From: a virus | Virus record (IMG/VR): IMGVR_UViG_3300042453_000451 | Location: 1-45,850 of that record | Strand: one strand, 5' to 3' | Length of the DNA: 45,850 bases | Part shown: one piece after another, positions 1-45,850 of the stretch | Layout of the letters: each line of letters begins with the position of its first letter | Position numbering within the stretch: the first letter of the stretch is position 1 | Made by a program: the position numbers and the translations under genes | The notes under the pieces: generated by a model | Databases searched by the model: none | Told to the model about the DNA's origin: nothing | Seen by the model: only the letters and a program-made list of their open reading frames with translations

Positions 1-116
1 ATTGAGGTTCTTGATGCACAGATTCCAGAGTGTGTACTCGCTGCTGTAGATTGGCAGGCTGTGTGGGAGCACAACCTACGCTATGACTTCTGTAGCATTG
101 AGACTGCTAACGGCAC
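1..116. repeat. left copy of end-overlap repeat (matches 45628-45743)
   Basis: Base-for-base comparison shows identity with 45628-45743. The match breaks at base 117 (A here, G at 45744). Together with the 127-bp match of 452-578 to 45724-45850, this shows the two ends of the window cover the same locus in two versions. Confidence 0.95.
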
Positions 117-138
117 ATTCTTCTTTCGTAACAACTGA
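1..138 (+). CDS. ArdA-like antirestriction protein, C-terminal part only
   Basis: This open frame enters from the left edge and gives the last 45 residues of the protein encoded in full at 45190-45765. It reads IEVLDAQIPEC at the start and ends in TFFFRNN. Bases 1-116 are identical to 45628-45743, and only two bases differ in the rest (117 and 126). The C-terminal pattern (a DW..VWEHNLRYD stretch, then a hydrophobic end FFFR) resembles ArdA, a DNA-mimic inhibitor of type I restriction enzymes. It is partial because the sequence starts here. It is either the same locus met again in a circular genome or a second allele of it. Confidence 0.7.
   Translation: MEVLDAQIPECVLAAVDWQAVWEHNLRYDFCSIETANGTFFFRNN
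97..138. repeat. 42-bp direct repeat, copy 1 (3' end of ArdA-like gene)
   Basis: The segment starting attgagactgctaacggcac and ending with the stop codon TGA occurs three times: 97-138, 452-493 and 45724-45765. Copies 2 and 3 are identical. Copy 1 differs at two positions. The first 20 bases are identical in all three. Confidence 0.95.
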
Positions 139-167
139 TCAACTCTTACTACACTACGTTCCATAAA

Positions 168-275
168 ATGACTGTTCACGATACTGCTATCAAGGTTAAT
201 CGTGACCTGATTAACATGAGCGAACTCACTCGTGTCATTTGGGATTCTGTCTGTGCAAACTTTCCCTCTAACTAA
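168..275 (+). CDS. small early protein, possible chimera
   Basis: A 35-residue frame starting MTVHDTAIKV. I do not recognise a function. Its 5' end shares the 15-mer ACTGCTATCAAGGTT with the gene at 1101 (bases 183-197 against 1119-1133), and it continues with AAGGTTAATCGTGA, also present in the gene at 940 (192-205 against 1054-1067). It therefore looks like a hybrid of two neighbouring small genes or the remains of a duplication. It lies between two copies of the 42-bp repeat and is absent from the other version of this locus at the right end. Whether it is translated is uncertain. Confidence 0.4.
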   Translation: MTVHDTAIKVNRDLINMSELTRVIWDSVCANFPSN

Positions 276-276
276 C

Positions 277-450
277 ATGAACCGTTCTGAGCTCCAAGAT
301 AAACTTGTCCAGCAGATGATTGATGACATGGACCTTAAGACAATGACCTGCCTTTGGTATGATTATCTGATGGAGGGTTATAATAAGTATTCGGATGGAG
401 AATTGACTGAAGAGGTTAATCACTACTATCCCGAACTTCTAGAGGGTTGA
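277..450 (+). CDS. small acidic early protein
   Basis: 57 residues from the ATG at 277, right after the previous stop. It begins MNRSELQDKL and ends YYPELLEG. Acidic, helical-looking, with no membrane segment or catalytic motif. The pattern 'DMDLKTM...YDYL.EGY.KYSDGEL.EEV..YYPELL' is of a type I associate with small cyanophage early proteins of unknown function. An upstream TTG at 232 would lengthen it, but the ATG after the preceding stop is the more natural start. It sits inside the 355-bp segment present in only one of the two versions of the locus. Confidence 0.6.
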   Translation: MNRSELQDKLVQQMIDDMDLKTMTCLWYDYLMEGYNKYSDGELTEEVNHYYPELLEG

Positions 451-451
451 T

Positions 452-493
452 ATTGAGACTGCTAACGGCACGTTCTTCTTCCGTAACAACTGA
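452..493 (+). pseudogene. 3' remnant of the ArdA-like gene
   Basis: These 42 bases equal the last 14 codons, including the stop, of the full ArdA-like gene (45724-45765). Here they follow an unrelated gene with no ArdA-like frame upstream. It is a gene-tail fragment acting as a direct repeat, and is probably the scar or substrate of recombination. Confidence 0.8.
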
Positions 494-517
494 CCTTTCA
501 CACCTTCTGTTCACTTA

Positions 518-529
518 ATTCACACTCAT
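518..529 (+). promoter_or_regulatory. ATTCACACTCAT repeated word, copy at start of gene 528
   Basis: This 12-mer occurs in three non-coding sites: 518-529, 1459-1470 and 44272-44283 (and again at 45790-45801 in the end repeat). The 11-mer TTCACACTCAT also lies inside the primase (5673-5683) and polymerase (8796-8806, approximately) genes. Function unknown. Candidates are a phage-polymerase promoter part or a translation-start element. Confidence 0.4.
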
Positions 530-800
530 GAAAATTTCCACCAACTACAAGATTGAAGCTAAAGTTTGCCACGTTAGTTACTATAGTGGAGATGATTCTC
601 TCACCATTCACACAGAAGATGATGAGATGGTTGAAGTGTATGGCGTAGATCTTAGGACTATGCTTTGTCTTACTCGTAACTTCCTAGTCGTTGATGCCAA
701 ACGTAATACGTTTTGTAAGCACCAAGTCGATACACTGCGTGAGATTAAAGATGCAGTAGAGAAGCTTATCCGATTAAACACTAAAGAGGAGGACAACTGA
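528..800 (+). CDS. hypothetical early protein
   Basis: 90 residues starting MKISTNYKIEAKV. Predicted beta-rich N-terminal half with a charged helical C-terminus (EIKDAVEKL, ending KEEDN). No family recognised. The start codon ATG is the end of the repeated word ATTCACACTCATG. The first 51 bases recur at the right end of the window (from 45800), directly after the complete ArdA-like gene, showing the gene order of the shorter variant. It is coupled to the next gene by a TGATG overlap. Confidence 0.65.
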   Translation: MKISTNYKIEAKVCHVSYYSGDDSLTIHTEDDEMVEVYGVDLRTMLCLTRNFLVVDAKRNTFCKHQVDTLREIKDAVEKLIRLNTKEEDN

Positions 801-943
801 TGACATATCCACTTCCTTATGAAGTGTTGCTTGATCAAATAGATACTCTTTACTGGGTATCAGCTAGGTCAATGTATCCAAATGACTACCATCGTATGAT
901 CTACGGTAGACTTGCACAAATCAACGAAGAGGATTACGAATGA
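800..943 (+). CDS. small hypothetical early protein
   Basis: 47 residues, MTYPLPYEVL to INEEDYE. The start ATG overlaps the stop of the preceding gene (TGATG) and is preceded by a strong ribosome binding site, AGAGGAGG at 785-792, which supports translation. Aromatic-rich (LYWV, YHRMIYG). No recognised domain. It continues into the next gene by an ATGA overlap, so it belongs to the early operon. Confidence 0.65.
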   Translation: MTYPLPYEVLLDQIDTLYWVSARSMYPNDYHRMIYGRLAQINEEDYE

Positions 944-1101
944 CTATGACTGAGACCAACATTATCCTTGCTGTGATTGGCATGGTTGGGTTGTTCGCTA
1001 CGGCTACAATCTATCAACGTGCTAATCGCATCACAAGTGTGTATTATGCTAACAAGGTTAATCGTGAATTGATTGATTTGAACAATCGAGAGTTTAACTG
1101 A
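940..1101 (+). CDS. small single-pass membrane protein
   Basis: 53 residues beginning MTMTETNIIL. Residues about 7-24 (IILAVIGMVGLFATATIY) form one clear membrane helix, followed by a basic then polar tail (QRANRITSVYYANKV). The topology suggests a membrane-anchored early protein with its C-terminus in the cytoplasm. It overlaps its neighbours on both sides by ATGA. Role unknown; early phage membrane peptides often alter host functions, but nothing here shows that. Confidence 0.6.
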   Translation: MTMTETNIILAVIGMVGLFATATIYQRANRITSVYYANKVNRELIDLNNREFN

Positions 1102-1289
1102 TGACAATTATCCACGACACTGCTATCAAGGTTGATGTTTACCCTGATGAGTTCAAACCCATCATGAAGGCAGTCAAGTATGCTCTAGTGTGTGATGATT
1201 CACGCAAGGTATTTAATGAGGAAGAGTGGTCTACGCTTAATGCGTGGCTTGATGACTTTTGTGACGTTGCACTTAACGAGGCTGTTTGA
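1101..1289 (+). CDS. hypothetical early protein
   Basis: 62 residues, starting MTIIHDTAIKV. Acidic, with a helical C-terminal half (EEEWSTLNAWLDDFCDVAL). The N-terminal word resembles that of the small frame at 168. No known domain. ATGA overlap upstream and TGATG overlap downstream. Confidence 0.6.
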   Translation: MTIIHDTAIKVDVYPDEFKPIMKAVKYALVCDDSRKVFNEEEWSTLNAWLDDFCDVALNEAV

Positions 1290-1459
1290 TGGCTAAAGCT
1301 CTCACTGACGAACAACGTAAACTGCGTCTTGAGTTAGTTGATCTAGCTGCTCAAGGTGTACGCACTCAAGCAACAGCTGGTTACTATGATGCTGAACAAG
1401 TATCGTATTTAACTCAACAACTTGAGCGTATTGCTAAGTTCATTTGTGTTAAATCCTGA
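1289..1459 (+). CDS. small helical early protein
   Basis: 56 residues, MAKALTDEQR to FICVKS. Two predicted amphipathic helices (EQRKLRLELVDLAAQG and YLTQQLERIAKF). No recognised family. Its start overlaps the preceding stop. The stop overlaps the first base of an ATTCACACTCAT word. Confidence 0.55.
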   Translation: MAKALTDEQRKLRLELVDLAAQGVRTQATAGYYDAEQVSYLTQQLERIAKFICVKS

Positions 1460-1470
1460 TTCACACTCAT
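1459..1470 (+). promoter_or_regulatory. ATTCACACTCAT repeated word, second copy
   Basis: Identical 12-mer to 518-529 and 44272-44283. It lies in the short gap between the genes ending at 1459 and starting at 1475. Function not known. Confidence 0.4.
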
Positions 1471-1474
1471 CGCC

Positions 1475-1639
1475 ATGTTGACAATGACAAAGCCACTCAA
1501 AGAGTACGAAGTCACTACTAGCACTGGTGTTTGGTACTTACTTGCTCGTGATAACGAACAAGCTGCCTGGTCTGCTTTAGAGCTATCAGGGCAGCGTAAT
1601 GAGAAACTACTTAATGTGAGGATTGCTGATGCCTGGTAA
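1475..1639 (+). CDS. small hypothetical early protein
   Basis: 54 residues from ATG 1475 (MLTMTKPLKEYEV) or 51 from ATG 1484. It contains a pattern (VWYLLARDNEQAAWSALEL) like small phage proteins that adopt a beta-alpha fold with a conserved 'A..AAW.A..L' helix. I cannot assign a function. It overlaps the next gene by 11 bases. Confidence 0.55.
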   Translation: MLTMTKPLKEYEVTTSTGVWYLLARDNEQAAWSALELSGQRNEKLLNVRIADAW

Positions 1640-1934
1640 GGATTATCTGCCTAACAACTGGCAAGAATATAAAGATGCACCTGATGATGCATTCATCCCT
1701 CATACCTTTGAGGAGATCATGTCGTGGAAGGTAGCAGGTTGGGAACTTCCTAGCTCTGTTGCTTGCATTATTCGTGTGTCTGATCGTAAGTCAGGCAAGG
1801 TTAAAGAGTTTGTCTACAGCAAGCCTAGCGCTGCTCGTAACAAGGTAGAAAAACTGTTAGCTACACCTGATGTAGAGTTTACAGTATGTGACCACGAAGC
1901 TATTCACCACCTATCCCCTGAGTACAATGACTGA
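1629..1934 (+). CDS. hypothetical early protein
   Basis: 101 residues from ATG 1629 (MPGKDYLPNNW). A TTG at 1623 would add two residues. It contains an FEEIMSWKVAGWELP segment and a basic C-terminal half (SDRKSGKVKEF, ARNKVEKL). Well-formed, with ordinary codon use for this phage. No family recognised. Overlaps its neighbours on both sides. Confidence 0.65.
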   Translation: MPGKDYLPNNWQEYKDAPDDAFIPHTFEEIMSWKVAGWELPSSVACIIRVSDRKSGKVKEFVYSKPSAARNKVEKLLATPDVEFTVCDHEAIHHLSPEYND

Positions 1935-2076
1935 TCTTGTTTTCTCTCGTCGTCTTCAACAACTAATCGATCAACTTAAGAATCACCCATTCAAAGAGGA
2001 GATCATCAAACTGGCACAAGAGCAGTTAATTGATGACTCTGATGTGGTAGAATACTGCATGGTTACTAATGACTAA
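1927..2076 (+). CDS. small hypothetical early protein
   Basis: 49 residues from ATG 1927 (MTDLVFSRRL), overlapping the previous stop. Helical (LQQLIDQLKNHPFKEEIIKLAQEQL split by HPF) with an acidic end. It lies immediately before the RNA polymerase gene. Function unknown. Confidence 0.6.
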   Translation: MTDLVFSRRLQQLIDQLKNHPFKEEIIKLAQEQLIDDSDVVEYCMVTND

Positions 2077-2094
2077 TTACCTGGAGAGGTTTAT

Positions 2095-4434
2095 TTGGCT
2101 ACACCAGCAGAGATTGATGCACAAGTTCAACTAGAAAGAGACCAAATCAATCAAGGACTCAAGCGACTGCATGAACAACGCAGACAACTAGAGGAAAAGA
2201 GTTATGCGTCTGCCACAATTTATGGCGTGGCTTCTATTGATGCTCTTCTTCCTAAGCTGGTTGAACGTATCCAGGAGACCAACCATAGGATCTACCAAAG
2301 ACAAAACGGAGTAGCATTCAAGGAGATTGCTGTCTACCTATCGGACATTGAACCTATGGCATCCGCTGCTATTGCACTTAAGATAACCTTTGATAAGGTA
2401 TTCTCATTTAAGCAGGGCAGTGATCAACTTGTTTCAGTGTGTGATGCTATTGGTTCAGCTGTTGAGGCTGAATGCCAGATGCGTCACTATGAACGTAATG
2501 CTCCGGGTTTACTAGCAACACTCAAGAAGAACTACTACCACAGTTCAATGGGCACACATCAGAAGCTCGTTGTTATACGAACACTGATGAATCGTTGTGA
2601 GGTAGATCAGTGGCCTGCATGGGGTAGAACTAATCGTATCAAACTAGGTACGTGGTTGTTGGATTGTATTATCCAAACAAGCAACTGGTTTACCAAAGAA
2701 CTCAAACAAGAGGGTAAGAACCGCGTTAACTACGTTGTTCCTACACCTGAGTTCATTGAGATCAAGGATCGCATCATGAAAGATGCTGAACTATTCGCTC
2801 CACTTGCATGGCCAATGCTAATCGAACCTAACGATTGGGCTGTTGGTAGGTCTGGTGGTTACATCTTGAACGAGGTGATGCACGGACATGAAATGGTTCG
2901 CCGGGGCAACCACCCATGTATACAGGGGGAGATACCCTATGCCTTTTTGAACAAGATTCAGAAGGTTGCTTATCGACTAAACCCCTTTATTGTAGGGGTT
3001 GCTGAAGAACTAAGCAGACTGGAACGTTCAGTCGGTAAGTTTCTCCCTATCGTTCATCACGAGCTGCCTGCTAAACCTGCTGATATTGAAACTAATTACG
3101 ATAGTCGTAAGGATTATCGGAGAAGAGCAGCAGCTGTGATGAATACCAATGCTCAAGAGTTTAAGAAGTCATGTAGAACTCGCATGACAATGGAAGCAGT
3201 AAAACGCTTCAAGGATGTACCTAAGTTCTACATACCGTGGTCGTTTGACTATAGGGGAAGAGCTTACCCGATTCCTAGTTTCTTAACTCCACAAGATACT
3301 GACTTCGGTAAGTCATTGCTTCGTCTTGCAGATGAGGCGTACATGACACCTGAAGCTGAGGATTGGATAGCATTTCAAGTTGCTACCTGCTATGGTCTAG
3401 ATAAGGCTGCAATGGTAGAGCGTCTTGAGTGGGTACGGAGTAACATCACACTCATCACGCAAGTTGCCACAGATCCAATTGGATCGTTACCTGAATGGGA
3501 AGCAGCAGAAGAACCATGGCAGTTTCTAGCAGCATGTGAAGAATACTATCATTGCGTGATCGCAGCTGATAGACAGTTCACTGGACTGATGATAGCAACA
3601 GATGCTACCTGTTCAGGTCTACAAATTCTAGCAGGTCTCGCTAGAGATCGTAATACCGCCCGCCTTGTTAATGTCTTACCTGGTGATAAACCACAAGATG
3701 CTTACAAAGTAGTTGCTGAGGAAGCTACACCTCATTGCCCTGCTTCTATTCAACCATATATGGATAGGAAGACGGTCAAGAGGGTAGTGATGACAGTACC
3801 GTATAACGCTAAACCTTTCTCTAATCGTGGCTACATCCGAGAAGCTTTAACTGAAAAGGGCGTAGAGATCTCTAAAGAAGATCTAACCGCAACTGTCAAG
3901 GCAGTTAGAGATGCCATGAATCGTGTCGTCCCTGGTCCCATGGCCGTGATGACGTGGATTGAGAAGGAAGTAGCTAATGCTATTAAATCTGGCAAGACAT
4001 TCCTTGAGTGGACAACACCATCTGGGTTTGTCGTACACCAAAAGCTGAACAAGAAACAGTTTGAGGTCTTAGATCTACAACTGCTTGGTCGCTGTAAGAT
4101 GAAGGTTGCAGTTGGTGACACAGATGAGGTTGACATCAACCATCACAAGAACGCTACTGCTCCTAATCTTATCCATAGTTTAGATGCGTCCTTGCTCCAT
4201 TTAGCTGTCTTACGATTTGACGCACCAATTGCTCTCATTCACGATTCTGTGCTTTGTCGTGCAACGGACATGTCCACCTTGTCCACTATTGTACGAGAAA
4301 CATACATGCACTTATTCGCAGAGCATGATTATCTAAAAGACTTTGCCCTGCAGATTGGGGCAGAGACTGAACCACCGATCATTGGTGATCTGGAACCAGA
4401 GACCGTGATTGAATCCACCTATTTCTTTTGTTAA
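2095..4434 (+). CDS. T7-like single-subunit DNA-directed RNA polymerase (gp1)
   Basis: 779 residues. It transcribes the later phage genes from phage-specific promoters. Conserved sites are visible: palm motif A 'IATDATCSGLQ' with Asp503, motif B 'RKTVKRVVMTVPY' with Lys562 and Tyr570 (the same 8-residue spacing as T7 Lys631/Tyr639), and motif C 'IHDSV' with Asp717. It is shorter than the 883-residue T7 enzyme, mainly in the N-terminal promoter-recognition domain, as is usual for cyanophage relatives. The start is a TTG at 2095, chosen because a strong ribosome binding site (GGAGAGG, 2083-2089) lies just upstream and no ATG fits. The downstream gene overlaps by one base. Confidence 0.95.
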   Translation: MATPAEIDAQVQLERDQINQGLKRLHEQRRQLEEKSYASATIYGVASIDALLPKLVERIQETNHRIYQRQNGVAFKEIAVYLSDIEPMASAAIALKITFDKVFSFKQGSDQLVSVCDAIGSAVEAECQMRHYERNAPGLLATLKKNYYHSSMGTHQKLVVIRTLMNRCEVDQWPAWGRTNRIKLGTWLLDCIIQTSNWFTKELKQEGKNRVNYVVPTPEFIEIKDRIMKDAELFAPLAWPMLIEPNDWAVGRSGGYILNEVMHGHEMVRRGNHPCIQGEIPYAFLNKIQKVAYRLNPFIVGVAEELSRLERSVGKFLPIVHHELPAKPADIETNYDSRKDYRRRAAAVMNTNAQEFKKSCRTRMTMEAVKRFKDVPKFYIPWSFDYRGRAYPIPSFLTPQDTDFGKSLLRLADEAYMTPEAEDWIAFQVATCYGLDKAAMVERLEWVRSNITLITQVATDPIGSLPEWEAAEEPWQFLAACEEYYHCVIAADRQFTGLMIATDATCSGLQILAGLARDRNTARLVNVLPGDKPQDAYKVVAEEATPHCPASIQPYMDRKTVKRVVMTVPYNAKPFSNRGYIREALTEKGVEISKEDLTATVKAVRDAMNRVVPGPMAVMTWIEKEVANAIKSGKTFLEWTTPSGFVVHQKLNKKQFEVLDLQLLGRCKMKVAVGDTDEVDINHHKNATAPNLIHSLDASLLHLAVLRFDAPIALIHDSVLCRATDMSTLSTIVRETYMHLFAEHDYLKDFALQIGAETEPPIIGDLEPETVIESTYFFC

Positions 4435-5009
4435 TGGCACAACCCATCCACATTACCCAACAGCCTGTTGTCCTCGAGGGCTATCAAGCTGTGCTGAAAC
4501 CTAGTAAGTTTGGCTACTCACTGTCTGCGATCCTTGATGATAAGATGATCGCTACTCTTGAAGAGGATCGAGTTGAAACTCTCAAGTGGGCAGAGAGTAA
4601 GCTGAAGAACCCTAAGCGTAGTGTACTTAAACCTGAGCCTTGGGAAGAGGTGTCTACTGGTAAGTACAAGGCTAAGTTCTCCTGGAATGAAACCAACCGG
4701 CCACCTGTTGTCGATAGTGAAGGGACACCTATCACTAACCTTGATCTGCCTGTCTACAGTGGCAGCAAGGTGAAGCTTGCTTTCAAGCAAAAGCCTTACA
4801 TCCTCAAGGATGGTGTCACCTACGGCACTAGCCTTAAGCTTGTAGGAGTGCAAGTTGTAGAGCTTAATGGTTCTGCTGGTGTCGATAGGAGCGACCTTGG
4901 TGACGCTGAGGTGGCTGCTCTGTTCGGGCAGACCACTGGGTTCAAGGCTGACTCAGCACCGCCTACTGTGGTCGATGAAGAGCCCGTGGCAGAAGACGAC
5001 GACTTCTGA
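4434..5009 (+). CDS. single-stranded DNA-binding protein (gp2.5-like)
   Basis: 191 residues from the ATG at 4434, which overlaps the RNA polymerase stop (TAATG). It coats single-stranded DNA at the fork and recruits polymerase and helicase. Support comes from its position between the RNA polymerase and endonuclease I, its length, a beta-rich body, and the acidic C-terminal tail ending EEPVAEDDDF. A terminal aromatic after acidic residues is the T7 gp2.5 hallmark that contacts gp5 and gp4. Body similarity to T7 is weak by eye, so the call rests on tail, size and context. Confidence 0.85.
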   Translation: MAQPIHITQQPVVLEGYQAVLKPSKFGYSLSAILDDKMIATLEEDRVETLKWAESKLKNPKRSVLKPEPWEEVSTGKYKAKFSWNETNRPPVVDSEGTPITNLDLPVYSGSKVKLAFKQKPYILKDGVTYGTSLKLVGVQVVELNGSAGVDRSDLGDAEVAALFGQTTGFKADSAPPTVVDEEPVAEDDDF

Positions 5010-5362
5010 TGGCGTATCGCTCAGGTCTGGAGGTGAAGGTCGCTGATCTTCTCTCCAACTTGGGAGTTAAGTACGAATACGAATCAACTAAAGTACCATA
5101 TGTCTTGCAGTGCAACTATACGCCAGACTTCCTCTTGCCTAATGGTGTCTTCCTTGAAACAAAGGGCCACCTGACGGAAGAGGATCGTCGTAAGATGAAA
5201 GCTGTCAAGGCTGCTAATCCTGATCTAGATATTCGTTTCGTATTTCAATCCCCTTACAACAAGATCTACAAAGGATCAAAGACAACCTATGCCAAGTGGG
5301 CTGAGAAACACGGCTTTCCTTGGTGTGCATTTCACTCCATCCCCATTGATTGGTTAACATGA
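5009..5362 (+). CDS. endonuclease I, Holliday-junction resolvase (gp3-like)
   Basis: 117 residues. It resolves branched DNA and in T7 also degrades host DNA. The catalytic PD-(D/E)XK-type core is clear: Asp40 (TPDF), Glu50 and Lys52 (FLETKG). The D-10-E-x-K spacing matches T7 Asp55/Glu65/Lys67, and an early Glu in 'SGLEVKVADLL' fits the fourth catalytic residue. It is shorter than T7 gp3 (149). The start overlaps the SSB stop by one base. Confidence 0.92.
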   Translation: MAYRSGLEVKVADLLSNLGVKYEYESTKVPYVLQCNYTPDFLLPNGVFLETKGHLTEEDRRKMKAVKAANPDLDIRFVFQSPYNKIYKGSKTTYAKWAEKHGFPWCAFHSIPIDWLT

Positions 5363-5583
5363 TTGCTGCTACCCCCACTCGTTTCGAGTACGGCACTGCT
5401 GAGTTCTACGAAGAGTTGTTCTCTGATATTCTTGCTGATGTAGACTCTGATAACCCGGAGTATGCTGATGCAATTGTTGAGGGATTCCTGAAATCAATCG
5501 ACTCTTGGTTTAACTATCACGACCATCAAGCCACTGCATATGATGAACTCCGACAGCGAGTTCGTAAGGCACTTACCGTGTGA
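5359..5583 (+). CDS. small acidic hypothetical protein
   Basis: 74 residues from ATG 5359, overlapping the endonuclease stop (ATGA). Acidic and helical (EFYEELFSDILADVDSDN, DAIVEGFLKSI). No catalytic motif. It sits between endonuclease I and primase-helicase, where cyanopodoviruses often carry a small unknown gene. It overlaps the primase-helicase start by 44 bases. Confidence 0.6.
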   Translation: MIAATPTRFEYGTAEFYEELFSDILADVDSDNPEYADAIVEGFLKSIDSWFNYHDHQATAYDELRQRVRKALTV

Positions 5584-7114
5584 CAATTGTGGGTCATCTG
5601 ACGCAAACTCTTTGTACTCAGATGGCCACACTTTTTGTTTCTCGTGTAATGCCTACGGTAATACCGAAAACGTTCACACTCATAAAATGTCCACCAATGT
5701 CAGACTACAAGGCTCAGCTGAACGGCTGCAGAAACGAAACCTATCCGAAAAGGTCTGCCAGCAATACAAAATCTACCGAGACGGAGACGTTCTACGGTTC
5801 CATTATTTCGACAGCTCTGGCGTACTTAAAGGGTGTAAGGTAAAGACTAAAAACAAAATATTTACTTATGAAGGAGAGACGCCTGGAACACTCTTTGGAC
5901 AACATTTGTTTCCCGCCACTGGAAAACGAGTCGTTATCACCGAAGGAGAACTCGATGCAGCTAGCTGTCAAGAAGCTATGCCGGGGTGGCCGATGGTTTC
6001 TCTACCTAGCGGTGCCGCTTCGGCAAAGAAGTCGATTCAACGGTCTCTCCAATGGCTCCAGGGTTATGAGGAGATTGTCCTGTTCTTCGACAATGACGAG
6101 GCAGGCCGTAAAGCGGCGGAGGAGGCAGCAAGCGTCCTACCACCTGGCAAGACAAAGATCGCCCGTCTGGAGGCGTACAAGGACGCATCAGACGCTCTCC
6201 AAGCCAATGACTCCGAAGCAATTCGCAGAGCTATTTGGGATGCTAAACCGTACAGACCAGATGGCATTGTTGATGGCAGATCTCTCCTTGAGTTAGTAAC
6301 TACACCCTCTCCACCATCTGATCATGACTACCCATTCAATGGGCTACAAAAGAAGCTTCACGGGATACGGTACGGAGAGCTTGTCACAATTACTGCTGGA
6401 TCTGGCATCGGAAAATCCTCGTTCTGTCGTGAACTCGCAACTAACCTTCTCAGTAACGGCGAACGAGTCGGGTATTTGGCACTTGAAGAGTCAAATCGTA
6501 GAACGGCCCTAGGGTTAATGTCCGCTGCTGTAGGCAAATCGCTCCATCTTGGAGAGTATGATCGAGAGACGTTGACCGAAGCGTACGAGGCAACACTAGC
6601 GAAGTGGAACCTATTCCTGTTTGATGGCTTTGGTTCATTCGATCCTGACTTGATCTACAATCGAATTGAATACCTGGCAGCAGGTCTTGATGCGAAGGTA
6701 ATCTTCCTTGACCACCTATCTATTCTGCTTTCTGGCCTCGATGGAGACGAGAGGCGGATGATAGATACAACAATGACTAAGCTACGTTCTCTTGTAGAGC
6801 GTACGGGTGTTGCCATGTTCCTTGTTTCACATCTACGACGAACATCTGGAGACACTAACCATGAAGAAGGGGCACGGGTTACACTTGGACAGCTGCGCGG
6901 AAGTGCGGCAATTGCACAACTCTCTGACGGAGTTATTGCACTCGAACGCGATCAACAGGCCGCAGCTGGAGGAAGTAATACAACAGTGCGAGTCCTTAAA
7001 AATCGCTATTCGGGCGAAGTTGGCATCGCTTGCAATCTAAGTTATGATTTATCCACCTGTAAATTCCATGAAACAGAAGCAGCAGAAGAGTTCGACGCAA
7101 GTACAGACTTTTGA
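5540..7114 (+). CDS. bifunctional primase-helicase (gp4-like)
   Basis: 524 residues. It primes lagging-strand synthesis and unwinds DNA as a hexameric ring. Domains in order: zinc ribbon with Cys14, Cys17, Cys33, Cys36; TOPRIM primase with Glu135 (ITEGELDA) and the Asp184-Asn-Asp186 pair (FFDNDEAG); RecA-type helicase with Walker A GSGIGKS (287-293), Walker B VIFLDH (about 387-392) and a FLVSHLRR segment. The C-terminus is acidic and ends TDF, like the T7 gp4 tail that docks on the polymerase. The start (ATG 5540) keeps the zinc ribbon 13 residues in. An internal TTCACACTCAT word lies at 5673. Confidence 0.95.
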   Translation: MMNSDSEFVRHLPCDNCGSSDANSLYSDGHTFCFSCNAYGNTENVHTHKMSTNVRLQGSAERLQKRNLSEKVCQQYKIYRDGDVLRFHYFDSSGVLKGCKVKTKNKIFTYEGETPGTLFGQHLFPATGKRVVITEGELDAASCQEAMPGWPMVSLPSGAASAKKSIQRSLQWLQGYEEIVLFFDNDEAGRKAAEEAASVLPPGKTKIARLEAYKDASDALQANDSEAIRRAIWDAKPYRPDGIVDGRSLLELVTTPSPPSDHDYPFNGLQKKLHGIRYGELVTITAGSGIGKSSFCRELATNLLSNGERVGYLALEESNRRTALGLMSAAVGKSLHLGEYDRETLTEAYEATLAKWNLFLFDGFGSFDPDLIYNRIEYLAAGLDAKVIFLDHLSILLSGLDGDERRMIDTTMTKLRSLVERTGVAMFLVSHLRRTSGDTNHEEGARVTLGQLRGSAAIAQLSDGVIALERDQQAAAGGSNTTVRVLKNRYSGEVGIACNLSYDLSTCKFHETEAAEEFDASTDF

Positions 7115-7220
7115 ATCTCCGCATCAGCAAGCAATGCTGACTAAACCTAACCCTCCCACTCCTGAGGCAGTCAAGCGAGCACAGTTCGTCGATAAGACCT
7201 ATAGCTGGACTGGTAAGTGA
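7068..7220 (+). CDS. small proline/glutamine-rich protein
   Basis: 50 residues from ATG 7068 (MKQKQQKSST) to WTGK, overlapping the primase-helicase 3' end by 47 bases and ending in a GTGA overlap with the exonuclease gene. It reads through the only gap between gp4 and gp5 homologues, so it is probably real. Low complexity at the N-terminus, 'TPEAVKRAQFVDKTYSW' at the C-terminus. Function unknown. Confidence 0.5.
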   Translation: MKQKQQKSSTQVQTFESPHQQAMLTKPNPPTPEAVKRAQFVDKTYSWTGK

Positions 7221-7735
7221 ACCTCATCTTTGACTTAGAGACTGACGGTTTATACGATGATTGCACCAAGATTCACTGTATTGGTATACATGATCTCGAC
7301 TCTAACCAAACTCTCGTCTTCAACGATGAAGGTAGTGAGCAACCTATCACAAAAGGTGTCCAACTACTTGAGGATGCCAATACACTTATTGGTCACAACA
7401 TCATTGGCTACGATCTTTGTGTTATCCGTAAGCTCTATCCTTGGTTTACCCCCAACGCTAGGATTATTGATACTCTGGTTCTCAGTCGTATTTATCACGC
7501 TGATATGCTGAAGACAGACCAGAAGCGTAAGTGGAAGAATATGCCACCACGGCTTCAAGGCCGACATTCACTGGAGTCTTATGGTTATAGGCTCGGCGTA
7601 TACAAAGGTGAGTTCGGTAAGGATACTGACTGGAAGAACTGGTCACAAGAAATGCAGGATTACTGCATACAAGACGTAAAAGTAACACAGAAGTTATGGC
7701 AACATTTCCGTCCATACCTGACTTCATCCAACTAG
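7217..7735 (+). CDS. DNA polymerase, 3'-5' exonuclease part (gp5 N-terminal half)
   Basis: 172 residues from GTG 7217, which overlaps the preceding stop. It is the proofreading domain of a T7-like family A polymerase: Exo I 'FDLETDG' (Asp6, Glu8), Exo II-like 'LIGHNIIGYD', and Exo III 'YCIQDVKVTQ'. It ends at the point where T7 gp5 moves from exonuclease to polymerase domain. The polymerase domain is encoded separately at 7696 in the -1 frame, with 40 bases of overlap. The two products presumably assemble, unless a frameshift or a sequence error joins them. Confidence 0.9.
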   Translation: MNLIFDLETDGLYDDCTKIHCIGIHDLDSNQTLVFNDEGSEQPITKGVQLLEDANTLIGHNIIGYDLCVIRKLYPWFTPNARIIDTLVLSRIYHADMLKTDQKRKWKNMPPRLQGRHSLESYGYRLGVYKGEFGKDTDWKNWSQEMQDYCIQDVKVTQKLWQHFRPYLTSSN

Positions 7736-8976
7736 AACATGACGTTGCAACCATCCTCACAGAACAAGAGATACATGGGTGGTACTTTGATGAAAGAGCT
7801 GCATGGGAACTTGAATCGTCTCTCAGACGAGAGCTTGAAACACTTACTCAGCTACTACGCAACAGGTACCCTCTCATTAAAGATCGAGAGTTTACTCCTA
7901 AAAGAGTTAACCGAACAACGGGATACGTCGCAGGCGCTCCTCTCACTAAACTGAAGGAGTTCAACCCTGGTAGTCGTGATCACATTGCATGGGTCATGAA
8001 GAACCACCATGGTTGGGTGCCAGATAAAGAGACAGCTAGTGGCAAGACTGCCATTGACGAGACTGTACTCAAGGATATAGGAACCGAAGAAGCTCTTCAA
8101 TTCTTGCGTTGCCTTGAGTTAACCAAAAGCCTCGGTATGTTGTCTGAAGGCAACAACGCCTGGTTGAAGTTAGTCAAAAACAATCGAATACACCATCACT
8201 GTTCAGTCAGTACGAACACGCACCGATGTGCTCACCGTAATCCAAACCTTGCGCAGGTCCCGAGTGACTTATCATTCAGAAAACTCTTTACCGCGTCGCC
8301 TTCCATGGTTATGGTCGGTGCTGACTTAGCTGGTATTGAGTTGCGGATGTTGGCTCACTATTTAGCTAGGTACGATGGCGGCAGGTATGGAGACGTACTT
8401 CTTAATGGAGACATTCACCAAGAAAACGCCGACAAGATAGGTATATCACGCCGATTAGTTAAGACTGTAACTTACGCCTTTCTCTACGGAGCAGGCGACC
8501 AAAAGATAGGACTTAGTTATGACCAAAGCCTTTCCCCGAACAAGGCAAAAGAAAAGGGGGCTGAAATCCGAAGTGCTTATGTTGCTGCCATTGACGGCTT
8601 GGATAGTCTTCTTACCGCTGTTCGTTCAGCGGGTGAGCGAGGCTTTATCAAGTCGATAGATGGTCGAAAGATCACAGTAGATAGCCCCCACAAGGCACTA
8701 AACTACTTGCTCCAATCAGGGGCTGGTGTTGTGGCTAAGCGATGGATGGTCATTGCTAATCAAAACTTCCCGACCATAGACAACGACTATCTCTTTCACA
8801 CTCATCAACTTGCATTCATCCACGACGAACTACAGTGGGAATGCCTGCCAACTTATGCAGAAGATCTCAAGAACCATCTTGAGTTATGCGCTGCACTAGC
8901 TGGCGAATACTACAACCTCCGAATCCCCATTGCTGCTGAGGGGAAAATCGGCTCCACCTGGGCAGATGTACACTAA
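7696..8976 (+). CDS. DNA polymerase, polymerase part (gp5 C-terminal half)
   Basis: 426 residues. Family A palm and fingers: motif A 'GADLAGIELRMLAHY' with Asp210, motif B 'RRLVKTVTYAFLYGAG' (Lys, Tyr), motif C 'FIHDELQWE' with Asp377. The N-terminal stretch 'LEHDVATILTEQEIHGWYFD' aligns with the T7 gp5 region just after the exonuclease domain, so almost nothing is missing between the two ORFs. ATG 7696 has AGAAG a few bases upstream and could be an internal start within the exonuclease gene. An obvious slippery heptamer was not seen in the overlap. Residues LFHTHQL are encoded by a TTCACACTCAT word. Confidence 0.95.
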   Translation: MATFPSIPDFIQLEHDVATILTEQEIHGWYFDERAAWELESSLRRELETLTQLLRNRYPLIKDREFTPKRVNRTTGYVAGAPLTKLKEFNPGSRDHIAWVMKNHHGWVPDKETASGKTAIDETVLKDIGTEEALQFLRCLELTKSLGMLSEGNNAWLKLVKNNRIHHHCSVSTNTHRCAHRNPNLAQVPSDLSFRKLFTASPSMVMVGADLAGIELRMLAHYLARYDGGRYGDVLLNGDIHQENADKIGISRRLVKTVTYAFLYGAGDQKIGLSYDQSLSPNKAKEKGAEIRSAYVAAIDGLDSLLTAVRSAGERGFIKSIDGRKITVDSPHKALNYLLQSGAGVVAKRWMVIANQNFPTIDNDYLFHTHQLAFIHDELQWECLPTYAEDLKNHLELCAALAGEYYNLRIPIAAEGKIGSTWADVH

Positions 8977-9113
8977 TGGCTACTAAATCAAAGACAAACC
9001 TTGGCCGTAAAGAGTTTCAATCACGCGCTAAGTTCAAACATACTCATCAAGGTAATGGAACTCGATCCCTGCCTAACCATGGTCGTAAACAACGGCGAGG
9101 TCAAGGTAAATGA
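8976..9113 (+). CDS. small basic protein
   Basis: 45 residues, MATKSKTNLGRKEF to RRGQGK, starting at TAATG over the polymerase stop and ending in an ATGA overlap with the next gene. Strongly basic (Lys/Arg/His) and probably disordered, so nucleic-acid binding is likely but not shown. It fills the whole gap between two genes. Confidence 0.6.
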   Translation: MATKSKTNLGRKEFQSRAKFKHTHQGNGTRSLPNHGRKQRRGQGK

Positions 9114-9304
9114 AAACCACCGTTAACTTTACTTCCCACACAGATTGCTCCGGGCTCACCAACTATCCGGAATCTGGAACACAAACGATCAGCTTTAACG
9201 CTACCGATTGTAACATATATACCTATGTTGAGCAGTTTCGTTGCTTCTTGAGGGCTTGTGGGTTTAGTGAGAAGAACATCACTGACGCATTGGGTGAGTT
9301 CTGA
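9110..9304 (+). CDS. hypothetical protein
   Basis: 64 residues, MKTTVNFTSHTD start. It has a beta-rich N-terminal half with two Cys and a helical C-terminal end (YVEQFRCFLRACGFSEKNITDAL). The type is familiar from cyanophage replication modules but has no function I can name. Overlaps both neighbours. Confidence 0.6.
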   Translation: MKTTVNFTSHTDCSGLTNYPESGTQTISFNATDCNIYTYVEQFRCFLRACGFSEKNITDALGEF

Positions 9305-10032
9305 TGAGCCTTCTCATTGATGCTGATTATATCGTCTACAAATGTTGTGCTGCTTCCGAATCAGAGATTGATTGGGGTGATGATGTAATCACTGTTACCA
9401 GTCGCTTCTCTGAGGCATACGAGTATGTAGAACGGGAGCTTTATAACATTGCTAACGATCTGGGACATTTTGACGATTCTATTCTGTTTTTTTCTGATTC
9501 TATCAATTTCCGTAAATCTCTGTATCCAGACTATAAAGGACATCGAAACAGAAAGAAACCGTGCGGTTATAAAAGAGTCATCAACAAACTCAAAGAAGAT
9601 TACACGGTTGTAGTTCTACCTACACTAGAAGCAGATGACGCCATAGGCATCTATGCCACCAAAGAGAAAGGTCATATTATCTGCTCACCAGATAAGGATA
9701 TGAGACAGATCCCTGGTGACCTGTACGACCTGTCTGAAGGTGTGGTGACCATTACCCCAGAAGAGGGGCGTAGATGGCATCTAATACAGACTATGGCAGG
9801 CGATCAGACAGATGGCTATGCCGGTATTCCTGGTATTGGCGTTAAGAAAGCCGCAGACCTTCTTGATAAATATGGAGACACCTGGAAGACCGTTGTAGAT
9901 GCTTTTGCTGATAAGGATCTCGATGAGTCAGTTGCACTACTCAATGCACGATTAGCAAAGATCCTTCAAGTAGAAGATTATGATTTCACCAATCAAACAG
10001 TCAGACCTTGGACCCCCTCCAGTAGTGACTGA
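9304..10032 (+). CDS. 5'-3' exonuclease / flap nuclease (gp6-like)
   Basis: 242 residues. FEN-family nuclease that removes RNA primers and helps degrade host DNA. Signature segments in order: LLIDADYI with Asp7 and Asp9-region acids near the N-terminus, PDYKGHR, TLEADDAIG (acidic cluster), SPDKDMRQIPG, and the helix-hairpin-helix-like GDQTDGYAGIPGIGVKKA. Position after the polymerase matches T7 gene 6. The start ATG overlaps the previous stop. Confidence 0.93.
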   Translation: MSLLIDADYIVYKCCAASESEIDWGDDVITVTSRFSEAYEYVERELYNIANDLGHFDDSILFFSDSINFRKSLYPDYKGHRNRKKPCGYKRVINKLKEDYTVVVLPTLEADDAIGIYATKEKGHIICSPDKDMRQIPGDLYDLSEGVVTITPEEGRRWHLIQTMAGDQTDGYAGIPGIGVKKAADLLDKYGDTWKTVVDAFADKDLDESVALLNARLAKILQVEDYDFTNQTVRPWTPSSSD

Positions 10033-10039
10033 ATTAAAG

Positions 10040-10267
10040 ATGGAGCAGAAATTTAAGCTCCGTCAGATTGAAGACGCACTGCGCCACCCGGAGTCACAGA
10101 AAGAGGACATCATTACTGTCTTCATGGCTCTACAACACCAATGTTTTGTTCTAAGTAACAACGTAGTCAATCTTGTATCTAAATGGCCAACAGCAACTCC
10201 TGTGGACCCGAGTATTACCGACGAGGCAATATTCAAGTTTGGGACTTCATCCGAGATCAAGGATTAA
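10040..10267 (+). CDS. small hypothetical protein
   Basis: 75 residues from ATG 10040 (MEQKFKLRQIED); an earlier ATG at 9980 would overlap the exonuclease by 53 bases and is less likely. Helical (IEDALRHPESQKEDIITVFMALQ and FVLSNNVVNLVSKW split). The last 85 bases overlap the DUF3310 gene in another frame. No function recognised. Confidence 0.6.
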   Translation: MEQKFKLRQIEDALRHPESQKEDIITVFMALQHQCFVLSNNVVNLVSKWPTATPVDPSITDEAIFKFGTSSEIKD

Positions 10268-10506
10268 ACTTTCATCTTGGCAACGCAATTAAATACATTT
10301 GCCGTGCCGGTTACAAAGGCATCGACGGCAAAAGCATGACAGACGCTTACATCAAAGATCTAACTAAAGCAATCCACTATCTTCAAAATGAGCTTGAGCA
10401 AGAAATCCTTCATCAGCGAACAGGCAAAGGAGTTCAGGGCTGGTTTCCAAGTGATGAACAGTACGACGCCAGCTTCACGGACTATGCAGCGGACTTTGAT
10501 CGTTGA
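10183..10506 (+). CDS. DUF3310 protein (T7 gp1.7-type domain)
   Basis: 107 residues. The core YYRRGNIQVWDFIRDQGLNF followed by HLGNAIKYICRAGYKG and DLTKAIHYLQNELEQE is the DUF3310 signature, also found in T7 gp1.7, a nucleotide kinase. The domain is known in nucleotide-metabolism contexts, and the MazG-like, NrdA and NrdB genes follow. Only one ATG fits before the conserved core. The 5' end overlaps the previous gene by 85 bases and the 3' end overlaps the MazG-like gene by 119 bases; its non-conserved C-terminal tail lies in that overlap. Confidence 0.85.
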   Translation: MANSNSCGPEYYRRGNIQVWDFIRDQGLNFHLGNAIKYICRAGYKGIDGKSMTDAYIKDLTKAIHYLQNELEQEILHQRTGKGVQGWFPSDEQYDASFTDYAADFDR

Positions 10507-10777
10507 GGAGTTCAAAGAGTTCCTAGATGCTGAGAATCAACTAATCATGGGACTGACTATCAACGCTGCTGACTGCCTTAAAGAGTTAGCTGATCTAGTT
10601 TATGTCTGCTATCAATACGCAGAGAACCTTAAGTGGGATCTAGATGAAGCATTGAATCGTGTTCATCAAAGCAACATGAGTAAACTTGATGAAAACGGTC
10701 AACCTATTCGACGTGGGGATGGTAAGATCCTCAAGGGACCTAACTACCAAGAACCTAAACTCACTGATCTTGTCTAA
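10388..10777 (+). CDS. MazG-like nucleotide pyrophosphohydrolase
   Basis: 129 residues. All-alpha NTP pyrophosphatase with the metal-binding signature EExxE...ExxD: Glu40, Glu41, Glu44, Glu66, Asp69. MazG enzymes hydrolyse (d)NTPs to monophosphates; in cyanophages a role in nucleotide recycling or ppGpp signalling has been debated. The start at 10388 is supported because the upstream KEFRAGF and RTLIVEEF segments belong to the fold, which makes the 119-base overlap with the DUF3310 gene genuine. Confidence 0.87.
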   Translation: MSLSKKSFISEQAKEFRAGFQVMNSTTPASRTMQRTLIVEEFKEFLDAENQLIMGLTINAADCLKELADLVYVCYQYAENLKWDLDEALNRVHQSNMSKLDENGQPIRRGDGKILKGPNYQEPKLTDLV

Positions 10778-10779
10778 TA

Positions 10780-12168
10780 ATGTCTAATACCACCAAAGAA
10801 CTTATCGCACGTACTGGCCGTGTACAGAGTTGGATTGATGATCCAACATCCCGTCTTCCCGTCAGTTGTACTGTCTTCGTTGTCGAAGACTCCATCGAGG
10901 GACCTAATGGCATCGAAGCATCATGGCGTTTTGTTTCACACGCTCTACGCTACGGAGCTGGCGTGGCTGTCCATCTATCCAAACTCCGACCCAAAGGCTC
11001 TGAAAACAGCAAAGGACTTGTGGCTAGCGGCCCAGTATCCTTTGGAAAGATCTACTCAACCCTTAACGAAATCCTGAGGCGTGGTGGTGTTTATAAAAAT
11101 GGGGCTGTGGTTCTACATCTGGATCTCAACCATCCTGATGTGCTTGAGTTTATTACTGCTGACCGTGCTGACCTACCTTGGGTTAAGCGTTGCGTCAACA
11201 TCAATAAACATTGGTGGAATGTCACTACTCAAGAAATACGAGAAGCACTCCTCCAAGGTATCCGTAAGGGAGACATCTGGCTGAACAAAACTAAGGTTGA
11301 CAAAAATGGAAATCGAATCCGGGGTAACGTATGCCTGGAAGTCTATCTCCCAAGCCGGGGCACCTGTCTACTTCAACATGTCAACCTCGGCGGATGTGAA
11401 CTCCATGACATTCAAAGTGCATTTGTCCACGGAATGTCCCAATTGTGCTCACTTCACGGCAAAACAAATGTTGGAGAAAGCGGAGAATACCTCCCTTCAG
11501 AGACAGATCGCCAAGTCGGTCTCGGAATGCTGGGACTTGCCAACCTTCTAGCACGTTGTGGTGTCACTTACAAACAATTCGGTGAGGCACTGGATGATAT
11601 TCTGAACTATCGGATGGCTCAGACTCCTGCCCACATTCTTGCAGCTGAGATCAACGCAGGTATCCAAGCAGCAGCGCATACAGCACGTCTCAACAACATG
11701 GATCGTGCCTTTGCTATTGCCCCTACAGCAAGCTGCAGCTACCGCTATAAGGATCTGAATGGGTATACTACTTGCCCTGAGATCGCTCCTCCTATTGCCC
11801 GCCAAGTTGACCGTGACAGTGGTACATTTGGTGTCCAGAGCTTTGATTACGGTCCTGTTGAGATCGCATCTGAAGTTGGCTGGGAAGACTACAAGCGTGT
11901 AGCAGATGGCATTGTATCTCTGCTCGATAAGACGGGACTTCTTCATGGATACTCTTTTAACTCGTGGAGTGATGTGATCACTTACGATGAAGCATTCATT
12001 GAAGAGTGGCTGGATAGCCCCCAAACTTCTCTTTATTACTCCCTTCAGGTAATGGGTGATGTTCAGGACAAATCCAGCGCATATGCAGCATTGGATGAAA
12101 CTGAAGTCGATGATTACCTGGAGTCTATTCTAAACGACCCTGCTCCTGATTGTAATTGCGGCGAATGA
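10780..12168 (+). CDS. nrdA: ribonucleotide reductase catalytic (alpha) subunit, compact class I-like
   Basis: 462 residues. It reduces ribonucleotides to deoxyribonucleotides. Visible residues: first redox Cys30 (LPVSCTV), active-site loop Asn183-Val-Cys185-Leu-Glu187 (thiyl radical Cys185), second redox Cys196 (RGTCLLQ), the APTASCS loop, the radical-transfer tyrosine pair Tyr419-Tyr420 (SLYYSLQ), and a C-terminal CNC (458-460). The Tyr pair and the adjacent NrdB-like gene point to class I. It is far shorter than E. coli NrdA (761) and lacks the N-terminal ATP cone. Cyanopodovirus RNRs were long labelled class II; class I fits here. It ends in an ATGA overlap with nrdB. Confidence 0.92.
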   Translation: MSNTTKELIARTGRVQSWIDDPTSRLPVSCTVFVVEDSIEGPNGIEASWRFVSHALRYGAGVAVHLSKLRPKGSENSKGLVASGPVSFGKIYSTLNEILRRGGVYKNGAVVLHLDLNHPDVLEFITADRADLPWVKRCVNINKHWWNVTTQEIREALLQGIRKGDIWLNKTKVDKNGNRIRGNVCLEVYLPSRGTCLLQHVNLGGCELHDIQSAFVHGMSQLCSLHGKTNVGESGEYLPSETDRQVGLGMLGLANLLARCGVTYKQFGEALDDILNYRMAQTPAHILAAEINAGIQAAAHTARLNNMDRAFAIAPTASCSYRYKDLNGYTTCPEIAPPIARQVDRDSGTFGVQSFDYGPVEIASEVGWEDYKRVADGIVSLLDKTGLLHGYSFNSWSDVITYDEAFIEEWLDSPQTSLYYSLQVMGDVQDKSSAYAALDETEVDDYLESILNDPAPDCNCGE

Positions 12169-12875
12169 ACCCCTACGAAAAACTACAAAGTCGAAAAAGG
12201 AAGTGGTCTCCTGTACAGACCACAGCTGGCAAGCTTGCTGAGGGTGCGGAAGAAACTATCTTTCGTGCTCTTGCTATGCGTCATATGGAACTACCTGTAG
12301 GTGACTTTATTGAAGCATCGCTTTCTGAAATTCCAGTACTATCGCAAGACCTACTCCGATCTAATATCAAAGACGAAGAAAACCACGACTTGGCTCTCGG
12401 TTACATCGCCAATGCTCTCGGTGTTGATCCTAAAGCTGAAGCGGAAGCCAAGCGAATCAGAGAAGCGTGGATTGCGCATCCTGATCACACGGTCCTCAAA
12501 GCACTGGTTGCCGAACGTGCGCTTTTCTTCGTTCTACTCCCGTTCTTTCGATTTAATGGTGATGCTGGTCTCAGGACCGTATCCGCTGACATCAGCCGAG
12601 ATGAGCAAGTCCATGTGGCTGCCAACTCTCTTGTCTGCAGGGAACTTGGATATGAACCATCTCCATCTCTCGACAAGCTCAGGAAAGCGACGATCAATTG
12701 GGTTATGACGCCTTTGAAATCGTCCACTAACAAATATCTGGACAAAAAATTTTGGCTGGATGCAAGTGATCGCCTGATGTACGAAGGTAAGGCTCCTGAA
12801 CTTTCTGACACGAAACGAGCACGTATGCCTGCCTTCTTTGAACATGCAAACCCCAATCTCCCTCAATACGCTTGA
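12165..12875 (+). CDS. nrdB: ribonucleotide reductase beta subunit-like, lacking the radical tyrosine
   Basis: 236 residues from the ATG at 12165 overlapping the nrdA stop (ATGA). It has the ferritin-like metal site of class I beta subunits: Glu29/Glu30 (candidate), Glu71-x-x-His74 (EENH), Glu117 (VAERAL) and Glu147-x-x-His150 (EQVH). The residue four after His74, where E. coli NrdB has radical Tyr122, is Leu78. A metal-based or otherwise unusual cofactor is implied. A Tyr next to the C-terminus (PQYA) could serve electron transfer to NrdA. Much shorter than E. coli NrdB (376). The alternative is another ferritin-like protein, but the nrdA overlap argues against that. Confidence 0.82.
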   Translation: MNPYEKLQSRKRKWSPVQTTAGKLAEGAEETIFRALAMRHMELPVGDFIEASLSEIPVLSQDLLRSNIKDEENHDLALGYIANALGVDPKAEAEAKRIREAWIAHPDHTVLKALVAERALFFVLLPFFRFNGDAGLRTVSADISRDEQVHVAANSLVCRELGYEPSPSLDKLRKATINWVMTPLKSSTNKYLDKKFWLDASDRLMYEGKAPELSDTKRARMPAFFEHANPNLPQYA

Positions 12876-13041
12876 GACATCTGGCCTTCAACTGAGGGCC
12901 ATCCTTAATGAACTTGAGGAGAACTTTCCGCCAACTAATCCCCACCCGGATGACTCACACTCATTAATTATGTATCGCTCTGGCCAGCGATCCGTAGTAG
13001 AGTGGATTAACTATCGTTTATCCGACGACTATAATGGCTAA
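12844..13041 (+). CDS. small hypothetical protein
   Basis: 65 residues from ATG 12844, inside the nrdB 3' end (32-base overlap); TTG 12838 is an alternative. The C-terminal YRSGQRSVVEWINYRL is a pattern I associate with small phage proteins of unknown role. It overlaps the next gene by 8 bases. The TCACACTCAT word occurs at 12954. Confidence 0.55.
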   Translation: MQTPISLNTLETSGLQLRAILNELEENFPPTNPHPDDSHSLIMYRSGQRSVVEWINYRLSDDYNG

Positions 13042-13486
13042 ATCTAAATCACCGTTTTCTATTGAAAACCTAACAAAGCGGCCTCTTGCTCCCTCTTTAA
13101 TTTCCACCCCAAGAAAGAAAAATACTTTTGGTGACTCGCTTCTGTCAGCACTGCAAGCACTGAAGGTACAACCACAAGCGGCTAGTCTCCCAACGTTTAA
13201 GCTTGACAAGCCAACCAAACCCCTCACCACTGCTACTGCTAAACCAGTAGCGCCAACGTATCTAGACACAGGTGACACATCTGCAATAGACTCTACAGGC
13301 TCATCCATCACTGACCCTACTGTTACTGCTCAGCTTCCTACTGTTGTTGAAGATGTAGGGGCCACTGCTACTGGGTTTAGGACTAAAAAATCAAGCCGTA
13401 AAATGGCTAAAAGTGGTGCTCAGGGATATGGGTCAATGAAAATCAGTACAAATACTCCATTCGCTAGTACTATTAATCTTGGATAA
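13034..13486 (+). CDS. virion/tail-assembly protein, gp7.3-like
   Basis: 150 residues, Ser/Thr/Pro/Lys-rich and probably largely disordered. It occupies the T7 gene 7.3 position, directly before the portal. The C-terminus (RKMAKSGAQGYGSMKIS, then a short Gly-containing end) resembles the basic, Gly/Ser-rich end of T7 gp7.3, a small virion protein needed for tail assembly and adsorption. Similarity is limited, so the function is inferred from position and composition. Confidence 0.6.
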   Translation: MAKSKSPFSIENLTKRPLAPSLISTPRKKNTFGDSLLSALQALKVQPQAASLPTFKLDKPTKPLTTATAKPVAPTYLDTGDTSAIDSTGSSITDPTVTAQLPTVVEDVGATATGFRTKKSSRKMAKSGAQGYGSMKISTNTPFASTINLG

Positions 13487-13490
13487 TTAA

Positions 13491-15110
13491 ATGACCGCAA
13501 AAACAAGATACGATTATCTAACTAAATATCGTACTTCGTTTCTAGACACAGCCGTTCAGTGCTCTAAGCTTACGCTCCCTACACTTCTTCATGATGATGA
13601 TGACATTGGGCGTAGCGTACGGGCAAGGTTGATTACACCATGGCAGTCAGTCGGTGCCAAAGGAGTTGTTACACTTGCATCAAAATTGATGCTTGCTCTT
13701 CTACCTCCACAAACCAGCTTCTTTAAGCTACAAATCGACGACTCAAAAGTAGGTGTAGATCTTCCGCCTGAAGCACGTTCTGATCTTGACCTTTCATTTG
13801 CAAAGCTTGAAAGATCAGTAATGGAAATTATTGCAGCATCCAGTGATCGCGTTACCGTACACCAAGCTCTTAAGCATCTGGTAGTAGGTGGTAATGCTTT
13901 GATCTACATGGGACCTAAGGGTTTGAAGCTGTATCCATTGAATAGGTATGTCGTAGATCGAGATGGTAACGGTGAGGTGCTAGAAATCGTAACCAAAGAA
14001 CGGATTAGTCGAAAACTTCTATCTCCAGTAATTAACAACATCCAACCTGTTAATTCTCCAGGAGAAGATGGATCTGATAGTGAAGAAGATGTAGATGTGT
14101 ACACACATGTGCGTCGTGACAACAATAGATTCATTTGGCACCAAGAAGTATTCGATAAAATCATTCCAGGTTCTCAAGGTAAGGCACCACTGGATGCAAA
14201 CCCTTGGTTAACCTTGAGGTTTAATGTTGTAGATGGTGAGCCTTATGGCCGTGGTAGAGTAGAAGAGTTCCTAGGAGATCTGCGTTCTCTGGAAGCTCTA
14301 ATGCAAGCGCTCGTAGAGGGCTCTGCAGTCGCTGCTAAGGTCATCTTCACTGTCTCTCCTAGCTCTACTACCAAGCCCCAATCCCTCGCTGCTGCGGGGA
14401 ACGGAGCCATCATTCAGGGCCGTCCTGATGACATCGCTGCTATCACTGTTGGTAAAACAGCAGACTTCCGTACTGCTATGGAAATGGCTAGCGTACTAGA
14501 ACGGCGTTTGAGTGAAGCATTCCTTATTCTTAATGTTCGAGATAGTGAGCGTACTACTGCTGAAGAAGTACGTATGACTCAAATGGAACTAGAACAACAA
14601 TTAGGTGGATTGTTTTCCCTATTGACTGTTGAGTTCCTTGTACCTTATCTAAACCGCAAGCTGTCGGTTCTTCAAAAGACAGCAGAAATCCCGAGGATTC
14701 CAAAGGACTTGGTACGGCCAACGATTGTTGCTGGTATCAACGCATTGGGCAGAGGACAAGACAGAGAATCTCTTGCTCAGTTCTTTACTGTTATTGCTCA
14801 GACACTTGGCCCAGAGGCTGTCAATACTTTCCTCAACCTTGACGAAGCTATCAAACGTCTAGCTGCTGCTCAAGGTATTGATGTACTGAACCTTGTTAAA
14901 TCGATGGCTGAAGTACAGCAACAACGTCAGGATGGTATGCAGCAAGCTCAACAGATGGAACTGGTTAAGCAGACAGCTGCTCTTGCTAATACTCCACTCC
15001 TTGATCCCGAAAAGAATCCTGAAGCTCTTAACCAAATTTATGGACAAAGCAACCCCAACCAAACCCCAGAGGTCGAAGCAGCCACCGCTCCCCCCAGTAT
15101 CACCGCCTAG
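13491..15110 (+). CDS. portal protein / head-tail connector (gp8-like)
   Basis: 539 residues, very close to T7 gp8 (536). It forms the dodecameric ring at the packaging vertex. Recognised by size, its position before the scaffold gene, and segments typical of T7-type portals such as KLTLPTLL, GAKGVVTLASKLMLALLPP, VGGNALIY, EPYGRGRVEEFLGDLRSLE, ERTTAEEVRMTQMELEQQLGG. The Gln-rich C-terminal region (MAEVQQQRQDGMQQAQQME) is the expected barrel/tail part. Its 3' end overlaps a small frame by 71 bases. Confidence 0.95.
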   Translation: MTAKTRYDYLTKYRTSFLDTAVQCSKLTLPTLLHDDDDIGRSVRARLITPWQSVGAKGVVTLASKLMLALLPPQTSFFKLQIDDSKVGVDLPPEARSDLDLSFAKLERSVMEIIAASSDRVTVHQALKHLVVGGNALIYMGPKGLKLYPLNRYVVDRDGNGEVLEIVTKERISRKLLSPVINNIQPVNSPGEDGSDSEEDVDVYTHVRRDNNRFIWHQEVFDKIIPGSQGKAPLDANPWLTLRFNVVDGEPYGRGRVEEFLGDLRSLEALMQALVEGSAVAAKVIFTVSPSSTTKPQSLAAAGNGAIIQGRPDDIAAITVGKTADFRTAMEMASVLERRLSEAFLILNVRDSERTTAEEVRMTQMELEQQLGGLFSLLTVEFLVPYLNRKLSVLQKTAEIPRIPKDLVRPTIVAGINALGRGQDRESLAQFFTVIAQTLGPEAVNTFLNLDEAIKRLAAAQGIDVLNLVKSMAEVQQQRQDGMQQAQQMELVKQTAALANTPLLDPEKNPEALNQIYGQSNPNQTPEVEAATAPPSITA

Positions 15111-15258
15111 CCCTGAAGAAGTATCTACTGATACTCCGTACATGCGACGTTCCAAAATTGGTGAACCAACGATCGGTCGTCCACCCGATTATGTCAAGAC
15201 TGTCGGTCTTGGTAATCTAACCGTAGTTACTGCAAATGGCAAACGAAATTACTCTTAA
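15040..15258 (+). CDS. small hypothetical protein between portal and scaffold
   Basis: 72 residues from ATG 15040, or 39 from ATG 15142. The N-terminal part is Pro-rich and overlaps the portal end, so it may not be translated. The C-terminal part (MRRSKIGEPTIGRPPDYVKT and a GLGNLTV stretch) fills the otherwise empty gap and overlaps the scaffold start by 23 bases. I favour the short version as the real gene. Function unknown. Confidence 0.45.
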   Translation: MDKATPTKPQRSKQPPLPPVSPPSPEEVSTDTPYMRRSKIGEPTIGRPPDYVKTVGLGNLTVVTANGKRNYS

Positions 15259-16000
15259 TCCCTACGAACAAGTTGAAGGAGAACTGACTGCAGATGAACA
15301 AGAATCTCTAGAAATTGGAGAACGTCTTGCTCAGGAACAGAATCAACTCCTGGCTGGTAAATACCGTTCAGCTGAAGAACTTGAACGTGGCTACCTTGAG
15401 CTGCAAAAGAAACTAAGTGGAAAGGAAGAGGCTCAGCAAGAAGAGCCTCAAGAGGATGTAGACTCTACACCAGAAGAACCTGAACAGGTTAACCTGTATG
15501 AACAGATTATGGATTCTTACCGACAAGGTGAGTGGGATCAAGATCTAGTTAAACAGGTAGAAGGTATGGACCCTGTAGATGTTGTTAATTTGTTTCTAGA
15601 AAACCAACAACAGCAACAGGATACAACCGCTGTTCAAGCTACCCCAGATGATGTTGAACAAATTCAAGCATCAATTGGTGGTGAGGCAGAGTACAACAAC
15701 ATGCTTCAATGGGCAAGTAGTAATCTTTCCCAACAGGAGATTGAGATGTACGATACTGTGATGGATCGTGGTGATCCCCTTGCTATGTTCTTCGCAGCTC
15801 AGGCACTTAATTTTCGTTATAAAGATGCCGAAGGTTATGATGGTAGGTTGCTGACTGGCAACGCACCTAAAACTAGTGCTGATGTATTCCGCTCTCAAGC
15901 AGAACTTGTTGCTGCTATGAGTGACCCACGTTACGATAAGGATCCTGCGTATCGTGCTGATATTGCAGACAAACTAGAACGATCCAACATTCAATTCTGA
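15236..16000 (+). CDS. capsid assembly scaffolding protein (gp9-like)
   Basis: 254 residues, acidic, Glu/Gln-rich and helical, including an 'EEAQQEEPQED' type run and a QQQQQD run. Scaffolds guide capsid subunits into the procapsid and then leave. T7 gp9 is 307 residues. The segment LLAGKYRSAEELERGYLELQ is typical of T7-like cyanophage scaffolds. Located after the portal, as expected. Confidence 0.9.
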   Translation: MANEITLNPYEQVEGELTADEQESLEIGERLAQEQNQLLAGKYRSAEELERGYLELQKKLSGKEEAQQEEPQEDVDSTPEEPEQVNLYEQIMDSYRQGEWDQDLVKQVEGMDPVDVVNLFLENQQQQQDTTAVQATPDDVEQIQASIGGEAEYNNMLQWASSNLSQQEIEMYDTVMDRGDPLAMFFAAQALNFRYKDAEGYDGRLLTGNAPKTSADVFRSQAELVAAMSDPRYDKDPAYRADIADKLERSNIQF

Positions 16001-16008
16001 CCCACCTA

Positions 16009-16182
16009 ATGAACGATACCAACATCTTCGCTAAAGAACCCACCATGTACACTGATAAAGACTACACCGTACCTCATAACGAACGTGCTGAACTACTCAA
16101 TGGTCGCCTTGCTATGCTTGGTTTCGTGGCTGCTGTTGGCGCTTATCTAGTGACTGGTCAAATCATCCCTGGAGTACTCTGA
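16009..16182 (+). CDS. hli: high-light inducible protein (Hli)
   Basis: 57 residues. One-helix chlorophyll-binding protein of the ELIP/CAB superfamily that protects photosystems from excess light. The diagnostic motif [16 protein letters not shown] is at residues 25-40 (Glu, Asn and Arg as pigment-binding/helix-packing residues), followed by a membrane helix [11 protein letters not shown]. Stop and next start overlap (TGATG). It lies between scaffold and capsid genes in the same block as psbA, so both should be expressed with virion genes. Confidence 0.95.
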
Positions 16183-16322
16183 TGCCCCTTAAGAAAGGGT
16201 CTTCTGATAAGACTGTATCAGCCAACATTCGCAAGATGAAGGCAGAAGGTTATCCTCAGAAGCAAGCAGTTGCTGCAGCACTTAGCAGCGCTGGTAAATC
16301 TAAATCAAAAAAGAAAAAGTAA
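16182..16322 (+). CDS. small basic phage protein
   Basis: 46 residues, [20 protein letters not shown] to the lysine run KSKSKKKK. The pattern '[27 protein letters not shown]' is widespread among small phage proteins without a proven function; it is likely DNA or RNA binding given its charge. First of a run of tiny basic genes joined by overlaps (TGATG upstream, TAATG downstream). Confidence 0.7.
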
Positions 16323-16372
16323 TGTCTTGCGGTAAGAAGGGCCATAAAGGAAATGGCACAAAGAAAAAGTAA
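16322..16372 (+). CDS. possible 16-residue basic peptide
   Basis: A very short frame, [16 protein letters not shown], begins on the stop of the previous gene (TAATG). It bridges the gap to the next gene, which it overlaps by 20 bases. It may serve translational coupling only. Short CGKKGHKG-type peptides occur in similar clusters, but expression is unproven. Confidence 0.3.
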   Translation: MSCGKKGHKGNGTKKK

Positions 16373-16601
16373 CGTCAGTCTAAAGATTGGCGTACACAAA
16401 TCACGTACTGGCGGCCTAACGGCTGCTGGTCGTGCTAAATACAACCGAGAGACTGGCTCTAACCTGAAGGCTCCACAGCCTGAAGGAGGGCCACGTAAGC
16501 GTTCCTTCTGTGCTCGTATGGGTGGTGTGAAGGGACCAATGAAAGACGAGAAGGGCAGACCTACTCGCAAAGCACTGGCCCTCCGTAAATGGAAATGTTA
16601 A
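16353..16601 (+). CDS. small basic phage protein
   Basis: 82 residues. It contains KSRTGGLTAAGRAKYNRETG, then PEGGPRKRSFCARMGG and KDEKGRPTRKALALRKW. This is a strongly conserved arrangement in many tailed phages and is probably a structured nucleic-acid-associated domain of unknown function. Two Cys near the end are not in a clear zinc arrangement. It sits in the basic-protein cluster between hli and psbA. Confidence 0.75.
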   Translation: MAQRKSNVSLKIGVHKSRTGGLTAAGRAKYNRETGSNLKAPQPEGGPRKRSFCARMGGVKGPMKDEKGRPTRKALALRKWKC

Positions 16602-16751
16602 ATGGCTAAGCCTGGTTTGTACGCTAACATTCATGCTAAACGTATGCGTATTGCAGCTGGCTCTAATGAGAAGATGAGGAAGCCTGGTACTCCAGGTGCA
16701 CCTACCGCTGCTCAGTTTAAGAAAGCAGCTAAAACAGCTAAGAAAAAATAG
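16602..16751 (+). CDS. small basic phage protein
   Basis: 49 residues, MAKPGLYANIHAKRMRIAAG to KTAKKK. The 'MAKPGLYANIHAKR.RI..GS.EKMRKPG' opening is a common signature of tiny phage proteins of unknown function. It begins at the stop of the previous gene and is followed by GGAGAA, the ribosome binding site of the next. Confidence 0.75.
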   Translation: MAKPGLYANIHAKRMRIAAGSNEKMRKPGTPGAPTAAQFKKAAKTAKKK

Positions 16752-16762
16752 GAGAACATCTC

Positions 16763-16885
16763 ATGCCTAAAGTCGGAAACAAAGAGTATCCCTATACTCC
16801 TGCTGGTAAAGCTGCAGCTAAGAAAGCTGCTTCTAAAACCGGTAAGCCCGTTAAAATGAAGCCTTCAACCAAGAAGGGTTATTGA
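16763..16885 (+). CDS. small basic phage protein
   Basis: 40 residues, MPKVGNKEYPYTPAGKAAAK to STKKGY. It has a GGAGAA ribosome binding site at 16751-16756. The 'PKVG.K.YPYT.AGKAAAKKAA' pattern is shared by many phage micro-proteins, is Lys/Ala-rich and histone-tail-like, and is possibly DNA associated. Last of the basic cluster. Confidence 0.72.
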   Translation: MPKVGNKEYPYTPAGKAAAKKAASKTGKPVKMKPSTKKGY

Positions 16886-16966
16886 TCGATAGAGGCTCAG
16901 CCCCTAGCGAGTAGTGCCGAGCCTTAATGAGTAGACGGAAATAAGAATGTCCTTCGCTATCTTATT

Positions 16967-17263
16967 ATGATTCCTCTTCTAACTACTCTGTCGGTGATCT
17001 CTAGTTGGTATGGGCCTGGCTTCCATGGCAACCTAACAGCTAGTGGTTCTCGATACAATCAACACGGCCTTACTGCAGCGCACAAGACACTCCCATTTGG
17101 TACTAAACTTCGTGTTTGTTTCAAAAGGTGTGCCGTTGTTCGGGTCAATGATCGAGGTCCCTATGTTCATGGTAGGGAATTAGATCTCAGTAAAGGTGCG
17201 GCTGATGCTATCGGTCTCACTGCCTCTGGAGTTGGACGAGTTAAATTAACACGTCTTAATTAA
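16967..17263 (+). CDS. RlpA-like double-psi beta-barrel protein
   Basis: 98 residues. The sequence [16 protein letters not shown], then [21 protein letters not shown] and [13 protein letters not shown] is the RlpA-type double-psi barrel. In bacteria this domain acts as a lytic transglycosylase on denuded peptidoglycan; the Asp of 'NDRGP' is the usual catalytic acid. A short hydrophobic start ([12 protein letters not shown]) may be a minimal signal or anchor. It lies directly upstream of psbA, away from the lysis genes, so a wall-processing role during entry, assembly or release is possible but not shown. Confidence 0.85.
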
Positions 17264-17271
17264 CTTCAACT

Positions 17272-18333
17272 ATGACTGCTATTCTTGCAGCCCCAAAGTC
17301 CCAGCGTAATACCTGGGACTCTTTTTGTAGCTGGGTAACCAGCACTGATAACCGTCTATATGTTGGCTGGTTTGGTACACTGATGATTCCGTGTCTCCTC
17401 GCGGCCACCATTTGCTTCATCATTGCATTCATTGCGGCTCCCCCTGTCGATATTGATGGCATCCGTGAGCCCGTAGCTGGGAGTCTTCTTTATGGAAACA
17501 ACATCATATCGGGAGCCGTCGTTCCGAGCAGCAATGCCATCGGACTACACTTCTACCCAATTTGGGAAGCTAATTCACTTGATGAATGGCTCTACAACGG
17601 GGGTCCGTTCCAACTTACAGTGTTCCACTTCCTCATTGGCATCTATGCTTACATGGGACGAGAGTGGGAACTTAGCTATCGACTAGGGATGAGGCCCTGG
17701 ATCTTTGTCGCATACTCAGCTCCTGTCGCGGCAGCTACCGCAGTCTTCCTCGTTTATCCGTTTGGTCAAGGTAGTTTCTCCGATGCTATGCCTTTGGGTA
17801 TTTCGGGGACCTTCAACTACATGTTGGTTTTCCAGGCCGAACATAACATTCTCATGCACCCCTTCCACATGCTTGGGGTTGCTGGTGTGTTCGGTGGGTC
17901 GCTATTCAGTGCAATGCACGGCTCGCTGGTTACCTCTTCGCTTGTTCGTGAAACGACTGAGCAAGAGTCTCAGAACTATGGCTACAAGTTTGGCCAAGAG
18001 GAGGAGACTTATAACATTGTCGCTGCTCACGGTTATTTTGGTCGGCTCATCTTCCAGTACGCTTCCTTTAATAACAGCCGTAGTCTTCACTTCTTCCTCG
18101 CTGCTTGGCCTGTGGTTGGTATTTGGTTTGCTGCACTTGGTGTAAGCACCATGGCATTCAACCTTAACGGTTTTAATTTTAATCAATCTCTTCTTGATAA
18201 CAATGGTAGGGTGGTTAATACTTGGGCTGATATACTTAATCGAGCTAACCTTGGTTTTGAGGTAATGCACGAACGTAATGCCCACAACTTCCCTCTTGAC
18301 TTGGCTACACATCAAACTCCTATTATTGGGTAA
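17272..18333 (+). CDS. psbA: photosystem II D1 protein
   Basis: 353 residues. D1 carries the P680 chlorophylls, QB site and most ligands of the manganese cluster; phage copies replace host D1 during infection. Numbering runs one ahead of the standard: Tyr162 (TyrZ, standard 161), Asp171 (standard 170). The C-terminal [17 protein letters not shown] carries His332/Glu333/His337/Asp342/Ala344 equivalents. The standard position 130 is Glu (GREWELS), as in high-light D1 forms. The C-terminal extension after Ala344 is short (THQTPIIG). The start has no obvious ribosome binding site. Five membrane helices expected. Host origin by ancient transfer. Confidence 0.98.
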
Positions 18334-18335
18334 TT

Positions 18336-18515
18336 ATGGCTCGCGCTAATCCGTTTGATCCTAAAGTCTCTTCAGTCTCCAGTGTTCAATATGTGACCTT
18401 TACTAGCACATCACCTGCGTTTATCACTGCTTACGGTGAAACAGAACAGACTCTAACTGAAATGAGTCCTAAGGGTGTCAAGGCACAAGCTAATACTTTG
18501 AGTGCTTGGCCTTGA
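18336..18515 (+). CDS. small hypothetical protein
   Basis: 59 residues, MARANPFDPK to LSAWP, starting two bases after the psbA stop. Thr/Ser-rich middle (QYVTFTSTSPAF). No known domain. It fits tightly between psbA and the next gene, so it is probably translated. Confidence 0.55.
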   Translation: MARANPFDPKVSSVSSVQYVTFTSTSPAFITAYGETEQTLTEMSPKGVKAQANTLSAWP

Positions 18516-18517
18516 GT

Positions 18518-18727
18518 ATGAAGCAACTTAAAGATCAAAAGAAAAATAAAAACAACCTCAAGATTGCACAAGGTAAGAGCTTTGACCTGAATCAACCATA
18601 CATTCCTGGTGGACAGAGTTATGAAGGTATTCCTAATGCAAGTCCTGAGATGCTGCGTAAATTGCAGCAACGCAAACTCAAGAATAAAGGTGGTCAAGAG
18701 CTGCCTGGTTTCTTGAGGGGAGCTTAA
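18518..18727 (+). CDS. small basic hypothetical protein
   Basis: 69 residues from ATG 18518 (MKQLKDQKKNKNNL). An upstream TTG at 18506 would overlap the previous gene. Basic and Gln/Asn-rich, with ASPEMLRKLQQRKLKNKG near the end. No function recognised. Confidence 0.55.
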   Translation: MKQLKDQKKNKNNLKIAQGKSFDLNQPYIPGGQSYEGIPNASPEMLRKLQQRKLKNKGGQELPGFLRGA

Positions 18728-18734
18728 AGTGTTT

Positions 18735-18763
18735 GGGCATCAGAATTTATTTCTGCTCTGCCC
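18735..18763 (+). promoter_or_regulatory. stem-loop in 57-base gap
   Basis: GGGCA pairs with TGCCC (18735-18739 / 18759-18763) and CAGAA with TTCTG (18741-18745 / 18751-18755) around a TTTAT loop. No T-run follows, so it is not a classic terminator. It could be a processing or regulatory hairpin between two small genes. The left arm TTTGGGCATC also faintly resembles the Syn5-type phage promoter core (TTGGGCACC). Confidence 0.4.
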
Positions 18764-18784
18764 ACCATCCAACTACTTTGTTTT

Positions 18785-19000
18785 ATGCCTAACATTGCAA
18801 CTGGTCGGTATTCAAGCCGACAAATGGAAACGGGTCTTAGTGTACCCGAACATGATTACATCAGCATTACCAATGATGCCAACGGTAACCCTACAACTGT
18901 TGTCTATCGTGCTGGTGGATCTAGCGGCCAAATTGTTTCTACCGTCAACATGAGTTATGATGGTAATGGCTACCTCGTTAGTGTTACCAGAATCTCGTAA
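18785..19000 (+). CDS. small hypothetical protein, possibly virion
   Basis: 71 residues, [13 protein letters not shown] start. Beta-rich, with [18 protein letters not shown] and [16 protein letters not shown] ending in alternating hydrophobics. The pattern is frequent in phage structural modules, just upstream of collagen-like fibre genes. The stop overlaps the next start (TAATG). Role inferred only from context. Confidence 0.6.
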
Positions 19001-19557
19001 TGTTCCGCCTCAATCCGATCACTGGTGTACTTGCCTTTGTTCCTGAGTATGCTCCGCCTGGCCCTCAAGGAGAAGCTGGAGAGCCTGGAGAACCGGGATT
19101 AGATGGTGAGACAGGCCCTCAAGGTGAGACAGGCCCTCAAGGCCCACCTGGACCCAAAGGAGAGCCTGGTGCTCCTGGTAAAGATGGGGCAGATGGCCTT
19201 GGTATTCTGAGTGGTGTTAATCCTCCATCTCCGTTTATTGGAGAGACTGGACAATTCTATATTGATTACCATAGTTGGTTAATCTACGGACCTAAGTCCG
19301 CTGATGGTTGGCCGCAAGGTGTATCATTGATAGGTCCTCAAGGTCGTCCTGGACAAGATGGTTTGGATGGTTTAGATGGTGAGCCTGGTCCTCAAGGGGA
19401 ACGTGGTCTGCCTGGTCCTCAAGGTCCCGTTGGTCCTCAAGGGAAACCCGGTTTACCTGGACCGCCTGGACCATCAGGAAGAGTTCAATATGTAGGGGAT
19501 TCTAATCAACCTCAGAAAGGTTGGGTATCTGGTGGAATTACAGTTCAACATAACTAA
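19000..19557 (+). CDS. collagen-like fibre protein
   Basis: 185 residues. Two blocks of Gly-X-Y repeats (about residues 20-66 and 109-160; e.g. [19 protein letters not shown]) flank a compact non-repeat part ([18 protein letters not shown]). Such repeats form trimeric triple helices in phage fibres and surface appendages. Placed between psbA and the capsid gene, together with the next gene, it may form capsid or vertex appendages, like the horn fibres known from the related cyanophage Syn5. The C-terminal [19 protein letters not shown] may be the exposed tip. Confidence 0.8.
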
Positions 19558-19562
19558 AAACA

Positions 19563-20723
19563 ATGCCATATAAACTTAATCCATTTACAAATAATTTTGA
19601 TCAAGTAAATACTGGCATTCCAGGCCCAACAGGTCCCCAAGGTCCTGCAGGCCCAACAGGTGCTACTGGAGCTACAGGTGCTACTGGTCCTGCAGGTGTG
19701 GTTGCTGCAACAGCACCAATCTCCTATGACAGCGGCACACAGACAGTTAGTACAAGCATGGCTACTAACCGTCTACTTGGTAGAAGTACTGCTGGTACGG
19801 GTGTTGCAGAAGAAATTAGTGTGGGCACTGGTCTATCTCTAAGTGGAGGTACACTAAGTAACACACAATCAGGTACAGATCTCTCCTATACTGCTAGTAG
19901 TAGGCTGCTTGAATCAAGCACTGGTAATGATGTTACCTTGCCTTTGTTTACTAGTTCTCTAGCTGGTTTAACTCCTTCTTCTGGTGGTGGTACTAGTAAC
20001 TTCTTAAGGGCTGATGGTACATGGGCTGCTCCGCCTAGTAGCGGTTTTACTGGTGGAACGCTGACAAGCAACCTGACGCTTGCGGCTGGCACCACTTCGT
20101 TGTCACCGCTGACCATGCAGTCAGGCACCAACCTGACGACAGCAACGGCTGGCGCAGTCGAATACGACGGCAACGTTATCTACACAACGCCTAGCGCCAC
20201 AGCTGGCCGAGGGTTTTCCCCTTCTGTTTTGACCTACAGGCTAAATAGTGCATTAGCCGGTGGCACTGGCACATCAGCCCAAAGCGTTTTTGGAAAAGGC
20301 GTCACCGTAGCTGGATCTACGGTTTATTTGTTTGAGGCTGTGTATAGATTTTCCAGAGCTTCCGGGACTACTTCTCATAGCTTTGGTATTTCATTTGGCG
20401 GGACAGCTACGCTCAACAATATTGCCTACCAGTACCTACGTGTTGGTGTAGATACAAGCAGCACAACTATTGGCACTCCATCGCTAGGGTATCGAGTAGT
20501 GGCTACCAATATAAATATTCTTAGTGCTATTACAACTGCAGCTTATAGTATTTCTGTGCAGATTGTGGGATCTTTTAGCGTCAACGCAAGTGGTACTTTT
20601 ATCCCTCAGTACACTCTTTCTGCCAACCCTGGGGCAGCGTACTCAACGGAAACTGGAAGCTACATCAAAATATATCCAGTTGGAGCCTCTGGCGCTGACA
20701 CCTCAATCGGTGCTTGGGCATAG
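19563..20723 (+). CDS. fibre-like virion protein with short collagen segment
   Basis: 386 residues. The N-terminus shares LNPFTNNFDQV-type words with the previous protein's start ([12 protein letters not shown]), suggesting a common attachment motif. A short GPTGPQGPAGPTGATGATG collagen segment follows, then Thr/Ser/Gly-rich beta repeats containing NRLLGRSTAGTG and NFLRADGTWAAP, typical of tail or capsid fibres. The C-terminal half (from about residue 160) has more GC-rich codons than the N-terminal half, which suggests domain exchange. A fibre or capsid decoration is likely; receptor binding is possible. Confidence 0.75.
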   Translation: MPYKLNPFTNNFDQVNTGIPGPTGPQGPAGPTGATGATGATGPAGVVAATAPISYDSGTQTVSTSMATNRLLGRSTAGTGVAEEISVGTGLSLSGGTLSNTQSGTDLSYTASSRLLESSTGNDVTLPLFTSSLAGLTPSSGGGTSNFLRADGTWAAPPSSGFTGGTLTSNLTLAAGTTSLSPLTMQSGTNLTTATAGAVEYDGNVIYTTPSATAGRGFSPSVLTYRLNSALAGGTGTSAQSVFGKGVTVAGSTVYLFEAVYRFSRASGTTSHSFGISFGGTATLNNIAYQYLRVGVDTSSTTIGTPSLGYRVVATNINILSAITTAAYSISVQIVGSFSVNASGTFIPQYTLSANPGAAYSTETGSYIKIYPVGASGADTSIGAWA

Positions 20724-20896
20724 TATTCAATACTTGGAACAGGGCACCTCAGAGTCGGACCCTGTTCTTCTCGGCTATCGGCCCGTACGCGGATACCCAA
20801 TAGCCATAGACGGTCTGGAGAGACAGACAAAAAAACAAACAAAAATTCTAAGCGCTTAGAGAGACAACAACAACTACAACTCTCTCTTTTCTTACT
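20724..20896 (+). promoter_or_regulatory. structured leader upstream of the capsid gene
   Basis: 173 bases without a gene. It contains AGTATT-C-AATACT (20722-20734), an 8-bp stem GAACAGGG/CCCTGTTC (20737-20744 / 20760-20767), GGCTAT/ATAGCC (20773-20778 / 20800-20805) enclosing CCG-TACG-CGG, an A-rich tract (20829-20845), a perfect 14-bp palindrome at 20847-20860, and an AGAGAG/CTCTCT stem just before the capsid start. It probably holds a phage promoter and an mRNA stabilising or processing structure for the most expressed gene. Confidence 0.55.
20847..20860. repeat. perfect 14-bp palindrome TCTAAGCGCTTAGA
   Basis: Each half is the exact reverse complement of the other, with no spacer. It lies 36 bases before the capsid start codon, next to an A-rich tract. 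It could be a protein-binding site or RNA hairpin. Confidence 0.8.
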
Positions 20897-21916
20897 GTGG
20901 CTAACACTCTTGTTACTCCTTCAGGTCGGATTAATAATACTAGTTCGACCCCTCTTGCGCTTGGTACTGCCTATGATACCAAGTACGCAACTTATCTGAA
21001 ACTGTTTTCTGGCGAAATGTTCAAGGCCTATGAAGGGGCCACTATCGCCAAAGGAACTGTGCAAAGCCGTACGCTGACTAATGGTAAGGCTATGCAGTTC
21101 ATCTTCACTGGCCGTATGGAGGCTGCATACCACGAGCCCGGAACTCCTATCCTGGGTACTGGTGATCCTCCGGTGGCAGAGAAGACCATCGTCTGTGACG
21201 ACCTGCTGATCAGCTCGGCATTCGTCTATGACCTTGATGAGACTCTTGCTCACTACTCGCTGCGTTCGGAGATTGCCAAGAAGATTGGTTATGCTCTGGC
21301 TGAAGCATATGACAAGAAGATCTTCCGTCAGATCGCTAAAGCTGCTCGTGAAGCTCACCCCATCACTGCTGCCCCTGGCCCTGAGCCCGGCGGTTCGGTG
21401 ATCCAACTGGGTGCCAACAAAGAGTATGATGCTCAAGCCCTGGTGGATGCTTTCTTTGAAGCTGCCAGCATCATGGATGAGAAGAACCTTCCTAAGCAAG
21501 GTCGCACCGCTGTGCTGTCTCCTCGTCAGTACTATGCTCTCATCTCTCAAGTTGATAGCAACATCCTCAACCGTGACTATGGTAATGCCCAAGGCAACCT
21601 GAATAGCGGTGAAGGTCTCTATGAGATCGCTGGTATCTCTATCAAGCGTTCCAACAACCTGCCCTTCCTGGCTGGTAACGTCTCTTCCGTCAACGGTGAG
21701 AACAACGATTACTCTGGTAACTTCAGCACCCACTGCGGTCTGATCTACTACAAGGATGCTGCTGGTGTTGTGGAAGCTATTGCTCCCTCCGTGCAAACCA
21801 CCTCTGGTGATGTGTCGGTGATGTACCAAGGTGACCTGATCGTTGGTCGTCTTGCTATGGGCTGCGGTACTCTGAACCCCGCTGCTGCTATTGAGCTGCA
21901 GTCGGCTCGCTCCTGA
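20897..21916 (+). CDS. major capsid protein (gp10-like)
   Basis: 339 residues, against 345 for T7 gp10A. HK97-fold shell subunit. Support comes from size, position between scaffold and tail tube genes, and segments such as FSGEMFKAYEGATIAKGTVQ, GKAMQFIFTGRMEA, LDETLAHYSLRSEIAKKIGY and DGL-type C-terminal beta strands. The start is GTG at 20897 with no purine-rich ribosome binding site in front (the leader is CT-rich). The codon choice is more biased and C-ending than in neighbouring genes, as expected for the most abundant protein. No sign of a frameshifted longer form. Confidence 0.95.
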   Translation: MANTLVTPSGRINNTSSTPLALGTAYDTKYATYLKLFSGEMFKAYEGATIAKGTVQSRTLTNGKAMQFIFTGRMEAAYHEPGTPILGTGDPPVAEKTIVCDDLLISSAFVYDLDETLAHYSLRSEIAKKIGYALAEAYDKKIFRQIAKAAREAHPITAAPGPEPGGSVIQLGANKEYDAQALVDAFFEAASIMDEKNLPKQGRTAVLSPRQYYALISQVDSNILNRDYGNAQGNLNSGEGLYEIAGISIKRSNNLPFLAGNVSSVNGENNDYSGNFSTHCGLIYYKDAAGVVEAIAPSVQTTSGDVSVMYQGDLIVGRLAMGCGTLNPAAAIELQSARS

Positions 21917-21931
21917 TAAGGAGGGAGTATA

Positions 21932-22261
21932 ATGGGATTCGCCCCTGTTGATGGTGTAGGCGTCACTAATAGTGAAACCTCCTACATGCGTCCTCCTATT
22001 GAGCCTGGTCGTGAAGGTGGTACGGTTGTTACCGTGACTCGCCTCACTGCTGGTACTGGCCAAACTGCTGGCACTAAGGCTACTACTGTTGATAACATCA
22101 ATGGTAGTGGCTGCACTCTTACTACTACTGTCACCGATGGAGCAGTAACTGGTCAGACTGTTGCTGCTGGTGGTGATGGTTACCGGGTTGGTGATGTACT
22201 GTCGGTTGCTGGTACAACTGCTGCCACCTTCCGTGTTGATACTGTTTCTTATACCAACTGA
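21932..22261 (+). CDS. small Thr/Gly-rich virion-like protein
   Basis: 109 residues with a strong ribosome binding site (AGGAGGGAG, 21919-21927) right behind the capsid gene. It starts MGFAPVDGVGVTNSE, then has Thr/Gly-rich beta-type sequence with two Val-Thr-Ala repeats (GGDGYRVGDVLSVAG). Possibly a capsid decoration or minor head protein, by position and composition. No named family. Confidence 0.6.
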   Translation: MGFAPVDGVGVTNSETSYMRPPIEPGREGGTVVTVTRLTAGTGQTAGTKATTVDNINGSGCTLTTTVTDGAVTGQTVAAGGDGYRVGDVLSVAGTTAATFRVDTVSYTN

Positions 22262-22272
22262 GGTAATTAAAA

Positions 22273-22545
22273 ATGGCTAATGCTGCTGTTGCTGCTGGTG
22301 GCAACGGTGTGGCTGGCAATGTAAACTTTGCTACTCGCACCGTCACTGGCGCTTACGCTTCTACTTATTCGGATAACGGCAACCTGGCTGTCTCTGACAA
22401 CCACGCTGTACGTCGTTCCGTTTCCCGTACCAACGGTACTAGCACCGCTTCTGGTGTGTTCTCTGAAACTCAGTGCTTGCGTTTCGCATACACTGGTGTT
22501 GAAGCTGATAGCCCTGCGCTTGACGCCTCACGTACCGCTGTGTAA
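22273..22545 (+). CDS. small Ala/Gly/Ser-rich virion-like protein
   Basis: 90 residues, MANAAVAAGGNGVAGNVNF start. Repetitive small residues, then SETQCLRFAYTGVEADSPAL. It lies between the capsid gene and a strong terminator, so it should be made at capsid-like levels. Likely a head-associated protein; function unproven. Confidence 0.6.
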   Translation: MANAAVAAGGNGVAGNVNFATRTVTGAYASTYSDNGNLAVSDNHAVRRSVSRTNGTSTASGVFSETQCLRFAYTGVEADSPALDASRTAV

Positions 22546-22552
22546 TTTATTT

Positions 22553-22581
22553 GGGGGATCTTTCGGGGTCCCCCTTTTTTT
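22553..22581 (+). terminator. intrinsic terminator after the capsid block
   Basis: A 9-bp stem GGGGGATCT / GGGTCCCCC (with G-U pairs) closes a TTCG tetraloop (22562-22565) and is followed by seven Ts. This is the same place as T7 T-phi, after the capsid gene, and would reduce transcription into the tail genes. Confidence 0.93.
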
Positions 22582-22618
22582 ATTTTATTTGAGAATGGTT
22601 TTTATTTCCATCTAAACT

Positions 22619-23233
22619 ATGGCTGAACCCTATACGACCACACAACTAGCTGCTGTTAACGAAATTCTGGGGTCTATAGGACAAGCCCCAGTTACTGTGC
22701 TTGATCAAACCAACCCTGAAGTTGCTTTTGCTTTTAACACCCTAATGGACATTAGCAGAGAGGTTCAAGCAGAAGGTTGGTCATTTAATCGAGAATATGA
22801 ATATCCTGTTACTCCTGATACATCTGGTAATATAACTATCCCTAACAATGTTCTCCAGATGGATCTTAGTAGGTCCTACTACAATACACAGTACGATACT
22901 GTTATTCGTGATGGTAAGTTGTATGATAGATTGAACCATACATTTACTTGGGATACGACAGTAACATATAAAGTTGACATCTTGTGGATGTTTGACTTTG
23001 ACGATCTACCACAACCTTTCAGGGACTACATTGCTGCCAAAGCTGCTACTAGAGCTGCTACTCGATTGGTTGGTGATGTAAATCTAGCACAAGTACTCAT
23101 AGCTCAAGAGGCTTGGAGGCGTTCAGTCTGTTTAGAATATGAATGCAATCAGGGCAATTACACCATGTTTGGTTTTGCCAAAGGAAATGATTACTACAAT
23201 AGTTACGAACCATTTAAGGCACTTGTACGATGA
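22619..23233 (+). CDS. tail tubular protein A (gp11-like)
   Basis: 204 residues (T7 gp11: 196). It forms the ring between portal and nozzle. The opening AAVNEILGSIGQAPVTVLDQ and the later IAAKAATRAATRLVGD are typical of the family. It follows the capsid block and overlaps tail tube B by four bases (ATGA), as in T7. Confidence 0.93.
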   Translation: MAEPYTTTQLAAVNEILGSIGQAPVTVLDQTNPEVAFAFNTLMDISREVQAEGWSFNREYEYPVTPDTSGNITIPNNVLQMDLSRSYYNTQYDTVIRDGKLYDRLNHTFTWDTTVTYKVDILWMFDFDDLPQPFRDYIAAKAATRAATRLVGDVNLAQVLIAQEAWRRSVCLEYECNQGNYTMFGFAKGNDYYNSYEPFKALVR

Positions 23234-25869
23234 CAGCAGTTTCTCAAAGAGTATCTAACTTTATTGGAGGTGTTTCGCAGCAAGCTGATGAGAAGATCCT
23301 GCCAGGGCAAGTTAAGGATGCTTTGAACTGTTATCCAGACCCTACCTTGGGTATGATCAAACGTCCTGGTGGTAAATTTACTTCTCAACTACAACCAACT
23401 CTGTCTTCTTTGGCTGCTGGTTCCTTAGATAATAATGCAATCTTTACTATCTTTAGGGATGATCAAACTAAGTACCTTGCTACTGTCACTTCTGGTGGGG
23501 TAATCAGGGTTTGGGATCTGACAACAGGAGTTGAGAAGCTAGTTACACAGAGTGGTATTTCAGCTTACCTCACAGCAACTGATTACAGAAACCTCAAAGC
23601 ACTGACTGTTAATGACTTTACTTATATCGTTAACAGTGAAAAAACAGTTGCTGCACTAACAGCCCCTTCATTTACTCCAAAGCGTCAAGCTGTTATCAGC
23701 CTGATGCAACTAGAGCATAATACAAAGTACATCGTTACTATCAATAGGACTAACTATACTTACACTACGCCTACTGCTGGTGGTGGTAGTGCGTTGACTG
23801 TTGCTGATGTAATGAAAGGGATTTCCAATGCTATTGGATTCCCAACAGGTCTTGGCCTCACAAAGACTATCATTGACGGTGTGTTGGTTTTGACTAGCAC
23901 TGTTGATATAGTAGTATCAGTTTCAGGTGGTGATGCAGGTACTGACGGTAAGTACATCAGGGTTTTTAATAACTCAGTTGATTCCATTACTAAACTACCG
24001 GAGCAATGCGCCAATAATTTGGTCGTTAAAATTGCTAACACTTCTGGTGCTGCAGATGATTACTACGTTAAATTTGTAGGAACCAATACTGGTATCAGCG
24101 GAACTTACAGCCAAACAGGTACTACTGTAACCGTAACCACTACAGTTGATCACGGCTTTAGTACCAACGATCTAGCCAATGTGGCTTTCTCCACAGGTGC
24201 AGGTGTTAATGGTTCATACACTGTTACTGTCACCAGTGCTACAGTCTTTACTTACACATCAGGTACTAGCCAAACAACTAGTGGTAACGTCTCTGTTAGC
24301 GGTGCATTGAATCCAGGTTACTGGGAAGAAACTATTGCTCCTGATGTAAGCACAGGATTAGATAGCACAACCATGCCTATTGTACTGATTAGGCTGGCTA
24401 ATGGTAACTTCCAAGCTGCACCATTGAACGGTACTTTAACTGTTAATAATCTAGCTCTTACTTGGGAACCTCGCCTTGTTGGTGATGATGACAGCAACAG
24501 TCACCCTAGCTTTGTAGGTAGTACCATTCAAGATATTTTCCTATTTGCTAACCGATTAGGGTTCCTTACGGAAGATAACATTTCAATGTCTCAAGCTGGG
24601 GATTACTATAATTTTTATAGTAAATCTGCTTTGACTCAAGTTGCATCTGATCCAATTGATCTGAGTGTGTCTAGTATCAAACCGGCTGTTGTACATTCTG
24701 TGATTCCTAGTCCGCAAGGATTGCTTCTGTTTAGTGCTAACCAACAGTTTTTGATGGAAGCAGAGAATGGTGCTTGGACGCCTTCAACAGTAACCATCCG
24801 TACTATCTCGAATTATGAATCTGACAAATATGTAAAACCAGTTGACCTTGGTGCTACAACTATGTTTGTCAGTAAGAATCCAAGTTGGGCACGTACGTTT
24901 GAAATAGCACCTCGTGGTCAACGTGAAGCGCCAAGTGTATTTGAATCAACAAGAGCAGTACCGGAGTGGATTCCACAATCGATCTCTATGGCCTCTGGAA
25001 GCTCCCAGAACGGCCTTTGGGTTGGTTCTGGTAGAACTAGTCCAACGATCTATTTGTACAGGTACTATGACGAAGGAAACGAGCGTAAACTATCATCTTG
25101 GATACGCTGGACTCTACCATCAAATGTACTGCATACAGCCATCCAAAGTGATACACTTTTCATCGTAACAACAGGTACAGAGGGGTATACGGTACTAGCA
25201 CATAACTTGGTTCTATCTCCTACAACTGGTGGATTGATTAATGCATTAGGTAATGCAGTTGATCCTCACCTTGATGCTTGGTTCCGAATTACATCCACTC
25301 CTACATACGCTAATGGTGTAACTAAAGTCTACCTACCTACTCACTTTAATACCAGTAAAACATTGCAGTATGTTGTTGGTACACCTATAAGCGGTGCAAA
25401 CACATACTCTGGTTATAATAATACTATTACTGTATTGTCTGATGGTGGTGGTAGTTATTTTAACATTCCAGGTAATGTTACTGCTAATTATATCTTTGTA
25501 GGATATGAGTACCAGATGGAAATTATTCTTCCTAGGTATAACTATTCAGCAGGTGATCAAGGTTATGACTTTACTGGTAATACCAGAACTGCTCGGATGA
25601 AATTCTACACAGGACTTGGTGGTACTGTTGGGTTCAGTATTACAGATAATACTAGAGCTGCTTGGACTAATATCCCTAGCGTTCGTTTAGCAGATTTCTA
25701 TAAAGCTGATACTTCTCCTTTCACTACATCCTATGTCTACAATGTGCCAATCTATCAAAGGCCTGACAACTACGTTATGAAAGTACTGTCAAATAACCCA
25801 TTCCCTGTTAGCCTTGTTGCTATGCAGTGGGAGGGACAGTATTCACCTGGATTCTATAGGAGGGCCTGA
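23230..25869 (+). CDS. tail tubular protein B / nozzle (gp12-like)
   Basis: 879 residues (T7 gp12: 794). It builds the tail nozzle. The N-terminus SQRVSNFIGGVSQQADEKIL with LNCYPDPTLGMIKRPG is the family hallmark. Later VGSTIQDIFLFANRLGFLTEDNISMSQAGDY and the C-terminal SPGFYRRA also match. An additional Thr/Val-rich beta segment around residues 290-360 looks like an inserted surface domain. Confidence 0.95.
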   Translation: MTAVSQRVSNFIGGVSQQADEKILPGQVKDALNCYPDPTLGMIKRPGGKFTSQLQPTLSSLAAGSLDNNAIFTIFRDDQTKYLATVTSGGVIRVWDLTTGVEKLVTQSGISAYLTATDYRNLKALTVNDFTYIVNSEKTVAALTAPSFTPKRQAVISLMQLEHNTKYIVTINRTNYTYTTPTAGGGSALTVADVMKGISNAIGFPTGLGLTKTIIDGVLVLTSTVDIVVSVSGGDAGTDGKYIRVFNNSVDSITKLPEQCANNLVVKIANTSGAADDYYVKFVGTNTGISGTYSQTGTTVTVTTTVDHGFSTNDLANVAFSTGAGVNGSYTVTVTSATVFTYTSGTSQTTSGNVSVSGALNPGYWEETIAPDVSTGLDSTTMPIVLIRLANGNFQAAPLNGTLTVNNLALTWEPRLVGDDDSNSHPSFVGSTIQDIFLFANRLGFLTEDNISMSQAGDYYNFYSKSALTQVASDPIDLSVSSIKPAVVHSVIPSPQGLLLFSANQQFLMEAENGAWTPSTVTIRTISNYESDKYVKPVDLGATTMFVSKNPSWARTFEIAPRGQREAPSVFESTRAVPEWIPQSISMASGSSQNGLWVGSGRTSPTIYLYRYYDEGNERKLSSWIRWTLPSNVLHTAIQSDTLFIVTTGTEGYTVLAHNLVLSPTTGGLINALGNAVDPHLDAWFRITSTPTYANGVTKVYLPTHFNTSKTLQYVVGTPISGANTYSGYNNTITVLSDGGGSYFNIPGNVTANYIFVGYEYQMEIILPRYNYSAGDQGYDFTGNTRTARMKFYTGLGGTVGFSITDNTRAAWTNIPSVRLADFYKADTSPFTTSYVYNVPIYQRPDNYVMKVLSNNPFPVSLVAMQWEGQYSPGFYRRA

Positions 25870-25871
25870 TT

Positions 25872-26786
25872 ATGCCATTTAACGTTATTGGTGCTGTCGT
25901 TGGAATTGGCAGCGCCATTATGGGGGGCATTTCGTCTTCCCAATCATCGAGTGCCCAAAAAAATGCAATAGAAAAACAGTACGAATACGATAAGGAAGTT
26001 TGGAAAGCTAATCAAGCTAAGATAACTCTTGATTACGACCAAGCTGTTAAAAACTTTAATGCTGGTGTACGCAACGAAGCGACCCTTGCTGCCTTTAAGG
26101 ATAAGACTAATCTTGATGATTATCTTTATAAATTAAAGATTCAGAATTTTGAGTATCAGACGCAAATGCGTCAATACCGTAAATCTGAAGAGCTATATGG
26201 TCAGCAACTAACTTATAATTCCCTAGCCCAGCAAGCAGCTAATGAAGCTGAGTATCGCAGACTTCAAGATGCTACAAATGAAATTGCTTATCAGAATCAA
26301 GACATTATCATTAAAGCGCTAGATACTGAGGGAATTACAGCTGTCAAAGGTCAGCAAGGGAGAAGTGCTGAAAAAGGAGAGCAAGCACAATTAGCAGCAC
26401 TTGGCCGTAACCAAGCTATTCTATTTGATTCCTTACTAAGTGCTAGGGGTGAAACAGAGGCTGCATTGAAAAAGATTGCTGCTGATAAATATGGAGCGGA
26501 TCTTTCAGCGCAAGCGGCACGTATGCTACAACCTGAGCGTACTCCAGATGCGCCTAAACCTCTCAAAACACCTAAAGCTGTGATGGTTGCTCCTAGAAAG
26601 CCAACAGTTTATGATTTCGGTCCTGAACCAATCAAAGGTGCTATGTCCACTTCTAGCTTTAGTGGTTGGGCTAATGCACTTAGTGGTGTCGGTTCGAGTA
26701 TTGCTGGATTGGCTAACGCCAAAGTTTTTGAACCACGCAGTAGTTCGCAACCATCATCACAACCTGCACCTGCACCCAAAAAATAA
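25872..26786 (+). CDS. internal virion protein B (gp14-like)
   Basis: 304 residues. It begins with a small hydrophobic Gly-rich segment (VIGAVVGIGSAIMGGISSS), followed by long charged helices and a Pro-rich C-terminus ending PAPAPKK. In T7 gp14 is ejected with DNA and forms the outer-membrane pore of the ejection channel; this layout and its position before two very large virion proteins fit that role. Starts three bases after the tail tube B stop. Confidence 0.85.
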   Translation: MPFNVIGAVVGIGSAIMGGISSSQSSSAQKNAIEKQYEYDKEVWKANQAKITLDYDQAVKNFNAGVRNEATLAAFKDKTNLDDYLYKLKIQNFEYQTQMRQYRKSEELYGQQLTYNSLAQQAANEAEYRRLQDATNEIAYQNQDIIIKALDTEGITAVKGQQGRSAEKGEQAQLAALGRNQAILFDSLLSARGETEAALKKIAADKYGADLSAQAARMLQPERTPDAPKPLKTPKAVMVAPRKPTVYDFGPEPIKGAMSTSSFSGWANALSGVGSSIAGLANAKVFEPRSSSQPSSQPAPAPKK

Positions 26787-26824
26787 CTTAAAGTAGTATT
26801 TAGTAATCTTTTTATCTAACTTAA

Positions 26825-29800
26825 ATGGATCAAGTAAGCTACAGAGGGTACGCCCGTAGTATTGGTTTTGATCCTGTTAAAGCTCCCTACGGTGCGCTCG
26901 ATCGTATGCAAGAGCGCGATAACCGTACCATACGTGGTATGGAAGAAAACCGTCGTGAGATTAAACAGGTAAGAGACGAGTATGGGGCTGGACTAGAACG
27001 TAAGTTCAGCCTTGAACAGCAAAACAGTCAACAGAATTATGCTTGGGAAACGAAACTCAGAGAGAATCGTCAACAAGCTGTACAAAAGAATGCTGAAATT
27101 TTAGTTCAAAATGAGCTAAATAAAGGCAAGAGGATTGTCGAAACTCTAGAAGGTCTATCTAAGTTTAGTACTACAATTTCAGAAACTCTTACTGAGTATA
27201 AGAAAGTTAAGGACGAACAGGATACGCTGAATGGTTACATGGAAGTTGCTTCCGGTGAGATTGATGCTGATCGTCTCCAACGGCAAGCGGCTGGTGAAAC
27301 CGTTCTTCAAACTTCTGGTGAAGCCACTAATACAGTTGCAGGCGAACTACAACAACGCGGGGCCAGTCCTGATGTTGTTATGGGTCTCCTGACTGGTAAT
27401 AAAGCTAGGGACTATGGACGCCTTAAAGCGTACATGGAAATGAGTATGGCTGAGTTTCCTGGTTATGCTCAAAGTAAGTTAGATGAGATGGGTGCGGTTA
27501 CAGCTGCGGATCGTACTGCAGCTATGCCTACCTTGTTTGGTGACTTCCTAAAGGATCGTGGGTTATTTGGCTTGAAGGCTGACTTCATGGCCAAAGGTCT
27601 CATGCAAATGCGTGGAGCTTATAACTCATTAGTTGAAGACGCACGTAAGGCTGATGTTATTAACAACTCAGAAACTCTTCGTGATGAAGCTCTTACTAAC
27701 CTGTCTCGTGCTAAGAATGGAGAAACACTAAATAACGCATTCCTTTCTTTATCTAGAACGTATCGAGCAGATGGCAAAACTCCAATTGGTAGAGCCGGTG
27801 CTAAGGAACTTATTTATAAAGAACTAGGTGACACTACTCGGTATTCAGATCAAGATGTTGAACGCATCCTATCTGAAGCCCAAACTGATCAAGGTCAAAG
27901 CTGGAAGGATCGCTTTCCTCGTGATTATGACGAACTAATCAATCTGCGTCGTCAAGATTCACAGAAAGAGTTTAGTCTCCTAGAAGCTGAAGAGCGTCAG
28001 AAGAATAAGGAAGCTGAGAAGCAGCTACTTGATTGGACAGCTAGTACTTGGAATGGTGATCAAAAAGTCCTGCAAGATGTTATTAAACAAGCAGAAACTC
28101 AAGGTATCCCTACCGATCGTCTGAAGTCTTATCTTGCTTTCAGTAACGAACAACGTAATGTTGACTTCTGGACTGAACAGTTTGATGCTGCCTATGAGCA
28201 AGGGACTCTTACTACTGAAGATGTTGATCAGCCTGGTGTACCTGCTACTGTTCGCCAGACATATCGTGCTCGTGCTCAGGAGTTAGAAAGAGCTAGAGCT
28301 ACTGCAGGCATCAGTCAAGACGTACTTAAGAATGAGTTTACTGATGCTATTAAGAGCAATTTGATTGGTGACAGCACTAGTAAGACTGCTCACTTTAGTG
28401 CTAGGTCTGCTTCTGATTATGCTCTGCGTCTATACAACAGTAAGTTTAAGACTTATGCTAAGACGATGGAACCTGGGCAAGCATCTGAAAAAGCTCGTGG
28501 TGATGTGCTTAATGCTATCACAAAACGCACTGGTAAGTTCGCTGTAACAACCTCTTCAGCTGCAAAAGGCGCACAAGCTTTTTATGGTGCATTTACTCCT
28601 GGTGATCATTCTGGTGCCCCAAGGTATATTGATGCTATCAATGGAAAGGAGCTAATAAAACAGGTTAAAACTAATCCTAGTATGGTAAATAATACTGTTT
28701 TAGTTAGCCCAGCTTTGTTAGCTGATATAAACAATCGACTTGAAAATGGTCGCCCTATTTATATTCCTCAGTTGTTTAGTGATCTGGCTAAAGAAGCACA
28801 GAACATGACAGCTACTGATTTCCTTAATGCCCAACTTAAGGCAGCTGGACATAAAAATCAGGTACGCCCTGGATTCAAACAACAACTTCAAGATCAGCTA
28901 AATGACCCACGTCTGAAGGCTATCTTTGAGAATAATAAAATAACTCAAGATAACCTTAATACTGCTATCATTGGTTCTGGTAATGCACCTGCTACTGTGC
29001 GTACAGGCAATGCTGGTTACACTGATGTGATGTCTCTTGGCAATGCAGCTGGTTTTGCTTTCCCGCAAGTAATGGCTGCTATGTGGGCATTGGAAAGTGG
29101 ATGGGGTAAGTACCATTCAGGTAAGAATAATGTCTTTAACATTAAGGCACGTCCTGGTCAAGGCACAATGAAGAATGGTTCCTATTGGAGGGACTATGCT
29201 TCGCCTTTGGAGTCTGCTAAGGATTTCATGAACCTGATGACTGATCCTCGCTATGCTCCTGGTCTAAAGGCTGCTAAGACACCACGCCAAGCTATTGAAG
29301 CTATTGCGGCTGGTGGTTATGCTGGTGGTGAAGCTGCGTATTCTGGTAAGATTGTCCGTATTATGCAGCAGATGGGTGTTAACGTTGATCAACCATTCAC
29401 CAAGGCTAAAACACCTGGACGTAACACTGCATATATGCGTCCTACTCTTGCCTACATCACCAGTGATCTGGGTTCTCCTGGACAATCACACCTGGACATT
29501 AAACAACAGGATAACCCTAACACTCCACAAAACGAGTTTAGAATGAGGTTTGGTGAAAGGGATCTAGATCAGTATGTAACAGTACAAGACCCAGAGTTCG
29601 GCAATATACCTGTTGGTGAGCTTAGGAAGCGTCTTCCTGGGCGTGGTGACAGCTTTGATCAACACCTAGCTAGGGGTTCTCATGGTATTGACTACCCAAC
29701 AGCTATGGGTAGCAAGGTATTTGTTCGCAATGGTGCTCGCGTTGTCTCTAATCGACAAACCCGTTGGGGTTCAATGGTAATTATTCAACTGCCGGATGGA

Positions 29801-29836
29801 CGGCGTTTCAGTTTCTTGCATGGTAAATCCGTATGA
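26825..29836 (+). CDS. internal virion protein (gp15-like) with C-terminal peptidoglycan-degrading domains
   Basis: 1003 residues. Mostly long charged helices, as in T7 gp15, which forms the periplasmic tube during DNA ejection. Unlike T7 gp15 it carries a glucosaminidase domain at about 740-850 (MWALESGWGKYHSGKNN, catalytic Glu757). A second module at about 950-1003 starts like an M23 peptidase (GSHGIDYPTAMGSKVF, then FLHG) but stops before the expected HxH motif. It probably opens the cell wall during entry. The 38-base gap upstream is AT-rich. Its 3' end overlaps the next gene (ATGA). Confidence 0.85.
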   Translation: MDQVSYRGYARSIGFDPVKAPYGALDRMQERDNRTIRGMEENRREIKQVRDEYGAGLERKFSLEQQNSQQNYAWETKLRENRQQAVQKNAEILVQNELNKGKRIVETLEGLSKFSTTISETLTEYKKVKDEQDTLNGYMEVASGEIDADRLQRQAAGETVLQTSGEATNTVAGELQQRGASPDVVMGLLTGNKARDYGRLKAYMEMSMAEFPGYAQSKLDEMGAVTAADRTAAMPTLFGDFLKDRGLFGLKADFMAKGLMQMRGAYNSLVEDARKADVINNSETLRDEALTNLSRAKNGETLNNAFLSLSRTYRADGKTPIGRAGAKELIYKELGDTTRYSDQDVERILSEAQTDQGQSWKDRFPRDYDELINLRRQDSQKEFSLLEAEERQKNKEAEKQLLDWTASTWNGDQKVLQDVIKQAETQGIPTDRLKSYLAFSNEQRNVDFWTEQFDAAYEQGTLTTEDVDQPGVPATVRQTYRARAQELERARATAGISQDVLKNEFTDAIKSNLIGDSTSKTAHFSARSASDYALRLYNSKFKTYAKTMEPGQASEKARGDVLNAITKRTGKFAVTTSSAAKGAQAFYGAFTPGDHSGAPRYIDAINGKELIKQVKTNPSMVNNTVLVSPALLADINNRLENGRPIYIPQLFSDLAKEAQNMTATDFLNAQLKAAGHKNQVRPGFKQQLQDQLNDPRLKAIFENNKITQDNLNTAIIGSGNAPATVRTGNAGYTDVMSLGNAAGFAFPQVMAAMWALESGWGKYHSGKNNVFNIKARPGQGTMKNGSYWRDYASPLESAKDFMNLMTDPRYAPGLKAAKTPRQAIEAIAAGGYAGGEAAYSGKIVRIMQQMGVNVDQPFTKAKTPGRNTAYMRPTLAYITSDLGSPGQSHLDIKQQDNPNTPQNEFRMRFGERDLDQYVTVQDPEFGNIPVGELRKRLPGRGDSFDQHLARGSHGIDYPTAMGSKVFVRNGARVVSNRQTRWGSMVIIQLPDGRRFSFLHGKSV

Positions 29837-32800
29837 CACAAACCCCATTTTTTGATGAAGAAGGGCTGAAGCGTCTAGAGGCACAGTACGCAGAAGAGGA
29901 GAAGCAGTTACAAGAACAAGCTCCTGAGTACACACCACAGACAGCAGCTCAAACTACTTTTAAGGAACCAACAGCTGCACAGAATCAAGCTGCTGGTAAT
30001 GTACAACCTGTAAAGTCACCTCAACAGCAAGCTGTACAACAACTTACTGGTGGTGGTAAACCTGAAGCTCAACAACCACTTAATCGTGGTAGTGGTTTTA
30101 TTTATGGTAGTGGTGACCCTAACGCTACACTTGGTGAAGATGTAGGTAAGTATGCACAACGTACCCTTGAAGGTCTTGGTGCTGCTGGTATGGGTCTCAT
30201 TGACTTTGGTATGGATGCCATTGGTCGTATCCCTGGTGCTGAGTGGATCGACGATGCTTGGGATAAACACACCAAATACCAGAACCCTGCCTTCGATAAG
30301 GCCCGTAAAGCGGCTTCCATTGTCCTTCCTAGTATTGCTGTAGGTGGGGCTGCTGCAACAGCTGGTAAGGCCGTACAGGCTGGTGCTGTGCTGCCTAGCT
30401 TAGCTGTTGGTGGTGCTGCCTCTACTGTTGGTAAGACTGTACAAGCAGGTGGTCTACTGCGTGGATTGACTACTCTTGGTGTTGCAGTTGGTGGTGATGT
30501 TGGCGTCAATGTTATTAGTGATCAATCTGAGGAAGAAACCATATCTACTGCTGTTAAAGAAGTAGCTCCGTGGCTTCCTGTTCCTGATGCACTTGTCACT
30601 AAAGACACTGATTCTCCTGAAGTACGTCGCCAACGTAATATCTATGAATCTGCTGGCTTGAGTGTTGTAGGTGATTTGATTGGTTATTCGTGGAATGCCG
30701 GTCGATCCGTGATGGATTGGTTCAAACCTAATGACAACACCGCTAAAGCTTATAAGGCTTCAGAGGCTATGGTTAATGCAGATGAAGCAACGTCCGTACG
30801 CATCTCTGAAATTAACACCCAAACTGAAGCACTTAAAGCTCAAGCAGATCAGTATTCCACACTGATTGCTCAAGATCCTGCTAATGCTTTTCAATATAGT
30901 GTTGATCTAGATAATATCAATAAGGCAATTAAGTCCCTTGAGGATGAATCAGTAACTCTAACTACTGAGTATCTTTCTACAGGTAAATCCAGTCTTACTG
31001 AGAATCCCCTGGATTCCTTTATTCAACGTCAACAGATCTCTAGGGATCTACAAATTGATGAAGTAGGTAAAGCACGTCTTTTTGATGATCCAGAAGGTGT
31101 TGCAGGTGTTGATGCATACATCAGTCCTAACATGTTCCCAGAGGGCTCTACAGCAGCCTTGAGCATTCCTCCAGGTAACATGGCTAGGAATATGGCTGAT
31201 GTGGCTGCAATCAAGCTTGGAGGCGCTTCTGGAAGCCCTGCACCGATTATGTCTGAGCGGGCTTATATGGACCTGGCTAGGGGTAATCTTCAGTCACGAG
31301 ACATTATCCTTGATATTGCAGAGGCTACTCGCTCTGCTGGTGATTTCGATGCTACTGTTAACGGATTCCGTTATACTAAAGCTCAAATGTCACAGGCAGC
31401 ATTTGAGATCTACAAGGATATTATTGCTGCAGATACTGTAGATGATGTTAAGAAGCTGTTCCTTGACAATAGGGATGTAAAGACTATCCTTGATGGCCGT
31501 AAGATCTCATATGTTAATGACATTCAAGCTGAAGGTATCGCCTATGCAATGCGTGACCTAACTGATAAATACCTTGGTCGTGTTGCTACTGAGACCTCTG
31601 CACGAGCAATGGATACTGTTGGTCGTGAGATCTCTGATATTTCTGAAGGATTCAAAGCCCTTCCTGAAGCTGCTGATTATGATCGTTTCACTGAGATGAT
31701 TGCTGATCGCATTGGCTTCCTGATGTCTGAGTATTCACTCAATAAGTACATTGCTGGTTGGGCACTTAAGAACCAAGACCGTTGGGCACAGATCGTCCAA
31801 AAGTCTGGTGATCCAGAGGCTAGCCTTAAGGAGCTTACGCAACAGTTTGATCTACGTATGCAAGATGCTACAAAGCGTGGTCAAAGTTATCGAGACATGA
31901 TTGTGAAGGTTGCTCAGGAACGACCTGATGCAGCACAAGCTCTTATCGATGCGTTTGCTGTTACCAAAGGTGATGTAGATACTATTGATAAGTTGATGAA
32001 ATGGAGCGCTCAACAACTGAGCCCCATGGGTCTACTTAAGGGTAGTAGTGATGGTCTCAATGCCTTTGCTCAAGGTGTATGGGCAGTCCGTTATAACAAC
32101 GCTTTGTCAGGTCTTTCAGCTATTCGTGCTATTACAGCTAACGAAGTAAGCCTTCTTTTGCGTCCTATTAACTCAATTCTAGGTACAGGAGTTGGAATGT
32201 TTATGGGGCGTAATACTGTAGATGACCTTCAAAAGGCTATCTATACACATGGCTCTGTACTGGACGTAAAACGTAAAGCTCTTAAAGATTCCTGGGATAC
32301 GTTCAAAGGTTTGTGGAATAACGGTAAGTGGGGCAATGATTTTAGTATGGATGCTAAGTCATTGGCTCGTGCTGACCTTGTTACCGACTACAACCCTTCT
32401 GTGTGGGATACCCTTGGTAACATGGAGAAGGTGTGGGAAAAGGAAGGTAACTTTGGTCGCCTCTATCAATATCGCTTTGCTCGTGCTCTCTATGACCTAG
32501 GTAACTGGCGTTGGTTTAAGTATGGCACCAATGCACTTATTAGTGCTGATGCTTACGTGCAAACCAATATTGCATCTCAGCTTGCTCGTTCACGAGCTTG
32601 GGAAGAAGTAGCTAGTATTGGTTATAAAGGTGAAGAGTTAGCAGAAAACATGAAGAAGGCTACCAAGATGGCCTATGATGAAATGTTTGACTCTGCTGGT
32701 AACTTGACTGATCAAGCAGCTCGCTATGCTACTGGAGAGATCGCTCTTAACTTTGATGATCACACGTCATCTTGGTTGAGTATGGGTATTAACAAACTGC

Positions 32801-34113
32801 CACTCATTAAACCATTCTTCATGTTCCCCAAGACTGGTGTTAATGGCGCTAAGATGGCTATGTCATATACGCCTCTTGCTACATTGCCTGGCACTTCTCG
32901 TTATGCTAAAGTTTTGTGGGCAGGAGATGATATTGATAAGATCAAAACTGCCTTGCTTGAGCACAACATCGATTATGATCTTGTACCTAATGGTATGGAG
33001 ATCTTCAAAGGTCTTGAAGCTGAATATCGTGGCCGTGTAGCATTTGGTGGTCTTCTTGCTTCTAGCATAATGGGATATGCTATGGGTGGTAACATTCGTG
33101 GCAATGGTCCCGTTAATGCTGCTGAGCGTAGGAAACTTCGTGATAACTTTAACTGGCAACCAAAAACAATTAATATTGGTGGTAAGTGGATCGGCTATGC
33201 TGGTTATGAACCACTTGATACGGTATTGACTTTGGTTGGTGACCTTGCTTATTACTCAAGGGATATTGGATCAACTCTGTTCGAGGAGTATCAAAGTAAA
33301 CTAGCTTGGACCTTTGCTGCTACCTTTGTTAATAAAACATGGGTTGCTGGTCTTGAACCTCTTGTAGCCTTTGCTTCTGGTGATCAGACTGCTGTTAGTC
33401 GCTTCCTGGCTAATGAAGTACGTTCTATGATTCCTTTGTCTGGTGCCCTTGGTGTTGCAGCTAATGCAGTATCAAGTTCTCAGAAGGACATCTATAATGA
33501 CTTTGTGGGTTATGTTAAGAACCGTATTCCTGGCCTTAACAAAGAACTTTCAGAACAGATCGATATTTATACCGGTAAACCATTGAATGATATTGATAAC
33601 CCAATCCTCCGTGGCTTGAACGCACTTAACCCTGTTAAGATCAGTGATGGTACAGAGAAGTGGAGACAGTGGATTATCGATAGTGGATGGGATGGTCTGC
33701 AGATGATTCGTAAAGATTCAACTGGTAACCACGAGTACACTCCAGCAGAAAGAGAAATTCTCTATCGTTACATTGGTGAGCAACAAATTTGGAAAGAGTT
33801 TGATAAACTTAGCAAGAATAAAAAGTACAATGATCAGCTTGACCGCATTCGTGCAATGAGGGTTGAAGGTCGTCCTAAGGATGAAATCAACGCTGCTCAA
33901 TCTGAAGTTTATTCTGTTATGAATCAAATCATGACAAATGCTCAAAAATCTGCAGAGCTTCGCCTTCAAAATGAAAACCAACCAATGTGGGAATCTATTC
34001 AGGAATCTATCTTGAATAAGAGCTACATGCAACAAGGGCGTATTGATGATGCTGCTCGTGCGGCTGATCGCCGTAAGGCACAGATTGAACAACTTACTCA
34101 AATGTACAGGTAA
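29833..34113 (+). CDS. internal virion protein D (gp16-like)
   Basis: 1426 residues, the largest gene, matching the place and size of T7 gp16 (1318). Gp16 is ejected into the cell and helps reel in the DNA. It is disordered and Gln/Ala-rich in the first 90 residues, then has small-residue hydrophobic runs (SIVLPSIAVGGAAATAG twice in similar form near 165-205), then long helical domains. No lysozyme motif was seen at the N-terminus, where T7 gp16 has its transglycosylase; that activity seems to have moved to the preceding protein. Confidence 0.85.
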   Translation: MTQTPFFDEEGLKRLEAQYAEEEKQLQEQAPEYTPQTAAQTTFKEPTAAQNQAAGNVQPVKSPQQQAVQQLTGGGKPEAQQPLNRGSGFIYGSGDPNATLGEDVGKYAQRTLEGLGAAGMGLIDFGMDAIGRIPGAEWIDDAWDKHTKYQNPAFDKARKAASIVLPSIAVGGAAATAGKAVQAGAVLPSLAVGGAASTVGKTVQAGGLLRGLTTLGVAVGGDVGVNVISDQSEEETISTAVKEVAPWLPVPDALVTKDTDSPEVRRQRNIYESAGLSVVGDLIGYSWNAGRSVMDWFKPNDNTAKAYKASEAMVNADEATSVRISEINTQTEALKAQADQYSTLIAQDPANAFQYSVDLDNINKAIKSLEDESVTLTTEYLSTGKSSLTENPLDSFIQRQQISRDLQIDEVGKARLFDDPEGVAGVDAYISPNMFPEGSTAALSIPPGNMARNMADVAAIKLGGASGSPAPIMSERAYMDLARGNLQSRDIILDIAEATRSAGDFDATVNGFRYTKAQMSQAAFEIYKDIIAADTVDDVKKLFLDNRDVKTILDGRKISYVNDIQAEGIAYAMRDLTDKYLGRVATETSARAMDTVGREISDISEGFKALPEAADYDRFTEMIADRIGFLMSEYSLNKYIAGWALKNQDRWAQIVQKSGDPEASLKELTQQFDLRMQDATKRGQSYRDMIVKVAQERPDAAQALIDAFAVTKGDVDTIDKLMKWSAQQLSPMGLLKGSSDGLNAFAQGVWAVRYNNALSGLSAIRAITANEVSLLLRPINSILGTGVGMFMGRNTVDDLQKAIYTHGSVLDVKRKALKDSWDTFKGLWNNGKWGNDFSMDAKSLARADLVTDYNPSVWDTLGNMEKVWEKEGNFGRLYQYRFARALYDLGNWRWFKYGTNALISADAYVQTNIASQLARSRAWEEVASIGYKGEELAENMKKATKMAYDEMFDSAGNLTDQAARYATGEIALNFDDHTSSWLSMGINKLPLIKPFFMFPKTGVNGAKMAMSYTPLATLPGTSRYAKVLWAGDDIDKIKTALLEHNIDYDLVPNGMEIFKGLEAEYRGRVAFGGLLASSIMGYAMGGNIRGNGPVNAAERRKLRDNFNWQPKTINIGGKWIGYAGYEPLDTVLTLVGDLAYYSRDIGSTLFEEYQSKLAWTFAATFVNKTWVAGLEPLVAFASGDQTAVSRFLANEVRSMIPLSGALGVAANAVSSSQKDIYNDFVGYVKNRIPGLNKELSEQIDIYTGKPLNDIDNPILRGLNALNPVKISDGTEKWRQWIIDSGWDGLQMIRKDSTGNHEYTPAEREILYRYIGEQQIWKEFDKLSKNKKYNDQLDRIRAMRVEGRPKDEINAAQSEVYSVMNQIMTNAQKSAELRLQNENQPMWESIQESILNKSYMQQGRIDDAARAADRRKAQIEQLTQMYR

Positions 34114-34119
34114 CCTTTA

Positions 34120-35676
34120 ATGGCTGTTACTGAGAATACTTATACAGGGAACGGGTCAACCGTTCTCTATTCTTTCACTTTTCCATATTTAGCCGCTACT
34201 GATATTAAAGTCAGTATTAACGGTGTTCTTACAACTGCATATACTTTAGCCAACGCAACAACGATTCAATTTAATACTGCCCCTTCTAATGGAGCAGCTA
34301 TTAGAATTTATCGTTCAACATCAGATGCAGCAAAACGGGCTACCTTCTTCCCTGGATCTTCTATACGTGCTGCTGATCTAAATGAGGACTTTGATCAAGT
34401 ACTTTATATTGCTCAAGAAACAGCTAACTTAGCTGCTAGTACTGATGCTTCTGCTATTCAAGCTACAGCAAATACAGCATTAGCTACTTCTAATACTGCA
34501 CTGACTACGGCCAATGCAGCTAGTGTAACAGCTAATGCTATTGCTGGAACGGCTAATACTGCATTAAGTAATTCTACTACTGCTGTATCTACTGCTAATG
34601 CGGCTAACTCTACTGCAACTTCGGCTTTAGCCGTAGCCAATGCAGCATTGCCGCTAACTGGCGGCACTATGACTGGTTCAATCATTTTTAGTGGTGGCCA
34701 ACCAACAGGTACAACTGGTACGCCTGGTATTATCCAACTTACTGATTCAACCAGCTCAACTAGTACTACAACTGCTGCCACTCCTAATTCGGTAAAAAGT
34801 ACATACGACGCCGCGATGCTGAAAACTGGCGGTGCTTTTACCGGCGACGTAACCCTTAACGCACAAAGCGATCTACGTTTTGCTGACAGCGACAGTAGTA
34901 ACTGGGTTGCCTTCCAAGCACCTGCAACTGTTGCATCGAATGTCACATGGACACTGCCTAGTGCTGATGGAGCTGATGGTCAAAAGCTAAGCACTAACGG
35001 ATCTGGTGTTCTGAGCTGGACTGCTAGTGCTCCAAACATTACTTATCTGACATCCGGCACCAGTGCTACCTATACGCCGACAACCGGCACTAAGGCGATC
35101 TACGTCGAAGTTGTTGGTGGCGGTGGTGGCGGTGGTGGTGTTGATGGCCAAGGCGCTGGGACAGGTGCTGTTGGTGCTTCTGGCGGTGGCGGTGGTTACA
35201 CGGCCAAACTGATCACCAGTCCTGCAGCTTCCTACACCTACACGATTGGCGCTGGTGGATCTGCAGGTTCATCTGCTGCTGGCAATGGAGGCAATGGTGG
35301 CACTTCAACTTTTACTGCCGGTGCACTGACATTGACTGCGACTGGCGGTGGCGGTGGCGGTGGTTTTACGGGAACAGCTGGTAATTCCACAGGCTCGGCT
35401 GGCGGTAGCGGCGGAGCGGGAAGTGGTGGAGACCTAAACCTTGAAGGTGGACGCGCTGGCAACAGATCCGTCGCAAGCGGTCTTGTCGTAAGTCTTTCCT
35501 CCTCCGGAACTGCACCGTTCTTTGGAGGCGGAAAAACCACCGCTATTGGCAACGCTGGAGAGGCTGGAACAAATTACGGCGAAGGTGGATCTGCCGGAGC
35601 TGTCTATAACGTCACAACAAACTTCGCCGGTGGCGCTGGAGCTGCTGGCGTCATCCGCATCACGGAGTTCTTCTGA
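34120..35676 (+). CDS. tail fibre (gp17-like) with Gly-rich tip
   Basis: 518 residues. The N-terminal 150 residues are the T7 tail-fibre attachment domain (TYTGNGSTVLYSFTFPYL, RSTSDAAKRATFFPGSSIRA, LNEDFDQVLYIAQE). Then comes a Thr/Ala/Asn coiled repeat (TANTALATSNTALTTANAA type), a MLKTGGAFTGDVTLNAQ shaft segment, and a C-terminal polyglycine-sandwich domain (VEVVGGGGGGGG, YTYTIGAGGSAG, GAAGVIRITEFF). The Gly-rich fold is used by phage adhesins to present variable receptor loops. DNA from about 34800 is more GC-rich than the N-terminal part, suggesting recent tip exchange. Confidence 0.92.
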   Translation: MAVTENTYTGNGSTVLYSFTFPYLAATDIKVSINGVLTTAYTLANATTIQFNTAPSNGAAIRIYRSTSDAAKRATFFPGSSIRAADLNEDFDQVLYIAQETANLAASTDASAIQATANTALATSNTALTTANAASVTANAIAGTANTALSNSTTAVSTANAANSTATSALAVANAALPLTGGTMTGSIIFSGGQPTGTTGTPGIIQLTDSTSSTSTTTAATPNSVKSTYDAAMLKTGGAFTGDVTLNAQSDLRFADSDSSNWVAFQAPATVASNVTWTLPSADGADGQKLSTNGSGVLSWTASAPNITYLTSGTSATYTPTTGTKAIYVEVVGGGGGGGGVDGQGAGTGAVGASGGGGGYTAKLITSPAASYTYTIGAGGSAGSSAAGNGGNGGTSTFTAGALTLTATGGGGGGGFTGTAGNSTGSAGGSGGAGSGGDLNLEGGRAGNRSVASGLVVSLSSSGTAPFFGGGKTTAIGNAGEAGTNYGEGGSAGAVYNVTTNFAGGAGAAGVIRITEFF

Positions 35677-35858
35677 TGAAAACCGTCATCTACGACCCAG
35701 TTGCTGATCTCGTCATCAACGTCGGAATGGGCGAGCCAGGTGGTCCTGCACCATCAGGACTGGAATACATCGTTGTCGAGAACGACGTGTATGTCGGACC
35801 TGGATGCAAGCGTGCTGAAGACGGTACGTATTACATGCCGCCTTCTGATCCCAAATAA
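35676..35858 (+). CDS. small protein after the tail fibre, possible fibre accessory
   Basis: 60 residues, MKTVIYDPVADLVINVG start. The start overlaps the tail-fibre stop (TGATG). The base composition matches the GC-rich fibre tip, not the downstream genes, so the two probably travel as one cassette. It might be a fibre chaperone or accessory, but no family is recognised. Confidence 0.6.
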   Translation: MKTVIYDPVADLVINVGMGEPGGPAPSGLEYIVVENDVYVGPGCKRAEDGTYYMPPSDPK

Positions 35859-35878
35859 TGAATAGTTAATTTACTGCA

Positions 35879-36082
35879 ATGATTACTATCTTTGGAGTCA
35901 AGGTCTCGCTTGAGGCCTTGGCTTTTTTTATTCTCTTCCTAGCGTCTGAGTACATCGGACTCAATAAGAAACTTCGTTCTAACACTGTGACTCAGTTTGT
36001 TATTCGAGCTGCTCGTCTTGCTCGTCCATTCCGTAAGGAAGACGACAAGATCTCTCAGATTAAAAAGATCCTTCGCGGGTAA
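35879..36082 (+). CDS. small membrane protein, holin-like
   Basis: 67 residues, the same length as T7 holin gp17.5 and in the same position after the tail fibre. One membrane helix (LEALAFFILFLASEYIGL, about 11-28), then a basic cytoplasmic tail (ARLARPFRKEDDKISQIKK). A holin would release endolysin (next gene) through the membrane. Sequence similarity to T7 gp17.5 is not evident, so holin is inferred. An intrinsic terminator lies inside its first 17 codons. Confidence 0.6.
   Translation: MITIFGVKVSLEALAFFILFLASEYIGLNKKLRSNTVTQFVIRAARLARPFRKEDDKISQIKKILRG
35899..35929 (+). terminator. intrinsic terminator inside the holin-like gene
   Basis: A 9-bp stem CAAGGTCTC / GAGGCCTTG (one T-G pair) with a GCTT loop is followed by GC and seven Ts (35923-35929). 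It meets all sequence criteria of a rho-independent terminator, yet it encodes part of the N-terminal and membrane segment of the holin-like protein (VSLEALAFF). It would limit readthrough from the tail-fibre operon into lysis genes. Confidence 0.85.
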
Positions 36083-36087
36083 TCCAG

Positions 36088-37056
36088 ATGGTACTGCTGC
36101 CTGTGAAGCAGTACTACCCTCAAACAGATAGTGCAACAGGTCACGGAGATCGAATGTGCTTTAGCTCAACATGTGCTATGGCCATTAAGTATCTTCATCC
36201 TGATGCTCTAAAGGGTAGTAATGCTGATGATGATTACTTGAGAACAGTTCTAAAATACGGTGATACTACATCTTCAACTAGTCAAGTCAAAGCCTGTCAG
36301 CAGTACGGTGTTCTTGCTTCCTTCTACACAAAAGGTACAAGGCAATCGTTAATTAATGAACTGAAGGCTGGTTATCCAGTAGCTACTGGCATCTTACATA
36401 AAGGTCACGTTTCTAATCCTGTTGGTGGTGGCCATTGGATGCTACTCATCGGTGATGATGGAGAGCGTGGCATCTTCCACGATCCTTACGGAGAAATGGA
36501 TAATGTCAATGGCGGCTATGTCTCTATTGGATCTGGTGGTAAGGATGTTAAATACTCCTGGAAAAATTGGCTTCAACGGTGGGAAGTTGAAGGTAAAGGT
36601 ACAGGATGGTTTATGACCTTCCGGCCTATGCAGCAAACACAGCCTATCGCTCCCGCTGTTAACACGTGGAAGGGAATTATCACTGCCGCCTCTAAGGCAG
36701 GGGCTAAGTTTCCTGAAGTTGTAGCTGCACAATGGGCACTTGAAAGTGGTTACGGTAAACACACCTCTGGTAAGAACAACTATTTTGGTCTCAAAGGTGA
36801 AGGTTCTGACCGTGAAACCAAAGAATTTATCAATGGTCAATGGATTACAATCAACGCAGGCTTCATTGACTTTCCTGACCTACAGACTTGTGTCTCTTAC
36901 CTAGTAGACCGCTGGTACCGCGACTACAAACGTTTCAAAGGTGTTAATCGTGCTAATTCTCCTGAAGAGTGTGCACGTCTTCTTGTAACTGAAGGGTATG
37001 CTACCGATCCTCAATACTCTGATAAATTAATTAAACTACTTCGGGAGAATGATTGA
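36088..37056 (+). CDS. two-domain endolysin: C39-like peptidase plus glucosaminidase
   Basis: 322 residues. The N-terminal papain-like/C39_2-type domain has Cys24 (DRMCFSSTCAMA), His116 (GGGHWMLLIG) and Asp132 (HDPYGE) as likely catalytic triad. The C-terminal FlgJ-type glucosaminidase domain (about 195-320) has Glu219 in AQWALESGYGKHTSGKNNYF. It should cut both peptide and glycan of peptidoglycan. No signal peptide. It follows the holin-like gene, which fits a lysis cassette. The glucosaminidase domain is clearly related to the one in the gp15-like virion protein. Confidence 0.88.
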   Translation: MVLLPVKQYYPQTDSATGHGDRMCFSSTCAMAIKYLHPDALKGSNADDDYLRTVLKYGDTTSSTSQVKACQQYGVLASFYTKGTRQSLINELKAGYPVATGILHKGHVSNPVGGGHWMLLIGDDGERGIFHDPYGEMDNVNGGYVSIGSGGKDVKYSWKNWLQRWEVEGKGTGWFMTFRPMQQTQPIAPAVNTWKGIITAASKAGAKFPEVVAAQWALESGYGKHTSGKNNYFGLKGEGSDRETKEFINGQWITINAGFIDFPDLQTCVSYLVDRWYRDYKRFKGVNRANSPEECARLLVTEGYATDPQYSDKLIKLLREND

Positions 37057-37282
37057 AGCAAGTGTAGCGGCAGGTATTGCCCTGTTTACCGCTATTGTAT
37101 CGGTGCATAACCGCCTACATTCCAAAATTAGTGAAGTAGACAGTCGCGTAGACAAAGTAGAACTTCGCGTTGCTGAAAACTATGTTCAAAAACAAGAGCT
37201 AGCAGTTGCTCTTCAGAAAATGGAGGATCACATGATCCGTATTGAAAACAAACTAGATCAAATAGTATTGAGAAATGGCTAA
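37049..37282 (+). CDS. small membrane-anchored coiled-coil protein (spanin- or holin-like)
   Basis: 77 residues. N-terminal membrane segment (SVAAGIALFTAIVSV, about 4-18), then an amphipathic helix with regular heptads (VDKVELRVAENY, LQKMEDHMIRIENKLDQIV). Such inner-membrane plus coiled-coil proteins next to endolysins often act as i-spanins or pinholins. No o-spanin lipoprotein partner was seen. It overlaps the endolysin end by 8 bases. Confidence 0.6.
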   Translation: MIEASVAAGIALFTAIVSVHNRLHSKISEVDSRVDKVELRVAENYVQKQELAVALQKMEDHMIRIENKLDQIVLRNG

Positions 37283-37526
37283 GAATAAAGCCACGGAAGA
37301 CATGTTCAATGAGTTGCATAATATGGTAACTCAAGAACTTCTTAATCGAATTAAATCAGGTGAAGCGTCAACTGCTGACCTTAAAGCTGCTTGTGATTGG
37401 CTAGCCAAGAACGACATTAGTGGAGTTGCTTACGACGGTAATCCTCTTGATAAGCTTGCTACTATCATGCCAAAGATAGACCCTGAACTTGTACAAACGA
37501 GGTTGTATGGCAAGTCGCACGTCTAA
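37275..37526 (+). CDS. terminase small subunit (gp18-like)
   Basis: 83 residues, similar in size to T7 gp18 (89). Helical, with LLNRIKSGEASTADLKAACD followed by WLAKNDISGVAYDGNPLDKLA, the pattern of small terminases in T7-like phages. It selects concatemer DNA for packaging. It is separated from the large subunit by several genes, as in other T7-like cyanophages. Confidence 0.78.
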   Translation: MAKNKATEDMFNELHNMVTQELLNRIKSGEASTADLKAACDWLAKNDISGVAYDGNPLDKLATIMPKIDPELVQTRLYGKSHV

Positions 37527-37752
37527 ATTCTATAAGGACAACCCAGAGGCTAACGCCAAACGTCTTAAGTACCAAAAGAGGTACAACAAGCAAAGTATGC
37601 AAATACGTAAGCGAGTTGAACTTAATAAGATCAACAGGCAGAAAGGAACTTATGGTAATGGTGATGGAATGGATGTTTCTCATACCAAAAATGGTTCTAC
37701 TGTTATGGAAGATCAATCTAAAAATCGAGCCCGGAATCGGGGCAAAAAATAA
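37507..37752 (+). CDS. small basic conserved phage protein
   Basis: 81 residues from ATG 37507 (MASRTSKFYKDNPEANAKRL). The 'SKFYKDNPEA...Y...YN' start and GTYGNGDGMDVSHTKNG middle are recurrent in phages and large viruses. Strongly basic, possibly DNA-associated virion or packaging protein; no function is established that I know of. It overlaps the terminase small subunit gene by 20 bases. Confidence 0.7.
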   Translation: MASRTSKFYKDNPEANAKRLKYQKRYNKQSMQIRKRVELNKINRQKGTYGNGDGMDVSHTKNGSTVMEDQSKNRARNRGKK

Positions 37753-37758
37753 GATGGT

Positions 37759-38085
37759 ATGACTCCTTTACTACCGAGTCCTGATCACTATCTCCACAAC
37801 CTTATAACGATGACAAGTCCTGAAGCTAAGCGTCTTTGGAGACGCGCTATTAAGGAACACTTTAATTGTCAGTGTGTCTACTGCGGAGAAACTTATGAAT
37901 TACACGAACTTACTCTCGATCATGTTAAACCAAAATGCTATGGAGGAGAAGACCTCACCTCAAACCTTGTACCTAGCTGCTGGCAGTGTAATCAGAACAA
38001 AGGTAGTAACAATTGGCTTCAGTGGATGAGGGATACATTTGGTATCACCCCAAGGGAGCAACTTATTCTTTCTCATATTAAATAA
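37759..38085 (+). CDS. HNH endonuclease
   Basis: 108 residues from ATG 37759, or 91 from ATG 37810. Zinc-bound HNH core: CVYC ... LTLDHVKPKCYGG ... NLVPSCWQCNQNKGS, with His in LDHV, Asn in TSNL and His/Asn equivalent in QCNQNKG. Such nucleases near terminase genes can help cut concatemers during packaging; a free-standing homing nuclease is the alternative. Confidence 0.9.
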   Translation: MTPLLPSPDHYLHNLITMTSPEAKRLWRRAIKEHFNCQCVYCGETYELHELTLDHVKPKCYGGEDLTSNLVPSCWQCNQNKGSNNWLQWMRDTFGITPREQLILSHIK

Positions 38086-38087
38086 CA

Positions 38088-38465
38088 ATGGCTCGACGTT
38101 CACTTAAAGATGATTTGAATGACATCCGTTCTATGATTAAAAAATCCAAAGAACGGCAAGGTGTAGATACAAAGGCAGAAATGGGTTCTAGGGCTATGAA
38201 GGCTACTGGAACTGAGCAGAATTTTATGCAAGGTGGCTATACTACCAAAACTAAAGTAGATGGTTCTAGGTTTCAAGGAGCACCCCTTTCTCAAGCAAAC
38301 TTGCAGGATTATAGAGAAGCTCAGCAGCAACCTAAACCACAAGCACAAGTTAAACCGAAACCTCCTAGGGCTCGCCCTATGCCTGGACGTGAAGGTATGA
38401 TGGCTAAAATGGAAGAAGAGCGTAAGCGTCGTATGCGTGGTGAGTCGGCTGTTATTGGGAGCTAA
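38088..38465 (+). CDS. basic disordered protein
   Basis: 125 residues, MARRSLKDDLNDIRSMIKK start. An N-terminal helix, then a low-complexity Gln/Pro/Lys middle (REAQQQPKPQAQVKPKPPRA) and an Arg-rich helical end (KMEEERKRRMRGE). It may bind nucleic acid or act as a structural linker. No family recognised. It lies within the packaging region. Confidence 0.6.
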   Translation: MARRSLKDDLNDIRSMIKKSKERQGVDTKAEMGSRAMKATGTEQNFMQGGYTTKTKVDGSRFQGAPLSQANLQDYREAQQQPKPQAQVKPKPPRARPMPGREGMMAKMEEERKRRMRGESAVIGS

Positions 38466-38467
38466 AT

Positions 38468-40012
38468 ATGGCCCCACGTAAGATGCCTGTACGTAGGCAA
38501 CAAACTCGTGAAATTAGTAAAGTGCTGAGTGAAGGTACATATACTACAACTGATCCGCAGGGTCAGATTAATGTTATGCGCCAATACCAAGCCGCTAATT
38601 TAATACCTAAACAATTTGAAGTACCTAATCAAGTATCTGATGCTGTTTCAGCGGAGATGGCGTCCGGTCTTACTAAAGAACAAGCCCTAAAAAAATTAAA
38701 CATAACTTTACCTAGATCTTTCTTCGATAATAAAGGCAAGTTGATTGGTAGGAAGTTTAGAGACGCTCAAAGTCCAGCACTTATAGAAGCTTGGAATAAA
38801 GCTACGGGTGGTATGCCTGCTGAAACTTTAGGTAAACTTGAAGGCTCTGAGTGGAGCAATCAGCAAAAAGTTTTACAAGAAGTTGGCCGTAGACTTGGAA
38901 TGAAGCTTGATTTGGGTCACTTTGAGACATCGGCTTCTGGCGCTCCTGGAAATATAGCAGCTGCGGGTGGTGAATATGCTTTAGCTAACCAAGCTGCAGG
39001 TCGTAGCCTTGAGAATCCACCAAGACCTCAAACACAGGCTGAAGTTCCTAATGTTGGTATGGCAACCAATAAGGTGGAAGGATTATCAGAAGCGGCTTTA
39101 TTTGCTTCTGGCCTGCCCACTAGAGGTGGGCTGACTGGTAGTCCCCTTAATCCATATATCGCTGTTCTACTTGGCACCACACTAAACGGAAAGTCTTCTC
39201 GACTATTATCAAAAAACAATTTAGAGATACTTAATTACACCTTTGATCAGCTGGTAAAACAAAAGTTAAACCCAGTTGCTATGTATGATTATATACGTGA
39301 GCGTGCTGGGGAGAATATTGACATCAATGAAATGGCTCGGGCTGGTCAAGAACAATATGATATTTCTAAATTTGCTCCAAAAGTGGAATCGCCCAATGCT
39401 GGTCCAGTTACAGTTGTACAAGCAGCAACACCAAAAGGCCCTACTGTAACAACAAAAGGTGTTCCTAAAGGTTTGACATCAGAGCCTCAAGTTGTGTTGA
39501 CTACAGAAGTTCAGTCTGGCCCATCTCGTCTTATTCAAAAGGGCACCACTGTTACCAAATATAAAACACCTAAACTGCGCAAAGCACTTGGCAAGGCTGG
39601 TCCTGTTGCCGGAGGAGCTGCTGTTGCTTTAGCTTTATTGAGTGATAATCCTGCAGAAGCTATACCTATTGCTGCTGAAAACTTTACGCCTCTTGGAGAC
39701 CTACAAGGTGCTCCAGAGCCTTCAGTAACGATGGTTAATGTTAATGGTAGACTGCGGCCACTTAACACTGATACTAACACTTTAATGGACAAACCAGGGT
39801 TTGGTTTAGAACAAAAAGGTGGTAAATGGCGTGAAGTCCGTAGAGGCACTGGAGCTGCAACTAAGCAACAACAGGCACAAACTCGAAAGATAGCTAGTCA
39901 AGTTATGCCAACTATTGATCGAGTAAATGCTGCAGTAACCCCTGTTAGTGCATTCCTTACCAATGTTGGTAAAGAAGCCTATAAACGAGTATTTGGCAAC
40001 AGAGAAATTTAA
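38468..40012 (+). CDS. unknown 514-residue protein, possible nuclease-like domain
   Basis: The N-terminal 190 residues are folded-looking and contain GRKFRDAQSPALIEAWNKATGG and LGMKLDLGHFETSASGAPGN followed by EYALANQAAGRSLENP. The DLGH...N...N spacing faintly recalls GH-type HNH/endonuclease VII toxins, but this is a weak match. The C-terminal half is Pro/Thr/Lys-rich with a small hydrophobic segment (AGPVAGGAAVALALLS, about 375-390). Layout suggests a virion or ejected protein. I cannot name a family. Confidence 0.6.
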   Translation: MAPRKMPVRRQQTREISKVLSEGTYTTTDPQGQINVMRQYQAANLIPKQFEVPNQVSDAVSAEMASGLTKEQALKKLNITLPRSFFDNKGKLIGRKFRDAQSPALIEAWNKATGGMPAETLGKLEGSEWSNQQKVLQEVGRRLGMKLDLGHFETSASGAPGNIAAAGGEYALANQAAGRSLENPPRPQTQAEVPNVGMATNKVEGLSEAALFASGLPTRGGLTGSPLNPYIAVLLGTTLNGKSSRLLSKNNLEILNYTFDQLVKQKLNPVAMYDYIRERAGENIDINEMARAGQEQYDISKFAPKVESPNAGPVTVVQAATPKGPTVTTKGVPKGLTSEPQVVLTTEVQSGPSRLIQKGTTVTKYKTPKLRKALGKAGPVAGGAAVALALLSDNPAEAIPIAAENFTPLGDLQGAPEPSVTMVNVNGRLRPLNTDTNTLMDKPGFGLEQKGGKWREVRRGTGAATKQQQAQTRKIASQVMPTIDRVNAAVTPVSAFLTNVGKEAYKRVFGNREI

Positions 40013-40320
40013 TGGACAAAAAGAAAGCACCAAACAAACCACCCGATAAAAACTTTATCAAACAAGTTTTAGATAACTTAAAGATCGGATATACTGATGG
40101 TAAGAATCCTATTGGTCGTGCTATGACTGGTCATGGATTTATGCCAGCTAAAAACGCTGCTTTGAATTTTGGGGCATTGATGAATATGCCGTATGATCCT
40201 GAGATGCGTATTCGTCCTAAAGATCCTCAGCAACAACTGCGAGCCAATAATGCACGCATCGGTCAAATTGAACGTATTCACAACGTCTACATCAAACCGA
40301 GAGTAAAACTCGCTGATTGA
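40012..40320 (+). CDS. hypothetical protein upstream of terminase
   Basis: 102 residues, MDKKKAPNKPPDKNFIKQVL. It contains NLKIGYTDGKNPIGRAMTGHGFMP and an N-terminal basic region. A similar Gly-containing 'NP.GRA..GHGF' stretch may be a short binding motif. Unknown function. It starts on the stop of the previous gene (TAATG) and ends just before a terminator-like hairpin. Confidence 0.6.
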   Translation: MDKKKAPNKPPDKNFIKQVLDNLKIGYTDGKNPIGRAMTGHGFMPAKNAALNFGALMNMPYDPEMRIRPKDPQQQLRANNARIGQIERIHNVYIKPRVKLAD

Positions 40321-40327
40321 CCCCTAC

Positions 40328-40358
40328 AAGCCCCTACAACACCCCTGTGGGGGCTTTT
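40328..40358 (+). terminator. probable intrinsic terminator before the sulfotransferase-like gene
   Basis: AAGCCCC (40328-40334) pairs with GGGGCTT (40350-40356) around a loop containing ACA/TGT pairing, followed by TT (four Ts in all from 40355). CCCCTACAA is repeated just upstream (40321-40329 and 40331-40339). The T-run is short, so efficiency is uncertain. Confidence 0.6.
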
Positions 40359-40376
40359 CCATACATTCTACCACCA

Positions 40377-40961
40377 ATGGCTCCAATCTTCGTTACAGGC
40401 CCTCAGAGAAGTGGTACAACGATTGCTGCTCGTATCCTAGCATCTGACTTCAAACGTCCTTATGTAGATGAATCAGAATATACACCACAATCGATCCCAC
40501 CTAATGCTGTTATCCAAGCACCTTTCATCATCAAAGCTGTAATAGAACTCTCTTTTATGTTCCCTAAAGCACAGTTTGTTTTTATGGAACGTAATGTTGA
40601 GGACATTATCAAAAGCATGGAGCGTATTGAATGGTACAAGGATTATATTGATGATCCACTGTTTTATAGGACGTATGTTGAGCACATATATCAGTACATT
40701 GATTTACTGTGTAAAACTTTACCAGAAGATCGTTGGAGTATCTTACCATACGACGCATTAACCACTCATCCACTATTTGTAACTGATAGACATGGCTTTA
40801 CCGTCAGGCAATGGCAAAAGGACAACCCGCAAGGCCCAGCAACCTGGAGAAACGACGACAACACTGGATCTTATAAAGTCAGACTTCAAAATATTTCTAC
40901 AAGCGCTGTGGCATCAACTAGACTTGCCATCTCCAACACGGGCTCAATACGCAATCGCTGA
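40377..40961 (+). CDS. sulfotransferase-like P-loop protein
   Basis: 194 residues from ATG 40377; the earlier TTG frame crosses the terminator hairpin and is rejected. The 5'-phosphosulfate loop is PIFVTGPQRSGTTIAARIL (Gly13, Thr14, Thr15). The 3'-phosphate-binding region is FVFMERNVEDIIKSME. PAPS-dependent enzymes of this kind transfer sulfate to sugars or proteins. The substrate is unknown; host surface glycan or a virion component are guesses. The last 170 bases overlap the large terminase gene in another frame, and its last 45 residues look non-conserved. Confidence 0.78.
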   Translation: MAPIFVTGPQRSGTTIAARILASDFKRPYVDESEYTPQSIPPNAVIQAPFIIKAVIELSFMFPKAQFVFMERNVEDIIKSMERIEWYKDYIDDPLFYRTYVEHIYQYIDLLCKTLPEDRWSILPYDALTTHPLFVTDRHGFTVRQWQKDNPQGPATWRNDDNTGSYKVRLQNISTSAVASTRLAISNTGSIRNR

Positions 40962-42597
40962 TTATCTACAACACGGACCTAAACGACTACAGATCCAAGC
41001 CTTCCGAGGAGTCGGTAAAAGTTGGATTACTGGAGCGTTTGTGTTGTGGACACTTTTTAATGATCCAGAAAAAAAGATCATGATTATCTCAGCTTCTAAG
41101 GAACGAGCAGATAACATGTCTATCTTTCTACAAAAGTTAATCATTGAAACGCCGTGGTTAGTACATCTCAGACCTAAAAGTGATGAGGCTAGATGGTCGC
41201 GTATTAGCTTTGATGTAAACTGTAGCCCACACCAAGCACCATCAGTTAAATCAGTTGGTATTACAGGCCAGCTAACTGGTTCTCGTGCAGACTTAATGAT
41301 TCTTGATGACGTTGAAGTTCCTGGTAACTCAATGACAGAAATGATGCGTGAGAAGCTTCTACAGTTGTGCACAGAAGCTGAGTCTATCCTTACACCAAAG
41401 AAAGACTCTCGTATCATGTACCTTGGTACACCACAGACTACCTTTACTATTTACCGTAAGTTAGCTGAACGTAACTACCGTCCATTTGTTTGGCCAGCTC
41501 GTTACCCACGCAAAGATAAACTTAATCAATATGAGGGTGTCTTATCTCCACAAATTGTGGAAGATATTGAGATGGGTGTTGAAGAATGGACCCCAACAGA
41601 TCCTGATCGCTTTACCAGTGATGATCTACTGGAACGTGAAGCAGCTATGGGTCGTAGCAACTTTATGTTGCAGTTCCAATTAGATACTACACTTAGTGAT
41701 GCAGAGAAATTCCCACTTAAATTCTCCGATCTTATCATTACCTCTGTTAACCCGACTCAAGCGCCGGATGCTGTTGTGTGGTGCAGTGACCCTCGTAATT
41801 GTCTCAAAGATTTGCCTACGGTTGGCTTACCGGGTGATTACTTCTACTCCCCGATGCAACTGCAGGGTGACTGGGGATCTTACACAGAAACCATCTGCTC
41901 GGTAGACCCAAGCGGTAGAGGTACAGACGAAACAGCAGCTACATACATTTCTCAAAAAAATGGCTTTCTCTACGTTCACGAAGTACGAGCGTATCGCGAC
42001 GGTTATAGCGACAGTACACTTCTTGACATCCTTCGTGGGTGTAAGCGCTATAACGTTACCAAGCTTGTTGTCGAAACAAACTTCGGTGATGGCATCGTCG
42101 CAGAACTCTTCAAAAAACATTTGCAACAAACTAAACAACTAATAGACGTAGAAGAAGTACGGGCTAATGTCAAAAAAGAAGATAGAATTATTGATACCTT
42201 AGAACCTGTCATGAATCAACACCGACTCATCATTGATAGGTCAGTGGTTGAATGGGATTATGCTTCTAATAAAGACGCTCCACCTGAGGATCGACTTCTG
42301 TATATGCTCTTCTACCAGATGAGTAGGATGTGTCGTGAAAAAGGTGCAGTTAAACACGACGACAGATTGGATAGCCTAGCTCAAGGTGTTAAATACTTTA
42401 CAGATGCTATGTCTATTTCTGCTTATGAAGCAGTTAAGCTTCGTAAACAAGAAGACTGGAAGGACCAACTGGAGACATTCCTAGATGACCCACAAGCTGC
42501 TACAAACCACTTAGTACTTGGATTTAACATAGACCAAAGGAGACAAGCTAGAGGTAAATCTAAAGGTAAAAGTGTACCTACATGGGTGAATATGTGA
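40792..42597 (+). CDS. terminase large subunit (gp19-like)
   Basis: 601 residues (T7 gp19: 586). DNA packaging motor with ATPase and nuclease domains. Walker A RGVGKS (72-77), Walker B LMILDDVE (Asp172, Asp173, Glu175), nuclease domain beginning SVDPSGRGTDE (Asp372), ETNFGDG, and KHDDRLDSLAQG (Asp524). The start is supported because the family's N-terminal DFxxFLxxLWxxLxLPxPT block begins about 30 residues in. It overlaps the sulfotransferase-like gene by 170 bases. Confidence 0.96.
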   Translation: MALPSGNGKRTTRKAQQPGETTTTLDLIKSDFKIFLQALWHQLDLPSPTRAQYAIADYLQHGPKRLQIQAFRGVGKSWITGAFVLWTLFNDPEKKIMIISASKERADNMSIFLQKLIIETPWLVHLRPKSDEARWSRISFDVNCSPHQAPSVKSVGITGQLTGSRADLMILDDVEVPGNSMTEMMREKLLQLCTEAESILTPKKDSRIMYLGTPQTTFTIYRKLAERNYRPFVWPARYPRKDKLNQYEGVLSPQIVEDIEMGVEEWTPTDPDRFTSDDLLEREAAMGRSNFMLQFQLDTTLSDAEKFPLKFSDLIITSVNPTQAPDAVVWCSDPRNCLKDLPTVGLPGDYFYSPMQLQGDWGSYTETICSVDPSGRGTDETAATYISQKNGFLYVHEVRAYRDGYSDSTLLDILRGCKRYNVTKLVVETNFGDGIVAELFKKHLQQTKQLIDVEEVRANVKKEDRIIDTLEPVMNQHRLIIDRSVVEWDYASNKDAPPEDRLLYMLFYQMSRMCREKGAVKHDDRLDSLAQGVKYFTDAMSISAYEAVKLRKQEDWKDQLETFLDDPQAATNHLVLGFNIDQRRQARGKSKGKSVPTWVNM

Positions 42598-42718
42598 CAA
42601 TTTAATATTGTCATATTTTACGAAATATTACATTCCTTGTAATCCCTTCTGCTGCAATTGATTTGGCCAACCACCCATGTTAAGGGGGAGTGGAAGGGTG
42701 GATCCACTTCCTCTAACG

Positions 42719-42768
42719 GGGAGAGACTCTAAGACAAACAAGTTGTCTTAATCATCTCTCCCTTTATT
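42719..42768 (+). terminator. two-part terminator hairpin after terminase
   Basis: Outer stem GGGAGAGA/TCTCTCCC (42719-42726 / 42755-42762) and inner stem AAGACAA/TTGTCTT (42731-42737 / 42743-42749) around a 5-base loop, followed by TTTATT. Terminator-like, at the end of the late operon. Confidence 0.75.
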
Positions 42769-42790
42769 AATGTCCCTGGGGAAGGACATT
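42769..42790 (+). promoter_or_regulatory. stem-loop after the late terminator
   Basis: AATGTCC pairs perfectly with GGACATT around an 8-base loop. It directly follows the larger hairpin. Possibly an RNA processing site. Confidence 0.55.
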
Positions 42791-42865
42791 CTGTAAGAAC
42801 TACTAAACCCAAAAGACACAAACTCCACTAACTTGTTCTATTACTAAGTTAATACTGTGATTACT

Positions 42866-42887
42866 GTGAGAGGAGCGAAGCTCTCAC
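42866..42887 (+). promoter_or_regulatory. stem-loop upstream of the thyX gene pair
   Basis: GTGAGAG pairs with CTCTCAC around GAGCGAAG. It lies 47 bases before the small gene at 42934, flanked by repeated TACTGT words. Confidence 0.5.
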
Positions 42888-42933
42888 TACTGTATCTACT
42901 GTTATTAACTCTCCTACTAACCTCCGTTAACGT

Positions 42934-43116
42934 ATGAGTAGAACTTATCGTAAGATACCCACATATATTTGGAGACCAGTACAAACCTTCTCTGAGTTAA
43001 AACAGCAGTCATTTGATGATGATGGCTATACGGTATCTACTCGGCATCGTTATATCCCGTCATTGTATGACGACATTAAAGTATCCGCCTACCAACAATT
43101 AGATCATCATTCATGA
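42934..43116 (+). CDS. small hypothetical protein before thyX
   Basis: 60 residues, MSRTYRKIPTYIWRPVQTFS start, Tyr/Arg-rich, with YTVSTRHRYIPSLYDDIK. Its stop overlaps the thyX start (ATGA), so the two are probably co-translated. Function unknown. Confidence 0.6.
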   Translation: MSRTYRKIPTYIWRPVQTFSELKQQSFDDDGYTVSTRHRYIPSLYDDIKVSAYQQLDHHS

Positions 43117-43748
43117 CTACCCACCAAGTCAAACTCGTACACATTACTCCTAACGCTGAACAACTCATTGCCTATATGGCACGAGTCAGTAACCCCGCTA
43201 ATCAAGATAACACTGAGACCAGTGCTAAACTAATTAAATATCTCATTGACCATAAACATTGGTCTCCATTTGAGATGGTTAATATGTGCGTAGAAATAGA
43301 AACAACTAGGAGTATAGCAGCACAGATCCTCAGGCATAGGAGCTTCAGCTTTCAAGAGTTTAGCCAACGGTATGCTGAGGTAACTAGTAAAGCGGTAGTA
43401 CCGGAGTTACGTAGACAAGATACTAAGAATCGTCAAAACAGTATTGATGATTTGGATTACCTCCGACAAGATCTCTACTCCGCAAAGATTCAACGCCTCT
43501 TTAATGAGTCGTATCGTCTTTACAATGAGTTACTTGAAGAAGGCGTAGCTAAAGAGTGTGCCCGTGAGGTCTTGCCGTTAGCAACACCTACTCGACTGTA
43601 CATGAACGGTACAATCCGGTCTTGGCTGCATTACTGTCAGCTTAGGTGCGGTAACGGGACACAGCTTGAACATCAGATCATCGCTAGAGGGGCCTGGAAG
43701 CTTCTACAAGAGCACTTACCTAGTGTGTGCGTGTCTCTGGAGGTTTAA
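43113..43748 (+). CDS. thyX: FAD-dependent thymidylate synthase
   Basis: 211 residues. It makes dTMP from dUMP using methylenetetrahydrofolate, FAD and NADPH. The diagnostic RHRxxSxQExSxRY motif is at 74-87 (RHRSFSFQEFSQRY). Also ARVSNP near the start and LPLATPTRLYMNGTIRSWLH near the end, both typical. Common in cyanophages. Its position at the end of the late block, not with RNR, implies separate control. Confidence 0.97.
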   Translation: MTTHQVKLVHITPNAEQLIAYMARVSNPANQDNTETSAKLIKYLIDHKHWSPFEMVNMCVEIETTRSIAAQILRHRSFSFQEFSQRYAEVTSKAVVPELRRQDTKNRQNSIDDLDYLRQDLYSAKIQRLFNESYRLYNELLEEGVAKECAREVLPLATPTRLYMNGTIRSWLHYCQLRCGNGTQLEHQIIARGAWKLLQEHLPSVCVSLEV

Positions 43749-43756
43749 CTGGTTAG

Positions 43757-43797
43757 AGGGGCATTGCAGGTCATCCTGTGCTGTCCCTTTAATTTTT
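43757..43797 (+). terminator. intrinsic terminator after thyX
   Basis: AGGGGCA/TGTCCCT (43757-43763 / 43782-43788, one G-U pair) plus an inner CAGG-TCAT-CCTG hairpin (43767-43778), followed by TTAATTTTT. It starts 9 bases after the thyX stop. Confidence 0.8.
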
Positions 43798-43823
43798 GAC
43801 AGAAATTTCAGAAGCCTTATATC
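43796..43823 (+). promoter_or_regulatory. sigma70-like promoter
   Basis: Perfect -35 TTGACA (43796-43801), 16-base spacer, -10 TATATC (43818-43823). It overlaps the end of the thyX terminator. Likely read by host RNA polymerase; the downstream region is non-coding for about 800 bases. Confidence 0.5.
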
Positions 43824-44201
43824 GACATGGGCGGTGGCATTTACCCCCATGGCCCCTTATAAGAATAGGCAACGCAGTGGTATCCAGGATGCACCCTGAT
43901 TGTTGTATTGTAATAACATAGGGACCAGAATATTTATTGTTGAGAGATAGTAATAGCCAGATGGAGCTATTATTAATTGCGTGTGTGCATTGTATTATCT
44001 ATTGCCACGCCTTATTGAGAATGAATTGCAATAAGCAATGTGGTAGTTATAGGCAATGATAAGGTGATGTAATATATTAACACTGTGTGATAAGGTGCTG
44101 CTATAGGTAGATACGAAGTGATCTGTCCGCCCTCCCTGTTCCGTCAGTACAGCGCAGCTATAACGCTCTCAGACACGTCTAGAAGGCGCTATAAGGCCGC
44201 T

Positions 44202-44215
44202 CTAATCATGATTAG
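44202..44215. repeat. perfect 14-bp palindrome CTAATCATGATTAG
   Basis: Perfect dyad with no spacer, followed directly by GTATACT, a possible -10 element (TATACT, 44217-44222). It could be an operator or a cleavage/recognition site. Confidence 0.6.
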
Positions 44216-44271
44216 GTATACTGTGCCCTGATGCAGTATTGAGACGCCTTACAGGGGTATGTACTAACTGT

Positions 44272-44283
44272 ATTCACACTCAT
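44272..44283 (+). promoter_or_regulatory. ATTCACACTCAT repeated word, control-region copy
   Basis: Identical to the words at 518-529 and 1459-1470, here in non-coding DNA and followed by GCACTCGTTACACTCGAGCTCACG. Not at a gene start here, which argues against a purely translational role. Confidence 0.4.
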
Positions 44284-44385
44284 GCACTCGTTACACTCGA
44301 GCTCACGCAAACTAACACGCAGCACTGCACGACATACACCACGATACCAAATCCCTAATTGGTAGCTAGGAGCCCTAATCAGGGG

Positions 44386-44414
44386 TTGACAGGGCGGCCT
44401 GGATGGTCTATGGT
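44386..44414 (+). promoter_or_regulatory. sigma70-like early promoter
   Basis: Perfect -35 TTGACA (44386-44391), optimal 17-base spacer, -10 TATGGT (44409-44414). It would give a leader of about 225 bases before the first small early gene at 44647. Best candidate for host-polymerase transcription of the early genes. Confidence 0.65.
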
Positions 44415-44646
44415 AGGTTCATCGGTGGGGGACAGGAGACCCGGTTCTTTCCACCAGCACCTAGACAATTGCATATTTAGGTCGTCACAAGACGGAACTA
44501 GCGGCGCGAGCGATCCCGCGAGACAGAGATATGGTTGCAACCCGACCAGCTGTCACGACCACGTTGTTACTAATCATTAACACAGAGCCACATGTGTTTA
44601 ATAAATTAGATCATGGCAACTGCTCACACCTACAACGGAGTTAATT

Positions 44647-44799
44647 ATGTCTCTTACTCTTGACCGTAAAGTAGCTACTGGTCTTCTCAGTAAGGCTACT
44701 ACTGGTGATGATCTCTTGTCTGTACTTGAGATGATTACGTCTACCTTCACCAAACCACTTGTCAACACTGTTCCTACACTTGAGGAGATTGAGTTCTGA
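44647..44799 (+). CDS. small early protein
   Basis: 50 residues, MSLTLDRKVATGLLSKATTG to PTLEEIEF. Good ribosome binding site GGAG (44637-44640) six bases before the ATG. 'TGDDLLSVLEMI' helix, acidic end. First gene after the early promoter. TGATG overlap with the next gene. Function unknown. Confidence 0.65.
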   Translation: MSLTLDRKVATGLLSKATTGDDLLSVLEMITSTFTKPLVNTVPTLEEIEF

Positions 44800-45017
44800 T
44801 GTCAACATTTACTTTTGATCAACTGCGTGATGCTGTGCGAGAATGCACCAGCTATGACCTTGTTCAACACTTTACTGATGATGAGGATGAGTATGCGCTG
44901 ATTGATCCGTATGGTGATCAAGATGGCGATGCCTTCTACGATCTCAATGATGTAGAGGACTTCATTCGTAATAACGAGCAAGTCGATGAGTATTTGTACG
45001 AGCTTGTCAACCAATGA
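44799..45017 (+). CDS. small acidic early protein
   Basis: 72 residues, very acidic (DDEDEYALIDPYGDQDGDAFYD, given here in parts: DDEDEY, DPYGDQDGD, DLNDVEDF). Such acidity could mean DNA mimicry, like the ArdA-like protein two genes on, but no family is recognised. ATGA overlap with the next gene. Confidence 0.6.
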   Translation: MSTFTFDQLRDAVRECTSYDLVQHFTDDEDEYALIDPYGDQDGDAFYDLNDVEDFIRNNEQVDEYLYELVNQ

Positions 45018-45166
45018 CATACTACATTGCCAAGATGTCTGATGAAGGTAATTGGGAGTATTTAGACAATGCACCTAGTTATTCTGATGCAGAGATGATG
45101 CTTGATGCGTACTGTGATATGTATCCTCAAGCTTATATTGACATAGTGTGTACTGACGCACACTAA
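45014..45166 (+). CDS. small acidic early protein
   Basis: 50 residues, MTYYIAKMSDEGNWEYL to VCTDAH. It has a beta-alpha pattern (YIAKM...AEMMLDAYCDMYPQAYIDIV). No family recognised. Translationally coupled to the previous gene. Confidence 0.6.
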   Translation: MTYYIAKMSDEGNWEYLDNAPSYSDAEMMLDAYCDMYPQAYIDIVCTDAH

Positions 45167-45189
45167 TCCACAATCACGAGGCTTTAATT

Positions 45190-45765
45190 ATGACCACCAC
45201 TGTTCCTACCTTTATGCTCAAGGGTGATGCACTTGTTGAGTATGTAAATGAGAAGATGGAGCTTATTAATAGCAATAGGCTGACACGCACCGAAATGATC
45301 AAGGACGCAGGCTATGCGTATGACAATGGTAGTGCTAGGTATGCAGACTTTTACACTGAGCTACTCAATGCCAAGGGTGTTGTACCTGTGACTAACAACG
45401 ACATTGCTGATCAAGAGTATGAAGATCTAAGTGTTGATAAGCGTAACCTCTATGATCGCATTGATGAATGGAGTGGTGCTAAGTGGACGCATGAGGAGCT
45501 GATTGAGTTCATTGATGAACTTGAGGACATTGGTATTGATACAGTGTCTGAGTTTGACGATGCCTATGAATGGGAGCATGATGGTTGGGTGTGTTGGGCT
45601 GAGAAAGAGTTCGCTGAGTATTGGTGCATTGAGGTTCTTGATGCACAGATTCCAGAGTGTGTACTCGCTGCTGTAGATTGGCAGGCTGTGTGGGAGCACA
45701 ACCTACGCTATGACTTCTGTAGCATTGAGACTGCTAACGGCACGTTCTTCTTCCGTAACAACTGA
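45190..45765 (+). CDS. ArdA-like antirestriction protein fused to an AbrB-like N-terminal domain
   Basis: 191 residues. Residues about 8-66 (FMLKGDALVEYVN, LTRTEMIKDAGYAY, RYADFYTELLNAKG) resemble the cyanobacterial AbrB-like regulator domain pattern 'L.G.ALL..V......+.E.A+.CGY.......F..F+.ALL.AKG'. Residues about 85-191 resemble ArdA: ELIEFIDELEDIGI, FDDAYEWEHDGW, AEKEFAEYWC, AAVDWQAVWEHNLRYDF, then TFFFR. The protein is very acidic. ArdA mimics bent B-DNA and blocks type I restriction. The host-type domain may help it bind host DNA or regulators. It is the last complete gene and matches the partial frame at 1-138. Confidence 0.7.
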   Translation: MTTTVPTFMLKGDALVEYVNEKMELINSNRLTRTEMIKDAGYAYDNGSARYADFYTELLNAKGVVPVTNNDIADQEYEDLSVDKRNLYDRIDEWSGAKWTHEELIEFIDELEDIGIDTVSEFDDAYEWEHDGWVCWAEKEFAEYWCIEVLDAQIPECVLAAVDWQAVWEHNLRYDFCSIETANGTFFFRNN

Positions 45766-45850
45766 CCTTTCACACCTTCTGTTCACTTAATTCACACTCA
45801 TGAAAATTTCCACCAACTACAAGATTGAAGCTAAAGTTTGCCACGTTAGT
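45724..45850. repeat. right copy of end repeat (identical to 452-578)
   Basis: 127 identical bases running to the last base of the window. They include the ArdA-like gene tail and the first 51 bases of the gene at 528, which is therefore present here as a partial copy (45800-45850). Confidence 0.95.
45800..45850 (+). CDS. partial copy of the gene at 528 (first 17 codons)
   Basis: ATG at 45800 begins the same MKISTNYKIEAKV frame as at 528, cut by the window end. It shows that in this version of the locus the gene directly follows the ArdA-like gene, without the 355-bp segment. Confidence 0.85.
   Translation, partial: MKISTNYKIEAKVCHVS

Follow-up and report, generated by a model that had tools for sequence, protein, structure and literature searches.

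The window, that is the whole stretch of 45,850 nucleotides analysed, comes from the near-complete record of a T7-like (Autographiviridae) Synechococcus phage. On its plus strand, an ORF with an ATG start (45190-45765) encodes a protein of 191 amino acids, and a Shine-Dalgarno-like GAGG (45178-45181) can be read directly from the sequence 8 nt upstream of the ATG. The protein has two parts. Residues 8-66 (45211-45387) carry the pattern LxGxxL ... (C/A)GY ... FYxxLLxAKG and resemble the N-terminal region of the cyanobacterial protein cyAbrB, as judged by hhalign, shuffle controls, genome matches and a model of the module. Residues 89-191 (45454-45762) resemble domains 2-3 of ArdA, that is its C-terminal half, by hhalign and by a structural match to 2w82_B. 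The intervening residues 67-88 (45388-45453), delimited by model confidence and by the starts of stand-alone relatives, make up an acidic linker and the start of the helical C-terminal part. The most conserved motif of the ArdA C-terminal half in the alignments, AVDWQAVWEHNLRYDF, lies at residues 161-176 (45670-45717). All these features are on the plus strand.

A second, partial copy of the 3′ end of the fusion gene is present at the opposite end of the contig (1-138, plus strand), with two mismatches relative to 45628-45765. This copy is followed by approximately 313 bp containing two small ORFs, and then by the final 42 bp of the gene for a third time, within a 127 bp stretch (452-578, plus strand) identical to 45724-45850. 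An overlap of 127 bp is typical of k-mer assembly, and the genome therefore closes at approximately 45.3 kb. Positions 1-578 look like a population variant in which a segment was inserted or duplicated directly behind the fusion gene.

When the contig ends are joined, about 1.6 kb separates the end of the fusion gene from a 779-amino-acid ORF (2095-4434) of the same length as the annotated RNA polymerase of cyanophage DSL-LC07. The fusion gene lies upstream of the RNA polymerase gene, among small genes, in all annotated relatives examined. In T7, gene 0.3, encoding the antirestriction protein Ocr, occupies the corresponding early position, and from its place in the genome we infer that the fusion protein is probably made early in infection. 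A stretch of approximately 0.9 kb (43749-44646), flanked by the ThyX gene on one side and the early small genes on the other, contains no convincing ORF, and DSL-LC07 has a comparable ORF-poor gap in the same place (L004 2236-3110). Early promoters of host type, or the physical ends of the genome, may lie in this gap; a promoter scan of 43749-44646 gave no excess over shuffled sequence. Rfam and tRNA scans of the whole window gave no matches.

The two-part protein encoded by the 191-residue ORF is genuine and conserved. Searches yielded at least 51 distinct full-length relatives, mostly from IMG/VR, together with seven GenBank records of cyanophages. Identity to the fusion protein is 65% for DSL-LC07, 57% for S-CBP1 and about 40% for S-B28, WH11-B and 7B11-B, and the GenBank relatives are annotated as 'antirestriction protein' or as hypothetical. 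Comparison with a 92% identical relative revealed 21 synonymous and 16 non-synonymous codon changes, which fits a protein under constraint. A plasmid search yielded no relative of the whole protein. The AlphaFold2 model of the full protein has two domains (mean pLDDT 86.7, pTM 0.59), with lower confidence at residues 61-70; relatives that lack the module start near fusion residue 66-80. The first-pass annotation had read the ORF as such a fusion and had known of no described protein of this kind. Both homologies were borne out, and no published account of a cyAbrB-module/ArdA fusion was found in a search of the open-access literature. Neither a single unrelated fold nor an absence of AbrB-like similarity in residues 8-66 was found when these were looked for.

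Direct scans gave little indication of either relationship. A Pfam scan of the protein itself matched neither the ArdA nor the AbrB family, PF07275 (ArdA) gave no match to it at E ≤ 10, that is below the family cut-off, and NCBIfam and PADLOC scans of the protein returned nothing. Both relations are therefore remote, and profiles built from relatives were needed to detect them. PF07275 also gave no match to the phage record, a result that says little, since none of the control genomes gave an ArdA match either. In PHROGs the protein had a weak anti-restriction match (E 0.26), and 13 of 15 family members matched PHROG 36653, 'anti-restriction protein' (E up to 10, best 7.9e-5). One member of the fusion family reached E 0.029 with PF07275, and the stand-alone relative L094 matched Pfam ArdA above cut-off (E 1e-8, profile 70-151). 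Relatives L100-L106 are full ArdA proteins, so that the fusion family is linked to ArdA stepwise, through stand-alone relatives. When the fusion-family profile was aligned with full-length ArdA using hhalign, the probability was 97.3% (P 2.6e-11, score 69) over ArdA columns 69-171 of 173, and the maximum score in 100 shuffles was 19.6. In a Foldseek search with the full model, ArdA (2w82) was the best structural match, with a probability of 0.96 but an E of 0.16. VIA placed model residues 89-189 on ArdA 75-164 of 2w82_B (Z 5.9, rmsd 3.0, 86 residues), and the next row had Z 4.4. PPR and troponin matches from a PDB sequence-profile search were judged to be due to chance.

ArdA domains 1, 2 and 3 comprise residues 1-61, 62-103 and 104-165 respectively (PMC3906837). 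The structural match covers ArdA 75-164, indicating that domain 1 is missing from the fusion protein. The hhalign alignment likewise starts in domain 2, and residues 8-65 match cyAbrB instead, so this is not a three-domain ArdA. The net charge of residues 67-191 (125 residues) is -26, with a range of -23 to -29 across the 51 relatives. This range overlaps that stated for ArdA (-22 to -29; PMC3906837) and was counted in favour of DNA mimicry. By profile and by predicted fold, then, residues 89-191 correspond to the C-terminal half of ArdA, domain 1 being absent, and the earlier assignment of the C-terminal two thirds to ArdA stands for domains 2-3 only.

The N-terminal third was compared with a set of cyAbrB sequences taken from database plasmid records and from cyanobacterial genomes. 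With a family profile of phage residues 1-66, hhalign gave a probability of 95.1% (P 3e-8, score 47.4) and 35% identity over 55 columns; the maximum score in 200 column shuffles was 24.2, and in a control alignment with the C-terminal half in its place the probability was 0.2%. Of 292 cyanobacterial genomes, 102 contained matches to the phage module profile (lowest E 1.3e-9). The best matches were in genomes of picocyanobacterial size, and nearly all of the matched sequences shown were cyAbrB or carriers of the same module. By these comparisons, the conserved cyAbrB N-terminal region, with its pattern LTGxxLLxKVKEL..(C/A)GY..G.R...FYxALLxAKG, has a counterpart in the fusion protein. The low pairwise identity of the 191-residue protein and its empty Pfam scans might suggest that the likeness to cyAbrB has arisen by chance, but given the P value, the score relative to the shuffles and the nature of the genome matches shown, we consider this highly improbable.

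PF14250 covers only positions ~52-125 of cyAbrB, downstream of the region common with the phage module, and a search of the phage record with PF14250 gave no match, so the AbrB-type DNA-binding domain is absent. Profile comparison thus identifies residues 8-65 as homologous to the N-terminal region of cyAbrB, of about 55 residues, and not to its AbrB-type DNA-binding domain. The first-pass annotation was right about the relationship to AbrB-like proteins, but since the DNA-binding domain is missing, 'regulator domain' does not apply in the DNA-binding sense. Modelled alone, the module forms three helices and a short hairpin (pLDDT 88), and neither VIA nor Foldseek found a convincing PDB match by which to name its fold, which does not amount to evidence for a new one. 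The module has a net charge of about -2 (0 to -4 in relatives). No function for the cyAbrB N-terminal region was found in the open-access literature searched. The conserved residues ~1-52 of cyAbrB (for example in L108 and L262) lie outside PF14250 and deserve a family model of their own.

The module was also found in other contexts. In Prochlorococcus phage P-TIM68 it is a stand-alone ORF of 52 amino acids, with a separate anti-restriction gene 3.3 kb away, and in gp246 of Synechococcus phage B23 (L112 1402-1830) it is N-terminal to an unrelated C-terminus without a Pfam match. In small cyanobacterial genomes it precedes a BRCT domain and LRV-repeat proteins. In the cyanobacterial genome G273 it precedes a full three-domain ArdA of 250 amino acids (L203/L263 7245-7997), near an integrase-like ORF, assigned by eye, and a primase/helicase-like ORF; because of the integrase-like ORF, this fusion perhaps lies on an integrative element. 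A second ArdA C-terminal lineage carries the module in further viral contigs (L266, L268-L276). As far as sequence comparison reaches, these occurrences show the cyAbrB N-terminal region to be mobile, serving as a module in phages as well as in picocyanobacteria.

Individual examples of the module before LRV/HEAT repeats or BRCT were seen at L230 (genome G117), L231 (G224) and L229 (G192); the proteins combining it with LRV/HEAT or BRCT have 589, 1110, 1489 and 399 residues. A complete cyAbrB homologue, with module and PF14250 (E 1.3e-6), is encoded by the podovirus Krakvirus MedDCM-OCT-S39-C11 (L111 2986-3342); here a phage carries its own version of the host nucleoid protein.

In a tree of the ArdA halves, three fused groups lie apart, each beside unfused relatives. 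A single clade of all fused ArdA halves was rejected (AU p 3e-56), as was a clade of the fusion family with the L266 group (AU p 2.5e-4) or with G273 (AU p 1.6e-4). Since the ArdA tree rejects one clade of fused proteins, the pairing of module and ArdA appears to be recurrent. The modules of the fused proteins, on the other hand, cluster together weakly (70/91, 59 columns), so that domains may have been swapped repeatedly around a single module of phage type. Either one such module took part in several fusions, or the module stayed in place while its C-terminal partners were exchanged. By both routes the combination would be a useful one, and the recurrent joining of the module to a DNA mimic suggests a specific host target. 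Within the fusion family, L090/L091 seem from the tree to have lost the module.

We propose that the fusion protein would be a DNA mimic that counters restriction as ArdA does, with the ~55-residue cyAbrB N-terminal module standing in for ArdA domain 1. The acidic ArdA part would fill the DNA-binding cleft in the methylase core of type I restriction-modification enzymes, and might also occupy other DNA-binding proteins. The module would serve as an adaptor through which the mimic attaches to a protein or assembly of the host, and this attachment would raise the local concentration of the mimic or choose its target. A role as adaptor is suggested by the presence of the module alone, before AbrB, BRCT, LRV and unknown partners, and in three ArdA lineages. 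On sequence and model evidence, the best-supported core of our interpretation is a DNA mimic that acts against restriction and carries an adaptor for a host protein; this core is probably correct. The most interesting candidate partner of the module is cyAbrB, an H-NS-like nucleoid protein. The first-pass annotation had also suggested interference in host nitrogen/carbon regulation, which nothing that we found supports; a role against restriction, targeted by way of the module, is the better fit. The result is a new ArdA architecture, in which the extra part has a testable purpose.

Restriction targets exist, as type I HsdR was found in 46 of 151 sampled genomes of the picocyanobacterial family. 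Loss of ArdA domain 1 need not abolish activity, because sArdC, an ArdA consisting only of the C-terminal part, protects lambda DNA from type I restriction in E. coli (PMC12548430). In full-length ArdA, mutations affecting antirestriction map mostly to domains 1-2 and those affecting antimodification to domain 3, so a protein with domains 2-3 could be weaker, or mainly an antimodification protein; ArdA proteins with long extensions have already been noted in databases (PMC3906837).

Several known systems resemble parts of the fusion protein. Like ArdA (PF07275; 2w82, Tn916 ORF18), it follows domains 2-3 in profile and predicted fold at residues 89-191, conserves the (V/I)DW..VW....YDF region and has a similar net charge; unlike ArdA, it has a cyAbrB-type module in place of domain 1 and falls below the Pfam cut-off. 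It shares with sArdC an acidic ArdA C-terminal half without domain 1, as many stand-alone cyanophage relatives appear to do (L090-L099, S-TIM5, P-TIM68), whereas the described sArdC is stand-alone and chromosomal and lacks the extra N-terminal module (PMC12548430). Residues 8-65 are like cyAbrB1 and cyAbrB2 in being homologous to their N-terminal ~55 residues, but the hairpin after the GY motif is shorter, and an ArdA half follows in the absence of the AbrB-type DNA-binding domain. T7 gp0.3 (Ocr) is also an acidic DNA mimic encoded in the early region upstream of RNA polymerase. The likeness put forward is one of position and function, and no sequence relation was found. Ocr lacks an additional module and differs from ArdA in secondary structure (PMC3906837).

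A simpler explanation is that this is a plain anti-restriction protein, in which the module only takes up the position of ArdA domain 1, or helps in folding or dimerisation, with no specific host partner. At 191 residues the protein is close in length to a three-domain ArdA and the module stands at the position of domain 1, and L090/L091 persist after apparent loss of the module. In G273, however, the module precedes a complete three-domain ArdA and so is not a substitute there, and a module that is nearly neutral does not extend the DNA mimicry. We regard this explanation as somewhat unlikely.

Alternatively, the protein may be primarily a counter-silencer. The module would associate with host cyAbrB, and the acidic ArdA half would act as decoy DNA, pulling cyAbrB off phage or host DNA, with anti-restriction secondary or absent. 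The module is the N-terminus of cyAbrB itself without the DNA-binding domain, comparable to H-NST, a truncated H-NS (PMC8501957). cyAbrB2 binds AT-rich DNA broadly, as H-NS does, and has been proposed to protect the cell from foreign DNA; it also interacts with cyAbrB1 (PMC11368403). Both sArdC and ArdA_R64 relieve repression by the transcription repressor AllR, which ArdA_R64 binds directly (PMC13300388). T4 Arn, a DNA mimic, T7 gp5.5 and LUZ24 gp4 target H-NS-type proteins, and with host H-NST they are precedents for a mimic or truncated silencer acting on a nucleoid protein, with no homology claimed (PMC8501957). On the other hand, there is no evidence for self-association of the cyAbrB N-terminus, and oligomerisation has not been shown biochemically (PMC11368403); the partner need not be cyAbrB, because LRV and BRCT proteins also carry the module; and other cyanophages have ArdA without it. 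Counter-silencing as the primary activity is therefore unlikely, if well worth considering. To our knowledge, none of gp5.5, Arn, gp4 and H-NST combines the N-terminal module of a silencer with a DNA mimic in one chain.

The two activities might also be combined: the cyAbrB N-terminus would hook the DNA mimic onto cyAbrB assemblies, so that phage DNA is freed of the silencer, and type I restriction would be blocked by the same ArdA half. We consider this unlikely. If it were true, counter-silencing and counter-restriction would have been joined by domain fusion, repeatedly, in cyanophages, and we know of no earlier phage protein that joins them in this way. Whatever the mechanism, a module whose host target is cyAbrB would point to silencing of incoming phage DNA by cyAbrB in cyanobacteria, which for foreign DNA is so far a proposal (PMC11368403).

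An improbable alternative is that the module binds DNA itself, as an element resembling a winged helix, which would make the protein a transcription factor or a mimic targeted by sequence. Residues 11-64 of the full model are weakly similar to the winged-helix structures 3lwf (Z 2.2) and 3hts (Z 2.0), and the module is part of a DNA-binding protein in cyAbrB; yet the module modelled alone had no convincing PDB match, its own net charge is slightly negative to neutral, and the half to which it is fused is strongly acidic.

Among other phages, Pelagibacter phage Jormungand (L281 430-1297) has two overlapping genes, gp43 and gp44, both annotated as ArdA; one is possibly a fragment of ArdA and the other an extended form.
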